In this document: positions 1-64,000 of the stretch, piece after piece
How positions within the stretch are numbered: the first letter of the stretch is position 1
How the letters are laid out: each line of letters begins with the position of its first letter
Source: an uncultured Rhodobiaceae bacterium
GTDB lineage: Bacteria; Pseudomonadota; Alphaproteobacteria; RS24
Length of the DNA: 64,000 nucleotides
Reading direction: 5' to 3'
NCBI GenBank assembly: GCA_937876775.1
Contig: CALEFA010000070.1
Span: forward strand, 62,001 to 126,000
The notes under the pieces: generated by a model
What the model was told of the DNA's origin: nothing
The model's database searches: none
Seen by the model: only the letters and a program-made list of their open reading frames with translations
Translations under genes and position numbers: made by a program

Positions 1-1592
1 AATTGGTTGGCGACATTGAGACCGCCGAAGGCAAGGCGGATGCCGCCTATGAAACCGTTGAGGCGGCACGGTTGGCTTTTGAAACCGCTGCCCAAGCGCA
101 AGATAGCTGCCGCCTTACGGCACAAAATTTACAGCAAGAATTAACTTCGGCGCAAAAACAATTGGCGCAGGCCGAAGCTGGTGTGGCAACGCAAAATGCC
201 AAACTGAACGCATTGGAAACCGCCCAGGCACGTTTGCTGTCTGATATGGATGAAGTGGCAAAACTGGAAGCGGTTGCGCAATCTGATTTGCAAGCCATGG
301 GTGATGCCGCCGGTCTCGAGCAGGCCGTTGCCGCCGCCCGTGAACTGTTGGATGAGGGGCGCGCGCGCCATGCTGAAGCGCAAGCCAGTTTGCGCGGTTT
401 GCAAAGCCAGCGCGAAGCACGCGATGCGCTTTTGCTACGGTTAACAGCCGACAAAACCCTTTGGGAACAGCGCCGTGAGGCCTCGACCGCGCAAGTGGCG
501 GCGTTGAAAGACCGGTTGGAAGCCAATGTTGGTGAATTGCGCAAATTTGAAGCCGAGCCAAAGCAATTGGCTGAAAAGCGCAATGCGCTGGTTGATTTGA
601 TTGCCGAGGCCGAAAGCAAGCGACAAATTGCGGCTGATCAGCTCAATGAGGCCGAGAAAAACAATGCCGAGGCTGATAAATTGGCTCGTGAAACTCAGGC
701 CATTGTCTCGCAAACGCGCGAATCGCAAGCGCGTTTGGAAGCAACGCTCGATGCCAATAAAACCCGTCTTGATGAGACCGGCCAACGAATTAGAGAAGCG
801 TTGCGCATTGAGCCGCAGCAAGCTCTGGCGGTTTCAGGCCATGACGTTGAAAAACCTTTTCCCGATGTCGAGAGCATGGAAAGCAAGCTTGAAAAATTAC
901 GCCGCGAGCGCGAAAACCTCGGTGGGGTAAATTTACGGGCTGAAGAAGAAGCAACAGAGATTGCCGCGCAAATTGAAACCTTGACCGGCGAGCGCGATGA
1001 CTTGTCAGCCGCGATCAATAAATTGCGCCACGGTATTGGCCAGTTGAATCGCGAGGGGCGGCAACGCTTATTGGCGGCTTTTGATACAGTAAACGGCCAT
1101 TTTGGACGCCTGTTCTCGCAATTATTCGGCGGCGGTTCGGCCAGTCTGAAATTGACCGAAAGCGACGACCCCTTACAGGCTGGTTTGGAAATTATTGCTC
1201 ATCCGCCCGGCAAAAAGCCACAAGTCATGTCGCTATTATCGGGTGGTGAGCAGGCCTTGACCGCCATGGCTCTGATTTTTGCGGTATTTTTGACCAATCC
1301 ATCGCCGATTTGCGTCTTAGATGAGGTCGACGCCCCGCTTGATGATGCCAATGTGGAGCGTTTCTGCAATTTGGTGAAAGAAATTTCCGAACAAACCGGC
1401 ACCCGTTTTCTGGTCATCACCCACCATGCATTGACCATGGCGCGAATGGACAGATTATTCGGCGTGACCATGCAAGAACGCGGCGTAAGCCAACTTTTAT
1501 CGGTTGATTTGACGACGGCGGAACAATTTGCCGAAACTGGCCGCGACAAAATCGCATCCTCTGGAGAAAATGAAGCTAAATCAGTGGGTTAG
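1..1592 (+). CDS. smc: Chromosome segregation ATPase SMC, C-terminal part (5' end outside window)
   Basis: The reading frame is open to the left edge, so this is a partial gene; the visible 529 residues are about the last 45% of a typical SMC of roughly 1150 residues. The first about 340 visible residues are Ala/Glu/Gln-rich coiled coil, the returning arm of the SMC rod. The C-terminal ATPase half-head follows: ABC signature LSGGEQ (DNA near 1236-1254), then Walker B and D-loop in [12 protein letters not shown] (near 1315-1350), and the H-loop region in FLVITHH. SMC dimers organise and condense the nucleoid with ScpA and ScpB. The stop is TAG at 1590-1592. The hinge and N-terminal Walker A lie outside the window. 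In alphaproteobacteria smc often sits near the F0 genes or a thioredoxin-like gene, so the context fits. Confidence 0.95.
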
Positions 1593-1607
1593 AATATGTC
1601 CTACGGC

Positions 1608-1636
1608 TTGACAATCGGATGTTCTGAAAGTAGTGT
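1608..1636 (+). promoter_or_regulatory. Candidate sigma-70-type promoter of the atp F0 operon
   Basis: A perfect TTGACA (1608-1613) is followed after 17 bases by TAGTGT (1631-1636), which matches TATAAT at three positions. Transcription would begin near 1643, about 40 bases before atpI. It lies in the only sizeable gap between smc and atpI. The -35 is strong, the -10 weak; no experiment supports it. Confidence 0.45.
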
Positions 1637-1651
1637 GCGCCTCATCTGGAT

Positions 1652-1665
1652 CGCAGAATTCTGCG
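1652..1665. repeat. Perfect 14-bp palindrome in the atpI leader
   Basis: CGCAGAATTCTGCG reads the same on both strands and is followed by TTTT (1667-1670). It lies just downstream of the predicted atp transcription start and 16 bases before the atpI start codon. It could be an operator or a small leader hairpin; the stem is short for a terminator. Confidence 0.4.
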
Positions 1666-1681
1666 CTTTTCGGGGACATGA

Positions 1682-2050
1682 ATGAAACCGAAAAATCATC
1701 AGCCAGCAAATGATTGCCAAGATAAGCGTGATCGTCTGTCAGCTCTTGAAAGCGATATTTCTGAGATCCGGAAACGGCGGCAGCCGGTGCAGGAAAATCG
1801 CGCCAATGCGTCTATGCTAGGACTAGCGTGGCGCTTAACCATAGAAATGCTGGTTGGCATTGGGGTTGGTGGATATCTGGGCTGGTGGCTTGATCAGGCG
1901 ATGGGCACCAAGCCGATTATGATGTTGGTGTTGCTGATTCTGGGTATGGCAGCCGGACTACTGAATTCAGTCCGCACGGTTAGCGACATGCGCCGGAAGC
2001 TGGACGAGAAAGATTTATCGGCCCAAAACGGGTCAGAGGATGAGGAGTAG
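1682..2050 (+). CDS. atpI: ATP synthase protein I (AtpI)
   Basis: A 122-residue small membrane protein with a charged N-terminus (about residues 1-40), two predicted membrane helices (around GIGVGGYLGWWLDQ and PIMMLVLLILGMAAG) and a charged tail. AtpI proteins help assemble the c-ring of F-type ATP synthase or aid ion supply; they are not part of the finished enzyme. The position as first gene before atpB is the family's usual one. atpB begins four bases after its stop, implying co-transcription. Start is ATG 1682; the upstream GGGGAC is a weak ribosome binding site. The sequence itself is poorly conserved, so the call leans on size, topology and context. Confidence 0.85.
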   Translation: MKPKNHQPANDCQDKRDRLSALESDISEIRKRRQPVQENRANASMLGLAWRLTIEMLVGIGVGGYLGWWLDQAMGTKPIMMLVLLILGMAAGLLNSVRTVSDMRRKLDEKDLSAQNGSEDEE

Positions 2051-2053
2051 AGC

Positions 2054-2833
2054 GTGGCAGGCAAGACGACTAATGCTGAAGGTGGCGCCGGCATCGATCC
2101 GATGCACCAGTTTGAGGTGCATGCGCTTTTTGATCTTCCAACGATTGCAGGCATTGATACTTCTTTCACCAACTCTTCCCTTTGGATGGTGATTGCCGTC
2201 AGCCTCATCACCGTATTTATGACAGCGGCTTCGCGCGGCACATCTTTGGTGCCGGGGCGCATGCAGTTAATGGGCGAACTGGCCTATAGTTTCGTTGCCA
2301 ATATGATTAAAGAAAATATCGGCACGGAAGGCATGCGTTTCTTCCCGTTCATTTTCTCGCTGTTCATGTTTATTTTGTTCTGCAACATGCTAGGCATGCT
2401 GCCTTACAGCTTTACCGTTACCAGCCATTTGATTGTGACTTTCGCTCTGGCGGCCACCGTCTTTATTTTGGTGACTTTGGTTGGTTTTGCCCGTCACGGT
2501 ATTGGCTTTTTGAAGCTGTTCGTGCCATCAGGCATTCCGGTTGTTTTATTGCCACTTCTGGTGGTCATTGAATTGATTTCCTATCTTACACGCCCCGTTA
2601 GCCTGTCTGTTCGTTTGTTCGGCAATATGATGGCAGGGCATACAATGCTGAAAATTTTTGGCGGTTTCGTTGTCGGTCTTGGCTCGGCCGGATTGATACC
2701 GCTGGCTATTGCGCCATTTGCGCTCATGGTCGCTTTTACAGGGTTAGAATTATTGATTGCTGGGCTGCAGGCCTATGTTTTCACAATCTTGACCTGTATT
2801 TATCTCAACGAAGCCATCCACATGGACCATTAA
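2054..2833 (+). CDS. atpB: F0F1 ATP synthase subunit a
   Basis: A 259-residue polytopic membrane protein forming the proton half-channels beside the c-ring. The essential arginine is in SLSVRLFGNMMAGH (Arg187), and the C-terminal helix carries the usual GLQAYVFTILTCIYLNEA motif. Five to six membrane helices are visible. The start is GTG at 2054, preceded by GAGGAGTAGAGC, a good ribosome binding site that overlaps the end of atpI. The second gene of the alphaproteobacterial F0 operon; the F1 genes (atpHAGDC) are not in the window, which is the normal split in this class. Confidence 0.97.
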   Translation: MAGKTTNAEGGAGIDPMHQFEVHALFDLPTIAGIDTSFTNSSLWMVIAVSLITVFMTAASRGTSLVPGRMQLMGELAYSFVANMIKENIGTEGMRFFPFIFSLFMFILFCNMLGMLPYSFTVTSHLIVTFALAATVFILVTLVGFARHGIGFLKLFVPSGIPVVLLPLLVVIELISYLTRPVSLSVRLFGNMMAGHTMLKIFGGFVVGLGSAGLIPLAIAPFALMVAFTGLELLIAGLQAYVFTILTCIYLNEAIHMDH

Positions 2834-2886
2834 CCATACGACTTAATTCACTTTAACGCCCACGGGCACATTTGGAGACTAAAATC

Positions 2887-3114
2887 ATGGAAGCAGAAGC
2901 AGCAAAATATATTGGCGCCGGTATCGCGTGTATCGCTCTAGCAGGTGCAGGTATCAGCATTGGTACAATTTTCGGTAATTTCCTTTCCGGCGCATTGCGC
3001 AATCCATCAGCCGCTCAGGGTCAATTCCCGAACCTGCTGTTGGGCTTTGCTCTTGCAGAAGCGACTGGCCTGTTTGGTCTGATTATCGCGCTTATCCTGC
3101 TGTTTGTTGTCTAA
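2887..3114 (+). CDS. atpE: F0F1 ATP synthase subunit c
   Basis: A 75-residue hairpin of two membrane helices joined by the polar loop RNP (residues 38-40). The proton-carrying carboxylate is Glu58 in [12 protein letters not shown]. Subunit c forms the rotor ring that is turned by proton flow. An in-frame TTG at 2872 would add five residues, but ATG 2887 is preceded by GGAG at good spacing (2874-2877) and gives the family's usual N-terminus. No extra sodium-binding residue pattern is obvious, so a proton-driven ring is most likely. Confidence 0.97.
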
Positions 3115-3168
3115 TCAACAAACCCAGTTTAACCGTTAAGACGCTCATAGGATTCTAAGGAGGCCGCG

Positions 3169-3654
3169 ATGCCGCAGCTCGATCCATCCACTTTCGGTTC
3201 CCAGCTATTTTGGCTGGCCGTAAGTTTTGTCACGCTTTATGTGGTGCTTTCAGTGCTGGTGTTGCCGCGCATTGGGGCGACCATGGCCAAGCGAAGCGAA
3301 CAATTGGATGGCGATCTTGCCGAAGCAGAAGCGCTGCGTGCGAAAGCCGAGGCCGCCCTAGAAGCCTATGAAGAAGCCCTCGCTCAGGCCCGCACCAAAG
3401 CGCTCGTTGTCGCGCAAACCATGCGGGCTGAGGTGCAGGCTGAAACAGCACGTCAAAAAGCCGAGTTGGATGCGAAATTGGCCGAAGAGGCCGCCGCAGC
3501 AGACAGCCGGTTGGCGGCAACGCGGGAAGCAGCTTTAGCTGGTTTGCGCGACGCGGCCAAAGATATTGTTGGCGAAGTGATGTTGTCCATCGGTGTCGAT
3601 CAGGCCGATGATAAATCTGTAGAAGCAGCTCTTGATGCTGCCAGCGGACGGTGA
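3169..3654 (+). CDS. atpF': F0F1 ATP synthase subunit b'
   Basis: A 161-residue stalk subunit with one N-terminal membrane helix (residues about 12-33, LFWLAVSFVTLYVVLSVLVLP) followed by a long Ala/Glu/Lys coiled coil. Organisms with two b-type genes use a b/b' heterodimer as the peripheral stalk that holds the F1 head still. The start ATG 3169 has a strong ribosome binding site (AAGGAGG, spacing about 6). It overlaps or abuts atpF. The b' label rests on gene order (first of the pair) and the MPQLDPSTFGSQLFWLA start, typical of alphaproteobacterial b'. Confidence 0.93.
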   Translation: MPQLDPSTFGSQLFWLAVSFVTLYVVLSVLVLPRIGATMAKRSEQLDGDLAEAEALRAKAEAALEAYEEALAQARTKALVVAQTMRAEVQAETARQKAELDAKLAEEAAAADSRLAATREAALAGLRDAAKDIVGEVMLSIGVDQADDKSVEAALDAASGR

Positions 3655-3659
3655 TCTTT

Positions 3660-4142
3660 ATGTTTGATGAAAGTTTTTTCGTAGCACTGTCATTTGCCAC
3701 CGTTATTGGCGCCTTTATTTACATCGGCCTTCCACGCCGCGTGATGAAGGGGCTGGATGACAAAGCGGCAGCCATCGCGGAAGAGTTAAACCAAGCCAAA
3801 GCCTTGCGCGAGCAAGCGGCAAAAGTTTTGGCTGACTACGAAAAGCAGCGCAAACAGGCCGAAAAACAGGCTGACGAAATCATCAACCAAGCCAAAGCCA
3901 GCGCTGAGCGCACGGCTGAGGAAACCAAAGTGGCGATGCAAGCGCAAATGCAGCGTCGGGCCGCTCAGGCAGAATTGAAAATTGCTCGTTCGGAAGAGCA
4001 ATTGATGAAAGAAGTGCGCGCGGCGATTACCGATTTGGCGGTAGATGCGGCAGCTCAGCTCGTGGCGTCTGGCTTGTCAGCCGATAAAGCCAAACAATTG
4101 GTTGACCGCAACATCGCCGACTTGCCTACAAATCTACAATAA
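3660..4142 (+). CDS. atpF: F0F1 ATP synthase subunit b
   Basis: A 160-residue stalk subunit: membrane anchor at residues about 5-25, then a charged coiled coil with many Lys/Gln/Glu. It pairs with b'. Two starts are possible: GTG 3651, overlapping the atpF' stop, or ATG 3660. I chose ATG 3660 because GGACGG lies at proper spacing and the product then begins MFDESFFVAL, like other alphaproteobacterial b subunits. It is the last gene of the F0 operon; the convergent slt gene ends nine bases later and no hairpin terminator is visible between them. Confidence 0.93.
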   Translation: MFDESFFVALSFATVIGAFIYIGLPRRVMKGLDDKAAAIAEELNQAKALREQAAKVLADYEKQRKQAEKQADEIINQAKASAERTAEETKVAMQAQMQRRAAQAELKIARSEEQLMKEVRAAITDLAVDAAAQLVASGLSADKAKQLVDRNIADLPTNLQ

Positions 4143-4151
4143 TTTTAAGCT

Positions 4152-5951
4152 TTAATTGCCGACACTGCCGGACTTTGAGCTGACACTTGGAGCGGGGCTT
4201 TGCTCTGCGTCTGCGCTATTTTTGTCCATGGCGTTATACATCGGCCAGCTTTCAGCCGCCAAAATGCGCTGGCTTGTCGCTTCTTGTTGTAGGCGATTGC
4301 GGTAAATCCATAGATTGGTCATGACTTTGTGAATATAGCCGCGCGTCTCGGGCGCTGGTAGGCTCTCGATGAACAGCAGCGGGTCGTTGACATCGTCAAG
4401 TTCACGCTGCCAACGGCGCACATTGCCCGGCCCGCCATTATAGGCGGCCAGAGCCAATATCAGGTTTTTGTTGAAATATTTCTCGCTCATCAACAGTCCG
4501 AGATATTTTTGCCCAAGCACCAGATTGGTCTCAGCATCCAATAATTGGTCGCGCCCATGGCGTCTGGAAAAGCTGCGGTCGCCGGAAATAAAGGCGGCGG
4601 TTTGCGGCATGATTTGCATCAGACCGCGGGCGCCAGCATGCGATTTGGCACGCGCTTTGAAGCGGCTTTCTTGGCGAATAAGAGCCAGCAGTAAAGCCCG
4701 ATCAAGGCTTAACTCTTCCGATGTTGGCAAGACCGGATAACTACTTTCATAGAGCGACACAGGTAAACCCACGCCCAACTGCGTGCCAAGACGATTGGCC
4801 AAGGCTAATTGCGCCGCCGGATAATCATTTTCACGCGCATAAGACAGCAAGGTCCGCGCTTCCTTATCATTCAGCCGTTCTTGCAAATATAGTAGTTCCA
4901 ATTCGGCTAATTCCGGTTGATCCGCGTCGCGTAGCAATTGCGCCCTGCGCAGGGCTGGATGGTGGGCAAATAAATTGCCAGTTGCGTCATCGGCTCTGTG
5001 CCAGTCGATTGGCAGGCCATTGGTCACATGCTGCACCGCAAGAAGGCCGTAAAAATGTGCGCCACTGGACGCCGCAGCATCGAAATGTTGCTCGGCTTCA
5101 ACAATTTTACCTTGCTGGCGCAAGCCTCGCGCCGCCCAATAGGAGGCCTGCGCGCGTAATGCATTGCTAGCTGAAGGATTCTTAGCCAAAAACTCAAAAT
5201 GGGTAACGGCAAGGTCAGTGTCGCCCAGTCGATAGGCCGCCAGTCCGGCATGCCAATCGGCCAATTGCACATATTTGCGGCTTTTGGCGGCCTCGCGTGC
5301 CAGCTTGAGCGCAATCTCAACCTTGCCCTCAATGTAATAGCTGCGGGCAATCAGTGACTTGAGAAAGTCGGTTTCATAATCGCTGAGGCGCCGCTTTTGC
5401 GACGACTGTGAAATATAACGAAGGGCTTGGGTTGGCCGCTCTTTTTGTACCAAGGAGGTCACATGAGCTTTGATGCGGCGACTACTATTGCTTTTGAACA
5501 ACGGCGAGGCGGCGCGTGCTGTGCCTCCGAAATAGACTCGCGCGGGTGGTTTCTTGGCCATGGATACGCCGCGTGGGCGTCTCTTTTCCGCCAATTTATA
5601 AGCCCGCCAAGCATTCGGGTGATCGGCGTATTGTTTCAACCAGTCGCGCAGCTCTGACCATTTGGCGCGATATCCGGTTGGGTGCATATAACGCTGATAA
5701 AGCACATGGCCAATCAATAAGTCATCGTCGAGTTGTTTAATCAGACGGTCGGCTCGAGTCCATTTGGCGTCTTCTTGTAGGGTGAAAATCTCATCATACA
5801 GCACATCATCAGGCACTCTGTCGGGTGGCAGGTAATTGGGCCGCGGTGCCGGCACATAGGTGACCGCATGGGCTGGCGTAACGGCAACGAAGAAAATACC
5901 GGCAAGGGCGATAAATAGCCCATAGCGCAAAATAGTGAGGTGCCTAATCAC
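4152..5951 (-). CDS. slt: Soluble lytic murein transglycosylase (Slt70-like, GH23)
   Basis: A 599-residue periplasmic enzyme that cleaves the MurNAc-GlcNAc bond of peptidoglycan, leaving 1,6-anhydro ends. It has a signal peptide (residues 1-29, ending TPAHA), a long helical superhelix region (about 50-400), and a C-terminal lysozyme-like domain. The catalytic glutamate is Glu428 in LIRQESRF, followed by GLMQIMP (443-449) and AYNGGPGNVRRW. The start is taken as GTG at 5951, not the upstream in-frame ATG at 5987: GTG overlaps the udg stop as GTGA, has GGAGG seven bases before it, and puts the signal peptide at the N-terminus. This suggests translational coupling to the UDG gene. Confidence 0.93.
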   Translation of the reverse strand: MIRHLTILRYGLFIALAGIFFVAVTPAHAVTYVPAPRPNYLPPDRVPDDVLYDEIFTLQEDAKWTRADRLIKQLDDDLLIGHVLYQRYMHPTGYRAKWSELRDWLKQYADHPNAWRAYKLAEKRRPRGVSMAKKPPARVYFGGTARAASPLFKSNSSRRIKAHVTSLVQKERPTQALRYISQSSQKRRLSDYETDFLKSLIARSYYIEGKVEIALKLAREAAKSRKYVQLADWHAGLAAYRLGDTDLAVTHFEFLAKNPSASNALRAQASYWAARGLRQQGKIVEAEQHFDAAASSGAHFYGLLAVQHVTNGLPIDWHRADDATGNLFAHHPALRRAQLLRDADQPELAELELLYLQERLNDKEARTLLSYARENDYPAAQLALANRLGTQLGVGLPVSLYESSYPVLPTSEELSLDRALLLALIRQESRFKARAKSHAGARGLMQIMPQTAAFISGDRSFSRRHGRDQLLDAETNLVLGQKYLGLLMSEKYFNKNLILALAAYNGGPGNVRRWQRELDDVNDPLLFIESLPAPETRGYIHKVMTNLWIYRNRLQQEATSQRILAAESWPMYNAMDKNSADAEQSPAPSVSSKSGSVGN

Positions 5952-6865
5952 GAGCTGGCCTCCGCTAAGCGCGCCTTGAAAGCACATAAATCAGCCCACA
6001 TATCGGCCTTGGTCTCTGGGCGGCGTAATAGATAGGCTGGGTGTAATAGTGGCAAGGCCGGAATCTCACGCCCATCGGCAAGATAGCTTTGCCATTGTCC
6101 GCGCAGGCGGGTAATGCCAGTTTCGACGCCTAAGAGCGCTTTCGTCGACGTGCCGCCAATAAACAAAAGATAATCCGGCTTAGCCAAAACAATATGACGC
6201 TGAATAAATGGTAAACAAATCTCAATCTCTTCTGCGCTAGGGTTGCGGTTGCCGGGTGGGCGCCAAGCAATGATATTGGAAATATAAATATTACTCTCGC
6301 GCGAAAGACCTATATGCGACAGCATTGTGTCCAAAAGTTGACCGCTGGCACCGACAAAGGGCTTGCCATGACGATCTTCGTCTTGGCCTGGTGCTTCGCC
6401 GACCAGCATCACAGAGGCTCCGGCAATACCATCACAAAAAACCGTATTTTTAGCCGTGCGTTTGAGGGCGCACCCGGTGAAGTTTTCGAGCATCTGCTGC
6501 AAGGCTGGCAAGTCTTGTGCTTCGGCGGCCATTTGGCGCGCTTGCAAAACCGCGCTTTGATGTTCTTGCGGCGCTTGTGCTTGTCCGCCAACAACTGGCT
6601 TTGGTGCAACAACAGTTTTGCTAACAACCGCTGGCGCCGCATGGAGTATTTCGGGTGTCGGCGCTTCTTCCATATAATCGGCAGCGGGAGCGGCAACCAT
6701 TGGCGCAACGGGCGCTTCAGGAGGTGGCGCCTCAAAATGGTTGACTGGCTCAGCGGCTAAAATATCGGTGCAACCGGCTTCAATATGTTGCTGCAAAAGG
6801 GCGCGCATTTGCCCGCGCGTTAGCCGGTTGGTCGAGATTTGCGAAGATGACGCAGATGATGGCAT
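5948..6865 (-). CDS. Uracil-DNA glycosylase, family 4-like
   Basis: A 305-residue protein whose C-terminal 190 residues form a uracil-DNA glycosylase fold: GEAPGQDED (156-164) is the catalytic/uracil-binding motif, GKPFVGASGQLLD follows, and HPAYLLR near the C-terminus is the DNA-binding loop. Family 4 enzymes remove uracil from DNA and usually carry a 4Fe-4S cluster. Cysteines at 132 and 144 and two later ones (in EICLPF and DLCAF) are possible ligands, but the spacing differs from the classic C-x2-C pair, so the cluster is uncertain. Residues about 40-110 are a Pro/Ala/Val-rich linker, and the first 35 residues form a separate short segment of unknown role. Cotranscribed with slt. Confidence 0.88.
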   Translation of the reverse strand: MPSSASSSQISTNRLTRGQMRALLQQHIEAGCTDILAAEPVNHFEAPPPEAPVAPMVAAPAADYMEEAPTPEILHAAPAVVSKTVVAPKPVVGGQAQAPQEHQSAVLQARQMAAEAQDLPALQQMLENFTGCALKRTAKNTVFCDGIAGASVMLVGEAPGQDEDRHGKPFVGASGQLLDTMLSHIGLSRESNIYISNIIAWRPPGNRNPSAEEIEICLPFIQRHIVLAKPDYLLFIGGTSTKALLGVETGITRLRGQWQSYLADGREIPALPLLHPAYLLRRPETKADMWADLCAFKARLAEASS

Positions 6866-7065
6866 TTACCGCTCCAACGAAAACACGATTTAACTTTGGC
6901 ATCACGCCTAAAAGAGCTTTATAGATAAACTCTAAAGGCTGCTCAAACCAACGAATCTTGTGTAGCTTTAGTTTAGCACGACATTGGGTCGCAGTGGGTG
7001 AACATTGCAGTTTTTTCGTCGTTGTTTTAGCTTATAGCAATCAAACAGTAGTTTAGGAGACAGCA

Positions 7066-8778
7066 ATGACTGACTTGCCCGTGAATCAGGTAAACGCCCG
7101 CCAGGGTTGGGCGCTCGCGCCGGAAGAACGCGAAGCCATGGAGTATGATGTAGTAATTGTTGGCGCCGGACCTGCCGGTCTGTCGGCAGCGATTCGTCTG
7201 AAACAAATGGCGGCGGAAACCGGCAAAGAGGTGTCAGTCTGCGTGCTCGAAAAAGGCTCGGAAGTCGGCGCTCATATTTTGTCGGGTGCTGTGATTGATC
7301 CGGTTGGTGTTAACCGCCTGTTTCCTGAATGGAAAGAAATGGGCGCGCCTCTGGAAACTGAAGTGACCAGCGACCGTTTTCTGGTTCTCGGGCCGGCTGG
7401 CGCATTGCCACTGCCAAATATCATGCTGCCGCCAATGATGAAAAACCACGGTAATTATATTGCCAGTCTCGGCAATGTGGCACGCTGGTTGGGCGAGCAA
7501 GCTGAAGCGCTAGGCGTTGAGATTTATCCTGGCTTTGCCGCTGCTGAATTATTATTCGACGACAATGGGGCTGTGCGCGGCGTTGCTACGGGTGATATGG
7601 GCGTGTCGAAAACCGGCGAGAAAAAAGATGGCTGGATGCCTGGCATGGAATTGCTAGCCAAATATACCTTCCTCGCAGAGGGGGTGCGCGGTTCTTTGTC
7701 GAAAGCGGCGATTGCCCATTTTGAGCTTGATAAGGATAGCGATGTTCAAAAATACGGTATCGGCATTAAAGAGTTGTGGCAGGTAGATCCGTCTCAGCAT
7801 AAGCCGGGCTATGTGCAACATACATTGGGTTGGCCGCTCGACAACCGCACCGGCGGTGGGTCGTGGCTGTATCACTTTGGCGACAATCTTGTGTCGATCG
7901 GCTTTGTGACGCATTTGAATTATGAGAACCCGCATTTGTCGCCTTATGACGAATTTCAACGTTTCAAAATGCACGACGCTATTCGCCCGACATTAGAAGG
8001 CGGTAAGCGCATATCTTATGGTGCGCGGGCGATTACTGAGGGTGGCTATCAATCTGTGCCGAAACTGGCCTTTGCCGGTGGGGCACTGCTTGGGTGTGCG
8101 GCCGGTTTTGTCAATGTGCCACGCATTAAAGGCAGCCACAACGCTATGGAAAGTGGCATTATGGCGGCTGAAGCGGCGTTTGAAGCATTGGCAGAGGGGC
8201 GCGGCTATGATGAGTTGAGCGGCTATCAGACGGCCTATGATAATAGCCGTTTGGCTAAAGAGCTGAAATCGGTGCGCAATGTGAAGCCGTTGCTGGGCAA
8301 ATTCGGCACTGTCTTGGGCACGATTTTGGGCGGCGTCGAAATGTGGATGCGCACTTTGGGCATTGGCCTGCCATTCACCCTGAGCCATGGTAAAGCCGAT
8401 TATGCAGCTTTGAAAAAAGCCTCTGAGTGCAAAAAAATTGATTATCCAAAGCCAGATGGCATCGTGTCATTTGACAAATTGTCGTCGGTATTTTTGTCGG
8501 CCACCAATCACGAAGAAGATCAACCTGCGCATTTGACGCTGAAAGATCCGAGTGTGCCTGTGGCGGTGAATTTGCGTGATTATGATGAGCCGGCACAGCG
8601 CTATTGCCCGGCTGGGGTTTATGAAATTGTTGGTCTCGAAACTGGCGATGAGCCTAGGTTGCAAATCAATGCGCAAAATTGCGTGCATTGCAAGACATGC
8701 GATATCAAAGATCCTAGCCAGAATATCAACTGGGTTGTGCCAGAAGGCGCAGGCGGGCCTAATTATCCAAATATGTAA
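7066..8778 (+). CDS. Electron transfer flavoprotein-ubiquinone oxidoreductase (ETF-QO)
   Basis: A 570-residue membrane-bound flavoprotein that passes electrons from reduced ETF, loaded by acyl-CoA and other dehydrogenases, to ubiquinone. The N-terminal FAD-binding motif is VGAGPAGLSAA (residues 32-42). The C-terminal cluster domain has CVHCKTCDIKDP plus an upstream Cys in RYCPAGVYE, the four ligands of the 4Fe-4S centre, and ends GPNYPNM as in other members. Length matches the family. ATG 7066 follows AGGAGACAGCA, a good ribosome binding site. The 200 bases upstream are shared with the divergent udg-slt pair; I find no convincing promoter hexamers there. No etfAB genes lie nearby. Confidence 0.95.
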   Translation: MTDLPVNQVNARQGWALAPEEREAMEYDVVIVGAGPAGLSAAIRLKQMAAETGKEVSVCVLEKGSEVGAHILSGAVIDPVGVNRLFPEWKEMGAPLETEVTSDRFLVLGPAGALPLPNIMLPPMMKNHGNYIASLGNVARWLGEQAEALGVEIYPGFAAAELLFDDNGAVRGVATGDMGVSKTGEKKDGWMPGMELLAKYTFLAEGVRGSLSKAAIAHFELDKDSDVQKYGIGIKELWQVDPSQHKPGYVQHTLGWPLDNRTGGGSWLYHFGDNLVSIGFVTHLNYENPHLSPYDEFQRFKMHDAIRPTLEGGKRISYGARAITEGGYQSVPKLAFAGGALLGCAAGFVNVPRIKGSHNAMESGIMAAEAAFEALAEGRGYDELSGYQTAYDNSRLAKELKSVRNVKPLLGKFGTVLGTILGGVEMWMRTLGIGLPFTLSHGKADYAALKKASECKKIDYPKPDGIVSFDKLSSVFLSATNHEEDQPAHLTLKDPSVPVAVNLRDYDEPAQRYCPAGVYEIVGLETGDEPRLQINAQNCVHCKTCDIKDPSQNINWVVPEGAGGPNYPNM

Positions 8779-8788
8779 GCCTCACAGC

Positions 8789-8818
8789 ACTTTGAGGGGC
8801 ATGACTTTGATGGGCATG
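8789..8818. repeat. 15-bp near-perfect direct duplication
   Basis: Two adjacent copies of ACTTTGANGGGCATG (8789-8803 and 8804-8818) differ at one base. They lie in the short gap between ETF-QO and the TPR gene and look like a small tandem slippage event. The second copy is close to the TPR gene start at 8827 and may affect its translation start region. Confidence 0.6.
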
Positions 8819-8826
8819 GAGAGCCG

Positions 8827-10563
8827 ATGAGCTGGAAACAATATGCACTAATAGGGTTGGCCTTAGTGGTGATGCTGTTTGCTGGCGCCGTGGTGCTTTT
8901 GACGTCGCAAGTTCAGCATTTTTATGTTGAGAAAGGGGTCGCTGGGTCTTATCTGGCGGCCCGACAGGCGGCCAAGAACAATGATCCGTTGGCGGCCGGT
9001 GATTACTATCGGCAAGTATTGCTGGCTAACCCACAAGACATGACGATTTTGCAAGCCACCATGCAGGCGCAATTACTGGCCGGCACCATAGGTCAGGCAC
9101 AGGTCAGCGCGGCGCGGGTGTTGGAAGTTTTGCCAAATAACCGACAAGCCCTCTTGCTACAGGCCATTACGGATTTTGAAGCCGGCGACTTTAGTCGGGC
9201 CGGACGCGCGCTGAATGAAATGCCGCGCGGGCCGATGAGCCAATTGCTAGAGCCGAATATACGTTTATGGATTGCCATTGCCCAAGGTGACACAACATCG
9301 CAAGAACAGGCCTTGGGGCAATTGGCGCAAGCCTCATCATTTGCTGCCGTTAGCCTATCACAAGCCGCCCATGCGCTGGAAATGTCAGGTCAGATTGAAG
9401 CGGCGGCGGCGCATTATAATCGTGCTGCGCAGGCCGGTGGTTTGCGGTTTCTGTTTTTCACCAAAAGCTTTGGGGCGTTTTTAGAACGTCAAGATAAGAG
9501 CGAAGAAGCCACTAAAATTTATCAATTCTATCAAGCCACACATTTTTTTGACCCGCATATTGAGGCCGCTTTAGAGCGCGTGAAAAATAGTCAAAAACCT
9601 ATCATCGAGACCGATGAAGTGGTTAATCTATCGCTCGCCTTCTTGGCTATTGGCGAAGTTATGATGGCCGAGCAGCGCCTTGAACTGGCAGCCGCCTATA
9701 CACAATTGGCGTTTTATTTAGACCCGGGTAACGACCAAACTTCTTTCCAGCTCGGACAATTGGCTGCCGCACAGCAGCATTGGCGGGCCGCAGAGCATCA
9801 TTATGGCAACATTACCCATGACGATATTATGTTCCGAGAAGCTCAGGTCGAACGGGCGCAGATTCTCGATGAATTAGGCGCCACTGAGACGGCTATTGCT
9901 CTGTTAACGGGCCAAGTTGAGATGTATCCAGACCACCAAGCCAGCCTTATCGCTTTGGGGGATCTCTATCGCGCGCATCGTCGCTTTGCTGAATCCGAAA
10001 AAGCCTATGATCAGGCGATCAATAATTTGGCGGTTGAGACAAAAGACGATTGGCATTTATATTTTGCCCGCGGCATTGCGCGCGAGAGAATGGGTAACTG
10101 GCGTCAGGCGGAAATGGATTTGCAAAAAGCCCGCCGCCTCTCAAATGATGAACCACATGTGCTGAATTATCTCGGCTATAGCTGGGTCGATAAGGGCATA
10201 TACCTTGATGAAGGGTTGAAAATTATCGAGCAAGCGGTGGCCAAGAAGCCGCAAAATGGCTCCTTCGTCGATAGTCTAGGCTGGGCTTATTTCAAGCTCG
10301 GCAAATATGAAAAAGCCCTAGAAATATTGCAACGCGCCGGTCAATTAGAGCCTACTGATCCGGTGGTAACGGATCATTTGGGCGATGTGCTATGGCGATT
10401 GGGGCGTGAATTTGAGGCGCGCTATCAATGGCGCAAAGCCTTGGCTTTTGAGCCAGAAGAGGCGGACCGTAAGGCGATTGAAGAAAAACTATTACTTGGT
10501 CTGGGGCCTGTTCCAAAGGCCAAGCCAGAAGCCTTTATGCCGCGTGGCGGCACCGCAATCTAA
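8827..10563 (+). CDS. Tetratricopeptide-repeat protein with N-terminal membrane anchor
   Basis: A 578-residue protein with one N-terminal hydrophobic helix (residues about 6-26, ALIGLALVVMLFAGAVVLLT), either an uncleaved anchor or signal. The rest is helical TPR repeats, clearest near the C-terminus (for example NYLGYSWVDKGIYLDEGLKI, DSLGWAYFKLGKYEKALEIL and DHLGDVLWRLGREFEARYQW). Such proteins act as protein-binding scaffolds, probably on the periplasmic side here. It overlaps ispE by one base (TAATG), an arrangement often seen in alphaproteobacteria, but no specific function is known to me. It resembles the broad PilF/NlpI/PEP-TPR class only generically. Confidence 0.85.
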   Translation: MSWKQYALIGLALVVMLFAGAVVLLTSQVQHFYVEKGVAGSYLAARQAAKNNDPLAAGDYYRQVLLANPQDMTILQATMQAQLLAGTIGQAQVSAARVLEVLPNNRQALLLQAITDFEAGDFSRAGRALNEMPRGPMSQLLEPNIRLWIAIAQGDTTSQEQALGQLAQASSFAAVSLSQAAHALEMSGQIEAAAAHYNRAAQAGGLRFLFFTKSFGAFLERQDKSEEATKIYQFYQATHFFDPHIEAALERVKNSQKPIIETDEVVNLSLAFLAIGEVMMAEQRLELAAAYTQLAFYLDPGNDQTSFQLGQLAAAQQHWRAAEHHYGNITHDDIMFREAQVERAQILDELGATETAIALLTGQVEMYPDHQASLIALGDLYRAHRRFAESEKAYDQAINNLAVETKDDWHLYFARGIARERMGNWRQAEMDLQKARRLSNDEPHVLNYLGYSWVDKGIYLDEGLKIIEQAVAKKPQNGSFVDSLGWAYFKLGKYEKALEILQRAGQLEPTDPVVTDHLGDVLWRLGREFEARYQWRKALAFEPEEADRKAIEEKLLLGLGPVPKAKPEAFMPRGGTAI

Positions 10564-11435
10564 TGGCTGACAAGGTCAGGCTGTGTGCGCCAGCTAAAGT
10601 CAATCTTTCCCTCGGCGTGCGCGGGCGTCTGCCTTCCGGTTATCATGCGCTTGAAAGCCTCGTTGCTTTCGCCGCCTATGGCGACGTGCTGACGCTTGAA
10701 AAGGCCGGCACCACCAGCTTTTCCAGCAATATGCCGGACGGTGATGACAATATCGTGATGCGCGCGCATGAGGCCCTTCAGGCCGATATGGGGCAGCCAC
10801 TGTCAGTGGCCATCAACTTGCAAAAAAACCTCCCCATTGCCGCCGGTCTGGGTGGCGGTTCAAGCGATGCGGCGGCGTGTTTGCGGGGGTTAATAGCGTT
10901 ATTTGGGTTGCCAGTGTCGGCTGAGGATTTGTCGCGTTTGGCGCTTAGTTTGGGGGCTGATGTGCCAGTTTGTTTGGCCGCCCAACCTGTGTGGATGACC
11001 GATATTGGCGGGGCGTTGACACCGATTGGTGATTTGCCAACGGCCGATATTGTTTTGGTTAATCCGCGCCAAGCACTATCGACGCCGATGGTTTTTGAAG
11101 CCTTACAGGCTGGCCCGCCGATTGCGGCAAAACCGCCGCCGCCGGTGTTTTCTTGTTTTGACTCTATGGCTGATTATCTGCGCCAGCATGGCAATGACCT
11201 GCAGGTGCCAGCGGTGTCGATGGTTGCCGACATTGCCGACTGCCTTGAAAGTCTGATGGCAGCAGGCGGCCATTATGTCGCCATGAGCGGCTCGGGCGCC
11301 AGTTGTTTTGCCCTGTGTCCAGCAGGTGAAGGGGCGGCGATAGCGCAGGCTTATCGTGCCCTCAGAGCCGATGATTGGCTTGTGGCGACGGCGCTAGTAA
11401 GCGCGGGAAATGCAGAAATCGACCAATTGTTTTAA
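10563..11435 (+). CDS. ispE: 4-diphosphocytidyl-2-C-methyl-D-erythritol kinase
   Basis: A 290-residue GHMP-family kinase that phosphorylates CDP-ME at the 2-OH in the MEP isoprenoid pathway. The ATP-binding motif PIAAGLGGGSSDAA spans residues 91-104; the N-terminal APAKVNLSLGV holds the substrate-side lysine; and the C-terminal MSGSGASCFAL is the third GHMP motif. ATG 10563 overlaps the TPR stop by one base. Its last 42 bases run antisense through the 3' end of ispB on the other strand. Other MEP-pathway and prenyl genes (dxs, ispA, ispB) are elsewhere in this window. Confidence 0.95.
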   Translation: MADKVRLCAPAKVNLSLGVRGRLPSGYHALESLVAFAAYGDVLTLEKAGTTSFSSNMPDGDDNIVMRAHEALQADMGQPLSVAINLQKNLPIAAGLGGGSSDAAACLRGLIALFGLPVSAEDLSRLALSLGADVPVCLAAQPVWMTDIGGALTPIGDLPTADIVLVNPRQALSTPMVFEALQAGPPIAAKPPPPVFSCFDSMADYLRQHGNDLQVPAVSMVADIADCLESLMAAGGHYVAMSGSGASCFALCPAGEGAAIAQAYRALRADDWLVATALVSAGNAEIDQLF

Positions 11436-12434
11436 TAAGTCGCGGGTTTGGGAATGAGGGAATAAGCCAAGTGAATCCTTGGCTTTCTCACCATAATGCG
11501 CGGCCCGTGCGATGGTATCAGCGAGCGCTGAGGTTTTGTCCATATGGGCCAAGGCTTGCGTTAAGTTGGCATTATGCTGTGCTTCATCAGCTTCTCCAGA
11601 TTGCGCTGCCTGCAACGCTTGTTGCCAGAAAACGCGGTCGGTTTCGTTACTGCGGTGGAATGCCAAAATGACCGGCAATGTCAGCTTACCTTCGCGGAAA
11701 TCTTCACCGATATTTTTACCGAGCACTTGGCCAACGCCGCCATAATCAAGCGCATCGTCAATCAATTGGAAGGCGATGCCTAGATTGCGGCCATATGATT
11801 TTAACGCTTCGGTTTCGCGCTCAGGCGCATCGGCAATCACCCCGCCAACTTCTGCGGCGGCAGAAAACAACGCCGCTGTTTTGGCATCAATAATGCGTAA
11901 ATAATGGTCTTCAGACATATGCGTGCTTTGCAGCGCCGCCAATTGCATAACTTCGCCTTCGGCGATAATGGCTGCCGCGCCTGACAAAATATCCAATGCC
12001 TCGAGCGAGCGCGCTGCGACCATCATCCGAAACGCTTGGCCGAGCAGAAAATCGCCAACCAAAACACTGGCCTGATTGCCCCAAATTTTGCGCGCCGTTG
12101 GCTGACCACGGCGCATATCGCTGTCGTCGACAACGTCATCATGCAGCAATGTGGCGGTGTGCATATATTCAACCGCAGCAGCAAGGGTCACATGATCAGC
12201 CCCGCGATAGCCTGACAAATTGGCCGCCGATAGGGTCAGGAGAGGTCGCAGACGTTTGCCGCCGGCGCCAATAATATGCGCGCCAATTTCTGGAATCAGC
12301 TGCGCCGCTGACTCCATATGTGTGCTGATTTGGGTTTCTACCAGTGCCAAATCGGCACTGAAATAGGCCTGCAGATCTGATAAAGCGTCACGTGTTACGC
12401 GACCTGTCTCGCTAAAATTCAAAATTTCTGCCAT
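11394..12434 (-). CDS. ispB: Trans-polyprenyl diphosphate synthase (octaprenyl/decaprenyl type)
   Basis: A 346-residue all-helical prenyltransferase that extends farnesyl-PP with IPP to make the side chain of ubiquinone. The first Asp-rich motif is LLHDDVVDDSDMRRG (residues 96-110) and the second is FQLIDDALDYGG. Length and lack of bulky blockers before the first motif fit a long-chain enzyme; the exact chain length (C40-C50) cannot be read from sequence. Divergent from the methyltransferase gene, with its own promoter. Its 3' end overlaps convergent ispE by 42 bases. Confidence 0.93.
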   Translation of the reverse strand: MAEILNFSETGRVTRDALSDLQAYFSADLALVETQISTHMESAAQLIPEIGAHIIGAGGKRLRPLLTLSAANLSGYRGADHVTLAAAVEYMHTATLLHDDVVDDSDMRRGQPTARKIWGNQASVLVGDFLLGQAFRMMVAARSLEALDILSGAAAIIAEGEVMQLAALQSTHMSEDHYLRIIDAKTAALFSAAAEVGGVIADAPERETEALKSYGRNLGIAFQLIDDALDYGGVGQVLGKNIGEDFREGKLTLPVILAFHRSNETDRVFWQQALQAAQSGEADEAQHNANLTQALAHMDKTSALADTIARAAHYGEKAKDSLGLFPHSQTRDLLKQLVDFCISRAY

Positions 12435-12462
12435 AACAATCCTTCTCGGCTCCTCACGGCTG

Positions 12463-12490
12463 AGTATCGTCAGAAGTGCGGCGAGGTCAA
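12463..12490 (-). promoter_or_regulatory. Predicted ispB promoter
   Basis: On the minus strand TTGACC (12490-12485) is separated by 16 bases from GATACT (12468-12463). Transcription would start near 12456, giving a leader of about 22 bases. Five of six -35 and four of six -10 positions match consensus. Confidence 0.5.
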
Positions 12491-12514
12491 GGATTAAGCA
12501 GATGAGACATAGTG

Positions 12515-13288
12515 ATGCAAGATGAAGCAGCGACGACTATGGCGTTAACCCAAGACGGGTTTTTGGGCCAAAAGCTGAGCATTCGCCAGCCCGCCAAAGG
12601 CTTTCGTAGCGGCCATGATGCGGTAATGCTGGCGGCGGCGGCCAGCGGCCATGGTCGCGTCGGCGAGCTTGGCAGTGGCGCAGGCGTTGCCAGCCTATGC
12701 GTGGCGCGGCGGTGCCCAGAGGCGCAAGTTACAGGCATTGAGATCAACGCCGATTTGGTGTCTTTGGCCAATGACAATGCCGCGCAAAATGATTTATCTG
12801 ATCGCGTGCGCTTTGTTGCCGGTGATATCGGCGGGCGCTTTGCCGCGCTCGAACTTGAGACCCATCAGTTTGACGAAATCATCGCCAATCCGCCTTACTA
12901 CCAAGCCGGTTCGGTCAATGATTTGTCTGACGCTGGACGCCAGCAGGCGCATATCGCTGAAACCCATACGCTTGATAAATGGGTTAGTTGTGCATGCGCC
13001 CTCGTGGTGGCACGCGGCCATGTCAGTTTCATTCACCGCGCTGATGCCTTGGCCGATTTACTGGCCGCCATGCAGCCACGTTTGGGGGCGCTGAGTATTT
13101 TACCAATTGCACCGCGGCAAAATGCTCCGGCAAATCGGGTCATTGTACGTGGTCGCCGCGACAGTCGCGCTCCATTGAAGATCTTGCCAGCCGTTTATTT
13201 GCAAAATCCAGATGGTCAGGCCAGCGATTTGGCTGAGGCCATATTGCGTGATGGCTGCGCCCTTGCTTTTGATACGGCTGACGGGTAA
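12515..13288 (+). CDS. tRNA1(Val) (adenine-N6)-methyltransferase-like protein
   Basis: A 257-residue Rossmann-fold SAM-dependent methyltransferase. The SAM-binding motif is ELGSGAGVAS (residues 51-60), the acidic end of strand 2 is GIEINADL, and the target-amine motif is NPPYY (125-129), typical of N6-adenine or glutamine methylation. The nearest characterised relatives are the TrmN6/YfiC group (COG4123), which methylate A37 of tRNA1(Val). GTG 12512 and ATG 12515 are adjacent start choices; ATG is preferred. Substrate is inferred by family only. Confidence 0.82.
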   Translation: MQDEAATTMALTQDGFLGQKLSIRQPAKGFRSGHDAVMLAAAASGHGRVGELGSGAGVASLCVARRCPEAQVTGIEINADLVSLANDNAAQNDLSDRVRFVAGDIGGRFAALELETHQFDEIIANPPYYQAGSVNDLSDAGRQQAHIAETHTLDKWVSCACALVVARGHVSFIHRADALADLLAAMQPRLGALSILPIAPRQNAPANRVIVRGRRDSRAPLKILPAVYLQNPDGQASDLAEAILRDGCALAFDTADG

Positions 13289-13336
13289 TTTCCGGCATGG
13301 CTAAATGCGATGATGTATTGGCAAACGGACGGTGTA

Positions 13337-14218
13337 ATGACACAAAGCGATAAAGCGACTTCATTTCAAGACCTCATCCTGAATCTGCAGAGATATTGGG
13401 CAGATCAAGGCTGCGTGGTACTGCAGCCTTATGATATGGAAATGGGGGCGGGGACTTTTCACCCGGCGACTGTGCTGCGGGCTCTGGGGCCAGAGCCGTG
13501 GAATGCCGCTTATGTGCAGCCGTCGCGCCGTCCGACCGATGGTCGCTATGGCGAAAACCCGAACCGTTTTCAGCATTATTATCAGTTCCAAGTAATTTTG
13601 AAGCCATCGCCGGACAATATTCAGCAGCTTTATCTCGATAGTTTGAAAGTTTTGGGCATTGATCCGATGGCGCATGATATTCGCTTTGTCGAAGACGACT
13701 GGGAAAGCCCGACGCTGGGCGCCTGGGGGCTGGGTTGGGAAGTCTGGTGCGATGGCATGGAAGTATCGCAATTTACTTATTTCCAACAAGTCGGCGGCAT
13801 TGACGTTGAAATGGTGGCCGGTGAACTGACCTATGGTCTTGAGCGTTTAGCCATGTATGTGCAGGGCACAGACAATGGCTTTGACCTCGACTTTAATGGC
13901 CAAGGCGTCAGCTATGGCGATGTTTTCCATCGCTCGGAAGTTGAGTTTTCGCACTATAATTTTGAGGCGGCGAACACTGATATTCTGCTGCGCCATTTCG
14001 AGGATGCCGAAAGCGAGTGTCTACAACTGGTTGAAAAAGGCTTGGCTTTGCCTGCCTATGATCAATGTATGAAGGCCAGCCACAATTTCAATTTGCTGGA
14101 TGCGCGTGGGGTGATTTCAGTGACTGAGCGACAAGCCTATATTGGCCGCGTACGCGCTTTGGCGAAGGCCTGCGCCGAAGCGTGGCTGGCTGGATCAGCC
14201 AAGGAAGTAGGGCAATGA
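13337..14218 (+). CDS. glyQ: Glycine--tRNA ligase alpha subunit
   Basis: A 293-residue catalytic alpha subunit of the bacterial alpha2beta2 glycyl-tRNA synthetase. It begins with the conserved [17 protein letters not shown] segment, and class II motif 2 is in the [15 protein letters not shown] region. The track from an upstream ATG (13310) would add nine unconserved residues; ATG 13337 gives the usual N-terminus. The stop overlaps the glyS start (ATGA), so the two subunits are translationally coupled for equal output. Confidence 0.97.
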
Positions 14219-16248
14219 GCGATTTCATTTTAGAGCTTTATTCGGAAGAAATTCCTGCTGGCATGCAAGCCCGCGCCATGACTGATTTGACAAACCATAT
14301 CATCGGTTTTCTGGCCTCTTTCGATGTCGAGCCAAGCAATGTTCAAAGCCATAGTGCGCCACAACGCATTGCACTGAGCATGGACGGTCTGCCAGAAAAC
14401 CTGCCCGACCGGCATGAGCAAAAAAAGGGCCCGCGCCTCGATGCGCCGGAAAAAGCCATTGAGGGATTTTTGCGCGCCAATGGACTTGATAGCACGGACG
14501 CTTTGAGCGTCGAAGAGCATCCCAAAGGGGCGTTTTATGTGCTCGAGGTCAACCAGAAGGGCCAGCCGCTTCAGCAGGCTCTGGCAACATTTTTGCCAGA
14601 GATGATTGCGACATTCGCTTGGCCGAAATCAATGCGTTGGGGCACTGGAAGCTTACGCTGGGTGCGGCCTTTGCGGGCTATTCTATGTTGTCTGGACGGC
14701 GCCATTGTACCGTTTGAGGTTGATGGGATTGTATCTGGCAAACTCACTTACGGACATCGCTTCATGGCGCCACAGCCGATTACCATTGAGCGGTCATCGG
14801 ATTATTTAGCAGCTCTGGAAAAAGCCTATGTGCTGGCTGATCCGGCCATTCGACAGGCGATGATTGCCGAGGTCTCAACGCAACTGGCCCAGCAAGTCGG
14901 CGGCGATTTGGTCGAAGACGCGGGCTTGATTAACGAAACTGCCGGTTTGGTGGAATGGCCAGTGCCATTATTGGGCAAGATTGACGCTGAATTTATGGAC
15001 GTGCCAGAGGAAGTCTTGATTTCGGTCATGCGCACGCACCAAAAATATTTTGCTCTACGTGGCCAAGACGGCAAATTAATACCTTATTTCATTACGGTAT
15101 CGAATATGCAGACCGCCGATCAAGGTGCGAAAATTATCGCTGGCAATGAGCGTGTATTGCGCGCGCGCTTGTCTGATGGTCGATTTTTCTGGGATCAGGA
15201 CCGCAAACAATCATTGGAAAGCCGTTTGCCGGATTTGGAGAAAGTCACTTTTCAAGCACGTTTGGGCACAGTGCGACAAAAATCTGACCGTTTGGTGCAT
15301 TTGGCACAAACCTTAGCCGTGCCATTTGCAGCTGATGTGGCGCATGCGCAAAAAGCTGCACATTTGTGCAAGGCTGATCTGGTTTCCGGCATGGTGTACG
15401 AGTTTCCTGAGCTGCAAGGTATTATGGGCGGCTATTATGCCAATCACGATGGTTTGGACGCTGCTGTCGGCGCCGCTATTCGTGACCATTATAAGCCGCT
15501 GGGCCCAGGCGATGCGTTGCCTGCGACGGCTGAGGGGCAGCTTGTCGCCTTGGCTGATAAAATCGACACATTGACCGGCTTTTGGTCAATTGATGAAAAG
15601 CCAACCGGTTCGAAAGACCCTTATGCTCTGCGCCGTGCGGCACTCGGCGTTATTCGTATTTTACAAGAAGGCCAAGTGCGCTTATCGCTCAAGGATGTTT
15701 TCGCTCAGGCGCTGGCTTTGCATGGCAGCGACAATATCGACGCCTTGAGTGATGATTTGATGAGCTTTGTCGGTGATCGACTGAAAGTTTATTTGCGCGA
15801 CCGAGGCCTGAGCCATGATATCGTTAGCGCTGTTTTCGCTGATGGTGGCGACGATTTAGTGGTTCTGATTTCACGGGCGGAGAAACTCGCTGCCTTTTTG
15901 GCGTCGGATGATGGCGGCAATTTATTGGCCGCTTATCGTCGCGCGCAGGGAATTTGCGCCAAGGCCGACAAGCTCAATGGCGGCATTCAAAGCAAATTAC
16001 TGGTTGAGAGCAGCGAGCAAGATTTGTATCAAGCCATCAACGCCCTTGATGCGGCTGATTTTGCTGATTTGGCGGCCTATGATGACTATCTCAACGGTCT
16101 GGCCACTTTACGGGCGCCGGTTGACGGATTTTTTGACGCCGTCATGGTCAATGATGACAATGCGGACATTCGTCAGAATCGGTTAAACTTGTTACAAGCT
16201 TTGCTAGATAAAATGCGCCAAGCGGCGGCATTTGAGTTGATTGAATAG
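14215..16248 (+). CDS. glyS: Glycine--tRNA ligase beta subunit
   Basis: A 677-residue tRNA-recognising beta subunit. It starts [18 protein letters not shown], the family signature, and contains GPRLDAP and HQKYFALRG, both conserved. The C-terminal part has the DALR-type anticodon-binding helices. ATG 14215 overlaps the glyQ stop by four bases; an in-frame ATG at 14182 lies inside glyQ and is rejected. ppdK follows eight bases after the stop, suggesting one transcript. Confidence 0.97.
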
Positions 16249-16256
16249 GGCCGAAT

Positions 16257-18923
16257 ATGTCGGATAGCAAACTTGTTTATGCCTTTGGCACTGGTTTTGC
16301 CGATGGCAATGCTGGGCTGTCGGCCTTGTTGGGCGGCAAGGGCGCTAATTTGGCCGAAATGTGCCATTTAGGCCTTCTTGTTCCGGCTGGGTTTACCCTC
16401 ACAACCGAAATCTGCACTTACTTCAATGCTCATGATGAGCAGTTTCCCGACGGTTTTGAAGCTGCCGTGATTGCCGCCATGGATAAAGTGGGCACCGAAC
16501 AGGGCAAGCGTTTTGGTGATGGCCAAACCCCCTTGCTGGTTTCAGTGCGTTCAGGTTCGCGTGCCTCTATGCCGGGGATGATGGATACGGTTTTGAATCT
16601 CGGCCTCAATGATGCGACGGTTGAAGCCTTGGCCAAAGTGACTGGCGACGAGCGCTTTGCATGGGATAGCTATCGTCGATTTTTGCAAATGTTTGGCGAT
16701 GTGGTGATGGGCGTGTCGCATGATTTTTTCGAAGAAATCATCGATGATTATAAATATGAAACCGGCCTTACTGAGGACGCCGCCTTTGGTGCGGATGATT
16801 GGCGCGACATATGCAAAAGGTTTCGCGCGATTATTCAAGAAGAAGCGGGACAAGCCTTTCCGCAAGACCCTTATGAACAATTATGGGGCGCCATTCGGGC
16901 GGTTTTCAAAAGCTGGAACAACCGCCGCGCGATAACCTACAGGCAATTGCAGAATATTCCCGATGACTGGGGCACGGCGGTTAATGTGCAAGCCATGGTG
17001 TTCGGCAATTTGGGCGAAACCAGCGCCACGGGTGTTGCCTTTACGCGCAATCCATCAAATGGCGAAAAAGAAATTTACGGCGAATATTTGCTCAATGCGC
17101 AAGGTGAAGATGTCGTGGCTGGCATTCGCACGCCGCTTTATTTATCGAAAAAAGCCCGCCTCGATTCTGGGCTGGAAGAGTTGTCGCTCGAGGAGGAAAT
17201 GCCAGAGAGCTACGCCGAATTGCTGCGGGTCTTCGATGTTTTGGAAAAACATTTTTGCGACATGCAAGATATTGAATTTACCATTGAACGGGGACGCTTG
17301 TTTATTTTGCAAACCCGCAATGGCAAGCGAACGGTAAAAGCTGGCCTTAAAATTGCCGTTGCCATGCAACAAGAGGGTCTGATTTCGAAGGACCAAGCGG
17401 TGATGCGTATTGACCCGATGGCCTTGGAGCAATTGCTGCACCCGACGCTTGACCCAAATGTTCAAGTTGAAGAAATCACCCGTGGTCTGCCGGCGTCGCC
17501 GGGTGCCGCCAGTGGAGCCGTGGTGTTTTCCGCAGATCGCGCCGAGGCGGAGAACGCGCTGGGCCATGATGTGGTGCTGTTACGCATGGAGACCAGCCCA
17601 GAAGATATTCACGGCATGTATGCGGCGAAAGCGGTTTTAACATCGCGCGGTGGTATGACCAGCCATGCGGCGGTTGTTGCCCGTGGTCTCGGACGGCCCT
17701 GCGTCTCCGGCGCCAGTGCCATTCAAATCGACTATGACGGGCAGCAGGCAAAAATTGGCAAAATGGTTTTGCGTGAGGGCGATTTGATTACCGTCGATGG
17801 CACATCAGGACGTGTGCTGCTCGGGCAAGCGCCGACACTTGAGCCTGAGTTGAGTGGTGATTTTGGCAGTTTGATGAAATGGGCCGACAAGCATCGCGGT
17901 CTCGATGTGCGCGCCAACGCCGAAACGCCAGCCGAGGCCGAGCGGGCACGGCGGTTTGGCGCTCAAGGTATTGGTCTGGTGCGCACGGAACATATGTTCT
18001 TCGACGCACGGCGTATTTTTGATATGCGGTGCCTAATTTTGGCCGCCGATGCAAAACAACGACAAAAGGCGCTGGATCGTTTGCAGCCTGAACAAGAAAA
18101 AGACTTTGTTGAACTGTTTACGATTATGGCTGGCTTGCCGGTCACTATTCGCCTGCTCGACCCACCATTGCACGAGTTTTTGCCACATCCGGAAGATGAC
18201 TTGCAACAACTGAGCGAAACTTTGGGCGTCACTGAGGGAGAGCTGCGGCTACGGATTTCCAATTTGGCGGAAACCAACCCCATGCTAGGCCATCGAGGTG
18301 CGCGTTTGGCGGTAACAGCACCAGAGATTTACCAAATGCAATTGCGGGCAATCTTCGCAGCCATGCGCGCAACCCAAGACAATCCGGCCCATATCGAGAT
18401 TATGTTCCCGCTGATTATTGATGCGGCAGAATTAGCCTATTTATGCGATATGGCGCGAGGACTGGCCGATGAGGAAGAGGCGGCGCATGGCACGCGCCCA
18501 AATTTCACTCTTGGGTCGATGATTGAGGTGCCGCGGGCTGCGCTTTTGGCTGACCAATTAGCAACACATGCAGAATTTTTCTCTTTTGGTACTAATGATT
18601 TGACGCAAACCACCCTTGGGGTGAGCCGCGATGATGCGGGTAAATACATGCCGAGCTATGTTGAGAAAGGCTTTCTGGCCGACGATCCATTTATATCATT
18701 AGACACCTCAGGCGTTGGGATTTTGATTGATATGGCGGCAACAAAAGCGCGCCATACGCGCCCTGATATTAAACTTGGGATTTGCGGTGAACACGGTGGT
18801 GACCCACAAACCATTGAATTTTGCCAACGCGTTGGGCTAGACTATGTGTCTTGCTCACCTTACCGCGTACCGATAGCTCGTTTGGCGGCTGCGCAAGCGG
18901 CTATTCGCCAAAGTAAAGTATAA
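16257..18923 (+). CDS. ppdK: Pyruvate, phosphate dikinase
   Basis: An 888-residue enzyme interconverting pyruvate + ATP + Pi with phosphoenolpyruvate + AMP + PPi. The N-terminal nucleotide-binding domain includes GGKGANLAEM. The swivelling phosphohistidine domain has GGMTSHAAVVARG (His470), and the C-terminal PEP/pyruvate TIM barrel has GICGEHGG with the catalytic Cys843. Length is that of full bacterial PPDK. It lies eight bases behind glyS; glycyl-tRNA synthetase makes PPi, which PPDK can consume when run toward ATP, though this link is inference. It may replace or complement pyruvate kinase, which is absent from the window. Confidence 0.97.
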   Translation: MSDSKLVYAFGTGFADGNAGLSALLGGKGANLAEMCHLGLLVPAGFTLTTEICTYFNAHDEQFPDGFEAAVIAAMDKVGTEQGKRFGDGQTPLLVSVRSGSRASMPGMMDTVLNLGLNDATVEALAKVTGDERFAWDSYRRFLQMFGDVVMGVSHDFFEEIIDDYKYETGLTEDAAFGADDWRDICKRFRAIIQEEAGQAFPQDPYEQLWGAIRAVFKSWNNRRAITYRQLQNIPDDWGTAVNVQAMVFGNLGETSATGVAFTRNPSNGEKEIYGEYLLNAQGEDVVAGIRTPLYLSKKARLDSGLEELSLEEEMPESYAELLRVFDVLEKHFCDMQDIEFTIERGRLFILQTRNGKRTVKAGLKIAVAMQQEGLISKDQAVMRIDPMALEQLLHPTLDPNVQVEEITRGLPASPGAASGAVVFSADRAEAENALGHDVVLLRMETSPEDIHGMYAAKAVLTSRGGMTSHAAVVARGLGRPCVSGASAIQIDYDGQQAKIGKMVLREGDLITVDGTSGRVLLGQAPTLEPELSGDFGSLMKWADKHRGLDVRANAETPAEAERARRFGAQGIGLVRTEHMFFDARRIFDMRCLILAADAKQRQKALDRLQPEQEKDFVELFTIMAGLPVTIRLLDPPLHEFLPHPEDDLQQLSETLGVTEGELRLRISNLAETNPMLGHRGARLAVTAPEIYQMQLRAIFAAMRATQDNPAHIEIMFPLIIDAAELAYLCDMARGLADEEEAAHGTRPNFTLGSMIEVPRAALLADQLATHAEFFSFGTNDLTQTTLGVSRDDAGKYMPSYVEKGFLADDPFISLDTSGVGILIDMAATKARHTRPDIKLGICGEHGGDPQTIEFCQRVGLDYVSCSPYRVPIARLAAAQAAIRQSKV

Positions 18924-18994
18924 AAATTAGTTGGCTGAGGCGGCAAATCGCATTATTTAGGGGCAAGGAGCATTGAAAACTGCAGGAGGGACCC

Positions 18995-19612
18995 ATGCTA
19001 CAGTTGTTGCAGTGGTTAGACTTCGGGAGATTAGTTAGCAAGACGTCATTGGTTGGCTCTAGCCTAATTGCCGGTTTATTCTTTTTGGGTTGGTCTTTGA
19101 GCCAGCAAGGCCAGTCAATGGTCATTGAGCCTGTGGCTGAGATTCCAACACATTTTGAAAGCTTGTTTACGCCAGACAGCGCTGAGTTAGCGCCAGAAGT
19201 GTTTTCTGAAGCGCGGCATTGTTTGGCCCAAGCGATTTATTTTGAAGCGCGCTCTGAGCCCATTGAGGGGTGGGAAGCCGTCGCCGATGTGGTCATCAAC
19301 CGCACCCACGACCGGCGCTATCCAAGCACAATTTGTGGTGTCGTTTTTCAGGGCGAATACAATCGCCATAGCTGCCAATTCTCATTTGCTTGCGATGGCC
19401 TATCGGATCGGGCACGCAATCGTAAACTTTGGAAAAAAGCTGTAGAACTTGCTGGCGCCAAATTAGTCGAAAACCGCGAACGCTCAGAAACCACTCAGGC
19501 CACGCATTATCACGCCGATTATGTGACGCCTTATTGGAGCGAAAAAATGGTTCGCTTGACCAAAATTGGGCGGCATATTTTTTACACCGATAAGCGGGTG
19601 GTGAACTTCTAA
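18995..19612 (+). CDS. Cell wall hydrolase, SleB/Hydrolase_2 family
   Basis: A 205-residue protein with an N-terminal membrane helix (residues about 24-40, SSLIAGLFFLGWSL) and a C-terminal SleB-like domain. The domain shows AIYFEARSEPIEGWEAVADV, with the putative catalytic glutamate in YFEAR, then VINRTHDRRYPSTICGVVFQ and the CQFSF motif. Family members cleave peptidoglycan, SleB in spore cortex; the alphaproteobacterial versions are mostly uncharacterised. The ribosome binding site is excellent (AGGAGGGACCC). The gene end is convergent with nadC, three bases apart. Confidence 0.88.
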   Translation: MLQLLQWLDFGRLVSKTSLVGSSLIAGLFFLGWSLSQQGQSMVIEPVAEIPTHFESLFTPDSAELAPEVFSEARHCLAQAIYFEARSEPIEGWEAVADVVINRTHDRRYPSTICGVVFQGEYNRHSCQFSFACDGLSDRARNRKLWKKAVELAGAKLVENRERSETTQATHYHADYVTPYWSEKMVRLTKIGRHIFYTDKRVVNF

Positions 19613-19615
19613 GCG

Positions 19616-20479
19616 TTAGGCTTTGACGTCAATATCTAATCCGAAATCAAGCACCGGCGCCGAATGGGTAATCGCCCCGACGGAAATAAAGTCAACGCCG
19701 GTTTCGCTAATAGCAACCACCGTATCGCTATTGACGCGACCTGAGGCTTCTAATACCGCACGTCCTTGATTCATCTCAACCGCCTGCCGCAAAACATCTG
19801 GCGCCATATTATCTAACAGGATAATTTTTCCGCCAGCTGACAGTGCTTCCGAAAGCTGGTCCAGCGTGTCCACTTCAATTTCAATCGACAACATGTGACC
19901 AGCCGCTTGTTGCGCCGCGTGCAAAGCCGCCGCGACACTGCCAGCCACGGCAATATGGTTGTCCTTTATCAAAATCGCATCATCCAGACCAAAGCGGTGA
20001 TTAACCCCGCCACCGGCTCTGACGGCATATTTTTCAGCCGCTCGCAGGCCCGGTGTGGTTTTGCGCGTGTCGCAAATTTTCGCTGATGTGTGGGCGACCA
20101 AATCGACCAATTTGGCGGTTTGAGAAGCGACGCCAGATAAATGCCCGAGAAAATTCAATGCAACACGTTCGCTGGCCAAGAGGGCTTGGGCGGGGCCACT
20201 GATTTTGGCGATATCATCGCCCGCTTCAAGGCGCGCGCCATCTTCTTTGAAGCGTTGCATGGTAAGTCCTGATTGGGCGGCGGCAAAAGCGCAGGCAGCA
20301 AAATCAAGGCCGGCTAAAACCCCTGGCTCGCGGGCGCGAATAATTGCGTCGGCTTGTGCGTGAGCTGGAATAACCGCCTGAGCGGTGACGTCGCCACTGC
20401 GTCCCCAGTCCTCGGTCAGCGCGGCTTCGACCATTTGCGAAACCAGCAAAGCAGAAAGTGATGAGGGAGCATGCGACAT
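19616..20479 (-). CDS. nadC: Nicotinate-nucleotide pyrophosphorylase (quinolinate phosphoribosyltransferase)
   Basis: A 287-residue enzyme turning quinolinate and PRPP into nicotinate mononucleotide, CO2 and PPi. Seen are the N-terminal AALTEDWGRSGDVTAQAV, the substrate-binding DTRKTTPGLRAAEKYAVRAGGG-type segment (Arg/Lys-rich pocket), and KDNHIAVAGS. It starts nine bases after nadB and is the last gene of nadABC. Confidence 0.96.
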   Translation of the reverse strand: MSHAPSSLSALLVSQMVEAALTEDWGRSGDVTAQAVIPAHAQADAIIRAREPGVLAGLDFAACAFAAAQSGLTMQRFKEDGARLEAGDDIAKISGPAQALLASERVALNFLGHLSGVASQTAKLVDLVAHTSAKICDTRKTTPGLRAAEKYAVRAGGGVNHRFGLDDAILIKDNHIAVAGSVAAALHAAQQAAGHMLSIEIEVDTLDQLSEALSAGGKIILLDNMAPDVLRQAVEMNQGRAVLEASGRVNSDTVVAISETGVDFISVGAITHSAPVLDFGLDIDVKA

Positions 20480-20488
20480 GAAATTTCC

Positions 20489-22105
20489 TTATTTAGATTT
20501 GGCGCTTGTCAGCCCAATGTCAGCCTCTGGCTCAAGCTGCTGATAATCGGCTTGCAATTGCGCATAGGTCAACAGGCTGTGGCTTGGTGTGGCTGATGTC
20601 TGAGAGAAATCGAGACGATAGTGTCCACCACGACTCTCTTCGCGGTGGAGCGCAGCCATGGTGATGAACTGAGCGGCTAAAACCATATTGGCAAACGGCG
20701 CTGTGCCTTGCGCGGCGCGCTCCAATTGGCGCAATTCGTGTAGCGCGCTCACCAGCCCTTGGCGGCTACGCAACACGCCGACATGCCGTGTCATAATTTG
20801 TCGCAAGCGGGCTGTCGCCGGGGCAAATAACGCGTCGCTTTGACCAATATTGGTTGCCGGAGGGGCAGGTCGTGCGCCGCCAATGGTGGGCACCATTTGA
20901 TTAATGTCATTGGCGATATTGGCGCCAAAAACAATCGCTTCCAGTAGCGAATTACTGGCCAGACGATTGGCGCCATGCAGGCCAGTTGAAGCCACTTCGC
21001 CACAGGCCCAAAGCCCTGGCAGGCTGGTGCGACCATGAGTGCTGGTGCGAATGCCACCCATATGGAAATGCATCGCTGGCGCAATAGGCAATGGCTGTTT
21101 TGTCGGGTCAATGCCAGCTTTTTGGCAACTGGCAAAAACCGTTGGAAACCGGTTTTCGAGATTCTCGGCCAGACCGCAGGGGCGCAAATCGAGCCCGGCC
21201 TGTCCGGTTTCCGTGATTTGGTGAAACACGGCGCGCGCCACAATATCGCGCGGGGCGAGCTCGGCATCGGGGTGCACATCCGGCATAAAGCGCTGGCCAT
21301 TGGCATTGACCAAAATCGCCCCTTCACCGCGCAAAGCCTCGGTAGCCAAGGGCGCTGGGTCACCCATGCCAGTTAAAGCAGTGGGGTGGAATTGTACAAA
21401 TTCAGCATCGGCTATATGCGCACCAGCGCGCGCTGCCATGGCCAGTGCCTCTCCATTGGCGGCGTGTGGGTTGGTGGTAACTTCATAGAGATGGCCAGCG
21501 CCACCCATCGCCAAAATCACGGCGCGTGCGCGAATGAGCAGAGGCCCTGCAAGGCTGGTTTTATTGGCGGGACGGGCAAATACGCCGACCACGCGGCCAT
21601 CTTCAATGGCCAGTTCATAGGCTGCGAAGCCTTCAATAAAGTTCAAACTCGGCGTGGCTTCAGCGCGGGCGATAAGGGTCGCCATGATTTCGCGTCCGGC
21701 ACGGTCGCCGCGAATGCCAATAATCCGATTGTGGCTATGAGCGGCCTCGCGACCAAGGCGCAACTGGCCGTGTGCGTCTTTGTCAAAACTGACACCAAAT
21801 TCGGCTAGATCAGCAACCCGCGCCGCCGCATCATTTGCCACCATGGCAGCAATTTCTGGGTCAACCAGACCAGCACCGGCGGTAATGGTGTCCTGCGCAT
21901 GATAATCTGCATGATCATCAGCACCCATGGCTGCGGCAATGCCACCTTGCGCCCATTTGCTGGCTGAGCCTTTGGTGCGTTTTCGGCCAGACAAAATGGT
22001 CACCGGACGCGGAGATAATTTTAAGGCGGTAAACAGGCCGGCCAAACCAGCACCGATAACTAAGACATCGCCGACGTCAATAATATTGGCTGTTGAAAGG
22101 CTCAC
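20489..22105 (-). CDS. nadB: L-aspartate oxidase
   Basis: A 538-residue FAD enzyme oxidising L-aspartate to iminoaspartate, the first step of de novo NAD synthesis. The FAD-binding motif is VIGAGLAGLFTAL near the N-terminus; GSASKWAQGGIAAA and REAAHSHNRI are the succinate dehydrogenase/fumarate reductase-like signatures. The C-terminal helical domain has HEESRGGHYR. Eight bases separate it from nadA, so the product iminoaspartate is made next to its consumer NadA. Confidence 0.96.
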   Translation of the reverse strand: MSLSTANIIDVGDVLVIGAGLAGLFTALKLSPRPVTILSGRKRTKGSASKWAQGGIAAAMGADDHADYHAQDTITAGAGLVDPEIAAMVANDAAARVADLAEFGVSFDKDAHGQLRLGREAAHSHNRIIGIRGDRAGREIMATLIARAEATPSLNFIEGFAAYELAIEDGRVVGVFARPANKTSLAGPLLIRARAVILAMGGAGHLYEVTTNPHAANGEALAMAARAGAHIADAEFVQFHPTALTGMGDPAPLATEALRGEGAILVNANGQRFMPDVHPDAELAPRDIVARAVFHQITETGQAGLDLRPCGLAENLENRFPTVFASCQKAGIDPTKQPLPIAPAMHFHMGGIRTSTHGRTSLPGLWACGEVASTGLHGANRLASNSLLEAIVFGANIANDINQMVPTIGGARPAPPATNIGQSDALFAPATARLRQIMTRHVGVLRSRQGLVSALHELRQLERAAQGTAPFANMVLAAQFITMAALHREESRGGHYRLDFSQTSATPSHSLLTYAQLQADYQQLEPEADIGLTSAKSK

Positions 22106-22113
22106 GACAGAGC

Positions 22114-23190
22114 CTACTTGCTCAGTTCAATCATCCGCTCGACCGCTTGGCGGGCCTTGGCGGCGATTGTTGCATCAACCTCAACCGCTTGACGCTCATA
22201 AACCAGAGCTTCCAGCACTTTAGGCAGGGTGATTTGTTTCATGTGCGGGCAAAGATTGCACGGACGCACGAAATTGACCTGCGGGTTATCAACCGCCACA
22301 TTGTCACTCATTGAACATTCGGTCACCATCAGCAAACGATCGGGTTGATTATCTGTAACCCATTTGATCATCGCTGATGTTGAGCCAGAAAAATCGGCCT
22401 CATCGAGCACATCTGGTTTGCATTCAGGGTGGGCAATAATTTTCAGGCCCGGGTCATCGGCGCGATATTGCTGCAATTCTTCAGGGGTGAACAACTCATG
22501 CACTTCGCAACGCCCCTTCCATGCAATTACTTCGACGTCGGTTTCACGGGCAATATTTTGCGCTAAAAATTCGTCAGGAATGCACAACACTCGATCAGTG
22601 CCCATACCATTGACGATTTTGACAGCATTGGAAGATGTGCAGCATACATCGCTCTCGGCTTTGACTTCGGCTGATGTATTGACATAGGTGACAATTGGCA
22701 CGCCCGGATAGGCTTCACGCAATGCCCGCACGTCGGCTCCGGTGATTGATTCAGCTAACGAACAACCGGCTCCCATATCGGGGATTAAGACGGTTTTCTC
22801 TGGGTTCAATAGTTTTGAGGTTTCTGCCATGAAATGCACACCGCATTGGACGATAATGTCTCCCTCGGCTTTGGTCGCTTCAATGGCCAATTGCAGGCTG
22901 TCGCCAGAAAAATCGGCAATGCCGTGGAAAATCTCTGGCGTTTGATAATTATGCGCCAGAATGACAGCGTTTTTCTCGCGTTTGAGCTGATTGATCGCCT
23001 TGATATAGGGCGCAAAGAAGGGCCATTCAACAGGCGGAATCACTGATTTCACGCGCTCATAAAGCGGCGCCATATCACGGCCCAATGCGTCATTATATTG
23101 GATGTCCATTTCTTGCAAAATGAGCGACGCTGTCTGACCGGCTGGTGCGGTGACGGCTTTTTTAATCAGACCTTGGCTTGCGGTAAACAT
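22114..23190 (-). CDS. nadA: Quinolinate synthase
   Basis: A 358-residue 4Fe-4S enzyme condensing iminoaspartate with dihydroxyacetone phosphate to quinolinate. Cluster cysteines are visible in [11 protein letters not shown] (Cys116), DVCCTSS and RPCNLCPHM. The substrate motif ILAHNYQ is present. A TTG at 23193 lies directly before ATG 23190; the ATG is chosen because GGAGG sits at good spacing (plus-strand 23198-23202 region). First gene of nadABC, with a palindrome over its promoter. Confidence 0.96.
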
Positions 23191-23205
23191 CAAGAACCTC
23201 CGTAT

Positions 23206-23231
23206 TTATACTCAATTTGAGCATAATTATA
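23206..23231 (-). promoter_or_regulatory. nadABC promoter -10 with overlapping palindromic operator (candidate NadQ site)
   Basis: The palindrome spans 23206-23226: ten-base arms with one mismatch (TTATACTCAA and TTGAGCATAA) around a central T. Directly upstream on the minus strand is a perfect TATAAT (23231-23226), so the palindrome would cover the transcription start and block it when bound. No good -35 is visible 16-18 bases further upstream. The adjacent nadQ gene encodes the likely ligand. That NadQ binds here is inference. Confidence 0.6.
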
Positions 23232-23299
23232 TAACTAATATGAGCCTTCCAGCGGTAAAATCAAGTTCAAAATCGGGTTTTTTGCCAGCCTGTTGATGA

Positions 23300-24256
23300 T
23301 TAGCCGCGTCGTGGCCGCGATGAGGAAACGCGTAATCCAGACAATGGGCGGTCGGCGCGGTCGCCGTGGCGGAAGCGGAAGAGCTCGGCGGGTCGGCCGC
23401 GCGATTTTTCCATCTTGCCCGTGCTGTCGAGAAAGTTGGATTTTTCGACCATGCGACGGAAGTTTTGCTTGTGTAGTCGCACGCCAAGAATGGCCTCAGC
23501 GGTCTTTTGTAATTGTGTCAGGGTGAATTGAGGTGCCATGAGATCAAAAATAACCGGTCGATATTTGAACTTGCCACGTAGGCGCCCCAAAGCGGTCGCC
23601 AGAATACGGCGGTGGTCAAGCTGCAGACTGGTGCCGGGAATGCCCTGATAAAGCGGCTCTGGGTTGCGTCCCTCTAGATAAGACTCCTCGGTCAGACCTG
23701 CCTCATACAAAATTTCATATCGTTCCAAGACAAACTCTTCGTCCCATTGATCGCGATCGCGACCAAAAGCTAAGCGCACGCGCTCTTGTGCTTCGGGAGC
23801 CGCTGTCAACCAAGTGTCGAGCGCCGGAATAATCGATTCATCGAGACAAGCTGGACGACCATCGCGCCAATCTTCCCACGGGAAGAAAGAATAAATATTG
23901 CGCCATAGGGAGGCGCCGCCGCCACTTCCGCGAGCCGTTTGATTGGCCAGCGCTAAATAGCCAACTGAAACCGTGTGCGTATCGGGTGCCTCAAAATCTC
24001 GCTGGCGACCTTGGTCGGCGAATGTGTACAGCTGCTCGACATGACCGAGGTCAACGCCAACTTGTTCGCGCACCCAATGGCGCAGGCCAATTTCCATCGT
24101 CCGGTGCTGGTCAGGCATGAACGGGCCAAACGGTAGACGCGGGCGATGGTTGTTGGCGTCATCTTGTGGCTCCACCATGCGGCACAGCAAATCATCACCG
24201 GCCACGCACATAATGGCGGTGCTGATATCGATGAAAATCTCCGGGGCGTCTGTCAT
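23300..24256 (-). CDS. nadQ: NadQ-like NAD biosynthesis regulator (Nudix-like domain plus winged helix)
   Basis: A 318-residue protein of the COG4111 type. The N-terminal half (about 1-210) resembles a Nudix-fold ligand domain: SVGYLALA, ERYEILYEAGLTEES and an acidic character, without a clear catalytic Nudix box. The C-terminal part (about 225-318) looks like a winged helix: FTLTQLQKTAEAILG, then KQNFRRMVEKSNFLDSTG, and RGRPAELFRFR as the wing. The same domain order is known for NrtR and NadQ repressors, which sense NAD-related ligands and control nadABC. It lies immediately upstream of nadA on the same strand (109-base gap with a palindrome). Ligand and DNA target are inferred from family and location. 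Confidence 0.8.
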   Translation of the reverse strand: MTDAPEIFIDISTAIMCVAGDDLLCRMVEPQDDANNHRPRLPFGPFMPDQHRTMEIGLRHWVREQVGVDLGHVEQLYTFADQGRQRDFEAPDTHTVSVGYLALANQTARGSGGGASLWRNIYSFFPWEDWRDGRPACLDESIIPALDTWLTAAPEAQERVRLAFGRDRDQWDEEFVLERYEILYEAGLTEESYLEGRNPEPLYQGIPGTSLQLDHRRILATALGRLRGKFKYRPVIFDLMAPQFTLTQLQKTAEAILGVRLHKQNFRRMVEKSNFLDSTGKMEKSRGRPAELFRFRHGDRADRPLSGLRVSSSRPRRG

Positions 24257-24269
24257 AACAGATAGGGCC

Positions 24270-24890
24270 TTATGATTGTTTCATATGTGCGCGCGTGTGC
24301 TTTTCCATAAGCCGAATAAAACGCTGACTGGCTTCATTCGGCTCTAACCCTTTCAGGTTAACATCAGCGATGTCGCGCGGGCGACCGAAAATATTCTTTG
24401 CTTCGGTTTCGCTAAACCCAGCCAATTGAATGGCTTCAATATAGGCGGCGGCAGTATCAGCGCGCTTGATGAGGTCATTGACACTATTAGGCAGATGGAC
24501 CGGCAGACCAAAGCGCCGGTGAATGGCCGCTAAAAGCCCAGCCTCAAGGGCTTTATAGTCAGCGCCAATGGCCGCTTTAAACGGGCTGATTAAATCGCCA
24601 ATGACATATTCTGGCGCGTCATGCAGCAGGGCGGCCATGCGATAAGCAGCCGGCCAGCCGGGGCGCCAATGAACGCATAAACGTTCCACCAACAGCGAAT
24701 GTTGCGCCACTGAAAACCCTTGCGGGCCCTTGGTTTGGCCGTTCCAGCGCATGACGCGGGCCAGCCCGTGGGCAATATCTTCAAGTTCAATATCCAGTGG
24801 TGAAGGATCGAGAAGGTCGAGGCGTCGCCCGCTCAGCATTCTTTGCCATGCGCGCGTCTGGTTTCCTGCTGAATCCTTGCGTCCTGCCAT
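24270..24890 (-). CDS. HD-domain phosphohydrolase (YfbR-like)
   Basis: A 206-residue metal-dependent HD hydrolase: the first His is in VAQHSLLVERL, the HD pair in ALLHDAPEYVIGD, and the distal Asp in IKRADTAAAY. Related YfbR enzymes are 5'-nucleotidases acting on deoxynucleoside monophosphates. ATG 24890 is chosen, eight bases after the KAS III gene stop; an upstream ATG at 24944 would overlap that gene by 47 bases. It is followed by nadQ after 13 bases, so a role in pyridine-nucleotide turnover is possible but unproven. Confidence 0.8.
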   Translation of the reverse strand: MAGRKDSAGNQTRAWQRMLSGRRLDLLDPSPLDIELEDIAHGLARVMRWNGQTKGPQGFSVAQHSLLVERLCVHWRPGWPAAYRMAALLHDAPEYVIGDLISPFKAAIGADYKALEAGLLAAIHRRFGLPVHLPNSVNDLIKRADTAAAYIEAIQLAGFSETEAKNIFGRPRDIADVNLKGLEPNEASQRFIRLMEKHTRAHMKQS

Positions 24891-24897
24891 TCTAGCT

Positions 24898-26022
24898 CTA
24901 GCTGGCGCGACGGACGATAATGCTACCGGCAGAATACCCCGCACCGAAACTACAAATCACGCCAATCTCACCAGCTTTGAAATCTTCTTTATGCTTATGG
25001 AAGGCGATAATCGAGCCGGCAGAACTGGTGTTCGCATATTCATCTAAAACCGTTGGTTGCAAATCATCATTAGGGTCGTGGCCCAATACTTTTTTGGCAA
25101 TCAAATCATTCATGCCGCGATTGGCTTGGTGCAACCACATCCGCCGCAGACCAGCGGCTTGCAGATTATTGTCCGCCAGATGGGCTGAGATGAGTTCGGC
25201 AACCATCGGCACGACTTCGCGGAAAACCTTACGGCCTTCCTGAACGAATAATTTATCCTTGGCGTCGCGGGTTTCGGCATTGGTGCGATTGAGGAAACCG
25301 AAATTATTGCGAATATTATTAGAGAACTGGGTCATCAGGCGGGTGTCGATGATTTCAAAACCACGATCGCTCTTGGCGACTTCGCCATTTTCCAGAATAA
25401 TTGCTGTGCATACGTCGCCAAAAATAAAGTGGCTGTCACGGTCGCGGAAGTTCAAATGGCCGGTGCAAATTTCAGGATTTAAAATCAATACGCGCTTGGC
25501 ACTTCCAGAACGGATGATGTCATAGCCATTTTGCAGCGCAAATGTGGCCGACGAACACGCGACATTCATATCAAAAGCGAAACCATCAATACCCAACAGG
25601 CCTTGCACTTCAATTGAAATGGCTGGATAGGCCCGCTGCAAATTCGAGCAGGCAACAATCACGGCATCAATATCATTGGCTTCAATGCCGGCTTGGGCAA
25701 TCGCCTCATTGGCTGCATGCAATGACATTTCAGCCAAAATAGATGGCTCGTCATTGCTCCGCTCTGGCAATTGCGGGCACAAAATATCTGGGTCGACAAT
25801 GCCTGCCTTGTTCATCACAAAACGGCTTTTTATGCCCGAAGCTTTTTCGATGAACGCGCTGTTCGATTGGGTCAGAGCCTCAATTTCGCCGGCTTCAATG
25901 GCGGCGGCATTATCAGCATTAAATTTATCAACATAGGCATTGAAACTGGCCACCAGCTCTTCATTGCTGACCGATTCTGATGGCGTGAACAAACCTGTTC
26001 CTGATAAAATGACTTGTGACAT
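24898..26022 (-). CDS. Beta-ketoacyl-ACP synthase III-like condensing enzyme
   Basis: A 374-residue thiolase-fold condensing enzyme with the complete FabH triad: Cys156 (NVACSSATF), His298 (WLHQANRGMND) and Asn331 (EYANTSSAGS). It is longer than typical FabH (about 320) because of a 40-residue insertion near residues 20-60. It most resembles the second, non-housekeeping KAS III class, such as Pseudomonas PA3286, which diverts beta-oxidation acyl-CoAs into fatty acid synthesis. No plsX, fabD or acpP is nearby, unlike the housekeeping fabH context. Substrate is unknown. Confidence 0.85.
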   Translation of the reverse strand: MSQVILSGTGLFTPSESVSNEELVASFNAYVDKFNADNAAAIEAGEIEALTQSNSAFIEKASGIKSRFVMNKAGIVDPDILCPQLPERSNDEPSILAEMSLHAANEAIAQAGIEANDIDAVIVACSNLQRAYPAISIEVQGLLGIDGFAFDMNVACSSATFALQNGYDIIRSGSAKRVLILNPEICTGHLNFRDRDSHFIFGDVCTAIILENGEVAKSDRGFEIIDTRLMTQFSNNIRNNFGFLNRTNAETRDAKDKLFVQEGRKVFREVVPMVAELISAHLADNNLQAAGLRRMWLHQANRGMNDLIAKKVLGHDPNDDLQPTVLDEYANTSSAGSIIAFHKHKEDFKAGEIGVICSFGAGYSAGSIIVRRAS

Positions 26023-26130
26023 TGAGCTACTCTCCCCCTATACGTGCCGTAACTATTGATAAGTTTAACAGTTTTGCCAGCGATGACCAGTGACCATAAG
26101 CGCCTGTGGTTCACATCTGGTGACACTATG

Positions 26131-26958
26131 TTACGGCGCTTCGCCTTCGCCATATACGCCGGGCAGGCGGGTAAATGATTTTCCATCGCAAAGCAAATTT
26201 TCTAACGCCGCATCTTCGCGTATCAGCGCCAAAGCGTGGGTTTTCGAACAACTCATAATTTCGCCGCATTGTCGTTGGCCATCAGTGATGGCGGTGCCAC
26301 GTTCAGGCGCCTTATCAGCGAATGAAATCGGCCATAGTTTCTTGCGCAGCTGACCTTTGCGGTGGGTGCGCGAGGTTACTTCTTGGCCAATGAAACAACC
26401 TTTTTTGAAATCAACACCGGCCATTTCAGCCAGCCCAAACTCCAGAGGAAAAATACTGGCTGGCGGCATTTCATCAGCGCCCTCGGCGACCCCCAGTCGA
26501 ATGCGGTTATGCCGCCAATCCTCAAACTTACCCTCGGGCAGAGATAAGGTTGGCGCCGTGTCAAATACGCCTCGCAAACCTAACCCCTCATGGCGCGGAT
26601 CGGTAACAAACCCAAGCGCAGACGGGCAAGGATAGCCATCTTCTTGCCATATGGCGACGCTGCGCATATCGCTCAGGCTGATATCGACGTCGGCGCGCAA
26701 TTTATACAAATTGAGTTTTTTCGCCAAATCCTCGGCGATGGCGGCATCGCAATCGAGCAGAAAACTGTCATCTTCGGTGAAAACTAAAAAATCATAAGCC
26801 AGCTTGCCTTGAGGCGTAAGCAGCGCCGCCATTTGGCAGTTTTGCGTGTCACGAGCATTTACGTTTTGCGTCAGCAGGTTTTGCAGAAACGCTTCGCGCT
26901 GCGAACCACTGACACGCACAATGGCGCGATTTTTTAATGTCGTTTGATATAAACTCAT
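26131..26958 (-). CDS. ygfZ: Folate-binding iron-sulfur cluster repair protein YgfZ/GcvT-like
   Basis: A 275-residue GcvT-fold protein. Its family signature K-G-C-F-I-G-Q-E-V is present in DFKKGCFIGQEVTSR (DNA about 26376-26417, minus strand). YgfZ binds tetrahydrofolate and supports the making or repair of certain Fe-S enzymes. In-frame sequence runs upstream to 27147, but ATG 26958 gives the normal MSLYQTTLKNRAIVRVSG start; the rest lies in and beyond the divergent promoter region. Faces the GT9-like gene. Confidence 0.92.
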   Translation of the reverse strand: MSLYQTTLKNRAIVRVSGSQREAFLQNLLTQNVNARDTQNCQMAALLTPQGKLAYDFLVFTEDDSFLLDCDAAIAEDLAKKLNLYKLRADVDISLSDMRSVAIWQEDGYPCPSALGFVTDPRHEGLGLRGVFDTAPTLSLPEGKFEDWRHNRIRLGVAEGADEMPPASIFPLEFGLAEMAGVDFKKGCFIGQEVTSRTHRKGQLRKKLWPISFADKAPERGTAITDGQRQCGEIMSCSKTHALALIREDAALENLLCDGKSFTRLPGVYGEGEAP

Positions 26959-27003
26959 CTTCTTCATTTGGGTCAAATCGGTGTATTTTGCAAGTGTTGT
27001 TGT

Positions 27004-27020
27004 GGCCACCGGCGGTGGCC
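27004..27020. repeat. Perfect inverted repeat between ygfZ and the GT9-like gene
   Basis: GGCCACCG-G-CGGTGGCC: eight-base perfect arms around one base, 17 bases before the GT9 start codon and inside the ygfZ upstream region. No T-run follows on either strand, so it is not a terminator. It could be an operator for the divergent genes or a hairpin in the GT9 leader. Confidence 0.6.
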
Positions 27021-27037
27021 GAGATAAATAGGGTGAT

Positions 27038-27940
27038 ATGGCCTCGCAAAATATTTTGTTTTTGGCACCAGAATCCAGACTGGACGCGTTCACTGCGACC
27101 GGTGTTTTGGATGCGTTGATTAAACGCGAGCCAGAGGCACGCATCACGATTGTCTGCCATCCACATTATGTTCAATTTTATGAAAATGCGCCGGCAGAGA
27201 TAAGCTTTTTGGTTTTTGATGATGTGTCGACATGGCGTCAAAGGGCGCGATTGTCCGGTCTGCTTCTGGGGCGTGTCTATCACCGCATTGTTGCGCTCGG
27301 AGATTTTCGTTTGCCCTATTTTCTCTGGGCCAAACACCGGCATATTTTTACCTTTCAACCTGACGCCTACCGCCTGCCAGATTTACACCGACCCGAGAGT
27401 AATAATCCCGCCACGCTATGGGGCGATGACCGGCGTCATTTGCCCTTGCCTGAGACCTTGGCCAATGATGCGCCACTCATCGTCGTGGCACCGGGCGAAG
27501 CAGGGCGTACCCAATGGAATGGGAAATTATATGCCGAGCTGGCTTGGCGCTTAGCAACGGCGCATGAATCTTATCGCAATGCGCATATGGTGGTATTGCG
27601 CAATAGTGATGAGGCCGACCCGCTGGTATCAGCAACTGTCGAAGCGATTGAGAAAAACATTCCCCCCGGCCAACGCAGCGTTTTGACCGATTTAGCCTTT
27701 AGTAAAAAGATCGCCCTGTTGCAGCGGGCGCAGGTCATGGTTGGCACAGACCGGCTATATGCGCGCATGGCGGTGCAGGCGGGAACGCCGATCGTCGTGC
27801 GTTTCGACGCGTCGGGTCAGGCGCCAGAAAATTGCCCGTATAATCTCTACGGCGGCACACAAGCGACAGATTTAGCCCTTTTTCTTGCCGAAGAATTCGC
27901 AAAGGTGGCGACAGATGACGGTTTATCTGCTAAGTCTTAA
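27038..27940 (+). CDS. Glycosyltransferase family 9-like (heptosyltransferase-related) protein
   Basis: A 300-residue two-domain protein resembling ADP-heptose:LPS heptosyltransferases (GT9). The N-terminal FLAPESRLDAFTATGVLDAL parallels the GT9 start, the C-terminal domain begins IVVAPGEAGRTQWN (donor-site glycine-rich loop with K/Y following) and includes VGTDRLYARMAVQAGTPIV, the usual GT9 donor-binding segment. It is shorter than WaaC/WaaF (about 320-350). It probably acts at the inner membrane in LPS core or other glycan synthesis; acceptor and donor are unknown. No other LPS genes are nearby. Confidence 0.72.
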   Translation: MASQNILFLAPESRLDAFTATGVLDALIKREPEARITIVCHPHYVQFYENAPAEISFLVFDDVSTWRQRARLSGLLLGRVYHRIVALGDFRLPYFLWAKHRHIFTFQPDAYRLPDLHRPESNNPATLWGDDRRHLPLPETLANDAPLIVVAPGEAGRTQWNGKLYAELAWRLATAHESYRNAHMVVLRNSDEADPLVSATVEAIEKNIPPGQRSVLTDLAFSKKIALLQRAQVMVGTDRLYARMAVQAGTPIVVRFDASGQAPENCPYNLYGGTQATDLALFLAEEFAKVATDDGLSAKS

Positions 27941-27972
27941 GCCTGTCATCAACTTACATTCAGGTGCGTTTT

Positions 27973-29295
27973 ATGTCCGAAAAGCCTTATGATCTTGTGA
28001 TAACCGGTGCCGATTTGGCCAGCCACACAGGCAGCGCGGCCACTAATATAGCCATTAAAGATGGCCGCTTCGCCAAAATTGGTGATGTCACTGCAGGGCA
28101 AGGCGCGGCCCATATTGATGCCAAAGGGCTGACGCTTTTGCCCGGTGTGATTGATACGCAAGTGCATTTTCGCGAACCCGGCAATGAGCATAAAGAAGAT
28201 TTGCAATCAGGATCACTCGCTGCCGTGATGGGCGGGGTAACGGCCGTGTTTGAAATGCCCAACACCAAACCACCCACTACCAGCGTCGAAGCGATTGCCG
28301 ATAAAGTGGCGCGTGGACGAAATCGCATGCATTGCGATTTTGCCTTCTATGCTGGCGGCACGCACGAAAATGCTGCGCTTTTGCCTGAGCTCGAACGCCA
28401 AGAAGGGGTTTGCGGGGTGAAAGTTTTCATGGGCTCGTCAACCGGAAACCTGTTGGTTGCTGATGATGATGGCGTGGCTGATATTTTGAAACATATCACG
28501 CGCCGCGCCGCGTTTCACAGTGAAGACGAATTTCGTCTGCGCGAGCGCCGCCCGCTAGCTGAAACTGGCAATGTTGCCACCCATCCGATTTGGCGCGATG
28601 AGGAAGTGGCGATTTCAAGCACACGACGGCTGATTAAAATGGCGCGGGCCGCTGGCAAGAACATCCACGTTTTGCACATCACCACAGAGGAAGAAATGCA
28701 TATTCTGGCCGCTAATCGTGATATTGCTTCGGTCGAAGTGACGCCGCAACATCTGACCTTAGCGGGTCCGCAAGCTTATGATGAGCTTGGCACTTATGCG
28801 CAAATGAACCCACCTATTCGCGACGCGCGCCATCGTGCGGCGTTATGGAAAGCCCTCGAACAAGGTATTGTTGACGTTATTGGCTCCGATCACGCGCCGC
28901 ATACGAAAGAAGAAAAAGCCGATGCCTATCCGCATTCGCCATCTGGCATGCCGGGCGTGCAAACCCTGTTGCCGCTGATGTTACATCATATGAGCGAAGG
29001 TAAATTATCATTAGAAAAATTGGTGAGCCTGACCAGTCTGAACGCCAAAAAATTATTCCGCCTAAAAGATAAAGGCGAAGTGATGGAAGGCGGACATGCA
29101 GATCTGACATTTGTCGATCTGAAGGCCGAGAAAGTAATTGACGAAGCGTGGTTGGCGAGTCGTTGCGGTTGGTCGCCGTTCACCGGTATGACCATTAAAG
29201 GTTGGCCAGTTGGCACGATGGTACGCGGTCAACGGGTCATGTGGGAAGGTGAGTTGCAAACACCAGCCACTGGACAACCTATTGTTTTTGAATAG
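27973..29295 (+). CDS. pyrC: Dihydroorotase, class I (PyrC)
   Basis: A 440-residue amidohydrolase of pyrimidine synthesis, closing carbamoyl-aspartate to dihydroorotate. The metal motif usually HxHxR reads DTQVHFREPG (residues 61-70), so the first histidine is Gln63; the same change is, to my recollection, common in alphaproteobacterial homologues. KVFMGSSTG supplies the carboxylated-lysine region, FHSEDEF and LHITTEEEM further ligands, and IGSDHAPHTKEEK the catalytic Asp. ATG 27973 is preferred to GTG 27964 because AGG lies at suitable spacing. Activity with a Gln in the metal site is assumed from family conservation. Confidence 0.88.
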   Translation: MSEKPYDLVITGADLASHTGSAATNIAIKDGRFAKIGDVTAGQGAAHIDAKGLTLLPGVIDTQVHFREPGNEHKEDLQSGSLAAVMGGVTAVFEMPNTKPPTTSVEAIADKVARGRNRMHCDFAFYAGGTHENAALLPELERQEGVCGVKVFMGSSTGNLLVADDDGVADILKHITRRAAFHSEDEFRLRERRPLAETGNVATHPIWRDEEVAISSTRRLIKMARAAGKNIHVLHITTEEEMHILAANRDIASVEVTPQHLTLAGPQAYDELGTYAQMNPPIRDARHRAALWKALEQGIVDVIGSDHAPHTKEEKADAYPHSPSGMPGVQTLLPLMLHHMSEGKLSLEKLVSLTSLNAKKLFRLKDKGEVMEGGHADLTFVDLKAEKVIDEAWLASRCGWSPFTGMTIKGWPVGTMVRGQRVMWEGELQTPATGQPIVFE

Positions 29296-29331
29296 TAAAC
29301 TTTTAGCCTTTGGCACAATTGGGAGAATAGA

Positions 29332-30321
29332 ATGACAAATACATTTCGCGCTTTACGGCTGAATAAAACCGATGATGGTCAATCACACGAGTTTGTGGAT
29401 TTGACCGACAATGATTTAATGGAAGGCGATGTGACCATTAACGTGTCGCACTCGACGGTTAATTTCAAAGATGGATTGGCCCTGACCGGCGCTTCACCTG
29501 TGGTGCGCGTTTGGCCTCTTGTTCCCGGTATTGATTTCACCGGCACGGTGGAAAGCTCAAATCATGCAGATTTCAAAGCTGGTGACGCGGTTGTGCTGAA
29601 CGGCTGGGGTGTGGGTGAAACGCATTTTGGCGGCTATGCGCAGAAAGCCCGCGTCAAAGGTGACTGGTTGGTCAAACGGCCAGATGCAATTTCGCCATCA
29701 CGCGCTATGGCTATTGGCACGGCCGGTTATACCGCCATGTTGTGCGTTATGGCGATTGAAGCTGGTGTTGATAAACAAGCCGGTGAAATCTTGGTCACTG
29801 GCGCGGCTGGTGGTGTCGGCAGTGTCGCCATCGCGCTTTTGTCGAAGCTTGGCTATCAAGTCGTGGCCTCAACCGGGCGTATGGAAGAAACGGATTATCT
29901 GACGTCATTGGGTGCATCGCGGGTCATTGATCGGGCCACCTTATCTGAAAAAGGCCGTCCGCTTGACCGCGAGACATGGGCTGGTGTGGTTGATGCTGTT
30001 GGCAGTCATACTTTGGCCAATGCCATTGCGCAGACATGCTATGGCGGCACGGTCGCGGCATGCGGTTTGGCGCAAGGCCCCGATCTACCAGCCACGGTGA
30101 TGCCGTTTATTCTGCGCGGCGTAACCTTGCGCGGTATTGATAGTGTGATGGCTCCGAAAGCGCTGCGTGAGGAAGCCTGGGCGCGGCTTGCACAAGACCT
30201 TGATATGGACAAGTTAGACGCGATGAGCGTGCATTATGGCTTAAATGATGTGCCGGACCTCGGCCCGAAAATTCTGGCGGGTCAAGTGCGTGGCCGTGTG
30301 GTCATTGACGTCAACGCCTAA
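29332..30321 (+). CDS. Acryloyl-CoA reductase-type MDR oxidoreductase (AcuI/YhdH family)
   Basis: A 329-residue zinc-independent medium-chain dehydrogenase/reductase. The NADPH-binding motif is VTGAAGGVGSVAIALL, the catalytic-domain start is STVNFKDGLALTG, and the C-terminal IDSVMAP.KAL and GRVVIDVNA match the AcuI/YhdH family. AcuI reduces toxic acryloyl-CoA to propionyl-CoA and is central to DMSP breakdown in many marine bacteria; YhdH is its E. coli homologue. No other DMSP gene (dddL, dddP, dmdA) is here, so the substrate is not settled. A strong terminator follows. Confidence 0.88.
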   Translation: MTNTFRALRLNKTDDGQSHEFVDLTDNDLMEGDVTINVSHSTVNFKDGLALTGASPVVRVWPLVPGIDFTGTVESSNHADFKAGDAVVLNGWGVGETHFGGYAQKARVKGDWLVKRPDAISPSRAMAIGTAGYTAMLCVMAIEAGVDKQAGEILVTGAAGGVGSVAIALLSKLGYQVVASTGRMEETDYLTSLGASRVIDRATLSEKGRPLDRETWAGVVDAVGSHTLANAIAQTCYGGTVAACGLAQGPDLPATVMPFILRGVTLRGIDSVMAPKALREEAWARLAQDLDMDKLDAMSVHYGLNDVPDLGPKILAGQVRGRVVIDVNA

Positions 30322-30338
30322 TCCGACCAGATAAAATT

Positions 30339-30375
30339 ATGGCGTGAACGGAGCCCGCTCACGCCATTTTTATTT
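30339..30375. terminator. Bidirectional Rho-independent terminator
   Basis: Nine-base perfect stem ATGGCGTGA (30339-30347) with TCACGCCAT (30359-30367), loop of 11, followed by TTTTATTT on the plus strand and preceded by ATAAAATT, which gives a U-run on the minus strand. It lies between the convergent AcuI-like and SDR genes and can stop both. Confidence 0.9.
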
Positions 30376-30386
30376 AAATCATAGGC

Positions 30387-31172
30387 CTAAAAAATTGTAT
30401 AGGCGCCATCAACAATAAAGCTATCGCCTGAGTGATAGGCGGAGGCGTCTGACGCCAAATATACCGCGACACCGGCGAAATCTTCAGGCGTGCCCCAGCG
30501 GCGTGCTGGCACACGAGAAATCACCTTGGTCTCAAAAACGTCGCTACCTTGTGCGCCGGCTGTCATATCTGTCGCAATCCAACCCGGCAGGATTGAATTG
30601 GCCCGTACGCCATAGCGACCATGTTCAACAGCAATTGATTTCATCATAGAAATCACCGCCCCTTTGGTGGCGGCGTAATGTTCATTACGGGCCGCACCCT
30701 CAATGGCCGCGAGACTGGCAACGCCGACCAATGAACCGCCCGTGTCGCCGGTTTTGGCGCGCTCAACCATGTGTTTGGCGGCGGCGCGCAAGGTGAAGAA
30801 AACCCCATCCAAATTGACTGCCAGCACATCGCGATAGGCTTGTGTGTCCATTTCAATGAAACTACCCGCCAATTTGCCGATGCCGGCATTGGCGAACACC
30901 GAGTCGATGCGGCCAAAGTGGGCCACAGTTTCAGCGAAAGCGGCATCGACGGCATTTTCGTCCGCCACATTCACATTCCAGCTTTTCACTTTGCCCTTGG
31001 TGTCGCCCGAAAGGGTTTCGACGGCAGCGGCGTTCTTCGTATCATTGGTGCCCCAAATCGCAATATCGGCGCCTGCTTGTGCCATGCCGCGGGCCATGCC
31101 CAGACCAATGCCGCCATTACCGCCGGTTACCAGCGCTACTTTTCCTGTTAAATCAAATGGTTGAAATGTCAT
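30387..31172 (-). CDS. Short-chain dehydrogenase/reductase
   Basis: A 261-residue classical SDR. The cofactor motif is VTGGNGGIGLGMA, NAGIG follows, and the catalytic tetrad includes Ser (VGVASLAAIEG), Tyr and Lys (HYAATKGAV). The basic/acidic pattern (IWGTNDTKN) does not settle NAD versus NADP. The family is large (FabG-like, gluconate 5-dehydrogenase, sugar or steroid SDRs), and substrate cannot be told. Its own promoter is predicted just upstream. Confidence 0.85.
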   Translation of the reverse strand: MTFQPFDLTGKVALVTGGNGGIGLGMARGMAQAGADIAIWGTNDTKNAAAVETLSGDTKGKVKSWNVNVADENAVDAAFAETVAHFGRIDSVFANAGIGKLAGSFIEMDTQAYRDVLAVNLDGVFFTLRAAAKHMVERAKTGDTGGSLVGVASLAAIEGAARNEHYAATKGAVISMMKSIAVEHGRYGVRANSILPGWIATDMTAGAQGSDVFETKVISRVPARRWGTPEDFAGVAVYLASDASAYHSGDSFIVDGAYTIF

Positions 31173-31195
31173 AAAACTCTCCTCTAGTTTTTCTT

Positions 31196-31224
31196 ACTAT
31201 AGCGAAGTGACGGCGCAAGCCCAA
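31196..31224 (-). promoter_or_regulatory. Predicted promoter of the SDR gene
   Basis: Minus-strand TATAGT (31201-31196, five of six to TATAAT) lies 17 bases from TTGGGC (31224-31219). Transcription starts near 31189, close to the SDR ATG at 31172. Confidence 0.45.
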
Positions 31225-31241
31225 GCCCTAAGCGAGGGCTT
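31223..31241. repeat. Seven-base inverted repeat between divergent genes
   Basis: AAGCCCT-AAGCG-AGGGCTT, perfect arms, lies across the SDR -35 and immediately before TTGACG (31241-31246) facing the DUF192 gene. Its place between divergent promoters suggests an operator. Confidence 0.4.
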
Positions 31242-31274
31242 TGACGGTTTATGCAATCAATGGCAGGGTGAGGC

Positions 31275-31745
31275 ATGCGATTCCACAACCGATTTTTCTG
31301 GCTCATTTTCCTGCTTGCGGCGACGCTGATAAATGCATCGGTGGCGCCGGCAAAAGCTGAGGCGCCAGCTGATGATTTGCGTATCACAACCAGCGCCGGC
31401 CAGACCATTGATTTGCAGGTGGCGTTTGCCATCACCCCCGAACAGCAACGCCGTGGGCTGATGTATGTCGAAAATATGCCAGCCAATTATGGCATGGTAT
31501 TTCTGATGCGTCCGCCACGCCAAGCGCATTTCTGGATGCGCAATACAAAATTGCCTTTGGATATGATTTTCATCGCGCCAGGCGGACGCATTGAGCGCAT
31601 TGTCACGCGCTATGACACAAACTCTGACGCCGTGACCAGCTCGCAAGGTTTGGTGTCCGCGGTGCTGGAAATCGCCGCCGATGGTGCGCGTAAATTAGGC
31701 ATTCAACCGGGCGATCGGGTGTCGCATGAAACGGTGCAATTTTAA
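31275..31745 (+). CDS. DUF192 family exported protein
   Basis: A 156-residue protein with a signal peptide (residues 1-29, cleavage probably after APAKA) and one DUF192 domain: FAITPEQQRRGLMYVENMP, then FLMRPPRQAHFWMRNTKLPLDMIFI, the family core. Members are small periplasmic or secreted proteins of unknown function. The stop overlaps the SRAP start by one base, so the two are co-translated. Confidence 0.88.
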   Translation: MRFHNRFFWLIFLLAATLINASVAPAKAEAPADDLRITTSAGQTIDLQVAFAITPEQQRRGLMYVENMPANYGMVFLMRPPRQAHFWMRNTKLPLDMIFIAPGGRIERIVTRYDTNSDAVTSSQGLVSAVLEIAADGARKLGIQPGDRVSHETVQF

Positions 31746-32446
31746 TGTGTGGCCGTTTTGCGCTGACCAGCCCAGCCGCGGCCATTCGGCAATTGGTTGA
31801 TTTTTCCAATCAGCCGAATTTTCCACCGCGTTACAATATTGCGCCGAGCCAAGCGGTGCATATTCTCCGCGCCACCCCTTCGGTTGAAATGGCCATGGTG
31901 CAATGGGGGCTGGTGCCACCATGGGTGAAACCGGAGCAATTACGAGAAAGCGCCAATCGTCCGCAAATCAACGCGCGCGGCGAAACAGTTATGCAAAAAC
32001 CAAGCTTCGAAAATGCCTTTAGGCGACGACGCTGTCTTATTCCGGCTGACGTGTTTTATGAATGGGATCGTAAAACCGGTCAGCCATATCTCATTCGCCG
32101 TCGTGACCGGCAAGTGTTTTTTATCGGTGGTCTATGGGAAATATGGAGCGGCGCCGATGGAAGCGAAATCGAGAGCTGTGCGATTATTACTGTGCCGGCC
32201 AATGATACATTGGCGCATTTCCATCATCGTATGCCAACCATTATAGCGCCGCCGCAAGCCGATGAGTGGCTGCGTTGCCCGGAATCGCGTGCGGCTTCGC
32301 TGACCCCCATGTTGACACCAGCCCCATCTGAGATTTTTGAAGCCTTGCCGATTTCAAAAAGGGTCAATAAGGTGGCGGAGGATGACGAAGATTTATGGCG
32401 CGAAGAGCGGGTCAATGTGCCAGCTAGCCAGTTAGATTTATTTTAG
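31745..32446 (+). CDS. SRAP domain protein (YedK/HMCES family)
   Basis: A 233-residue SOS-response-associated peptidase. HMCES/YedK uses Cys2 to form a stable crosslink with abasic sites in single-stranded DNA, shielding them. Cys2 is present (MCGRFA), as are Asn76 (ANRPQINARGET), Glu106 (VFYEWDR) and His160 (FHHRMPTII), matching the four active-site residues of E. coli YedK. The initiator Met must be removed to free Cys2. Co-translated with DUF192; the pairing is not obviously functional. Confidence 0.93.
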   Translation: MCGRFALTSPAAAIRQLVDFSNQPNFPPRYNIAPSQAVHILRATPSVEMAMVQWGLVPPWVKPEQLRESANRPQINARGETVMQKPSFENAFRRRRCLIPADVFYEWDRKTGQPYLIRRRDRQVFFIGGLWEIWSGADGSEIESCAIITVPANDTLAHFHHRMPTIIAPPQADEWLRCPESRAASLTPMLTPAPSEIFEALPISKRVNKVAEDDEDLWREERVNVPASQLDLF

Positions 32447-32475
32447 TGAGGCCGTAGACGGCAAAGGGGTAAGAG

Positions 32476-33321
32476 ATGAACACAGTCGTGGATCACATTA
32501 TTCTTGCCGTCAATGACCTTGCTCAGGCCACCGCAGATTATGCCTTAATGCTTGGCCGCGCCCCCAGTTGGCAAGGCACACACCCTGATTACGGAAGTGC
32601 TAACACACTGTTTCGTTTGGATAATACCTATATAGAATTGCTTGCTGCCGACGGCCAAGGCTGGGCTGGCGATATGGTGCGCGGGCATATTGCGGCGCAT
32701 GGGGAAAGTCTCACAGCGGTGATTTTCGGCGTTGAAGATATTGACGCATTTGCCAGCCATGCGCGCCAGCAAGGGCTGGAGGTCACTGACCCGCAAGCTG
32801 GCCATGGTGTTGATGTGAACACCGGTGCGAGGCGCTCTTGGCGCAATGTACATTGGGATCGCCAACTGGCACGCGGCATTTTCAGTTTTGCCATTCAGCA
32901 CGATGACCCGACTGCGCTGGCCATAGCGGCGCCGACGGGCGAAGGGCATATGACGGCGGTTGATCATATTGTTGTGCAAACCAATGATGCGGCGGCGGCG
33001 AAGAAATTTTACGGCCAACAAATGGGCGTGCGATTGGCGCTGGAACAATCCAAGCCAGAGTGGGGCGGCGATATGTTGTTTTTCCGCTGCAATCATATGA
33101 CCATTGAGGTTATCGCCACGCAAAAACACAGCTCAGACGAAGACAAGCTCTGGGGCTTGGCGCTAAAAACCGATGATATTGATGCCACCCACGCGCGCCT
33201 CAAACAGGCCGGCGTCAACGTGTCTGATATTCGCGATGGCCGCAAAGCCGGTACGCGCGTGTGCACGGTGAAATCGCATTGTATGGATGTGCCAACTCTG
33301 ATTATCGGTTTGGTTGATTAA
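32476..33321 (+). CDS. VOC-superfamily protein with two glyoxalase-like domains
   Basis: A 281-residue protein with two tandem betaalphabetabetabeta units: residues about 3-140 (VDHIILAVNDLAQATADY) and about 157-281 (AVDHIVVQTNDAAAAKKFYGQQMG). The first resembles Glyoxalase_3/DUF3-type domains and the second the usual VOC fold. Metal-ligand histidines and glutamates may be H7/E54 and H159/E208-like positions, but this cannot be assigned firmly. Members include dioxygenases, isomerases and resistance proteins; no substrate can be named. Its stop codon overlaps the convergent sua5 stop. Confidence 0.78.
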   Translation: MNTVVDHIILAVNDLAQATADYALMLGRAPSWQGTHPDYGSANTLFRLDNTYIELLAADGQGWAGDMVRGHIAAHGESLTAVIFGVEDIDAFASHARQQGLEVTDPQAGHGVDVNTGARRSWRNVHWDRQLARGIFSFAIQHDDPTALAIAAPTGEGHMTAVDHIVVQTNDAAAAKKFYGQQMGVRLALEQSKPEWGGDMLFFRCNHMTIEVIATQKHSSDEDKLWGLALKTDDIDATHARLKQAGVNVSDIRDGRKAGTRVCTVKSHCMDVPTLIIGLVD

Positions 33322-34268
33322 GCCGCCGCTCGCGTTAGCCGGTCATTAATCGCTTCGCCTAATCCGACCCTTGGTATCGGCATAATCGCCAATCGTTTAT
33401 TCTCGGCCAAGGCAATGGCGTCATATTTGTGCAATTGAACAAACAATTGGCTGGCGGCCTCGACGAGATTGCCGCTCGGACTCAAATTGGCTACCACAGA
33501 AGGCGGCGCATCGGGGCCAAACCCTAGCAGCAAGCATTCATCCTGTGGCTCTGTCACATTGATCAGCAAACCGGATTTCGGCGCATAATGCCGTGCCAAA
33601 CGACCTGGCGCCAGTTTGGCTTCGTTGTCGTCACCCTCGGGCACATCGACCAAAGCAAAGCCAAGACAGGCCTCAATATCGGCCCGCGCAATGCCGCCAC
33701 TGCGTAACAGAACTGGCTCCGCATCAAAGCAGCCAATAATTGTCGACTCGAGGCCAATCTGCGCCGCACCGCCGTCTAAAACATCAATATCAGGCAGCAT
33801 ATCTGCGACATGAGCGGCCGTGCTTGGGCTTAGCCGACCTGACGGATTGGCACTTGGTGCGGCTAAGGGACGACCGACCAGATGCAATAATTGTTGTGCC
33901 ACTGGATGTGCCGGACAACGCAAAGCAATCGTGTCGAGGCCGGCACAGGCCAATCGGTCAACCGGGCAAGCAGCGGTGCGCGGTACCACAAGGGTCAGCG
34001 GGCCAGGCCAAAATGCCGCCGCCAATTTTTCGGCCATATCATTAAACTGACCGAGCTGGCGGGCCATTGGCAAATCGACCACATGGCTAATCAGCGGATT
34101 GAAATCAGGCCTCGATTTGGTGGCAAAAATGGCGGCAATGGCGCGGCCATTGGTGGCGTCGGCAGCCAGCCCGTAGACTGTTTCGGTCGGCAGGCCTATT
34201 AAGTGGCCGTCGAGAATCCGGTCACGGCAAGCAGACAGATTGTCGACGCTCGGCAACAGGACAGACAT
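33318..34268 (-). CDS. sua5: L-threonylcarbamoyladenylate synthase (Sua5/YrdC family)
   Basis: A 316-residue enzyme using threonine, bicarbonate and ATP to form threonylcarbamoyl-AMP for the t6A modification of ANN-decoding tRNAs. The YrdC domain (residues about 10-200) has GLPTETVYGLAADA, KSRPDFNPLI (KxR...SxN site) and APSANPSGRLSPS. About 110 C-terminal residues form the Sua5-type extra domain. Starts right after the SDR stop on the same strand. The essential partner TsaD is not in the window. Confidence 0.94.
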   Translation of the reverse strand: MSVLLPSVDNLSACRDRILDGHLIGLPTETVYGLAADATNGRAIAAIFATKSRPDFNPLISHVVDLPMARQLGQFNDMAEKLAAAFWPGPLTLVVPRTAACPVDRLACAGLDTIALRCPAHPVAQQLLHLVGRPLAAPSANPSGRLSPSTAAHVADMLPDIDVLDGGAAQIGLESTIIGCFDAEPVLLRSGGIARADIEACLGFALVDVPEGDDNEAKLAPGRLARHYAPKSGLLINVTEPQDECLLLGFGPDAPPSVVANLSPSGNLVEAASQLFVQLHKYDAIALAENKRLAIMPIPRVGLGEAINDRLTRAAA

Positions 34269-35261
34269 TTAACTGTTTTTGGCCGTCGGTTTTATACGAA
34301 CCACTTTTTTCGCCACCGGCTTTTTCGCGGCAGGTTTTTTCACGGCAGGTTTTTTCACGACAGGTTTTTTCACGACAGGTTTTTTCGTAGCTGGTTTCTT
34401 GCTGGCCGGTTGAGCCGTTTTGGCCTGCGGCGCTTGGTCGGACGCTTTAACAACGCGATTGCGGGTGCCGCGGCCTGAAAATTTGCTCATTAGATTTTCA
34501 GGCATGATTTTAATGAAACTGGTCAGCAGGCGATAAATCCAGCCATTGACAATAACCGGTCCCTTGCCATTCTCGACCGCACGATGGGCATCGTCGACCA
34601 CGCGTGGACCTTCCAGCCAAACAAAATTCGGTAGTTTATTCATTGCGTTGCGATTGCCGGCCACATCGTGAAACTCGCTCCATGTGAAGCCCGGGCAAAG
34701 CGCAATCACATGCACCCCATGTTCTTTATATTCCAACGCTAAGCTTTGGCTGAGGCGCATGACAAAGGCTTTGATAGGGCTGTATAAAGTGCCGCCCTTA
34801 GTGCCGGGCAGGAAGGCCGCAACTGAGGCGACGTTTACAATGCGGCCATAGCCGCGCGCAGCCATTTGCGGGGCAAAAATATGGCAGAATTCGGTCACCG
34901 CGGTCGCCATCACCTGAATCATATCGCTTTGCGCTCGCCAAGCCGCTTGGTCAAAAAGACCGGGCACTGAATAGCCTGCATTATTCACCAAATAGTCAAT
35001 TTGAATGCGTTTCTTTTTCAACGTGGCGGCCAATTGAGCCGGCGCGTCTGCTTCTACCAAATCGGCTGTCAGCACGGTGACTTTGACGCCAAAAGCGGCA
35101 GTTAATTCGCTGGCCAAGGCTTCAAGGCGGTCTGTGCGACGGGCAGTTAAAACGAGGTCATAATCGCGGGCCGCCAAATAGCGGGCATAATCGCGCCCGA
35201 TACCTGCTGACGCGCCGGTGATAAGCGCCGTAAACCTATTATTTTTGTTTGAACTGGTCAT
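34269..35261 (-). CDS. SDR oxidoreductase with C-terminal Lys/Pro/Ala repeat tail
   Basis: A 330-residue protein. Residues about 8-265 form a classical SDR domain: ITGASAGIGRDYAR, NNAGYSVPG and active-site YSPIK (Tyr-x3-Lys) are intact. The last about 55 residues are histone H1-like: pentapeptides of the KKPxV/KKPxA type with no acidic residues, and a tail near +15 in charge. No known SDR needs such a tail. ATG 35261 is chosen over an in-frame start at 35312, which runs into the opposite gene's promoter. Substrate is unknown. The tail could bind nucleic acid or membranes, or be a neutral slippage product. Confidence 0.85.
   Translation of the reverse strand: MTSSNKNNRFTALITGASAGIGRDYARYLAARDYDLVLTARRTDRLEALASELTAAFGVKVTVLTADLVEADAPAQLAATLKKKRIQIDYLVNNAGYSVPGLFDQAAWRAQSDMIQVMATAVTEFCHIFAPQMAARGYGRIVNVASVAAFLPGTKGGTLYSPIKAFVMRLSQSLALEYKEHGVHVIALCPGFTWSEFHDVAGNRNAMNKLPNFVWLEGPRVVDDAHRAVENGKGPVIVNGWIYRLLTSFIKIMPENLMSKFSGRGTRNRVVKASDQAPQAKTAQPASKKPATKKPVVKKPVVKKPAVKKPAAKKPVAKKVVRIKPTAKNS
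34331..34390. repeat. Tandem 15-bp repeat coding for the KKPxV tail
   Basis: Four back-to-back copies of CAGGTTTTTTCACGA or close variants (34331-34345, 34346-34360, 34361-34375, 34376-34390), with decayed copies on both sides. Unit length equals five codons, so changes in copy number keep frame. The T6 runs favour replication slippage. Confidence 0.9.
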
Positions 35262-35356
35262 TTTTACCTCAGTAATTGCTATTCCGTTTGATAGGCCATA
35301 TCCTAGGCGCAACTTATAGCGAAATTAACACTGTAGTGCCAGAGCAAGGAAAATAT

Positions 35357-36421
35357 ATGCCCGATGTCAAACAGAACGGCCAAGCGCATGGCTTGAGCTA
35401 CCCATTTGAGAGCTTGCCAGAAACCAATAATGTTATTGAGGTCGCGCCCGGGGTTTATTGGATACGCATGGTTCTTCCTTATTCTCTCGATCACATTAAT
35501 TTGTGGCTACTGGAAGATGACGATGGCTGGACGGTGGTTGATACATGCGTTGATATTGATAGTTCGCGCCAGCAATGGGAAAATCTATTCGTTGGTTTTA
35601 TGGGCGGTAAGCCGATTAAGAAAGTTATCGTCACACATATGCATCCAGACCATGTTGGCCTAGCCGGTTGGTTGGTGAAACGGTTTGACGCGCAATTTTA
35701 TATGTCGCGTACCGATTATTTAATGTGCCGCGCCATGGCCGCCGATACCGGTCGCAAAGCGCCTGAAGAAGCTATTCGGTTTTATAAAGCGGCCGGTTTT
35801 AATGATGAGGGTTTGGCCCGTTATCAAGCCCGCTTTGGCGGTTTTGGCGAGCATATCCACGAACTGCCGCAAGCCTATCGGCGCCTACAACAGGGGCAGG
35901 AATTAACCATTGGTGGGCGCATTTGGCGGGTTGAAGTTGGCTCTGGCCATGCGCCAGAACATATTTGCCTATACTGCGAAGAACTGAAATTACTCATATC
36001 CGGCGATCAGGTGATCCCACGGATTTCCTCAAATGTTTCCTTGTTTCCGACCGAGCCATTTGGCAATCCGCTGCAAGATTGGATTGATAGTTGCGCCCGT
36101 TTGGTTTCGGTTCTGCCATCTGACCTGCTGGTTTTGCCGGCTCATAATGAACCATTTTACGGCTTGCACGAGCGCCTCAATGCTTTGATCAATGGCCACG
36201 AAAAATCATTGGCGCGGCTAACCGAGGTTTGTGCTGAGCCGCATCGCGCTGTCGATAAAGAAGTTTTTTCGTGTTTGTTTAAGCGCCCCATTGGCCCGGA
36301 TGTGTTTTTCATGGCGACCGGTGAGAGCCTCTCACATCTAATGTGTCTGGTGCATCGCGGCGCGCTGAAAATGGACATTGACGATGGTGGTGTCGCGTAT
36401 TTTTCTAAAAAAGCCGCCTAG
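35357..36421 (+). CDS. Metallo-beta-lactamase-fold hydrolase
   Basis: A 354-residue protein with the HxHxDH metal motif in THMHPDHVGLAG, a second His in GSGHAPEHICLY, Asp in LLISGDQVIPRIS and the last His in VLPAHNEPFYG: a full binuclear zinc site. The layout is that of the hydroxyacylglutathione-hydrolase or lactonase-like subfamily; the C-terminal about 90 residues form a helical extension. ATG 35357 with upstream GGA is chosen over an in-frame ATG 81 bases earlier. Upstream of xseB; eight bases separate them. Substrate unknown; a thioesterase or lactonase is possible. Confidence 0.85.
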   Translation: MPDVKQNGQAHGLSYPFESLPETNNVIEVAPGVYWIRMVLPYSLDHINLWLLEDDDGWTVVDTCVDIDSSRQQWENLFVGFMGGKPIKKVIVTHMHPDHVGLAGWLVKRFDAQFYMSRTDYLMCRAMAADTGRKAPEEAIRFYKAAGFNDEGLARYQARFGGFGEHIHELPQAYRRLQQGQELTIGGRIWRVEVGSGHAPEHICLYCEELKLLISGDQVIPRISSNVSLFPTEPFGNPLQDWIDSCARLVSVLPSDLLVLPAHNEPFYGLHERLNALINGHEKSLARLTEVCAEPHRAVDKEVFSCLFKRPIGPDVFFMATGESLSHLMCLVHRGALKMDIDDGGVAYFSKKAA

Positions 36422-36429
36422 GAGAGATC

Positions 36430-36684
36430 ATGACCAGTAAAGTTGAGATTGATAAAGATATCCGCGAAATGAGCTTTGAACAGGCTCTCAGCGAATTGGA
36501 GACCATCGTCGACCGGCTCGAAACCGGCGATGTGGCGCTTGAGGAGTCGATTGATATTTATCAACGCGGCAGCCAATTGCGCGCCTATTGCGACGAGAAA
36601 CTGCAAAATGCGCAGGCGCGTATTGAAAAAATTACCAGTGCTGGAGCGGGCACTGAAGCCTTGGATGCCGAGTATAATGTCTGA
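36430..36684 (+). CDS. xseB: Exodeoxyribonuclease VII small subunit
   Basis: An 84-residue protein; MSFEQALSELETIVDRLETGDVALEESIDIY is the family signature (shown in parts: MSFEQALSELE, LETGDVALEESI). Several XseB copies pair with one XseA to make the single-strand exonuclease VII. AGGAGAGATC gives a good ribosome binding site. It overlaps ispA by eight bases. The xseB-ispA-dxs order is widespread in alpha- and gammaproteobacteria; xseA is not in this window. Confidence 0.93.
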   Translation: MTSKVEIDKDIREMSFEQALSELETIVDRLETGDVALEESIDIYQRGSQLRAYCDEKLQNAQARIEKITSAGAGTEALDAEYNV

Positions 36685-37570
36685 CGCCGGTTTCATGCAA
36701 GCCTTGGACCGGGTGAATTTTCTCGTTAGCCAGAAACTCGATACGCTTTTGGCTGTGCCCGATGGCCCTGAAAGCTGGTTGTTTGAGGCGATGCGCTATT
36801 CTGCCCTTTCGGGCGGCAAAGGCTTTCGATCGCTCTTGTGTCATGCCTCGGCGGCCATTTTTGATGTCGACGAGCATCGCGCAGCGCGGGTGGCGGCGGC
36901 CATTGAATGTATACATTGCTATTCGCTAATCCATGATGATTTGCCGAGCATGGACGACGACGATATGCGGCGCAATAAACCAAGCCTGCATATCGCCTAT
37001 GATGAGGCGACGGCAATTCTGGCGGGCGATGCCTTGCAGGCTCTGGCTTATGAGATCTTGGCTGATGAAGCAACCCATGCCTCGCCCGACGTGCGTCTAG
37101 AATTGGTTGCGCAACTGGCCAAAGCCACTGGCATGCATGGCATGGTAGGTGGGCAGATGATTGACATGTTATCACCCAATCTGGAGCTTGATGCCGGCGG
37201 GTTGACGCGCTTACAGAAAATGAAAACGGGTGCCTTAATCGGTTTCGCGGTTGAGGCGGGTGCCATATTGGGCAATGCCTCGGCCGAACAACGTCAGGCG
37301 CTGCTTGGCTATTCGCATGATGTCGGTCTTGCGTTTCAAATCGCCGATGATGTGCTCGATGTGCGCGGCAGCAGCAATGATATGGGCAAAACCATTGGTA
37401 AGGATGCGCAACAAAATAAAACGACTTTTGCTTCGCTTCTGGGTGTCGGGCGCGCTCATGATCAAGCCAGCCTGTTGATTGAGCAAGCGGTGGCTCACTT
37501 AGACATATTTGACGACCGCGCCGACGTCCTGCGACAAGCGGCTGCATTTGTTATCCATCGAGATAGCTGA
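36677..37570 (+). CDS. ispA: Farnesyl/geranyl diphosphate synthase
   Basis: A 297-residue prenyltransferase making farnesyl-PP from DMAPP and IPP. First Asp-rich motif LIHDDLPSMDDDDMRR with the two-residue insert typical of bacterial FPP synthases; second motif FQIADDVLDVRG. ATG 36677 overlaps the xseB end, and the longer in-frame ORF back to 36476 lies antiphase inside xseB, so it is rejected. Supplies the allylic primer used by IspB. The second prenyl synthase (346 residues) in the window is the long-chain one. Confidence 0.95.
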   Translation: MSDAGFMQALDRVNFLVSQKLDTLLAVPDGPESWLFEAMRYSALSGGKGFRSLLCHASAAIFDVDEHRAARVAAAIECIHCYSLIHDDLPSMDDDDMRRNKPSLHIAYDEATAILAGDALQALAYEILADEATHASPDVRLELVAQLAKATGMHGMVGGQMIDMLSPNLELDAGGLTRLQKMKTGALIGFAVEAGAILGNASAEQRQALLGYSHDVGLAFQIADDVLDVRGSSNDMGKTIGKDAQQNKTTFASLLGVGRAHDQASLLIEQAVAHLDIFDDRADVLRQAAAFVIHRDS

Positions 37571-37600
37571 TAGAAGGAAGAAGAGATATTTGGAGTTATA

Positions 37601-39529
37601 GTGAGCGATCATACACCTCTCTTAGATAGCATTAATGAACCAGCTGATTTGCGCGAACTAGACCTAGTTGATTTGCGCCAATTGGCCGACGAATTGCGTC
37701 TTGAAACCATTTCAGCCGTGTCGGAAACCGGTGGTCATTTGGGCGCCGGTCTTGGCGTTGTCGAGCTAACGGTTGGCTTGCACTACGTTTTCAACACGCC
37801 TGACGATCGCGTCATTTGGGACGTCGGCCACCAAGCCTACCCGCATAAAATCCTCACCGGTCGGCGCGACCGTATTCGAACTCTGCGCAAGCCCGATGGC
37901 CTATCTGGTTTCACCAAACGCGCCGAAAGTGCCTATGACCCGTTTGGCGCGGGGCATAGTTCAACGTCAATTTCGGCTGGTCTCGGCATGGCTGTGGCGC
38001 GCGACCTAAAGGGACAAGACAATCATGTCGTGGCGGTGATTGGCGATGGCGCCATGAGTGCTGGCATGGCCTATGAGGCGATGAATAATGCCGGTAGTCT
38101 GAAAAGCCGTCTGGTGGTTATCCTCAATGATAATGATATGTCAATTGCGCCGCCAGTTGGTGCCATGAGCGCCTATTTTGCGCGCCTTATATCCGGCACG
38201 ACCTATCGTTCTTTCCGCCGCTTGATGAAAGATATTGCCAGCCATTTGCCCGATAGTTTGCAGGACAAGGCGCGGCAAATGGAAGAATATGCGCGCGGCT
38301 TGATGACCGGCGGAACGATTTTTGAGGAAATGGGCTTTTATTATGTCGGCCCCATCGACGGCCACAACCTCGACCATTTACTGCCAGTGTTGGAAAATGT
38401 CCGCAATATGAAAGACGGCCCCGTATTGGTGCATGTGGTGACCAAAAAAGGTCATGGCTACGCCCCCGCCGAAGCCTCAGATGATAAGTATCACGGCGTT
38501 TCAGCTTTTGACGTCGTGACCGGTGAACAGACCAAGTCAAAGCCAAACGCCCCCAGCTATACTAGTGTTTTTGCCCAAGCATTAATCGCCGAAGCCGAAA
38601 AAGATGAAACGGTTGTCGCCATTACAGCTGCCATGCCATCCGGCACTGGACTTGATAAGTTTGCTGATAAATTTCCTGCGCGGACATTCGATGTTGGCAT
38701 TGCTGAGCAACATGCGGTGACTTTTGCTGCCGGTTTGGCGACCGAGGGCATGAAGCCTTTCGCAGCGATTTATTCAACCTTCTTGCAGCGCGCCTATGAC
38801 CAAGTGGTGCATGATGTCGCCATTCAAAACTTACCGGTTCGCTTCGCCATTGACCGCGCCGGTCTGGTCGGAGCCGATGGTCCAACGCATGCAGGTTCAT
38901 TTGACTCGGCCTATCTTGGTACTTTGCCGAATATGGTGTTAATGGCTGCGGCTGATGAGGCTGAATTGGTCAATATGGTCGCCACGCAAGTCGCCTTTGA
39001 TGAACACCCAACAGCACTGCGGTATCCGCGCGGCGAGGGCACGGGGATTGCTTTGCCAGCCAAGCCAGAGATTTTGCAGATCGGCAAGGGGCGGGTGTTG
39101 CGCGAAGGCGGGCGGATTTGCCTGTTGAGCTATGGCACGCGCGCCGAACAAGCGCTGTTGGCGGCCGAGCAATTGGAAGCAGAAGGCTATCGTACCAGCG
39201 TTGTCGATGCGCGCTTTATGAAGCCATTGGACACAGATTTGATTTTACGCATGGCGCGCGAACACGAAATTTTGCTAACGCTGGAAGAGGGCGCCATTGG
39301 CGGTTTCGGCAGTCATGTGATGAATTTTCTCGCCACTCAAGGCATGCTTGACGGCGGCTTGAAATGTCGCTCGCTGATGCTGCCGGATTGTTATATTGAC
39401 CACAATAATCCGATGCGCATGTATGATTTAGCCGGTCTCAATGCGGCGCAAATCGTTATCCAAGCCAAATCATTGCTGAACGTCGGACATGTCGAGATTG
39501 TTAATCTCAAGCCAAAACAAGCTGAATAG
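37601..39529 (+). CDS. dxs: 1-deoxy-D-xylulose-5-phosphate synthase
   Basis: A 642-residue thiamine-diphosphate enzyme condensing pyruvate with glyceraldehyde 3-phosphate, the first and often limiting step of the MEP pathway. The TPP/Mg motif is [28 protein letters not shown] appears as [12 protein letters not shown], and the transketolase C-domain is present. The start is GTG 37601, six bases after GGAG, the best fit with the length. Cotranscribed with xseB-ispA. Its end is convergent with fba with no obvious terminator. Confidence 0.96.
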
Positions 39530-39551
39530 CTGACCTAACCTTGGAGCTTGC

Positions 39552-40568
39552 TTAGCCTTCCAGAGAAGCGTCCCATTGGCCTAGCGCGGCAAGGCCATTC
39601 ATTTTCGCGCGATGGGCAAAGGCGGCTTGTGCTTCTGCGACATTCTCTGCTTTTCCGCCCCATGCTTTCAATGGTGCGGCTTGCAGGGCGCGGCCATAGG
39701 AAAAACTAAGCTTCCAAGGCAGATTGCCGATTTTGTTCATCGCATCCAAGTGCGCTGTCGCCAGCTCATCTGATTGCCCGCCTGATAGGAACACAATGCC
39801 TGGCACCGCTTGCGGCACGCATTTATGGAAACAGTCCAGCGTCATTTCAGCCACTTGCTGAACATCGGCCTGCACGGCATTTTGTGTGCCCGATACAATC
39901 ATATTTGGCTTCAAGATGGTGCCCTCAAGATGCACATTTTGCATGGCCAATTGCTCGTAAAGTGCTGTCAAAGCGGCGCTGGTCACTTCGTAACACCGCT
40001 CCACCGAATGGCTGCCATCCATAATCACTTCCGGTTCGACAATTGGCACAATTTCAGCTTCTTGGCACAAGGCTGCATAGCGCGCCAGCGCGTGGGTATT
40101 GGCATTCAGGCAAGCGGCACTTGGCGCGTTGTCGGTGATGTTCAGCACGGCGCGCCATTTGGCAAACTTTGCCCCAAGCTGGTGATACTCACTTAAGCGT
40201 TCGCGCAAACCATCGAGGCCTTCGGTGACCATTTCACCCGGATGGCCAGCCAAATCTTTGGCGCCAGCATCTACCTTAATGCCGGGCAGAGCACCTGCGG
40301 CTACCATAATCTCAGTCAATGGTGTGCCGTCAGCGGCCTTCTGGCGAATGGTTTCATCGTATAAAATGACACCTGAAATATTATTTTGCATGGCTTCCGT
40401 GGTGCGGAATAACATTTCGCGATAGTCGCGACGGCTATCCTCCGTCGAGGTGGCATTGATGGAGTCGAAACGCTTTTTGATGGTTCCGGTGCTCTCATCG
40501 GCGGCCAAGATACCTTGCCCATCAGCCACCATGGCTTGTGCAATTTCTTCAAGTACTTGTTTACGCAT
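39552..40568 (-). CDS. fba: Fructose-bisphosphate aldolase, class I
   Basis: A 338-residue class I (Schiff-base) aldolase of glycolysis, gluconeogenesis and the Calvin-type sugar cycle. Diagnostic segments are QGILAADESTGTI near the N-terminus, YDETIRQ, KWRAVLNI and LEGTILKPNMIVSG, whose Lys forms the imine. No metal-dependent class II motif is present. It is the last gene of tkt-gap-pgk-fba. A class I form in this operon, rather than class II, is seen in several alphaproteobacteria. Confidence 0.95.
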   Translation of the reverse strand: MRKQVLEEIAQAMVADGQGILAADESTGTIKKRFDSINATSTEDSRRDYREMLFRTTEAMQNNISGVILYDETIRQKAADGTPLTEIMVAAGALPGIKVDAGAKDLAGHPGEMVTEGLDGLRERLSEYHQLGAKFAKWRAVLNITDNAPSAACLNANTHALARYAALCQEAEIVPIVEPEVIMDGSHSVERCYEVTSAALTALYEQLAMQNVHLEGTILKPNMIVSGTQNAVQADVQQVAEMTLDCFHKCVPQAVPGIVFLSGGQSDELATAHLDAMNKIGNLPWKLSFSYGRALQAAPLKAWGGKAENVAEAQAAFAHRAKMNGLAALGQWDASLEG

Positions 40569-40604
40569 AGTTTTCCTCTTTTCACCTAATTTAAAATTGG
40601 CTGT

Positions 40605-41825
40605 CTAAGGCTGCATTAATGCGTCGACACCCGGCAGTGGCTTTCCCTCGAGCCACTCCAGAAACGCGCCGCCTGCGGTTGAGACATAGGTAAACTGATC
40701 GCCTACGCCGGCATGATTCATTGCCGCCACTGTATCGCCGCCGCCTGCTACAGAAATAAGTTTACCCTTATCGGTTAATGCAGCAGCGTGACGGGCTGCG
40801 GCATTCGTCGCCTGATCAAAGGGCTCAATTTCAAAAGCGCCAAGTGGGCCGTTCCAAATAATTGTCGCGGCGTCATCAAAGGCGGCGCAAATTTCGGCGA
40901 CGGCTTTCGGGCCGGCGTCCAAAATCATTTTGCCATCTGGTACTTTATCGACGTCGCAGGTTTCCCCTGCTTGTCCGGCGGCAAAGGCATCGGCCAGCAC
41001 GACATCATTGGGTAATAAAATATGGCAGCCATGTTGTTCGGCGCTGGCCATAATTTCCCGCGCCGTATCAAGCATTGTGTCTTCACACAGCGACGTGCCA
41101 ATATTAAGGCCTTGCGCGGCGATGAATGTATTGGCCATGCCACCGCCAATCACCAACGTATCGACATTGGCCGACAGATTGCTCAGCAAATCTAGTTTGG
41201 TGGAAATTTTCGCGCCACCAACAACTGCCACTAAAGGCCGCGCCGGATTGGCCAAAGCCGCATCAAGCGCATTGAGTTCAGCTTGCATGGCGAGGCCGCT
41301 ATAGCTCGGCAAATATTTGGTAATCGCCTCAGTTGAGGCGTGCGCCCGATGGGCGGCGGAAAACGCATCATTGACATAGGCCGTCGCCGGGGCCGCTAAA
41401 GCCGCCGCAAAAACTGCATCATTGGCTTCCTCGCCAGCATGAAAACGCGTGTTCTCCAAAACGCAAACACCGCCAGCCGGCAGCGCATTGAGGGCGTCAG
41501 CGGCTGGTTGACCAATACAATCATCAGCAAAACTGACCGCCCGCCCCAATAAGCTGGCCAAGGCTTTGGCCACCGGCGCAAGGCTCATATCGGGGTTTTT
41601 TTGGCCTTTCGGGCGTCCGAAATGTGACAACACCCCAATCCGCAATCCGGCTTGCGAAAGAGCTTCTAGGCTCGGCAAAAGTCGCGTTAGGCGCGTCGCG
41701 TCGCGCACCTCGCCATGCTCATTCAGCGGCACATTGAGGTCAGCGCGAATAAGAACAATGTCGCCGCTCAAGGCTTGGTTGGCATGGTCATTGATCAGCT
41801 TTTCAATGGATTGGGCAGTGCTCAT
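40605..41825 (-). CDS. pgk: Phosphoglycerate kinase
   Basis: A 406-residue two-domain kinase interconverting 1,3-bisphosphoglycerate and 3-phosphoglycerate. Seen: [41 protein letters not shown] and the ATP loop in [15 protein letters not shown] 41825 is adopted: it follows the gap stop by one base and gives an [10 protein letters not shown] start; the in-frame 41849 start lies inside gap. Translational coupling to gap is likely. Confidence 0.96.
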
Positions 41826-41826
41826 C

Positions 41827-42834
41827 TTAACCGAGTTTACCCATGGCAACGGCTGTATCGCTCATCCGATTAGCAAAGCCCCATTCATTATCGTACCAGC
41901 TGAGTACACGCACCAGCTTGCCATCAACGATTTGGGTCTGCGTTAGATCAAAAGTAGATGAGGCTGGGTTGTGATTGAAGTCAATCGACACCAAAGGCGC
42001 ATCGCAAATACCGAGAACACCCTTTAACGGGCCATTGGCAGCTTTGCTGATGGCGGCGTTGATTTCGTCAACTGTGGTTTTCTTTTTCGCTTCAAACACC
42101 AGATCGATCATCGACACATTTGGTGTAGGCACGCGCACTGCCGTGCCATCCAGTTTGCCAGCCAGTTCTGGTAGCACTAGGCCGACCGCTTTCGCGGCGC
42201 CGGTTGATGTTGGAATCATCGACAGTGAGGCAGCGCGGGCGCGGCGCGGATCAGAGTGTAGCGTATCAACTGTCCGCTGGTCGCCGGTGAACGCGTGGAC
42301 GGTTGTCATGTAACCGCGGGCGATGCCGCAGGTTTTGTCGAGCACTTGCGCCACCGGTGCCAAACAATTGGTGGTACATGAGGCATTGGACACAACTTTA
42401 TGGCTTTTGCGCAATTTTTTATGATTGACGCCATAGACGACGGTCAAATCTGCGCCTGAAGCCGGGGCGCTGACTAGAACTCGTTTCGCACCCGCTTCAA
42501 TATGTTTGCTAGCTGTTTCATGGCTGGTAAACAGGCCGGTGCACTCCATGGCGACATCGACATTCATCTTAGCCCAAGGCAGGGCGGCTGGGTCGCGTTC
42601 TGAGATAACTTTAATGACTTTGCCATTAATGCTAATGCCGGTTTTTGTGGCTTTCACATTGGCTTTAAGCGGGCCATGGATGCTGTCATATTGCAGCATA
42701 TGGGCGTTGGCTTCAATGGTGCCCAAATCATTGATGGCAACGACATTAATGTCCTTACGACCGCTCTCAATGATACCGCGTAAAACCAAGCGTCCAATAC
42801 GCCCGAAACCGTTAATTGCAACGTTAATAGCCAT
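41827..42834 (-). CDS. gap: Glyceraldehyde-3-phosphate dehydrogenase, type I
   Basis: A 335-residue NAD-dependent enzyme. The dinucleotide motif [14 protein letters not shown] starts at residue 8; the catalytic cysteine is Cys153 in [23 protein letters not shown] closes the C-terminus. The acidic residue at INDL favours NAD over NADP. Second gene of the tkt operon. Confidence 0.97.
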
Positions 42835-42854
42835 GTGGTGTCCTTTTCTTTCGT

Positions 42855-44879
42855 TTAGGCAAGCCCTTTACGGGCTGCTGTAGCAATAGCTTCGGCGGTG
42901 ATGCCGAAATGTTCAAATAATTGATTGGCTGGCGCGCTGGCGCCGAAGGCTTCCATGCCAATAAAGCAATCTTGCTCGCGCAAATAGCGGTCCCAGCTCA
43001 TTTGAATGGCCGCTTCGACAGCAATCCGCATTTTCGTGTTACCCAAAATATCGGCTTTCACGGCTGCTGGTTGTTTTTCAAACAAATCCATACACGGGAA
43101 AGAAACGACGCGGGCATGAATGCCGTCTTGTTTCAACATGTCGCGCGCTTGCAGGGCAATCTCAACTTCAGAACCTGAGGCCATAATTGTGACCTCGGCA
43201 TCAGCGCCGCCAGAGGCCAATTCATAGGCCCCCAATGCGCACATATTGCGTTCTTCATAATCGCGCACAGTCGGCAAACCTTGCCGAGTTAGGGCGAGAA
43301 CTGAAGTGGTTTTCTCTGCTTGCAAGGCCAATTGCCAGCATTCCAATGTTTCAATGGCATCGGCAGGGCGGAACACATTGACATTTGGAATGGCGCGCAA
43401 GGCTGCCAAATGCTCAACCGGTTGATGGGTTGGGCCATCTTCGCCAAGGCCAATACTATCATGCGTCAGCACGTGAATGGTGCGTTGCTCCATTAGGGCA
43501 GACAAGCGAATGGCTGGCCGTGAATAGTCGGCAAAAACAAGGAATGTGCCGGAATAAGGAATGAATCCGCCATGCAGAGCCATGCCGTTCATCGCTGCGG
43601 CCATGCCGTGTTCGCGCACACCCCAGTGAATAAATCCACCAGAGAAATCATCGGCTGAAATTGGTGCTTGTTCAGGTGTTTTGGTGTTGTTGGAGCCGGT
43701 CAAATCGGCTGAACCGCCAATCATTTCTGGCACATGCGGCACCAAGGCTTTCAACACTTCTTCAGATGATTTGCGGGTCGCCCATTTCGGCTTCTCGGCG
43801 GCCAATTGTTTTTTGTACCCATCAACCGCTTCGTCAAGTGCGCTTGGCAAACTGCCTGCAATCACCCGTTCGAAACGATTGCGCATTTCAGCTGGCTGGG
43901 CTTGCACACGGTCTTCCCAAGCTTTGCGGCTAGAGGCATGAGCCCGTCCGGCAACGCGCCATGCGTCAAGCAAATCTGACGGCACTTCGAAACTGCCGGC
44001 TTGCCAACCCAAGGCTTCGCGGGTCAGGGCGATCTCATCTTCGCCCAAAGGGGCGCCATGTGAACCTGATGTGCCTTGTTTGTTTGGCGAGCCATAGCCA
44101 ATTACCGTGCGGCAGGCGATCAAACTTGGTTTGTTTGACTTGCGGGCGGCGGTGATGGCGGTTTCAATGGCGTCGAAGTCATGGCCATCAATGCGCACGG
44201 CATCCCAGCCAGCGGCTTCGAAACGCTTCAGCGCATCGCCCGACTCCGACAAGCTCAAAGGCCCGTCAATTGAAATTTCATTGTCATCATAAAGCACGAT
44301 CAATTTCGACAATTTCAGATGCCCAGCAATGGAAATCGCTTCGTGGCTAATGCCTTCCATCAAATCGCCGTCTGAGGCGAGGACGTAAGTATGGTGGTCT
44401 ACCAGCTCATCTCCGAAGCGCGCATTCATCATCCGTTCGGCCAAAGCCATACCAACGGCGGTTGAAATGCCCTGCCCAAGCGGGCCGGTTGTCGTCTCAA
44501 TTCCGGCCGCATGGCCGTATTCCGGATGCCCTGCGGTGCGAGCCCCTAATTGACGGAAGTTTTTAATTTCTTCCAACGTCATATCGGCGAAGCCAACGAG
44601 ATAATGCAGCGCATATTGCAGCATTGATCCGTGACCAGCTGACAAAACGAAGCGATCGCGATCTGGCCATTCAGGCGACAGGGGATCAATTTTTAAAAAC
44701 TTTGTGTAGAGAACCGTGGCGATATCGGCGGCTCCCATAGGTAGGCCAGGGTGGCCAGAGTTCGCCGCTTGCACCGCATCCATTGACAGGGCGCGGATGG
44801 CATTGGCCATATGTTGAAGCGGCAGTGAAGCGCCACTTTTTTCCGATTGTAAATTTTTCTCGTCTTGCTTAGCAGACAT
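42855..44879 (-). CDS. tkt: Transketolase
   Basis: A 674-residue thiamine-diphosphate enzyme of the non-oxidative pentose phosphate pathway, moving two-carbon units between sugars. [41 protein letters not shown] (Mg/TPP) and [12 protein letters not shown] are clear. ATG 44879 has AGAGGA upstream and is preferred to the in-frame 44909 start. First gene of tkt-gap-pgk-fba, probably driven by the divergent region 44880-45118. Confidence 0.97.
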
Positions 44880-44956
44880 AATACATCCTCTACGTAACCT
44901 GGGCATCAAGGCTCAGTGCTGGGGGCTGTGAATATGCGCCGCACAATGGCCGTGTG

Positions 44957-44971
44957 CTTACTGTAAGTCAA
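44957..44971 (-). promoter_or_regulatory. Candidate tkt promoter -35 with overlapping palindrome
   Basis: Minus-strand TTGACT (44971-44966) resembles a -35 box; no good -10 follows at 17 bases (CATTGT). The palindrome CTTAC-T-GTAAG (44957-44967) overlaps it and could be a repressor site for sugar-metabolism control. Confidence 0.3.
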
Positions 44972-45071
44972 TGCCAGATTCGTTTCCGAGAGTCTTGTTT
45001 TAACTTCCATCCACAACCAGCTACAAACAGCTTTTTAACGGCCCGATAAAGGCCGCTGTCAGCTAAAGCTA

Positions 45072-45101
45072 TTGACGGGCTTTCTTACCAGCTCTTATGC
45101 T
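45072..45101 (+). promoter_or_regulatory. Predicted promoter of the DUF4164-zapA pair
   Basis: TTGACG (45072-45077), 18 bases, TATGCT (45096-45101, four of six). Transcription would begin near 45108, about 11 bases before the ATG at 45119. This short leader still contains AGAGG as ribosome binding site. Confidence 0.5.
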
Positions 45102-45118
45102 GATGCCAGAGGTAGCTT

Positions 45119-45364
45119 ATGCAAAAAATCCAACAGGTTCTAGACCGTCTTGAAAAAGCGCTCGCGCAATTAAACGATACTCATAAGGCCGCCATGGCCA
45201 AACAGGCAGAACTTGAGGCCTTAGAGCTGCAATGTGCGCATTTGCGGACAGATGTTTCGGTCTTAAAAAAGCAAAAGCAAGAACTCGAAGCGCGCAATAA
45301 AAAGGCGACGCAATATGTCGAAAAAGCGATGACGCAGATTGATCAAGCGATGGGGAGCGACTAA
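45119..45364 (+). CDS. Small coiled-coil protein, DUF4164-like
   Basis: An 81-residue Gln/Lys/Glu/Ala-rich single coiled coil with heptad spacing and one polar break; ends QAMGSD. It sits directly upstream of zapA, overlapping by one base, a linkage seen widely in alphaproteobacteria where the upstream gene is annotated DUF4164. It may act with ZapA at the division septum, but that is by association only. Confidence 0.75.
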   Translation: MQKIQQVLDRLEKALAQLNDTHKAAMAKQAELEALELQCAHLRTDVSVLKKQKQELEARNKKATQYVEKAMTQIDQAMGSD

Positions 45365-45750
45365 TGGCTGAAATGACCATCCACGTGAATGAGCGGTCTT
45401 ACCAAATCATGTGCCGCGATGGCGACGAGGCTGAAGTCAGCAAATTGGCAGCAGATTTGGCTGCTCGCGTGGCGACGATTGCCCGAGATATGAATCAATC
45501 GGCAACGGTTGGCGATAGTCATTTGTTGGTGCTCGCCAGCTTGACGATGCTCAGCGAAATGCGCGATTTGCAACATGATAAAGACGCCGTTGAAAGCGAT
45601 GTCGGCAAAGCTGGCGCGGCGCGTGAAAATTTATCCACCCGCTTGGATGATATGGAACAAGCGGTGGTGGCGGCTTTGACGGAGGCGGCGGAAAAAATCG
45701 AGGCTATGGCCCAACCAAATGCGAATGGTGACTTGCCGTCAGAGCAATAG
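45364..45750 (+). CDS. zapA: Cell division protein ZapA
   Basis: A 128-residue ZapA: N-terminal globular domain MTIHVNERSYQIMCRDGDEAEV, then a long dimerising helix with LLVLASLTMLSEMRDL. ZapA bundles FtsZ filaments at the Z-ring. In many proteobacteria the 6S RNA gene follows zapA directly, as here. The C-terminal about 45 residues are extra, mostly charged. Confidence 0.93.
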   Translation: MAEMTIHVNERSYQIMCRDGDEAEVSKLAADLAARVATIARDMNQSATVGDSHLLVLASLTMLSEMRDLQHDKDAVESDVGKAGAARENLSTRLDDMEQAVVAALTEAAEKIEAMAQPNANGDLPSEQ

Positions 45751-45764
45751 AAGCAGATAATAGG

Positions 45765-45925
45765 TTTTGGAACTGCCCGACGCGACATTTGCACTTTACG
45801 TTCGGGGCCTTACGAATCTTTAGGGAACTGTCACTGCGATTGGCCGTGGCCATTTGCACACGGTGCCCACCTACACATGTAGGTCTCCGAGGATTCAGCA
45901 GGTGACGGTCAGGGCGGTTCCACTT
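45765..45925 (+). ncRNA. ssrS: 6S RNA (ssrS)
   Basis: The gap between zapA and the 5-formyl-THF cyclo-ligase gene is the classic 6S RNA locus. The closing stem is GGAACTGCCC (45769-45778) with GGGCGGTTCC (45912-45921), all paired with one G-U. Further inward GTCAC (near 45829-45834) faces GTGAC (45902-45906), leaving a large internal region where 6S RNA mimics an open promoter; CCTACACATGTAGG (about 45870-45883) forms a local hairpin. Length is about 155-160 bases. 6S RNA binds sigma-70 RNA polymerase in stationary phase. Exact ends are estimated. Confidence 0.85.
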
Positions 45926-45947
45926 CAGCTAGGCGTTTTGATATTCT

Positions 45948-46544
45948 ATGACCAGTGACAAACAAAATTTGCGCAAAAATTTGATGGCTCAACGCAAAGC
46001 GCATCATCGGGCGCATGGTGCGACGGCTGGTGACAAACTGGTCGAACAGTTTTTGGCTCACTCTATTTTACCCGCGGATCACTTGACCCTTGCCGCCTAT
46101 TTACCGGTGGGTAGCGAGATTGATCCGCGACCTTTGATGCATCATTTGCAAAGCAGCGGTCATTGTCTGTGCTTGCCATTTTGTGAGGCGGCTGACCAAG
46201 CCGCAAGTTTCCGTGCCTATCAGCTTGGCGATGATTTGGCTGACGATGGCCTCGGCATCGCGGCGCCGCAAAAAAACCATCCATGCATACCTGATATTGT
46301 GTTTTTGCCGCTGCTGGCGTTTGATCAGCAGGGACATCGACTGGGACGCGGTGGCGGCACCTATGATCGGACTTTGCAAAGCCTGCGCGCGCAGCACCAA
46401 ATACGCGCCATCGGGCTGGCTTATGACATGCAAATGGTTGACAATTGTCCGGTGGAGCCGCGTGACCAACCCCTCGATGCCCTATTAAGTGATGCGCGCT
46501 ATTTGGATTTTGCGCTGACGCAAGCGCCGAGAATTGTGAAGTAA
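45948..46544 (+). CDS. ygfA: 5-formyltetrahydrofolate cyclo-ligase
   Basis: A 198-residue enzyme that turns 5-formyl-THF into 5,10-methenyl-THF using ATP. GRGGGTYDRTL near residue 138 is the family ATP/folate motif; AAYLPVGSEIDPRPL is the middle segment. Follows the 6S RNA gene and is likely made from the same transcript, as in the ssrS-ygfA unit of other proteobacteria. Confidence 0.93.
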   Translation: MTSDKQNLRKNLMAQRKAHHRAHGATAGDKLVEQFLAHSILPADHLTLAAYLPVGSEIDPRPLMHHLQSSGHCLCLPFCEAADQAASFRAYQLGDDLADDGLGIAAPQKNHPCIPDIVFLPLLAFDQQGHRLGRGGGTYDRTLQSLRAQHQIRAIGLAYDMQMVDNCPVEPRDQPLDALLSDARYLDFALTQAPRIVK

Positions 46545-46553
46545 GGATATGTA

Positions 46554-47366
46554 ATGAAACTATTATTTCTGGGCGATATTGTTGGTCGCGCCGCCCGCGA
46601 GGCGGTGGTTCGACAAGTGCCGATGTGGCGCAAACAATATGGCCTCGATTTTGTCGTGGTGAATGGCGAAAACGCGGCTGGCGGTTTTGGTATCACTCCG
46701 GATATTGCCGAAGGGTTTTTTGCCGCCGGCGTTGACGTGATTTCAACCGGCAATCATGTTTGGGATCAGCAGTCCATTCAAGGCTATATTGCTGAAGAGC
46801 CAAGGCTTTTGCGGCCATGCAATTTTCCAACCGGCACGCCCGGGCGCGGCGCGGGTCTGTTTCAAGCCGGTGAGTATCAAGTCTTAGTGGTGAATGTCAT
46901 GGGCAGCCTGTTTATGGAAACATTGGACGACCCGTTTGCTTCCATTGAACGCGAATTATCGGCTTGCCCGCTGGGCGATGTGGCTGATGCGATTATTGTC
47001 GATATGCACGCCGAGGCGACGTCGGAAAAAATGGCCATGGGGCATTTTTGCGATGGTCGCGCCAGTCTCGTGGTCGGCACCCATACACATGTACCGACGG
47101 CTGACGCGCAAATTTTGCCCGAGGGCACGGCCTATCAAACCGATGCCGGCATGTGCGGCGATTATGACAGCGTCATCGGCATGGAAAAGCACGAGCCATT
47201 GAACCGCTTTACGACCAAATTGCGCAATGGGCGCTTTTCGCCGGCCTCTGGCACCCCGACACTTTGCGGGGTGATTGTCGAAACCGACCCAAAAACGGGT
47301 TTGGCGACGTCGATTTTGCCATTGCGGGCTGGCGGCAGACTTTCCTCATCGGCGCCGACAGGTTAA
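46554..47366 (+). CDS. YmdB-family metallophosphoesterase
   Basis: A 270-residue TIGR00282-type phosphoesterase. Metal-binding blocks are LFLGDIVGRAAREA, VVNGENAAGGFGI, STGNHVWDQ, and GTHTHVPTADAQILPEGT, and the N-terminal DAGMCGDYDSVIGM. YmdB of Bacillus hydrolyses cyclic nucleotides and affects RNA turnover; the alphaproteobacterial role is not known. Lies between ygfA and yebC. Confidence 0.92.
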   Translation: MKLLFLGDIVGRAAREAVVRQVPMWRKQYGLDFVVVNGENAAGGFGITPDIAEGFFAAGVDVISTGNHVWDQQSIQGYIAEEPRLLRPCNFPTGTPGRGAGLFQAGEYQVLVVNVMGSLFMETLDDPFASIERELSACPLGDVADAIIVDMHAEATSEKMAMGHFCDGRASLVVGTHTHVPTADAQILPEGTAYQTDAGMCGDYDSVIGMEKHEPLNRFTTKLRNGRFSPASGTPTLCGVIVETDPKTGLATSILPLRAGGRLSSSAPTG

Positions 47367-47423
47367 CCTAAGGAAATTGATTCGTGACGCACGGTCATTG
47401 ACGATAAGACGAAAGATGGAAGT

Positions 47424-48170
47424 ATGGCAGGCCACTCAAAATTTAAGAATATTCAATATCGCAAAGGCGCCCAAGACAAAAAACGCGCTAAGATTTTTGC
47501 GCGTTTAGCGAAAGAAATTACCGTAGCGGCGAAAATGGGCTTGCCCGATCCCGACGCTAACCCGCGCCTGCGCACGGCAATTTTGGCGGCACGGGCGCAA
47601 AACATGCCAAAGGACAATATCGAACGCGCCGTCAAGCGCAGTAGCGATGCTGACAATGCCAATTATGAAGAAGTGCGCTATGAGGGTTTTGGCCCCGGCG
47701 GTATTGGGGTGATTGTCGAAACACTGACCGACAACCGCAACCGAACGGCGGCTGAAGTGCGCACGAGTTTTTCAAAAAACGGCGGAAATTTAGGCGAAAC
47801 GGGTTCGGTCTCCTTCATGTTTGATCGCGTTGGGTCGATTGAATTTGATGCCGACAAGGCTGATGCAGATACAGTTTTTGAAGCTGCCATTGAGGCGGGC
47901 GCCGCTGATGTTGAGAGCAGCGAAGACGGCCATGAGATTATTTGCGCGATGGAAGATTTACACACTGTTGTGGCGGCTCTTGAAACCAGTTTGGGTGAGC
48001 CGCGCGCGGCGACGATTATATGGCGCCCACAAAATGACATTGCCATTGACGGGGAGACCGCAGAAAAAGCGCTTAAGCTAATGGATGCGCTCGATGATGT
48101 TGATGATGTGCAAAATGTTTCCGCTAATTTCGATATTGCAGATGATGTGATGGAGAAATTGTCGGTCTAA
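47424..48170 (+). CDS. yebC: YebC/PmpR family protein
   Basis: A 248-residue protein starting [20 protein letters not shown], the family signature, with the middle-domain [14 protein letters not shown] and the acidic C-terminal domain. YebC proteins were thought to be transcription regulators; recent work, as I recall, links them to translation of proline-rich stretches. Always next to ruvC in this group, as here (25-base gap). Confidence 0.94.
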
Positions 48171-48195
48171 GCGGCCAAGCCGCGGAAAGAGGAAA

Positions 48196-48738
48196 ATGGC
48201 AAGGGGCACTACGCGACGACTAATCGGCCTCGACCCTGGTTTGCGGTTTACCGGCTGGGGGGTGATTGATATGGACGGGTCAAAATTGATGCATGTCGCC
48301 AATGGCTCTATCGCTTCAGATGCTAAACGTTCGCTGGCTGAGCGACTATTGCAGCTTGAAGAGGGGCTGTTGCAAGTCTTTGCTGACTGGCAGCCGGAGT
48401 TTGCCGCTGTTGAGCAAAGCTTTGTCAATCGCGATGGGGCGGCGACTTTAAAATTAGGTCAAGCGCGCGCCATGAGTTTACTGGTGCCAGCCCGCCTCGG
48501 CCTGCCAGTCGAAGAATATGCGCCAAATTTCATTAAACGCGCGGTTGCTGGTTCAGGCCATGCCGATAAAAAACAAATGGGCGCCATGGTGTCGATGATT
48601 TTACCGACCGCCGAATTGCATGATGAACACGCGACAGATGCGCTGGCCGTTGCCATCACCTTGGCTCATGCCGGTGATTTTAATGGCCGTTTAGAAGCGG
48701 CTTTACGAAAATCGGAAAGCGCGCAGGTGTTGCAATGA
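48196..48738 (+). CDS. ruvC: Holliday junction resolvase RuvC
   Basis: A 180-residue RNase H-fold endonuclease. The first catalytic Asp is in IGLDPGLRFTGWGV; AVEQSFVNRDGAATLKLGQARA supplies the Glu and substrate loop; the later acidic pair is in HDEHATDALAVAI. Nicks Holliday junctions symmetrically. ATGA overlap with ruvA. Confidence 0.96.
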   Translation: MARGTTRRLIGLDPGLRFTGWGVIDMDGSKLMHVANGSIASDAKRSLAERLLQLEEGLLQVFADWQPEFAAVEQSFVNRDGAATLKLGQARAMSLLVPARLGLPVEEYAPNFIKRAVAGSGHADKKQMGAMVSMILPTAELHDEHATDALAVAITLAHAGDFNGRLEAALRKSESAQVLQ

Positions 48739-49337
48739 TTGGTCGCTTAAAAGGCCGCGTCGATGGGCGCGGGGACAATTGGGCGCTGATTGACGTCGGC
48801 GGGGTTGGCTATATGGTCGAAGGTTCGGCCCGTATGCTTGATGCCTTACCAAGTGATGGCGAGGCCGTCAGCTTGGCCATTGAAACTTATGTGCGCGAAG
48901 ATCAGCTCCGCCTTTTTGGTTTTCTTAGCGAACAGGAACGCAGTTGGTTTCGCCTACTAATGGGCGTGCAAGGCGTTGGGGCGCGCGTCGCTCTCGCCAT
49001 TCAAAGCGTCCTATCGGCCGATGAATTATCACAAGCTGTGGCGGCTGAAGACAAAGCCATGGTGTCGCGCGCGCCTGGCGTTGGGCCCAAAGTGGCGCAA
49101 CGTATTGTGCAAGAATTGAAAGACAAAGTACCGGAGTCGCATTTTGCTGTCAGCGGTGCTGCCACGGGCGAAGCCGCGGTCGCTGGTCAAGCCATGCGCG
49201 AGGCGTTGTCGGCTCTAACCAATTTGGGTTATCAGCGCACCCATGCGGCGCAAGCGCTGAGCGCGGCACGCAATGCGCTTGGCGATGACGCCACCGTTGA
49301 AGCCTTGATCAAGCAAGGGTTGAAAGAGTTAATGTGA
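48735..49337 (+). CDS. ruvA: Holliday junction helicase subunit RuvA
   Basis: A 200-residue DNA-binding subunit. MIGRLKGRV starts the OB fold; [13 protein letters not shown] and [14 protein letters not shown] are the two HhH motifs that grip the junction; the C-terminal three-helix domain binds RuvB. Starts inside the ruvC stop; its own stop overlaps ruvB. Confidence 0.96.
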
Positions 49338-50371
49338 TGACAGAGCGTTTGGTCGAGACAACACAAGTGAGTGAGGACGTTGACACGGCTTTGCGGCCTA
49401 AGACACTCGATGCATTTGTTGGGCAGAAGAAAGGCCGTGAAAACCTCGCTGTCTTTATTGAGGCGGCGCGCCAACGTGGCGATGCGCTCGACCATGTCTT
49501 GCTGGCGGGGCCGCCAGGGCTGGGTAAAACCACATTGGCGCAAATCATTGCCCGCGAATTGGGCGCTGGTTTTCGTTCGACCTCGGGGCCGGTGATTACA
49601 AAAGCCGGTGACTTAGCAGCGCTTTTGACCAATTTAGAAGCGCATGATGTTTTATTCATCGATGAAATTCACCGCCTCAGCCCGGCTGTCGAAGAGATTC
49701 TCTATCCAGCCATGGAAGACTTTGAGCTTGATCTCATCATCGGCGAGGGGCCAGCGGCACGGTCGGTGAAGATTGATTTGCCACCCTTCACCCTGATTGG
49801 CGCAACCACGCGATCGGGCTTGCTAAGCACGCCGTTGCGCGACCGTTTTGGCATCCCTGTGTATTTGAATTTTTACGAAATTGATGAATTAGAGCTGATT
49901 GTGCGGCGCAATGCTAAGCTGATGGGCTTGGCGATGAGCGACGATGGCGCATTGGAAATTGCCAGTCGTTCGCGGGGTACGCCTCGGGTTGCGGGGCGCT
50001 TGCTGCGTCGGGTTCGCGATTTTGCCAATGTGGCGGGCAGTGACGTGATTGACGCGCGTTTGGCCGATGCGGCTCTTGGCCGTCTTGAGGTCGACAAACG
50101 GGGGCTTGATGGGTTGGACCACCGTTATTTGCGCACCATGGCCGAGAAATTTGCAGGTGGGCCGGTTGGTATCGACACAATGGCGGCCGCGTTAGGCGAG
50201 CCGCGCGATGCGTTGGAAGATATTGTTGAGCCATTTCTCATTCAACTTGGTTTTGTCAATCGAACGCCGCGCGGGCGCGTGTTAATGCCAGCAGCCTTCG
50301 GTCACCTTGGGCTTGATGTGCCGACTACGGCGCTTGAAGAAGCTGATTTATTCGCCGGGCCAAACGCATGA
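49337..50371 (+). CDS. ruvB: Holliday junction helicase motor RuvB
   Basis: A 344-residue AAA+ motor: Walker [11 protein letters not shown], Walker [11 protein letters not shown], sensor region GATTRSGLL, and the winged-helix DNA-binding C-terminus ([11 protein letters not shown]). ATG 49337 shares one base with the ruvA stop (TGATG); GTG 49334 is an alternative start. ybgC follows with an ATGA overlap. Confidence 0.97.
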
Positions 50372-50820
50372 CCGGCGCGATGCAAGGCGATGCATTTGTC
50401 ACCAGTGTGCGTGTTTATTACGAGGACACGGATTTTTCTGGCGTTGTCTATCATGCCAATTACCTGAAATTCGCCGAACGCGGACGCTCAGATTTTCTGC
50501 GCTTTGTCGGAATCCATCATTCGGAATTATTGGCCATGACCCCGCCTTTGGCATTTGTCGTAAATACCATGCAGATAGAGTTTCTTGTGCCAGCTAAAAT
50601 TGATGACGAGCTGAGCGTCGAAACCATTCTTGCGCATGTGCAAGGTGCCCGTTTTGCCTTTTATCAGCGCATTATGCGCGGCGACACGTGTCTGTGGAAA
50701 GCGCGCGTTGGGGCGGCGTGTATTGATCTCGATGGGCGACCAAGACGGATTCCCAAATCCGCCATGGCTGCTTTGGCCGATTATGTCGTTGCTGACATAC
50801 CCAAGGTATTTGAGGTTTAA
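50368..50820 (+). CDS. ybgC: Tol-Pal-associated acyl-CoA thioesterase YbgC
   Basis: A 150-residue hotdog-fold thioesterase. The catalytic Asp is in [17 protein letters not shown], which also includes the conserved His-Ala-Asn. YbgC is consistently the gene before tolQ and hydrolyses short acyl-CoAs or acyl-ACP. Translationally coupled to ruvB rather than directly to tolQ: an 88-base gap with a promoter-like element precedes tolQ. Confidence 0.94.
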
Positions 50821-50828
50821 GCGAAGTC

Positions 50829-50871
50829 TAGACATCACATAAGTTAGGCATATGGGCGACAAAGTTTTGTC
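50829..50871 (+). promoter_or_regulatory. Candidate tolQ promoter followed by a palindrome
   Basis: TAGACA (50829-50834), 16 bases, TATGGG (50851-50856), then the palindrome GACAAA-GT-TTTGTC (50858-50871) just downstream of the predicted start. Weak -10, so uncertain. It suggests that tolQRAB can be transcribed and controlled apart from ruvCAB-ybgC. Confidence 0.35.
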
Positions 50872-50908
50872 ACAATTTAAAGTTAGTTAGGGCGTATTGA
50901 GGTAAATT

Positions 50909-51616
50909 ATGGAAACTGTAGCAATCGATACCGCGGCCCAGTTGGCCAATAGTGATTTTTCGCTTTTTGCCCTGTTCGCGCGCGCCGATATGGTCGTCAA
51001 ATTAGTTATGCTGGGATTGATTGGCGCGTCGGTTTGGAGCTGGTCAATCATCATTGAAAAAATCAGTACCTTCCGGCGTATTCATCGCGCCTGTGCTGAG
51101 TTTGAACATGTGTTTTGGTCAGGTGAAAGCGTGCAAGAAATTCAGAACACCATGGCCAATCGACCAAGCTCGCCAATGGTGCGGGTATTTCAGGCAGCAA
51201 TGGCAGAATGGGGTCGGGTGTCTGCTTTGAAAGCACAGAATTTGGGCTTCACACCCCTTCAATTCATTGAACGCAGCCTGACCACGGCGATTGCGCGAGA
51301 AATGGAAAAGGTTGAAAAGCGCTTATTGTTTCTGGCAACAGTTGGTGCGGTCGCGCCATTTGTCGGCCTGTTTGGCACGGTTTGGGGCATTATGAATAGT
51401 TTTCAGGCCATTGCCATGACCCGTGATACAAATTTGGCGGTTGTCGCACCGGGTATTGCCGAAGCGCTTTTTGCGACCGGCCTTGGCCTTTTGGCCGCCA
51501 TTCCAGCGGTCATCGCCTATAATAGATTCTCGCAAGACATTGCCAGATTGGGCGCGCGACTGGATTATTTCGCCGATGATTTTGCTAATATTGTCGCCCG
51601 TCAGCCAAAGGGTTAA
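50909..51616 (+). CDS. tolQ: Tol-Pal system proton channel subunit TolQ
   Basis: A 235-residue inner-membrane protein with three predicted membrane helices: one near the N-terminus (VVKLVMLGLIGASVWSWSI) and a C-terminal pair with LFGTVWGIMNSF (the MotA/ExbB/TolQ signature). With TolR it forms a proton-driven motor that energises TolA to help constrict the outer membrane at division. Length is standard. Confidence 0.97.
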   Translation: METVAIDTAAQLANSDFSLFALFARADMVVKLVMLGLIGASVWSWSIIIEKISTFRRIHRACAEFEHVFWSGESVQEIQNTMANRPSSPMVRVFQAAMAEWGRVSALKAQNLGFTPLQFIERSLTTAIAREMEKVEKRLLFLATVGAVAPFVGLFGTVWGIMNSFQAIAMTRDTNLAVVAPGIAEALFATGLGLLAAIPAVIAYNRFSQDIARLGARLDYFADDFANIVARQPKG

Positions 51617-51621
51617 CGGCC

Positions 51622-52074
51622 ATGGGCATGCAGGCGCCAAAAACCAGTTCTAAAGCCGCACGGCGGCCACGGTATCAGCCCATGGCTGAAATCAATGTGA
51701 CCCCAATGGTTGATGTTATGCTGGTGTTGTTGATCGTTTTCATGGTCGCCGCGCCTTTACTGAGCGTCGGCGTGCCAGTCAATTTGCCAAAAGCTGGCGC
51801 TCAATCTTTGCAAGGCGACAATGAGCCTTTGGCTATCACCATTGATGCGGCGGGCGACATTTTTATTGAAGAAAAACCGATTGCGCTGAAAGACTTGGTG
51901 CCGCGTTTGGAGGCCATTTTAGGGGCTGGTTATGATCAGCGTATCTATGTGCGCGGCGATCAGGCGGTCGCTTATGGGCAAGTGGCGCAAGTTGTGGCGC
52001 GCATTAATGCCGCTGGCTTTTCGCGTGTCGCTTTGGTAACCGATCACAAAACCGCCCCCCGAGGCAGGAAATAA
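51622..52074 (+). CDS. tolR: Tol-Pal system protein TolR
   Basis: A 150-residue protein with one membrane helix and a periplasmic domain. AEINVTPMVDVMLVLLIVF carries the key Asp on the helix used in proton flow. Five bases after tolQ, overlapping tolA by one base (TAATG). Confidence 0.97.
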   Translation: MGMQAPKTSSKAARRPRYQPMAEINVTPMVDVMLVLLIVFMVAAPLLSVGVPVNLPKAGAQSLQGDNEPLAITIDAAGDIFIEEKPIALKDLVPRLEAILGAGYDQRIYVRGDQAVAYGQVAQVVARINAAGFSRVALVTDHKTAPRGRK

Positions 52075-52910
52075 TGAGCCGCCTACTGCCGCAAATCAGA
52101 CCGGATCTGATGGGCTCATTGGGGCTGCATCTGGGGCTGATTTTATTGCTGACCTTTTGGACGCCAATGATGCCCGACCGTGTCCTAACCGATAGTGCCC
52201 TGCCGATTGACATCATCACTTTGGACGAGTTTACGCGTTTATTGGAATCCCCAAAACCGCTGGAAATTGTGAAAAGCCGGCCAGCGCCAATGCCAGTTCC
52301 AGCTCAGGCCGCGCCGGAAGTCGCGCCGCCACCCCCGAAAGCCCAAAACCAAGATGCCATGCCGGAATTGACCGCCAGACCAGCCCCGCCAGAGCCCAAA
52401 CCAGCCAAGCCAACGCCGCCGCCAATGGCAGATTTCAAAGTGACGTCGGCCAGTCCGGTAGCGCGGCCAAACCTGCCGCCTGCTAAGCCCAAGCCATTGC
52501 TGGATATTGGCCAATTGCGCGCCTTGCTTGACAAAACCCCCGATGCGGTTGCAACTGATAGCCCCGATGTGCCGCGCGAAGAGGCGCCGACGGGTGAAAA
52601 ATTAACCGTCAATGAAATCGACGCGTTTCGCGCGCAAATGCGGCGTTGCTGGTCGCCGCCTTCGGGTGCCCGCGGGGCTGAAAATTTAATTGTAAATGTG
52701 CGCTTGTCTCTTTCGCCAGAGGGTGCAATTTTAGCAGGACCAGTGGTGGTTAATCGCGGGCAGTTGGGTGACCCGTTTTTTAGGGCCGCCGCCGAGAGCG
52801 TACTGCGCGCCATTCGAAGGTGCCAACCGTTTACCATGCCAGTGGAAAAATATGCCAGTTGGCGTGACATAGAATTGACATTTGATCCAAGCAGAATGCT
52901 GGGTAACTAG
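52074..52910 (+). CDS. tolA: TolA-like energy-transducing protein
   Basis: A 278-residue protein with an N-terminal membrane anchor (residues about 14-31), a Pro/Lys/Ala-rich region (about 60-150) and a C-terminal globular domain (about 175-278) with [10 protein letters not shown] and [18 protein letters not shown]. It bridges the inner membrane to TolB/Pal. The long Lys/Ala helix of enterobacterial TolA is replaced by a shorter proline-rich spacer, normal for alphaproteobacteria. The two C-domain cysteines (in RRCWSPP and RRCQPF) could form the conserved disulfide. Confidence 0.92.
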
Positions 52911-52920
52911 GAGTGCTCAT

Positions 52921-54249
52921 ATGACTTTGCCATGCACAAGAAAAAACCAAGCTAACAAAGCCGCCTTCATCGGCCTGCTGATGTTCTTACTCATGCCGTT
53001 GCAAAATGCTGGGGCGGCGCTGAAGATTGACATCACGCAAGGCAATGTTGAACCGCTGCCGATTGCGATTCTGGATTTTGTTAGCGAGGACGGGGTCGGC
53101 GGCGATTTGGCGCAAGTGGTGATGGCTGATTTGGAGCGTTCGGGACTGTTTCGTCCGATTGCTCGCGAAGCCTTTATCGAAACCGAGCTTGATGTAAATG
53201 TTCGCCCAAAATTCAAGGAATGGCGGATTGTCAATGCCTTAGCCTTGGTGTCGGGGCGTTCTGTCATGCAGAATGACGGTCGTTTGCGGGTCGAGTTTCG
53301 GCTCTGGGATGTTGTCGCGCAAGAACAAATGACTGGCCTGCAATTCTTTACCACACCGGCCAATTGGCGCCGCATTAGCCATTTGATTGCTGATGCGATT
53401 TATGAGCGCCTGACCGGAGAGACCGGCTATTTCGACACACGAATTGTCTATGTATCTGAATCGGGCCCGAAAAACCGGCGGGTCAAGAAACTGGCGATTA
53501 TGGATCAGGATGGTTTTGCCCAAAGTGAGCTGACCAGTGGCCAATCGCTGGCCCTGACGCCGCGTTTCAGCCCGACGGCGCAGGAAATCACTTATCTGTC
53601 TTTCTATCGCAATCGGCCGCGGGTCTATTTACTGAATATTGAGAGTGGCCAACAGGAAGTTGTTGGTGATTTTCCCGGCATGACCTTTGCCCCGCGGTTT
53701 TCGCCCGATGGTCAAAAAATCATTATGAGCCTAGAGCGCAATGGTAATTCGAATATTTACACCATGGATTTGCGAACCCGTGAAACCCGCCGCCTAACTT
53801 CTTCCTTAGCGATTGATACGGCACCGTGTTACGCGCCCGACGGCAGCCAGATTGTTTTTGAGTCCGACCGTATGGGCACACAGCAATTATATGTAATGGA
53901 AGCTGATGGCACCAATGTACGTCGTATCAGCTACGGGCAGGGCCGCTATGGCACGCCAGTGTGGTCACCGCGTGGAGATTTGATTGCCTTTACCAAAACC
54001 TATAAAGGCCGGTTTTTGATTGGGGTGATGAAAACCGATGGCAGTGGCGAACGTATTTTGACCGAGGGTTTTCACAATGAAGGTCCGGCATGGTCGCCAA
54101 ATGGCCGCGTTTTGGCGTTTTTCAGAGAAAAGAAAGGCGCCGATGAAGGCCCCGGACTGTGGACGGTTGACGTCACCGGCTATAATGAACGGCCGATATC
54201 AACCCCAAGCTGGGCTTCCGATCCGGCTTGGTCGCCATTAATCAGGTAG
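52921..54249 (+). CDS. tolB: Tol-Pal system periplasmic protein TolB
   Basis: A 442-residue periplasmic protein: signal peptide (residues 1-34, [14 protein letters not shown]), an N-terminal domain and a six-bladed beta-propeller shown by repeats of [46 protein letters not shown] and [10 protein letters not shown]. TolB binds Pal. ATG 52921 is chosen: the in-frame 52882 start lies inside tolA and would hide the signal peptide. The separate gap before pal holds an inverted repeat. Confidence 0.96.
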
Positions 54250-54301
54250 ATTATTGGCCATCACAAAACTGCAACGATAGTGTGTTAATTAAATCATACG
54301 T

Positions 54302-54340
54302 CCGGTTGTTATTTAACGCTTTTGCTGATAATTTAACCGG
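54302..54340. repeat. Interrupted inverted repeat between tolB and pal
   Basis: CCGGTT (54302-54307) pairs with AACCGG (54335-54340), and TTAT just inside pairs with ATAA after a small bulge, with about 13 bases of loop. Followed by GAATGAGAAG, not U-run, so it is not a typical terminator; it may set the tolB/pal mRNA ratio or act as an operator. Confidence 0.5.
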
Positions 54341-54377
54341 AATGAGAAGAATATTTTGATAGTGTTAGGAGCTTCAA

Positions 54378-54881
54378 ATGAAAAATGTTAAATCAATTAT
54401 AGCTGTTGCGTCATTGGGCTTTGCTTTGGCTGCGTGCAGCGGATCGGCTCCACAAACGTCAAGCGGCTCAACCTCTGGTAGCTCTTCATCATCTTATTCT
54501 TCAACCTATGGCGGCGGTTCGTCTCTGTCATCTGACCAATTTTTGGGCGTGAATGTCGGCGACCGCGTATTTTTCGCCACCGACCAAGCCAGCATTGATG
54601 GCTCATCACGCGCTGTTTTGCGGGCACAAGCTGAATGGTTGGCACAAAATGCCAGTACCAGTTTGGTCATTGAAGGTCATGCCGATGAGCGTGGCACGCG
54701 CGAATATAATCTGGCTTTGGGTGCCCGTCGTGCCAATGCGGTGCGCGATTTCCTGATTAGCCAAGGCGTCGATAGCGCCCGTTTAGAAACCATCTCTTTC
54801 GGCAAAGAACGCCCGGTGTCTTTGTGCTCAGAAGAGAGCTGCTGGTCGAAAAACCGTCGCGCGGTTTCAACACCCCGCTAG
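54378..54881 (+). CDS. pal: Peptidoglycan-associated lipoprotein Pal
   Basis: A 167-residue outer-membrane lipoprotein: lipobox LALAAC-S with the lipidated cysteine at residue 20, a Ser/Gly/Thr-rich linker, and an OmpA-like domain with VIEGHADERGTREYNLALGARRA that binds diaminopimelate. Preceded by 128 bases with an inverted repeat and a good ribosome binding site (AGGAG), so it can be made in larger amount than TolB. Confidence 0.97.
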   Translation: MKNVKSIIAVASLGFALAACSGSAPQTSSGSTSGSSSSSYSSTYGGGSSLSSDQFLGVNVGDRVFFATDQASIDGSSRAVLRAQAEWLAQNASTSLVIEGHADERGTREYNLALGARRANAVRDFLISQGVDSARLETISFGKERPVSLCSEESCWSKNRRAVSTPR

Positions 54882-54914
54882 TATATGACGTTGACGATTG
54901 TGATATAATGATTG

Positions 54915-54938
54915 AGGGCGCCTTTGGGTGCCCTTTTT
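54915..54938 (+). terminator. Rho-independent terminator after pal
   Basis: Eight-base stem AGGGCGCC (54915-54922) with GGTGCCCT-like partner GGGTGCCCT (54926-54934), one G-U pair, four-base loop, then TTTTT (54934-54938). It lies between pal and cpoB, which share direction, so it would reduce cpoB-tilS expression relative to pal. Confidence 0.8.
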
Positions 54939-54976
54939 CGTGCCGTATTTTTGCCGATTTTGTATTGTAGGACGTA

Positions 54977-56191
54977 ATGATGAAGTCAGTTAATCAGTAT
55001 TTTAAGCCTGCCGCCCTTGTTTCGGCTCTGCTCATGACCGTCAGTTGGGCCCATGCCCAACAATTCGACGCGCCTGCGCGTGTTGATGTGCCGGAAGCGG
55101 CCGCCACACCGATTGAGGACAATCTGACCCCCGCCTTATCTTCCGATACGCTGCTTTTGGCGCGCATTGACCGTTTGGAAATAGCCTTGGCCGAGACTCG
55201 GCAAATGCTGCAAGCGCAGCGGGTGCTGTCGACCCGCAATCAGATGAAAGAGGCAATGGATTTGCGCAGCCGGCTGGAAATGTTGGAAAGCCAATTGTCC
55301 GGTGTAAATCCGGCGCAGCCAATAACTGGTTCAGTGCCCGATGATGTGGCCGCCAGTCTGGCGCAGAATGACGCCATCGCACGCAGTCGATTGAACGAAC
55401 TGGAAGATGCCACGCGAATAATGCGCGGCCAAATTGATGCGCTTTTATTGCAATTTGAAGCGCTCAATCAAAATAATCTGAGGGCCCGTGACGACAGTGA
55501 GTTTCGCTTCCAGCAGCTCGAAACCGCTGTGCGCAAAATTCAAGACGGTGGTGTGTCAACAGCAGCTGAACCTCAAGTGCTCGGCCGCATTCGACTGCCG
55601 GCACCCGTCGTGTCGACGACAACCCCGACGATTACTCAGGCAGATGGCTCTCAAACCGGCAGCCTAGACACAACAAATGCCGAAGCCACGCCGCTCGCGC
55701 CAAATGCTGCTTTGATTGCACCTTTGGCGGCTGATGATAAATTAATAGGTGAGGGCGAGATGCCAGTTCTCGGCCTCGAAACCCCGGTACGTCCAGTTTT
55801 GCAAGACCCGAAACAGCTTTATGAGCGCGCTTTGGCGGATTTACGCAAAGGTCTCTATGTTGAGGCTGAGGCTGACTTCAGGCAAATTCTAACCGCCTTC
55901 CCAGCCCATAATTTGGCGGGCAATGCGCAATATTGGTTGGGTGAAACTCATTATGTCCGACAAGACTATAAGGGCGCTGCCGAGGCGTTTTTGGCCGGCT
56001 ACACGACTTATGCTAAGAGCAGCAAAGCTCCCGACAGCCTCTTGAAGCTTGGTATTACTTTGTTTGCGTTGAATGAACAAAAAACCGGTTGCGACGCATT
56101 GGCCGAGCTTGGAGCAAAATTCCCAGAAGCTTCTCAGGCCATTGTCAAACGTGCCGAGATTGAAAAACGCCGTGCCGGTTGCCAAGGATAA
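54977..56191 (+). CDS. cpoB: Tol-Pal-linked cell-division coordinator CpoB (YbgF)
   Basis: A 404-residue periplasmic protein: signal peptide (MTVSWAHA end), an N-terminal coiled coil (about 55-200, for trimer formation), a Pro/Thr-rich linker, and a C-terminal TPR domain (about 280-400: PKQLYERALADLRKGLYVEAEADFRQI in parts; FPAHNLAGNAQYWLGE). CpoB ties peptidoglycan synthesis to Tol-driven constriction. It is longer than the E. coli protein (263) because of the linker. ATG 54977 and 54980 are adjacent; the first is used. Confidence 0.92.
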   Translation: MMKSVNQYFKPAALVSALLMTVSWAHAQQFDAPARVDVPEAAATPIEDNLTPALSSDTLLLARIDRLEIALAETRQMLQAQRVLSTRNQMKEAMDLRSRLEMLESQLSGVNPAQPITGSVPDDVAASLAQNDAIARSRLNELEDATRIMRGQIDALLLQFEALNQNNLRARDDSEFRFQQLETAVRKIQDGGVSTAAEPQVLGRIRLPAPVVSTTTPTITQADGSQTGSLDTTNAEATPLAPNAALIAPLAADDKLIGEGEMPVLGLETPVRPVLQDPKQLYERALADLRKGLYVEAEADFRQILTAFPAHNLAGNAQYWLGETHYVRQDYKGAAEAFLAGYTTYAKSSKAPDSLLKLGITLFALNEQKTGCDALAELGAKFPEASQAIVKRAEIEKRRAGCQG

Positions 56192-56204
56192 TCAGCCGAT
56201 TGGG

Positions 56205-57509
56205 GTGACGCCCTCCAGCTTTCTGCGCCAGCTCAAACAGCTTCACAAAGCGTCGCATTATGCGTTGGCTGTGTCGGGGGGCGCTGATTCCATGGCTTTG
56301 GTGGTTCTGGCCAGCCAAGCGGCGAGGTTGAAAAACGCCCCGAAATTCACCGTGCTTAGTGTCGACCATGGGTTGCGTTCGGCGGCCAAAGACGAGGTCA
56401 AGCAAGTGGCCGCGTGGTGCCGTCAACTGGGCGTGCCCCATCAAGCCTTGAAAGTGACCGACAAGCTCAAATCAACCGGCGTGCAAGAAGCGGCCCGCCA
56501 GCAGCGTTATCAATTAATGGCTGCGTGGTGTCGACAGCACAAGGCTGAGGCGCTTGTGGTCGCCCACCATCAGCAAGATCAAGCCGAGACTGTGCTGATG
56601 CGTCTGGCTCATCAAAGTGGCATTAATGGGCTGGCTGGCATGGTGGCGCGGCAGAAATTACGCCTTGAAGGCGAGCAGGTGACTTTGTTACGGCCATTTT
56701 TATCGCAGCCGCCCGAGAGCTTGCGCGCCATTTTGCAAAAAGCTGGTCAGTCTTGGCTGGAAGATCCGTCCAATGCCGATATGAAATTTGAGCGCGTGCG
56801 CACCCGCCAAGCGCTGCCAAATTTGGCGGACATTGGCCTCAGTGTGGCGGCGCTGGCTGATTTCGCCGATAAAATGCAAAGCCTGCGGACCAGTCTTGAC
56901 CGGCAGGCCGTTGATTGGCTGGGCGGACATGCTTGTTGGACGCCGCTTGGTTATATCGATATGGATGCAGCGGCATTTTTGGCTCTAGAAGGGTTGATGC
57001 GCCAACGTATTCTGGCAGCGCTTTTGCGGCATATGGGCGGGCAAGTTTATGCTCCGAAACGGCGCCGTCTCGATGCGCTGGTCACGCGACTGCAAGACAG
57101 CCCGTCGGGGGCCAGCACCTTGGGTGGTTGCTTGGTGCGTTGGCGCGGCGGGCGGTTAATGTTGGGGCGAGAAGAAGCCGCCCTATCGCCGCAGGCACGG
57201 TTGAAAAGCGGTCACACTGGCCCTCAATTGTGGGATGGGCGGTTTTTTATCAATTTATCGCCACAAAAAGCGGCGGCGGGTGTTTTTGTCGCGCCCCTCG
57301 GGAAAACTGGTTTGGCGGCGTTGAAAGCCGATGGATTGCTTATCAATAAACAAGTGCCATCCTCTTATCTTCATGTTTTACCAGCATTTTTTCTTAAGAA
57401 ACAGCTTCTGGCCTGTCCCGTTTTAGTGCCATCGCCCGACTATCAGGCGGTTTTGGCGGAAGAAAAACTTGATTTTAACACAATATTTGATGGATCAGCG
57501 GACTGGTAA
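56205..57509 (+). CDS. tilS: tRNA(Ile)-lysidine synthase
   Basis: A 434-residue N-type ATP-pyrophosphatase putting lysine on C34 of tRNA-Ile2, so that it reads AUA. The PP-loop is AVSGGADSM (residues 22-30), with DHGLRSAAKDE and AHHQQDQAET as further ATP/substrate motifs. The start is uncertain: the frame runs back to 56073 inside cpoB; GTG 56205, just after the cpoB stop, best matches the usual N-terminus. GTG 56172 is a second choice. Weak ribosome binding site. Confidence 0.9.
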   Translation: MTPSSFLRQLKQLHKASHYALAVSGGADSMALVVLASQAARLKNAPKFTVLSVDHGLRSAAKDEVKQVAAWCRQLGVPHQALKVTDKLKSTGVQEAARQQRYQLMAAWCRQHKAEALVVAHHQQDQAETVLMRLAHQSGINGLAGMVARQKLRLEGEQVTLLRPFLSQPPESLRAILQKAGQSWLEDPSNADMKFERVRTRQALPNLADIGLSVAALADFADKMQSLRTSLDRQAVDWLGGHACWTPLGYIDMDAAAFLALEGLMRQRILAALLRHMGGQVYAPKRRRLDALVTRLQDSPSGASTLGGCLVRWRGGRLMLGREEAALSPQARLKSGHTGPQLWDGRFFINLSPQKAAAGVFVAPLGKTGLAALKADGLLINKQVPSSYLHVLPAFFLKKQLLACPVLVPSPDYQAVLAEEKLDFNTIFDGSADW

Positions 57510-57554
57510 AATGCCCTTGCCCGACCTATATTCTAGGAAAGGCATAATGAGGCT

Positions 57555-57568
57555 GACGCCAAGGCGTC
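57555..57568. repeat. Inverted repeat in the ftsH leader
   Basis: GACGCC-AA-GGCGTC, six-base perfect arms, lies 36 bases before the ftsH start. No U-run. A possible regulator site or small hairpin. No clear heat-shock (sigma-32) promoter is visible in this 94-base gap. Confidence 0.35.
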
Positions 57569-57603
57569 GTTTGGGGTGACTTTCAAATTAAAAGGAAAAG
57601 GTT

Positions 57604-59514
57604 GTGAATAGTATGAGAAATCTGGCTGTTTGGGTTGTTGTTGCACTAATGGTGTTTACCCTGTTCAACGTCTTTCAAGGCCCGTCATCACGGGCCAGTG
57701 ATCGCGAGATTAATTTTTCGCAATTCACCGCAGAGGTTGATACGGGAAGCATTGCCGATGTGACCATTGAAGGTGACGCGATCAGCGGCCATTACACTGA
57801 TGGTTCGTCATTTACCACTTTCGCTCCCCCCAATGACGCGACGCTGGTGCAGCGCTTGCAAGAGCGCGGCGTGTCAATCACCGCCAAGCCAGACCGGTCT
57901 AATTCGCCAAGCCTGCTCGGTGTGTTGATTTCATGGTTCCCAATGCTATTGTTGATTGGTGTGTGGGTATTCTTCATGCGTCAAATGCAAGGCGGCGGAC
58001 GTGGCGCCATGGGGTTTGGTAAATCGAAAGCCAAATTGCTGACCGAAGCACATGGCCGCGTGACCTTCGAAGATGTTGCCGGAATCGATGAAGCCAAAGA
58101 TGATTTGCAAGAAATTGTTGAGTTTTTGCAAGACCCGAGCAAGTTCCAACGCTTGGGCGGTCGTATTCCAAAGGGTGCACTTTTGGTTGGCCCTCCTGGT
58201 ACGGGTAAAACACTTTTGGCACGCGCCATTGCTGGCGAAGCCAATGTGCCTTTCTTTTCAATCTCTGGTTCCGACTTTGTGGAAATGTTTGTCGGTGTCG
58301 GCGCCAGTCGCGTGCGCGATATGTTTGAACAAGCGAAGGCCAATGCCCCTTGCATTATTTTCATTGATGAGATCGACGCCGTCGGGCGTCATCGTGGCGC
58401 AGGCCTCGGTGGCGGAAATGACGAGCGCGAGCAAACTTTGAACCAATTGCTGGTTGAGATGGACGGTTTTGAAGCCAATGAAAGCATCATTTTGATCGCG
58501 GCCACCAACCGCCCAGATGTTCTCGATCCAGCGCTGCTGCGTCCGGGTCGTTTTGACCGCCAAGTTGTGGTGCCAAACCCTGACATTATTGGTCGTGAAA
58601 AAATTCTCAAAGTGCACATGAAGAAAACGCCGCTGGCGGCTGACGTTGACCCACGGGTGATTGCCCGCGGCACGCCGGGTTTCTCAGGTGCTGATTTGGC
58701 CAATCTGGTCAATGAGGCGGCCCTTCTGGCGGCGCGTCGAGCCAAGCGATTGGTCTCCATGCGTGAGTTTGAAGACGCGAAAGACAAGGTTATGATGGGG
58801 GCCGAGCGCCGTTCCATGGTGATGACTGAAGAAGAGAAAAGACTGACGGCCTATCACGAAGGCGGTCACGCTTTGGTGGCCTTGAATATGGAAGCCTCAG
58901 ACCCAGTGCATAAGGCGACAATTATTCCGCGTGGCCGCGCCTTGGGCATGGTCATGCGCCTGCCGGAGCGTGATCAGCTTTCGGTGACGCGTGGTAAAAT
59001 GAAAGCCGATTTGGCCGTCGCAATGGGCGGACGGATTGCGGAAGAGATTATTTTTGGCCATGAGAAAGTTACCTCAGGCGCATCTTCTGATATTCAAATG
59101 GCAACCAATATGGCCAAGGCCATGGTCACCCAATATGGAATGAGCGATGAAATGGGCCCGTTAGCCTATGGCGAAAACGAGCAAGAAGTGTTCCTTGGCC
59201 ACTCCGTCGCCCGTCAGCAAAATATGTCAGAAGACACACAACGCCGGATTGATGCCGAAGTGCGCAAGCTGGTCGAAGAGGGCTATGAAATGGCCCGCAC
59301 GATTTGTCAGGACAAAATCGCTGACCTTCACGTGATTGCCAAAGGTCTGTTGGAATATGAAACTTTGTCAGGCGACGAGATTATCGGTCTGCTGAAAGGC
59401 GAGCCGCCGCATCGTCCTGACGATGACATTAGCTCAACACCGAAAGGCCCGAGCTCGCCATTCCCTAAAACGGGTGGTGCTGGCGTCGGTGGACCAGAAC
59501 CGCAAGGAACCTGA
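57604..59514 (+). CDS. ftsH: ATP-dependent zinc metalloprotease FtsH
   Basis: A 636-residue membrane AAA+ protease degrading misassembled membrane proteins and regulators such as LpxC. Two membrane helices (about 6-24 and 105-124), Walker A GPPGTGKT (196-203), Walker [10 protein letters not shown], second region of homology ending [13 protein letters not shown], and zinc motif HEGGH (418-422). The start is GTG 57604, giving [10 protein letters not shown] as in relatives; AAGG precedes it. The folP-like gene follows. Confidence 0.97.
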
Positions 59515-59531
59515 TCAAGGTGGGGCGATCC

Positions 59532-60326
59532 ATGCCAAAGATTTTTGGCATTGTGAATATTACCAGCGACAGTTTTTCTGATGGTGGCCAATATTTGGCG
59601 CCGGAAAAAACCTTGGCTCATGCTCAGCAGTTGGTTGATACGGGGGCTGATGTGCTCGATATCGGGCCGGCCTCAAGCCACCCCGATGCGGGGGCGGTGA
59701 CACCGGCTGAAGAAATCGCTCGTTTGCAGGGCGTGTGGTCGCTGTTAAAAGCTCTTCCAGCCGGTCTGTCGGTAGATAGTTTTCAAATAGAAACGCAACG
59801 TTGGGCAATCGCGCATGGCACTGATTGGCTCAATGATATCAACGGTTTTGCTGAGCCTAGCCTATATGATGAATTGGCCGATGCGTCTTGTCAGCTGGTC
59901 GTTATGCACGCCATTCAAAGCAAAGGCATTGCCCGCCGCGCGCCAGCCCCTGATGGCGATATTTGGGATCATATTTTACGGTTTTTTGAAACCCGCCTGA
60001 AAGTTCTGGAAGACGCCGGCATTGCCCGCGATCGTCTGGTGATTGATCCGGGTATGGGGTTTTTTCTCGGCAATGACCCGCAAACCTCGCTAAGGGTTTT
60101 GGGCGGCTTGTCGCGTTTGAAACAGGCTTTTGACGCCCCTGTGTTGATTTGTGCTTCGCGCAAAAGTTTTCTGCGGGCTATTGCCAATGTATCGCTGGCC
60201 GAGGTCGGGCCGGTTTCATTGGCTGCTGAACTTCTGGCCACAGCGCAAGGCGTCGATTATATCCGCACCCATGAGGTGGCTCCTTTGGCGCAGGCCCTGA
60301 CGCTATGGGGCGAGGCAGAAAAGTAA
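59532..60326 (+). CDS. folP: Dihydropteroate synthase of the Sul (sulfonamide-resistant) type
   Basis: A 264-residue TIM-barrel enzyme joining p-aminobenzoate to dihydropterin-PP. It departs from ordinary FolP and matches Sul1/Sul2: FGIVNITSDSFSDGG (5-19), GPASSHPDA (45-53, where FolP has GGESTRPGA), DINGF (102-106), LVVMH (122-126), and DPGMGFFLG (172-180), where standard FolP has DPGFGFGK. The extra Phe in this loop is the feature reported to let Sul enzymes take pABA but exclude sulfonamides. SRKSFLRA is also shared. ATG 59532 has AAGGTGGGG upstream. It lies directly before glmM, whose fragment accompanies mobile sul2. No other folP is in the window, so this is probably the housekeeping enzyme. 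Intrinsic resistance is predicted, not shown. Confidence 0.88.
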   Translation: MPKIFGIVNITSDSFSDGGQYLAPEKTLAHAQQLVDTGADVLDIGPASSHPDAGAVTPAEEIARLQGVWSLLKALPAGLSVDSFQIETQRWAIAHGTDWLNDINGFAEPSLYDELADASCQLVVMHAIQSKGIARRAPAPDGDIWDHILRFFETRLKVLEDAGIARDRLVIDPGMGFFLGNDPQTSLRVLGGLSRLKQAFDAPVLICASRKSFLRAIANVSLAEVGPVSLAAELLATAQGVDYIRTHEVAPLAQALTLWGEAEK

Positions 60327-60401
60327 TAAATTGCAATAGCTTGTTACTTGCTTCTCAGCACCAATCGCCGACATATGTAAGCTAGACGAAGAGGGTAAGC
60401 T

Positions 60402-61748
60402 ATGATTCGGAAATATTTCGGTACCGATGGTATTCGCGGCACGGTCAATGGCGATAAGATGACGGCCGAAATGGCGCTTCGATTGGGCATGGCGGCTGGA
60501 CAATATTTTCGCCGCGGCCAGCATCGCCATCGTGTGGTGATTGGCAAAGACACGCGCTTATCTGGCTATATGATAGAACCGGCTTTGGTGGCCGGTTTTA
60601 CCGCTATGGGTATGGACGTATTTCTGTTCGGGCCGATTCCGACGCCGGGGGTGGCATTTTTGACCCGCTCATTGCGCGCCGATATTGGCGTAATGATTTC
60701 CGCCTCGCATAATGAATTTCAAGATAATGGCATTAAGCTATTTGGCCCTGACGGCTTTAAATTATCGGATGAAATTGAATTTGAAATTGAGTCGCTGATG
60801 GATACGCCTTCACAGGCCGCGCTTGTGCCTGCCTCAGATTTGGGTCGCGCCAAACGAATTGATGACAGTCAGGCTCGTTACATCGAATTTGCCAAACGCA
60901 CTTTCCCGCGCGATATGAATCTCGAAGGCATCAAACTGGTCATCGATTGCGCCAATGGAGCGGCTTATAAAGTGGCGCCAACCGCGCTGTGGGAATTGGG
61001 CGCTGAAGTCGTTAGTATTGGCGTGTCGCCCGATGGCACCAACATCAACAAAGACTGTGGCTCCACCCGTCCGGCCCTATTATCCGAAAGGGTGAGGGCA
61101 GAGAAAGCCGATATTGGCATTGCGCTGGATGGCGACGCCGACCGGTTGATCGTCTGCGATGAAAAAGGCACAATCATTGACGGTGACCAAATCATGGGGC
61201 TGGTAACTGATGATTGGCAAAAACGTAACTTGCTCAGCGCGCCAGGCATTGTCGCGACGATTATGTCTAACCTTGGTTTAGAGCGGCATTTGCAAGGTAA
61301 TGGCCTATCATTGGCGCGCACAAAAGTTGGCGACCGTTATGTCGTGGAACATATGCGGCGCCATGGCTTTAATCTCGGCGGCGAGCAATCGGGCCATATG
61401 GTGCTGTCGGATTATTCAACCACTGGCGATGGGCTGATCGCAGGTTTGCAAGTTTTAGCGGCGATGAAATATTCAGGTCGCCCTGCTTCTGACTTAACGC
61501 AGGTATTTGAACCAGTGCCGCAAATTCTAGAGAATGTGCGCTTTACCACCGGCGCGCCGCTGGACAATGAAGATGTCATAAAAGCCATTGCGGCGGCTGA
61601 GATTAAATTGGGCAATCAAGGGCGTTTGGTTATTCGTCCATCAGGCACCGAGCCTCTAATCAGAGTGATGGGCGAGGGCGATGACGCCGCATTGGTCAAA
61701 GATATCGTCGCCGAAATTGTTGGCACCATTCAGTCGGTTGCTGCATGA
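60402..61748 (+). CDS. glmM: Phosphoglucosamine mutase
   Basis: A 448-residue alpha-phosphohexomutase turning glucosamine-6-P into glucosamine-1-P for UDP-GlcNAc, needed for peptidoglycan and LPS. The phosphoserine is Ser102 in MISASHNEF; the metal loop is ALDGDADR; the sugar loop is GGEQSGHM; the phosphate loop is [12 protein letters not shown]. Full length and intact. ATGA overlap with thiD. Confidence 0.97.
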
Positions 61749-62605
61749 CACAAGACGCGTCGAAAGCCGTTTCGCTGGGGCGTGTTTTGGTGATTGCCGG
61801 TTCTGATAGCGGCGGCGGCGCCGGCATTCAGGCAGATATTAAATCAATCATGGCGCAGGGCGCTTATGCAACGACGGCGATTACCGCGCTGACGGCACAA
61901 AATACGCGCGGTGTCGATGATGTGCTCGATGTGCCGCCAGATTTCGTGGTGCGGCAAATTCAGTCGATTATGAGCGATATCGGCACAGATATTGTGAAAA
62001 CCGGCATGCTGCATCGGCGCGAGATTATTGAGGCTGTGGCACAGCAATTTGACACCAAACAAGCGCCACCCCTGATCGTTGATCCGGTGATGGTCGCAAC
62101 CTCGGGTGATCGTCTTTTGGAAGATAAGGCCATTGATGTGGTGATGCAGTTGTTGGTGAGCAAAGCCTCTTTGGTGACGCCGAATTTGCCCGAAGCAAGT
62201 TTGATGACGCGCCGCGACGTTGAAACGCTCGACGATATGAAACGCGCCGCCGATAAAATTATGGATAAGGGCGCTCGTGCAGCTTTGATTAAGGGCGGTC
62301 ACGGCCAAGAGCGCGTGGTCTATGATTTACTCGCCCAGTCATCGGGCTTTGAGGTGTTCGAACACGAGCGATTGGTCAGTAAAAACACGCATGGCACAGG
62401 GTGCACGCTGGCGTCGGCTTTGGCGGGACAATTGGCAGCGCAAACAAATCAGGCACGCGATGAGCAGCGCGCCGACGGATTGGATCTTCTTGTGGCAACG
62501 GAAAAAGCGCTGAACTATGTGCATCACGCGATTGCCACGGCGCCAAGCAATATTGGCAGCGGCCATGGCCCCTTGAATCATCTGGGCATGACGCGCCAAG
62601 AATAA
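61745..62605 (+). CDS. thiD: Hydroxymethylpyrimidine/phosphomethylpyrimidine kinase
   Basis: A 286-residue ribokinase-fold kinase making HMP-PP for thiamine. [18 protein letters not shown] opens the domain; [18 protein letters not shown] and [15 protein letters not shown] give the anion hole and catalytic Asp/Gly region. No other thi gene nearby and no TPP riboswitch seen. Its start overlaps the glmM stop. Confidence 0.94.
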
Positions 62606-62688
62606 TGGTTTCGATTCTTTTTCCACAGGGGTGAGTGGGTTAATTTTCGCCGTTGTCTGCGCGTTTGCGCGAGTTGCTAAAACATCAT

Positions 62689-62717
62689 TTGCCAACCTCT
62701 CATATTCGGCCTATATC
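62689..62717 (+). promoter_or_regulatory. Predicted serC-serA promoter
   Basis: TTGCCA (62689-62694, five of six), 17 bases, TATATC (62712-62717, four of six). Start of transcription would be near 62724, giving a leader of about 47 bases that consists almost wholly of two hairpins. Confidence 0.6.
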
Positions 62718-62723
62718 GGTTCT

Positions 62724-62770
62724 GGGACACCCTTCCCCACCGAAGGGCAACTATCTGAGAGGGTAGCGAT
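62724..62770 (+). ncRNA. Candidate serC leader RNA (two hairpins, ribosome binding site in the second)
   Basis: Hairpin 1 is CCCTTC (62730-62735), loop CCCACC, GAAGGG (62742-62747). Hairpin 2 is CTATC (62751-62755), loop TGAGAGG-type, GGTAG (62762-62766) with one G-U pair; it holds GAGAGGGTAG, the likely ribosome binding site, just before the serC ATG at 62771. This matches the position and two-hairpin style of the serC RNA motif described upstream of serC in alphaproteobacteria. Its ligand or mechanism is unknown. I cannot check the consensus here. Confidence 0.6.
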
Positions 62771-63934
62771 ATGACAGCTATACAAATGCCAGACGTGCGT
62801 CCGGCAAACCCAAATTTTTCTTCCGGCCCGTGTGCAAAACGGCCGGGTTTTTCTCTTAATGTTTTACAAGATGCCGTCCTCGGGCGCTCACATCGTTCAA
62901 AGCCTGGTAAAGCCAAGCTGCTTGAAGCGATTGATCGTACGCGGTCTGTGCTTGGTGTGCCAGATGATTACCACATCGGCATTGTGCCAGCCTCAGACAC
63001 CGGTGCTTATGAAATGGCCATGTGGAGCCTATTGGGCGCGCGTGGCGTGGATATTCTCGGCTGGGAAAGTTTCGGCAAAGGCTGGATTTCTGATGCCGTC
63101 AAGCAATTGAAACTCGACGATGTGCGGGTCATGGAAGCCGATTACGGACATTTGCCTGATTTATCGGCCGTTGATTTCACCCGCGATGTTGCCTTTACAT
63201 GGAATGGCACCACCTCCGGTGTGTGCGTGCCGAATGGCGATTGGATTGCCGCTGACCGTCAGGGGCTGACCCTGTGCGATGCGACATCGGCCGCTTTCGC
63301 CATGCCTCTGGCTTGGGATAAGCTCGATGTGACAACCTATAGCTGGCAGAAAGTGCTGGGTGGTGAAGCGGCCCACGGCATGTTGATTTTAAGCCCGCGC
63401 GCGGTTGACCGTCTGGAAAGCTATACACCACCATGGCCAATGCCAAAAATCTTTCGCCTGACCAAAGGCGGCAAGCTGATTGATGGTATTTTCCGCGGTG
63501 AAACCATCAACACACCGTCTATGCTGGCGGTTGAAGATTATCTCGACACTTTAAAATGGGCCGAAAGCCTTGGCGGTTTGTCAGGTCTGTTGGGCCGCGT
63601 CGCTGCCAATAATAAAGTGCTCAATGATTGGGTCGATGCATCTGATTGGGCCGGTAATTTATGCGCTGAGAAAGCCAATCGTTCGACCACGTCTGTGTGT
63701 TTAACGATTACCGATAGCGATATCGCTGCGCTTGACGCAGAGGCGCAAGCCGCTTTCGCTAAGAAAATCGCCTCGCTATTGGATAGCCAAGGCGTGGCCT
63801 ATGATATTGGTGCCTATCGCGATGCTCCTGCCGGACTTCGCATTTGGGCTGGCGCCACCGTTGAAGCGGCCGACTTGGCCGCCCTTACCACATGGCTCGA
63901 CTGGGCCTTTGCAACTGCAAAACAGGATATATAG
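62771..63934 (+). CDS. serC: Phosphoserine transaminase (alphaproteobacterial type)
   Basis: A 387-residue PLP aminotransferase converting 3-phosphohydroxypyruvate and glutamate to phosphoserine; it may also serve pyridoxine synthesis. It belongs to the longer alpha-type subgroup: [15 protein letters not shown] near the N-terminus, [13 protein letters not shown], and the PLP lysine in [15 protein letters not shown]. The enzyme is followed two bases later by serA, so the two serine-pathway steps are cotranscribed under the leader RNA. Confidence 0.96.
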
Positions 63935-63936
63935 AT

Positions 63937-64000
63937 ATGCCTAAAGTACTTATTGCTGACAAAATGAGCCCGCGTGCAGCGGAAATTTTTAAAGAACGTG
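63937..64000 (+). CDS. serA: D-3-phosphoglycerate dehydrogenase, N-terminal end (truncated by window edge)
   Basis: Only 21 residues are visible (MPKVLIADKMSPRAAEIFKE in part), matching the start of SerA, which oxidises 3-phosphoglycerate to phosphohydroxypyruvate. The gene continues beyond 64000. The call relies on the N-terminus and its place two bases after serC. Confidence 0.85.
   Translation, partial: MPKVLIADKMSPRAAEIFKER

Follow-up and report, generated by a model that had tools for sequence, protein, structure and literature searches.

The stretch of DNA analysed here, referred to below as the window, comprises 64,000 nucleotides from an uncultured Rhodobiaceae bacterium. It carries on its minus strand (34269-35261) a gene for a short-chain dehydrogenase (SDR) of 330 residues, in which a conserved core is followed by a lysine-rich C-terminal tail. 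The core, residues 1-269 (34455..35261, minus strand), was placed with a Pfam adh_short match (2e-42), an alignment of 39 homologues and an AF2 prediction. It has the signatures of a classical SDR (TGASAGIG, NNAG, S146, Y160xxxK164 and CPGFTWSEFHD); S146, Y160, K164 and the TGAS-x-GIG motif are invariant in the 39 aligned homologues, and the TGxxxGxG and NNAG motifs of the Rossmann fold are invariant or nearly so in the 39 sequences. The pLDDT of the AF2 prediction is mostly above 90 in the core, and the fold matches SDR structures (Foldseek). By the criteria of fold and catalytic motifs, the protein is a predicted classical short-chain dehydrogenase; the best NCBIfam model, for a mycolate reductase, scored 152 bits, far below its cut-off of 380. 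The nearest solved structures, 4bmv and 6zdz/6ze0 (PF00106), have the same Rossmann core and the same cofactor and catalytic motifs, with sequence matches at E 2.4e-31 (4bmv, also the best match by fold) and 3.5e-30 (6zdz). Their chains have 262 and 270 residues and the query match ends at residues 213/212, so that the 61-residue tail has no counterpart in them.

The tail (residues 270-330; 34272..34454, minus strand) is 61 residues long, with a net charge of +18, and is predicted to be disordered, the pLDDT being about 55-67 from residue 261 onwards, a low model confidence as would be expected of a disordered stretch. Within it lie six KKPxx pentapeptides (residues 288-317, 30 residues; 34311..34400, minus strand); KKP occurs six times within residues 282-330, a number reached by 0/20,000 shuffles of the same residues. 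The pentapeptides are encoded by a tandem array of 15-bp units (34305..34386, minus strand; 5.5 copies, 89% matches), with T6 tracts on the plus strand. The preliminary description of this locus, a catalytic SDR with an intact YxxxK motif and a basic low-complexity tail, is borne out by the Pfam match, the 39-sequence alignment and the tail charge, and its tandem 15-bp units with T6 tracts were recovered with a period of 15. Its estimate of about 55 residues of KKPxx was too high, as the six units account for only 30, although the basic extension as a whole does reach 61. In-frame variation in repeat number, also anticipated, was found between sister species: the protein has 330 residues in the window genome (G000) and 315 in G002, and the gap of 15 residues (3 x 15 bp) falls inside the repeat. 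The 15-bp array is itself young and arose by slippage.

The neighbouring genes are not part of the tail. The ATG of sua5/tsaC (threonylcarbamoyl-AMP synthase; 33318..34268, minus strand) directly follows the SDR stop codon, and a divergent gene for a metallo-beta-lactamase-fold protein (35357..36421, plus strand; start codon assigned by eye) lies on the other side. The former adjoins the SDR gene in 12 of 13 family stretches, the contig ending there in the 13th, and the latter is present in 13/13; given this conserved neighbourhood, the SDRs of these stretches are the same gene.

Distribution of the tail among homologues

The family considered is the PS1 clade of marine alphaproteobacteria, represented by 28 genomes in the collection searched, in which its order is represented by the same 28. 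At a threshold of E <= 1e-50, an SDR orthologue was found in 14/28 genomes (3/3 in group g1, 6/6 in g3 and 5/5 in g4), and in 0/14 genomes of g2, g5 and g6. All 14 orthologues bear a basic extension, which is C-terminal in eight (genera g1 and g4) and N-terminal in six (genus g3). The C-terminal tails of g1 and g4 range from 16 to 81 residues, with a net charge of +10 to +18 in seven of them; the tail of G001 is short (16 residues, net +6). The N-terminal tails of g3 have 31-42 residues and a net charge of +11 to +16; at their C-terminus these proteins are short, with a net charge of 0 to +2. Absence of the tail from close relatives, which the preliminary description would have taken as the sign of a private slippage product, was not observed: with the tail on 14/14 family orthologues, that candidate is ruled out. 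Misassigned start codons are an unlikely source of the g3 tails, because in the g3 rows examined, which were checked for ATG codons, no in-frame ATG lies between the tail ATG and the core, and because purifying selection acts on the codons of the tail.

To look beyond the family, genome contigs were scanned, which left 80 loci, 76 of them non-family, and a search of 385 genomes of the class gave matches in 33, of which 29 were outside the family, with 26 loci read. The resulting 106 non-family rows were reduced to 101 when five were left out for lack of the motif by which the core was located. A C-terminal tail was found in 0/101 of these rows, which contain duplicates between collections (L100 and L187, for example, have the same ends); extensions there reach at most 21 residues and a net charge of at most +2. 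On the N-terminal side, among the 80 non-family rows counted, L024 has eight lysines among the 45 residues that precede the match and the others have at most five, and no tail was found by eye in 26 further non-family rows. Among the homologues examined, the tail is restricted to the family. L024 (genome G033) is a more distant SDR, at 36% identity, in which a lysine-rich stretch at the N-terminus lies between two potential start codons; it may be an independent case of a tail and is not an orthologue.

The homologue of Parvibaculum sp. CPC32 (L075) is tailless and has metallo-beta-lactamase, sua5 and glyoxalase-like neighbours like those in the window. The function of sua5 was considered as an explanation of the tail and rejected, since the pair is syntenic in this tailless homologue too. 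With a phage origin in mind, viral contigs were scanned; six (L151-L156) match only residues 264-328, that is, they encode lysine-rich repeats. No publication describing such a tail on an SDR, on PntA or on CarD was found in a literature search of mainly open-access papers.

History and selection

A tree was built from 44 rows, after two of the five motif-lacking non-family rows had been dropped. The eight C-tailed rows form one clade (100/97) and the six N-tailed rows another (100/100); the two are sisters (joint clade 100/97), and the next branch is the tailless Parvibaculum homologue (97/92). On parsimony, the simplest history would be two gains, one at each end, as one gain with a later shift to the opposite end costs more steps. 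The CarD, trigger factor and PntA genes of the family served as a control: their tails stay N-terminal in CarD (8 genes) and C-terminal in trigger factor (10) and PntA (4). Each of these tails keeps to one end in the genes examined and the SDR tail does not, so that end-switching is particular to the SDR among the proteins compared.

Purifying selection on the tail is clear in two of the three lineages tested. In g3, the N-terminal tail has a pN/pS of 0.19 (single pairs 0.10-0.24) and the core 0.08; the tail value, pooled over 10 non-independent pairs from five sequences (L017 was left out for its different length), is descriptive, as the pairs share history. Between G000 and G002, pN/pS is 0.13 over 46 codons of the C-terminal tail outside the variable units, and 0.06 in the core. 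Fisher tests, made on rounded counts, gave 2e-7, 7e-6 and 5e-7. The C-terminal tails of g4 give a pooled pN/pS of 0.57 (0.25-0.80) on an uncertain alignment, and in these tails composition appears to be kept more than sequence. Selection is therefore not uniform, given the fast g4 tails and the short tail of G001.

Lysine-rich tails on other proteins

The same kind of KKPA/KKPV tail is found in the same genomes on CarD, trigger factor, ribosomal protein L21 and the transhydrogenase subunit PntA. In the window genome, a degenerate KK(P/A) pattern gave 18 matches, against three for a reversed control; they fall on L21, CarD, trigger factor, the SDR and one short frame. Names were checked with Pfam on one representative each of CarD, trigger factor, L21, PntA and a Rieske ring hydroxylase of G007. 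In the latter (L173), a lysine-rich tail forms the C-terminus and the N-terminus is basic. CarD of the window genome (L054:1447-2232, contig C20) bears a KKPxx tail of some 85 residues at its N-terminus and lies beside ferredoxin-like and sigma factor-like genes, the names of these neighbours having been assigned by eye. Acidic repeats were also encountered: a frame resembling ribosomal protein S16 (L224, in G042; named by eye) ends in APAEE-type repeats, and a similar acidic frame is present in G023 (L221).

PntA was found in 24/28 genomes, and 23 rows were read (L247-L270; the reading missed G007). A C-terminal lysine-rich tail with a net charge of +11 to +20 is present in 18 of the 23 (three in g3, five in g4 and ten in g5); four have none (three in g1, one in g2), and one row, that of G011, was masked. 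PntA is tailless in the window's genus while the SDR there is tailed, so the tails mark no fixed set of enzymes.

A probe for HC2, a histone H1-like nucleoprotein (PF07382), gave matches in 18 of the 25 genomes searched. The SDR tail resembles HC2 in residue composition and gives a weak match over residues 282-327, but its score (21.3 bits) is below the Pfam cut-off of 40, and membership of that family is rejected. Tails of this type had been regarded as usually belonging to nucleoid or DNA-binding proteins. This view is not supported as it was put, given the HC2 score and the tails on PntA and one Rieske oxygenase; since the carriers include CarD (transcription), trigger factor and L21 (ribosome) as well as PntA, the tails are not a mark of DNA-binding proteins alone.

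Possible roles of the tail and its known counterparts

The explanation preferred here, at a probability of roughly 0.5, is that the tail is a selected electrostatic tether, independent of the end that bears it, which binds the SDR to a polyanion, most likely nucleic acid. The tethering, its target and the benefit to the cell are the parts that we infer. By its charge alone, a disordered polycation would keep an SDR that is in other respects an ordinary NAD(P)-dependent enzyme attached to a polyanion of the cell; if only charge and flexibility matter, the tail could work from either end and its length would be free to drift by 15-bp slippage. The occurrence of tails at different ends in sister genera suggests a selected tether rather than a random slip. 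The target could be nucleoid DNA, or ribosomal or other RNA. Nucleic acid is put first because most of the other tail carriers work on DNA, RNA polymerase or ribosomes, and because peptides of the KPAA-repeat type bind DNA in vitro, according to PMC9239181. The uneven selection, the HC2 score and the absence of the SDR gene from g2, g5 and g6 speak against this reading.

The tail of PntA, a subunit of a membrane complex, fits a nucleic-acid target badly, and is one of the points that would favour a membrane anchor, in which the tail would act with an amphipathic helix close to where the core ends and strengthen the hold of the SDR on anionic phospholipids. PntA bears this kind of tail in g3, g4 and g5, residues 241-254 of the SDR have a hydrophobic moment of 0.62 and a mean hydrophobicity of 0.36, and the Foldseek matches of the SDR include the HSD17B13 group, which are lipid-droplet enzymes. 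However, residues 241-254 are outscored as an amphipathic stretch by 218-231, a segment comparable to them is present in tailless homologues, and CarD, trigger factor and L21, which are not membrane proteins, carry the same tails. Such an anchor is unlikely.

By analogy with proposals for AlgP and for lysine polyphosphate modification, the lysines might instead bind polyphosphate non-covalently, and so place or regulate the SDR on polyphosphate granules. Ppk1 is present in 26/28 family genomes, the two without it being 56% and 73% complete, but PPK2 was found in 0/28. The window SDR tail has eight lysines in 20 residues and the tails as a whole 5-9 in 20, compared with the nine in 20 of proteins positive for lysine polyphosphate modification in PMC12077175. 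Those positives also have four consecutive lysines, whereas runs in the SDR tails do not exceed two (a single run of three, in two rows, is apparently in the core), and in the same work a negative result was obtained for a protein containing seven lysines. The PASK polyphosphate motif is a poly-acidic, serine- and lysine-rich stretch, as named in PMC12345225, and the SDR tail, with one acidic residue in 270-330, does not have it. A polyphosphate target is quite unlikely.

The tail might also be an A-rich microsatellite that grew neutrally or almost so, or an extension that serves solubility in a generic way and has no binding partner. The young tandem array, the three-unit difference between sister species and the drift of the g4 tails (pN/pS 0.57) speak for such growth; the presence of the tail on 14/14 orthologues, the low pN/pS in g3 and, outside the variable units, between G000 and G002, and the gains at different ends in sister clades make this decidedly unlikely. 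Tethering to PHA granules, to which the closely similar KPAA-type tail of PhaF might point (PMC9239181), is so improbable as to be rejected, because PHA synthase was not found in the family (PhaC_N in 0/28 genomes, with a control search finding it in Caulobacter).

If the selected electrostatic tether is real, the PS1 clade offers a natural swap experiment, in which the same type of polycation at opposite ends separates the effect of charge from that of position, and a simple test of enzyme organisation without compartments in small-genome marine bacteria. Metabolic enzymes would then join granule and nucleic-acid proteins as carriers of histone H1-like tails. It is conceivable, though improbable, that the lysine tail serves this clade as a portable tag for localising redox enzymes, PntA (which makes NADPH) and the SDR each being tagged from the available end, which would bring the supply and the use of cofactor together on a common polyanion.

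The closest known tails are those of AlgP and PhaF of Pseudomonas, which, according to PMC9239181, are likewise disordered Lys/Pro/Ala repeats prone to changes in length; that of AlgP is described there as spacing polyphosphate granules. They belong to helical granule-associated proteins and are far longer (154 residues in the repeat region of AlgP), whereas the SDR tail is carried by a metabolic enzyme, is made of KKPxx units and occurs at either end. The SDR and the KPA-type tail are each of a known kind; what is new is their combination and the change of ends.

Follow-up and report, generated by a model that had tools for sequence, protein, structure and literature searches.

The single folP gene in the genome of a marine alphaproteobacterium very probably encodes a housekeeping dihydropteroate synthase (DHPS) of the Sul type that was inherited at its ancestral locus; the host would be intrinsically tolerant to sulfonamides, and the mobile gene sul2 would come from the Parvibaculum branch. 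The gene was located at 59532..60326 on the plus strand of the window, as we call the whole stretch of 64,000 nucleotides analysed here, and codes for 264 amino acids. The host is a member of the marine PS1 clade, in the family (f1) of the alpha proteobacterium IMCC14465, which NCBI places in the PS1 clade, Alphaproteobacteria incertae sedis. Another member of this family (L133) carries the label Rhodobiaceae; the genome set analysed here treats PS1 and Parvibaculaceae as two orders. Chromosomal Sul-type folP genes of Rhodobiaceae, termed FolP*, e.g., that of Parvibaculum lavamentivorans, have already been published (Sanchez-Osuna et al. 2019, PMC6335563), and the window gene is a further member of that kind. 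FolP* has the same two-residue insert, is the sole chromosomal DHPS and lies likewise beside glmM, in some genomes also beside ftsH. The window protein differs from the FolP* of Parvibaculaceae in belonging to another family and order, with a protein identity of about 57 %, and its resistance is a prediction.

A Sul-type DHPS at an ordinary chromosomal locus

The window protein reached 236 bits with the DHPS equivalog model TIGR01496 of NCBIfam (cut-off 162.6). The models of Sul2, Sul1 and Sul3 gave the highest scores, above the E. coli-type FolP, and all three remained far below their own strict cut-offs (289.4 of 575 bits for the curated Sul2 model), which fits a relative and not a copy of these enzymes; the protein is not Sul2 itself. 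Amino acid identity was 53.6 % to Sul2, 47.5 % to Sul1, 32.3 % to E. coli FolP and 30-39 % to ordinary alphaproteobacterial FolP. The nearest PDB chains were Sul2, Sul1 and Sul3 (274-238 bits), followed by ordinary FolP (148 bits). A search with PF00809 revealed no second folP in the host genome of 1.7 Mb, rated 100 % complete, which answers a point raised by the original prediction; the only other match was located inside a 1243-residue frame and is taken as the pterin domain of MetH. FolK is also encoded in the genome.

The neighbourhood consists of genes on the plus strand: the ordinary envelope genes tolR-tolA-tolB-pal-ybgF(cpoB) (51622..56191; the assignment of tolB is based only on sequence and position, and the scores of tolR and tolA are below the model cut-offs), tilS (56073..57509, with an uncertain start codon and a listed frame that overlaps the end of ybgF), ftsH (57604..59514, 636 aa, 884.9 bits with TIGR01241), folP, an intact glmM (60402..61748, 448 aa, 615 bits with TIGR01455 at a cut-off of 447.55), thiD (61745..62605) and serC (62771..63934). 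No mobile element was seen around folP, direct repeats of at least 20 nt were not found at 55000-64000, and the plasmid sequences searched contained no DNA nearly identical to the gene. Its GC content of 53.6 % is close to the 53.0 % of the window, and GC and GC3 match those of the neighbours. A plasmid or ISCR element with a truncated glmM is not present here, glmM being intact. The original prediction had described a settled housekeeping locus between ftsH and an intact glmM, free of mobile elements, and these findings bear it out, together with the presence of the gene throughout the order described below. It had also read the order folP-glmM as a sign of kinship to sul2. This reading does not hold: the order ftsH-folP-glmM is common to E. 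coli and to alphaproteobacteria with ordinary FolP, so that folP-glmM is not diagnostic of such kinship.

The six segments on which the assignment to Sul had been based were all present in the 264-residue frame and in the order given, with DPGMGFF at residues 172-178. The codons for DPGMGFFLG (residues 172-180) are located at 60045..60071 on the plus strand and include the two-residue insert in the DPG loop, which occurs in all Sul-type rows and is absent from all ordinary FolP rows collected. Phe177 aligns with Phe179 of Sul2, the residue that excludes sulfonamides (PMC10328974), and the Met and Leu near it are also kept. The ligand residues of Sul2, as defined in PMC10328974, map one to one on the window protein: N12 on N9, S17 on S14, F18 on F15, S52 on S49, N104 on N101, D174 on D172, F179 on F177, K213 on K211 and S214 on S212. 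An AlphaFold model was obtained with a pLDDT of 94.5; its best 13 PDB matches were all Sul structures, headed by the Sul2-dihydropteroate complex 7s2k (TM 0.97, rmsd 1.0). A degenerate DNA pattern for DPGMGFFL was scanned against GTDB. Of the matches listed, at least 80 loci, 75 fell within the frame of a DHPS and the other 5 did not, thus the motif is not a chance occurrence. Within family f5, two Sul-type FolP proteins (L189 in G198, L192 in G345) carry Gln or Leu at the position of the key Phe (DPGMGQFLG and DPGMGLFLG). Such natural variants lend themselves to testing if sulfonamide exclusion depends on this Phe alone.

In comparison with known systems, the window protein shares with the plasmid-borne Sul2 (PDB 7s2j/7s2k) a 54 % identity, the ligand residues, the equivalent of Phe179 and the fold, but is chromosomal and non-mobile, is accompanied by an intact glmM and scores below the cut-off of the Sul2 model; Sul2 falls within Parvibaculum. 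The clade and the loop are also shared by Sul1 and Sul3, at 45-48 % identity; both are mobile, unlike the window gene. Ordinary FolP, e.g., of E. coli (PDB 1ajz), agrees in family, fold and the position between ftsH and glmM, but has 32 % identity and lacks the insert. By description, the window gene also resembles the resistant DHPS recovered from soil (Willms et al. 2019, PMC6416219), which are non-mobile and natural as well, but come from several taxa as metagenome clones.

The enzyme would condense DHPP and pABA in folate synthesis. Published Sul structures and mutants, in which the additional Phe constricts the site of pABA against sulfonamides, lead us to infer a Sul mechanism: the two-residue insertion would put Phe177 on the outer rim of the pABA pocket, where, by analogy with Sul1-3, pABA may be admitted and the bulkier sulfonamides excluded. 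Such an exclusion would render the PS1 host intrinsically tolerant, and natural sulfonamide tolerance, as the original prediction had it, is a sound prediction by this analogy. With the folP* of P. lavamentivorans, E. coli reaches a sulfamethoxazole MIC of >512 mg/L, up from 8 mg/L (PMC6335563).

Distribution and probable descent of the Sul type

In the order of the host, a Sul-type folP was present in 26 of 28 genomes and in all 15 near-complete ones, hence it is regarded as an inherited housekeeping enzyme. Within the family, these proteins diverge to 48-93 % identity; the most divergent one (L028 in G003, 48 %, branch length 1.2) is encoded at the same locus. For Parvibaculaceae the counts were 37 of 40 genomes and 27 of 27 near-complete ones. 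Three hundred eighty-seven alphaproteobacterial genomes, drawn evenly from the class, yielded 29 matches at E <= 1e-45. All except one were of the Sul type (28 matches) and originated from nine families (f1, f5, f10, f38, f50, f110, f112, f115 and f129); the exception, in G172 of family f101, was an ordinary FolP by its loop.

A DHPS tree of 97 rows, calculated after removal of the motif columns, split the Sul type from ordinary FolP at 100/99 and thereby confirmed the proposed enzyme type. The window protein was placed in the PS1 family (94/95), close to the Mf 1.05b.01 group, so that a lineage other than Parvibaculum and Leptospira with the same enzyme, as had been suspected, is identified as the PS1 clade. 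Mapped on the tree computed from FtsH and GlmM, the neighbours of FolP, the Sul label required 2 changes, with 15.2 expected after shuffling, which favours descent within the alphaproteobacteria. One ordinary folP (f4) falls inside the Sul-bearing part of this tree. As the deep branches among the alphaproteobacterial Sul types are weakly supported, strict vertical descent is likely but short of proof. The gene has very probably been inherited at the ancestral tilS-ftsH-folP-glmM-thiD locus throughout the order of the host, and this inheritance probably goes back to the ancestor of a broader group of alphaproteobacterial families. A different history is indicated for family f38, where a Sul-type folP is inverted between ftsH and glmM (L200:5050-6300, G361) and groups with non-alphaproteobacterial proteins; this looks like an independent acquisition at the native locus.

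Outside the Alphaproteobacteria, the Sul type was the sole DHPS in the sampled Planctomycetota, Myxococcota, Leptospiraceae and Binatota and in two Bacteroidota MAGs. Loci of this kind were observed in Planctomycetota (L040, L043, L046, L065), Deltaproteobacteria/Myxococcota (L067, L071, L081) and Binatota (L114), phyla that are unnamed in the main text of the origin paper of 2019 (PMC6335563). Lewinella, a Bacteroidia MAG, an Ignavibacteria MAG, a Treponema MAG, a betaproteobacterium and Bacteroides luti had the Sul type beside an ordinary folP. A Sul3-like DHPS was detected in Lewinella sp. W8 (L035), at L039:3292-4529 and in Bacteroidota KLAP123 (L103); it scored 346 bits with the Sul3 model, whose cut-off is 475. 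Its DNA is 100 % identical over 1238 bp between L035 and L039, in different Bacteroidota, and adjoins a catB-type gene; in L103 the identity is 100 % over 644 bp, the contig ending inside the gene. Lewinella W8 and the Bacteroidia MAG that carry it also have an ordinary folP. This is probably an unlisted mobile sul gene, of which Treponema and Ignavibacteria MAGs hold versions with 78-82 % identity.

Sul3 itself groups with proteins of Bacteroidota/Leptospirales. Its nearest relatives among the matches listed are the only DHPS of a Paludibacteraceae MAG (L064, 72 %) and of a Prevotellaceae MAG (L097); in the Bacteroidota family of these relatives the type occurred in 5 of 81 genomes drawn. In the published model, sul3 derives from Leptospiraceae. 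Sul1 joined the Parvibaculaceae in one tree and formed a long branch of no firm placement in the 97-row tree.

A probable Parvibaculum origin of sul2

The window gene had been proposed as a likely relative of the sul2 source. The alignment and tree suggested for this question place it in the Sul clade, but not near Sul2: at 54 % identity, it compares with 65-91 % for Parvibaculum proteins, and Sul2 is nested within Parvibaculum (12 rows, 100/95) as the sister of a Parvibaculum MAG (100/99). In AU tests, a clade of the PS1 family with Sul2 was rejected (p-AU 0.00076), as was a pairing of the window protein with Sul2 (p-AU 1.2e-5).

The sister MAG, Parvibaculum sp. E19_concoct.bin.15_sub (G100 in one genome set and G091 in the other, at the same place), was represented in the pattern scan by a 78-kb contig (JAUSLL010000003.1, L083). 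Its intact folP-glmM-thiD at L083:2763-6006 is the closest chromosomal relative of sul2 among the matches listed. Plasmid sul2 with the spacer and the glmM stub aligned to it without gaps over 1155 bases at 85 %, starting 11 bases before the start codon. By part, the DNA identity was 82.7 % for sul2 and 91.7 % for the glmM stub, and the E19 protein is 91 % identical to Sul2. The next genomes had about 72/85 %, and G072, which we take to be P. lavamentivorans DS-1, had 66.4/79.8 %. The corresponding parts of the window reached 64.9/74.0 %. In a tree of the sul2-linked stub, the latter grouped with E19 (98/94), with PS1 outside. The earlier best value, between P. lavamentivorans and sul2, was 63.3 % (PMC6335563, 2019), and a structural paper of 2023 called the direct ancestor of the sul genes unidentified (PMC10328974). 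No later paper naming a closer source of sul2 was found in the open-licence literature. E19 marks close kin of the donor and not the donor, because 83 % is below donor-level identity and E19 is a MAG.

We consider it rather probable that the Sul-type folP is no peculiarity of Rhodobiaceae received from Leptospiraceae, but a DHPS form of long standing, inherited in a broad alphaproteobacterial clade of at least eight families including PS1 and present as the only copy in further branches within Planctomycetota, Myxococcota, Binatota, Leptospirales and some Bacteroidota. In this view, sul2 was taken from a Parvibaculum that is closely related to MAG E19, and sul3 is nearest to genes of Bacteroidota.

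Alternative explanations and implications

Three other explanations of the window gene have very little probability. If the protein were an ordinary FolP whose loop matches by chance, it would belong to the same enzyme family and show the same fold; this candidate was ruled out by the tree without motif columns and by the pattern matches in DHPS frames, and ordinary alphaproteobacterial FolP are too distant in identity, so that hardly any weight is left to it. A mobile sul gene that was acquired recently and displaced the native folP would agree with the nearest named relatives in PDB and plasmids being Sul enzymes. This history is highly improbable in view of the fixation across the order, the divergence within the family, the base composition matching the neighbours, and the lack of mobile elements and of near-identical plasmid DNA; neither a cohort of relatives lacking the gene nor a near-identical plasmid copy was seen. 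The PS1 lineage as source or nearest chromosomal relative of sul2 was suggested by the identity to Sul2 and a gene order as in the sul2-glmM fragment, yet Parvibaculum proteins are closer to Sul2, and the AU tests, the stub tree and the DNA identities ruled PS1 out as donor; we give this origin almost no chance.

More weight, although still an unlikely case, is carried by the explanation that the Sul loop is an old variant kept for other reasons than drugs, such as pABA affinity, natural pABA analogues or drift, with a window enzyme that is perhaps only weakly insensitive to sulfonamides. As drugs, sulfonamides are synthetic; the Sul type occurs as the sole folP across a range of old lineages, and members of family f5 have Gln or Leu at the key position. 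Against it, two chromosomal relatives tested by others gave an MIC of 512 mg/L or more (PMC6335563), and the key Phe with the nearby Met and Leu is fully kept in the window protein. The favoured explanation is thus an inherited Sul-type housekeeping DHPS, with sul2 arising from Parvibaculum as another branch of the same group, and not from PS1. The original prediction was right on the enzyme type and its housekeeping status; it erred on the nearness to sul2 and put too much weight on gene order.

Clinical resistance through sul genes is both old and common. With the intact native folP-glmM junction in a much closer relative, the origin of sul2 becomes directly testable. A marine lineage with the Sul type as its only DHPS means that intrinsic tolerance to sulfonamides probably extends beyond the published cases.
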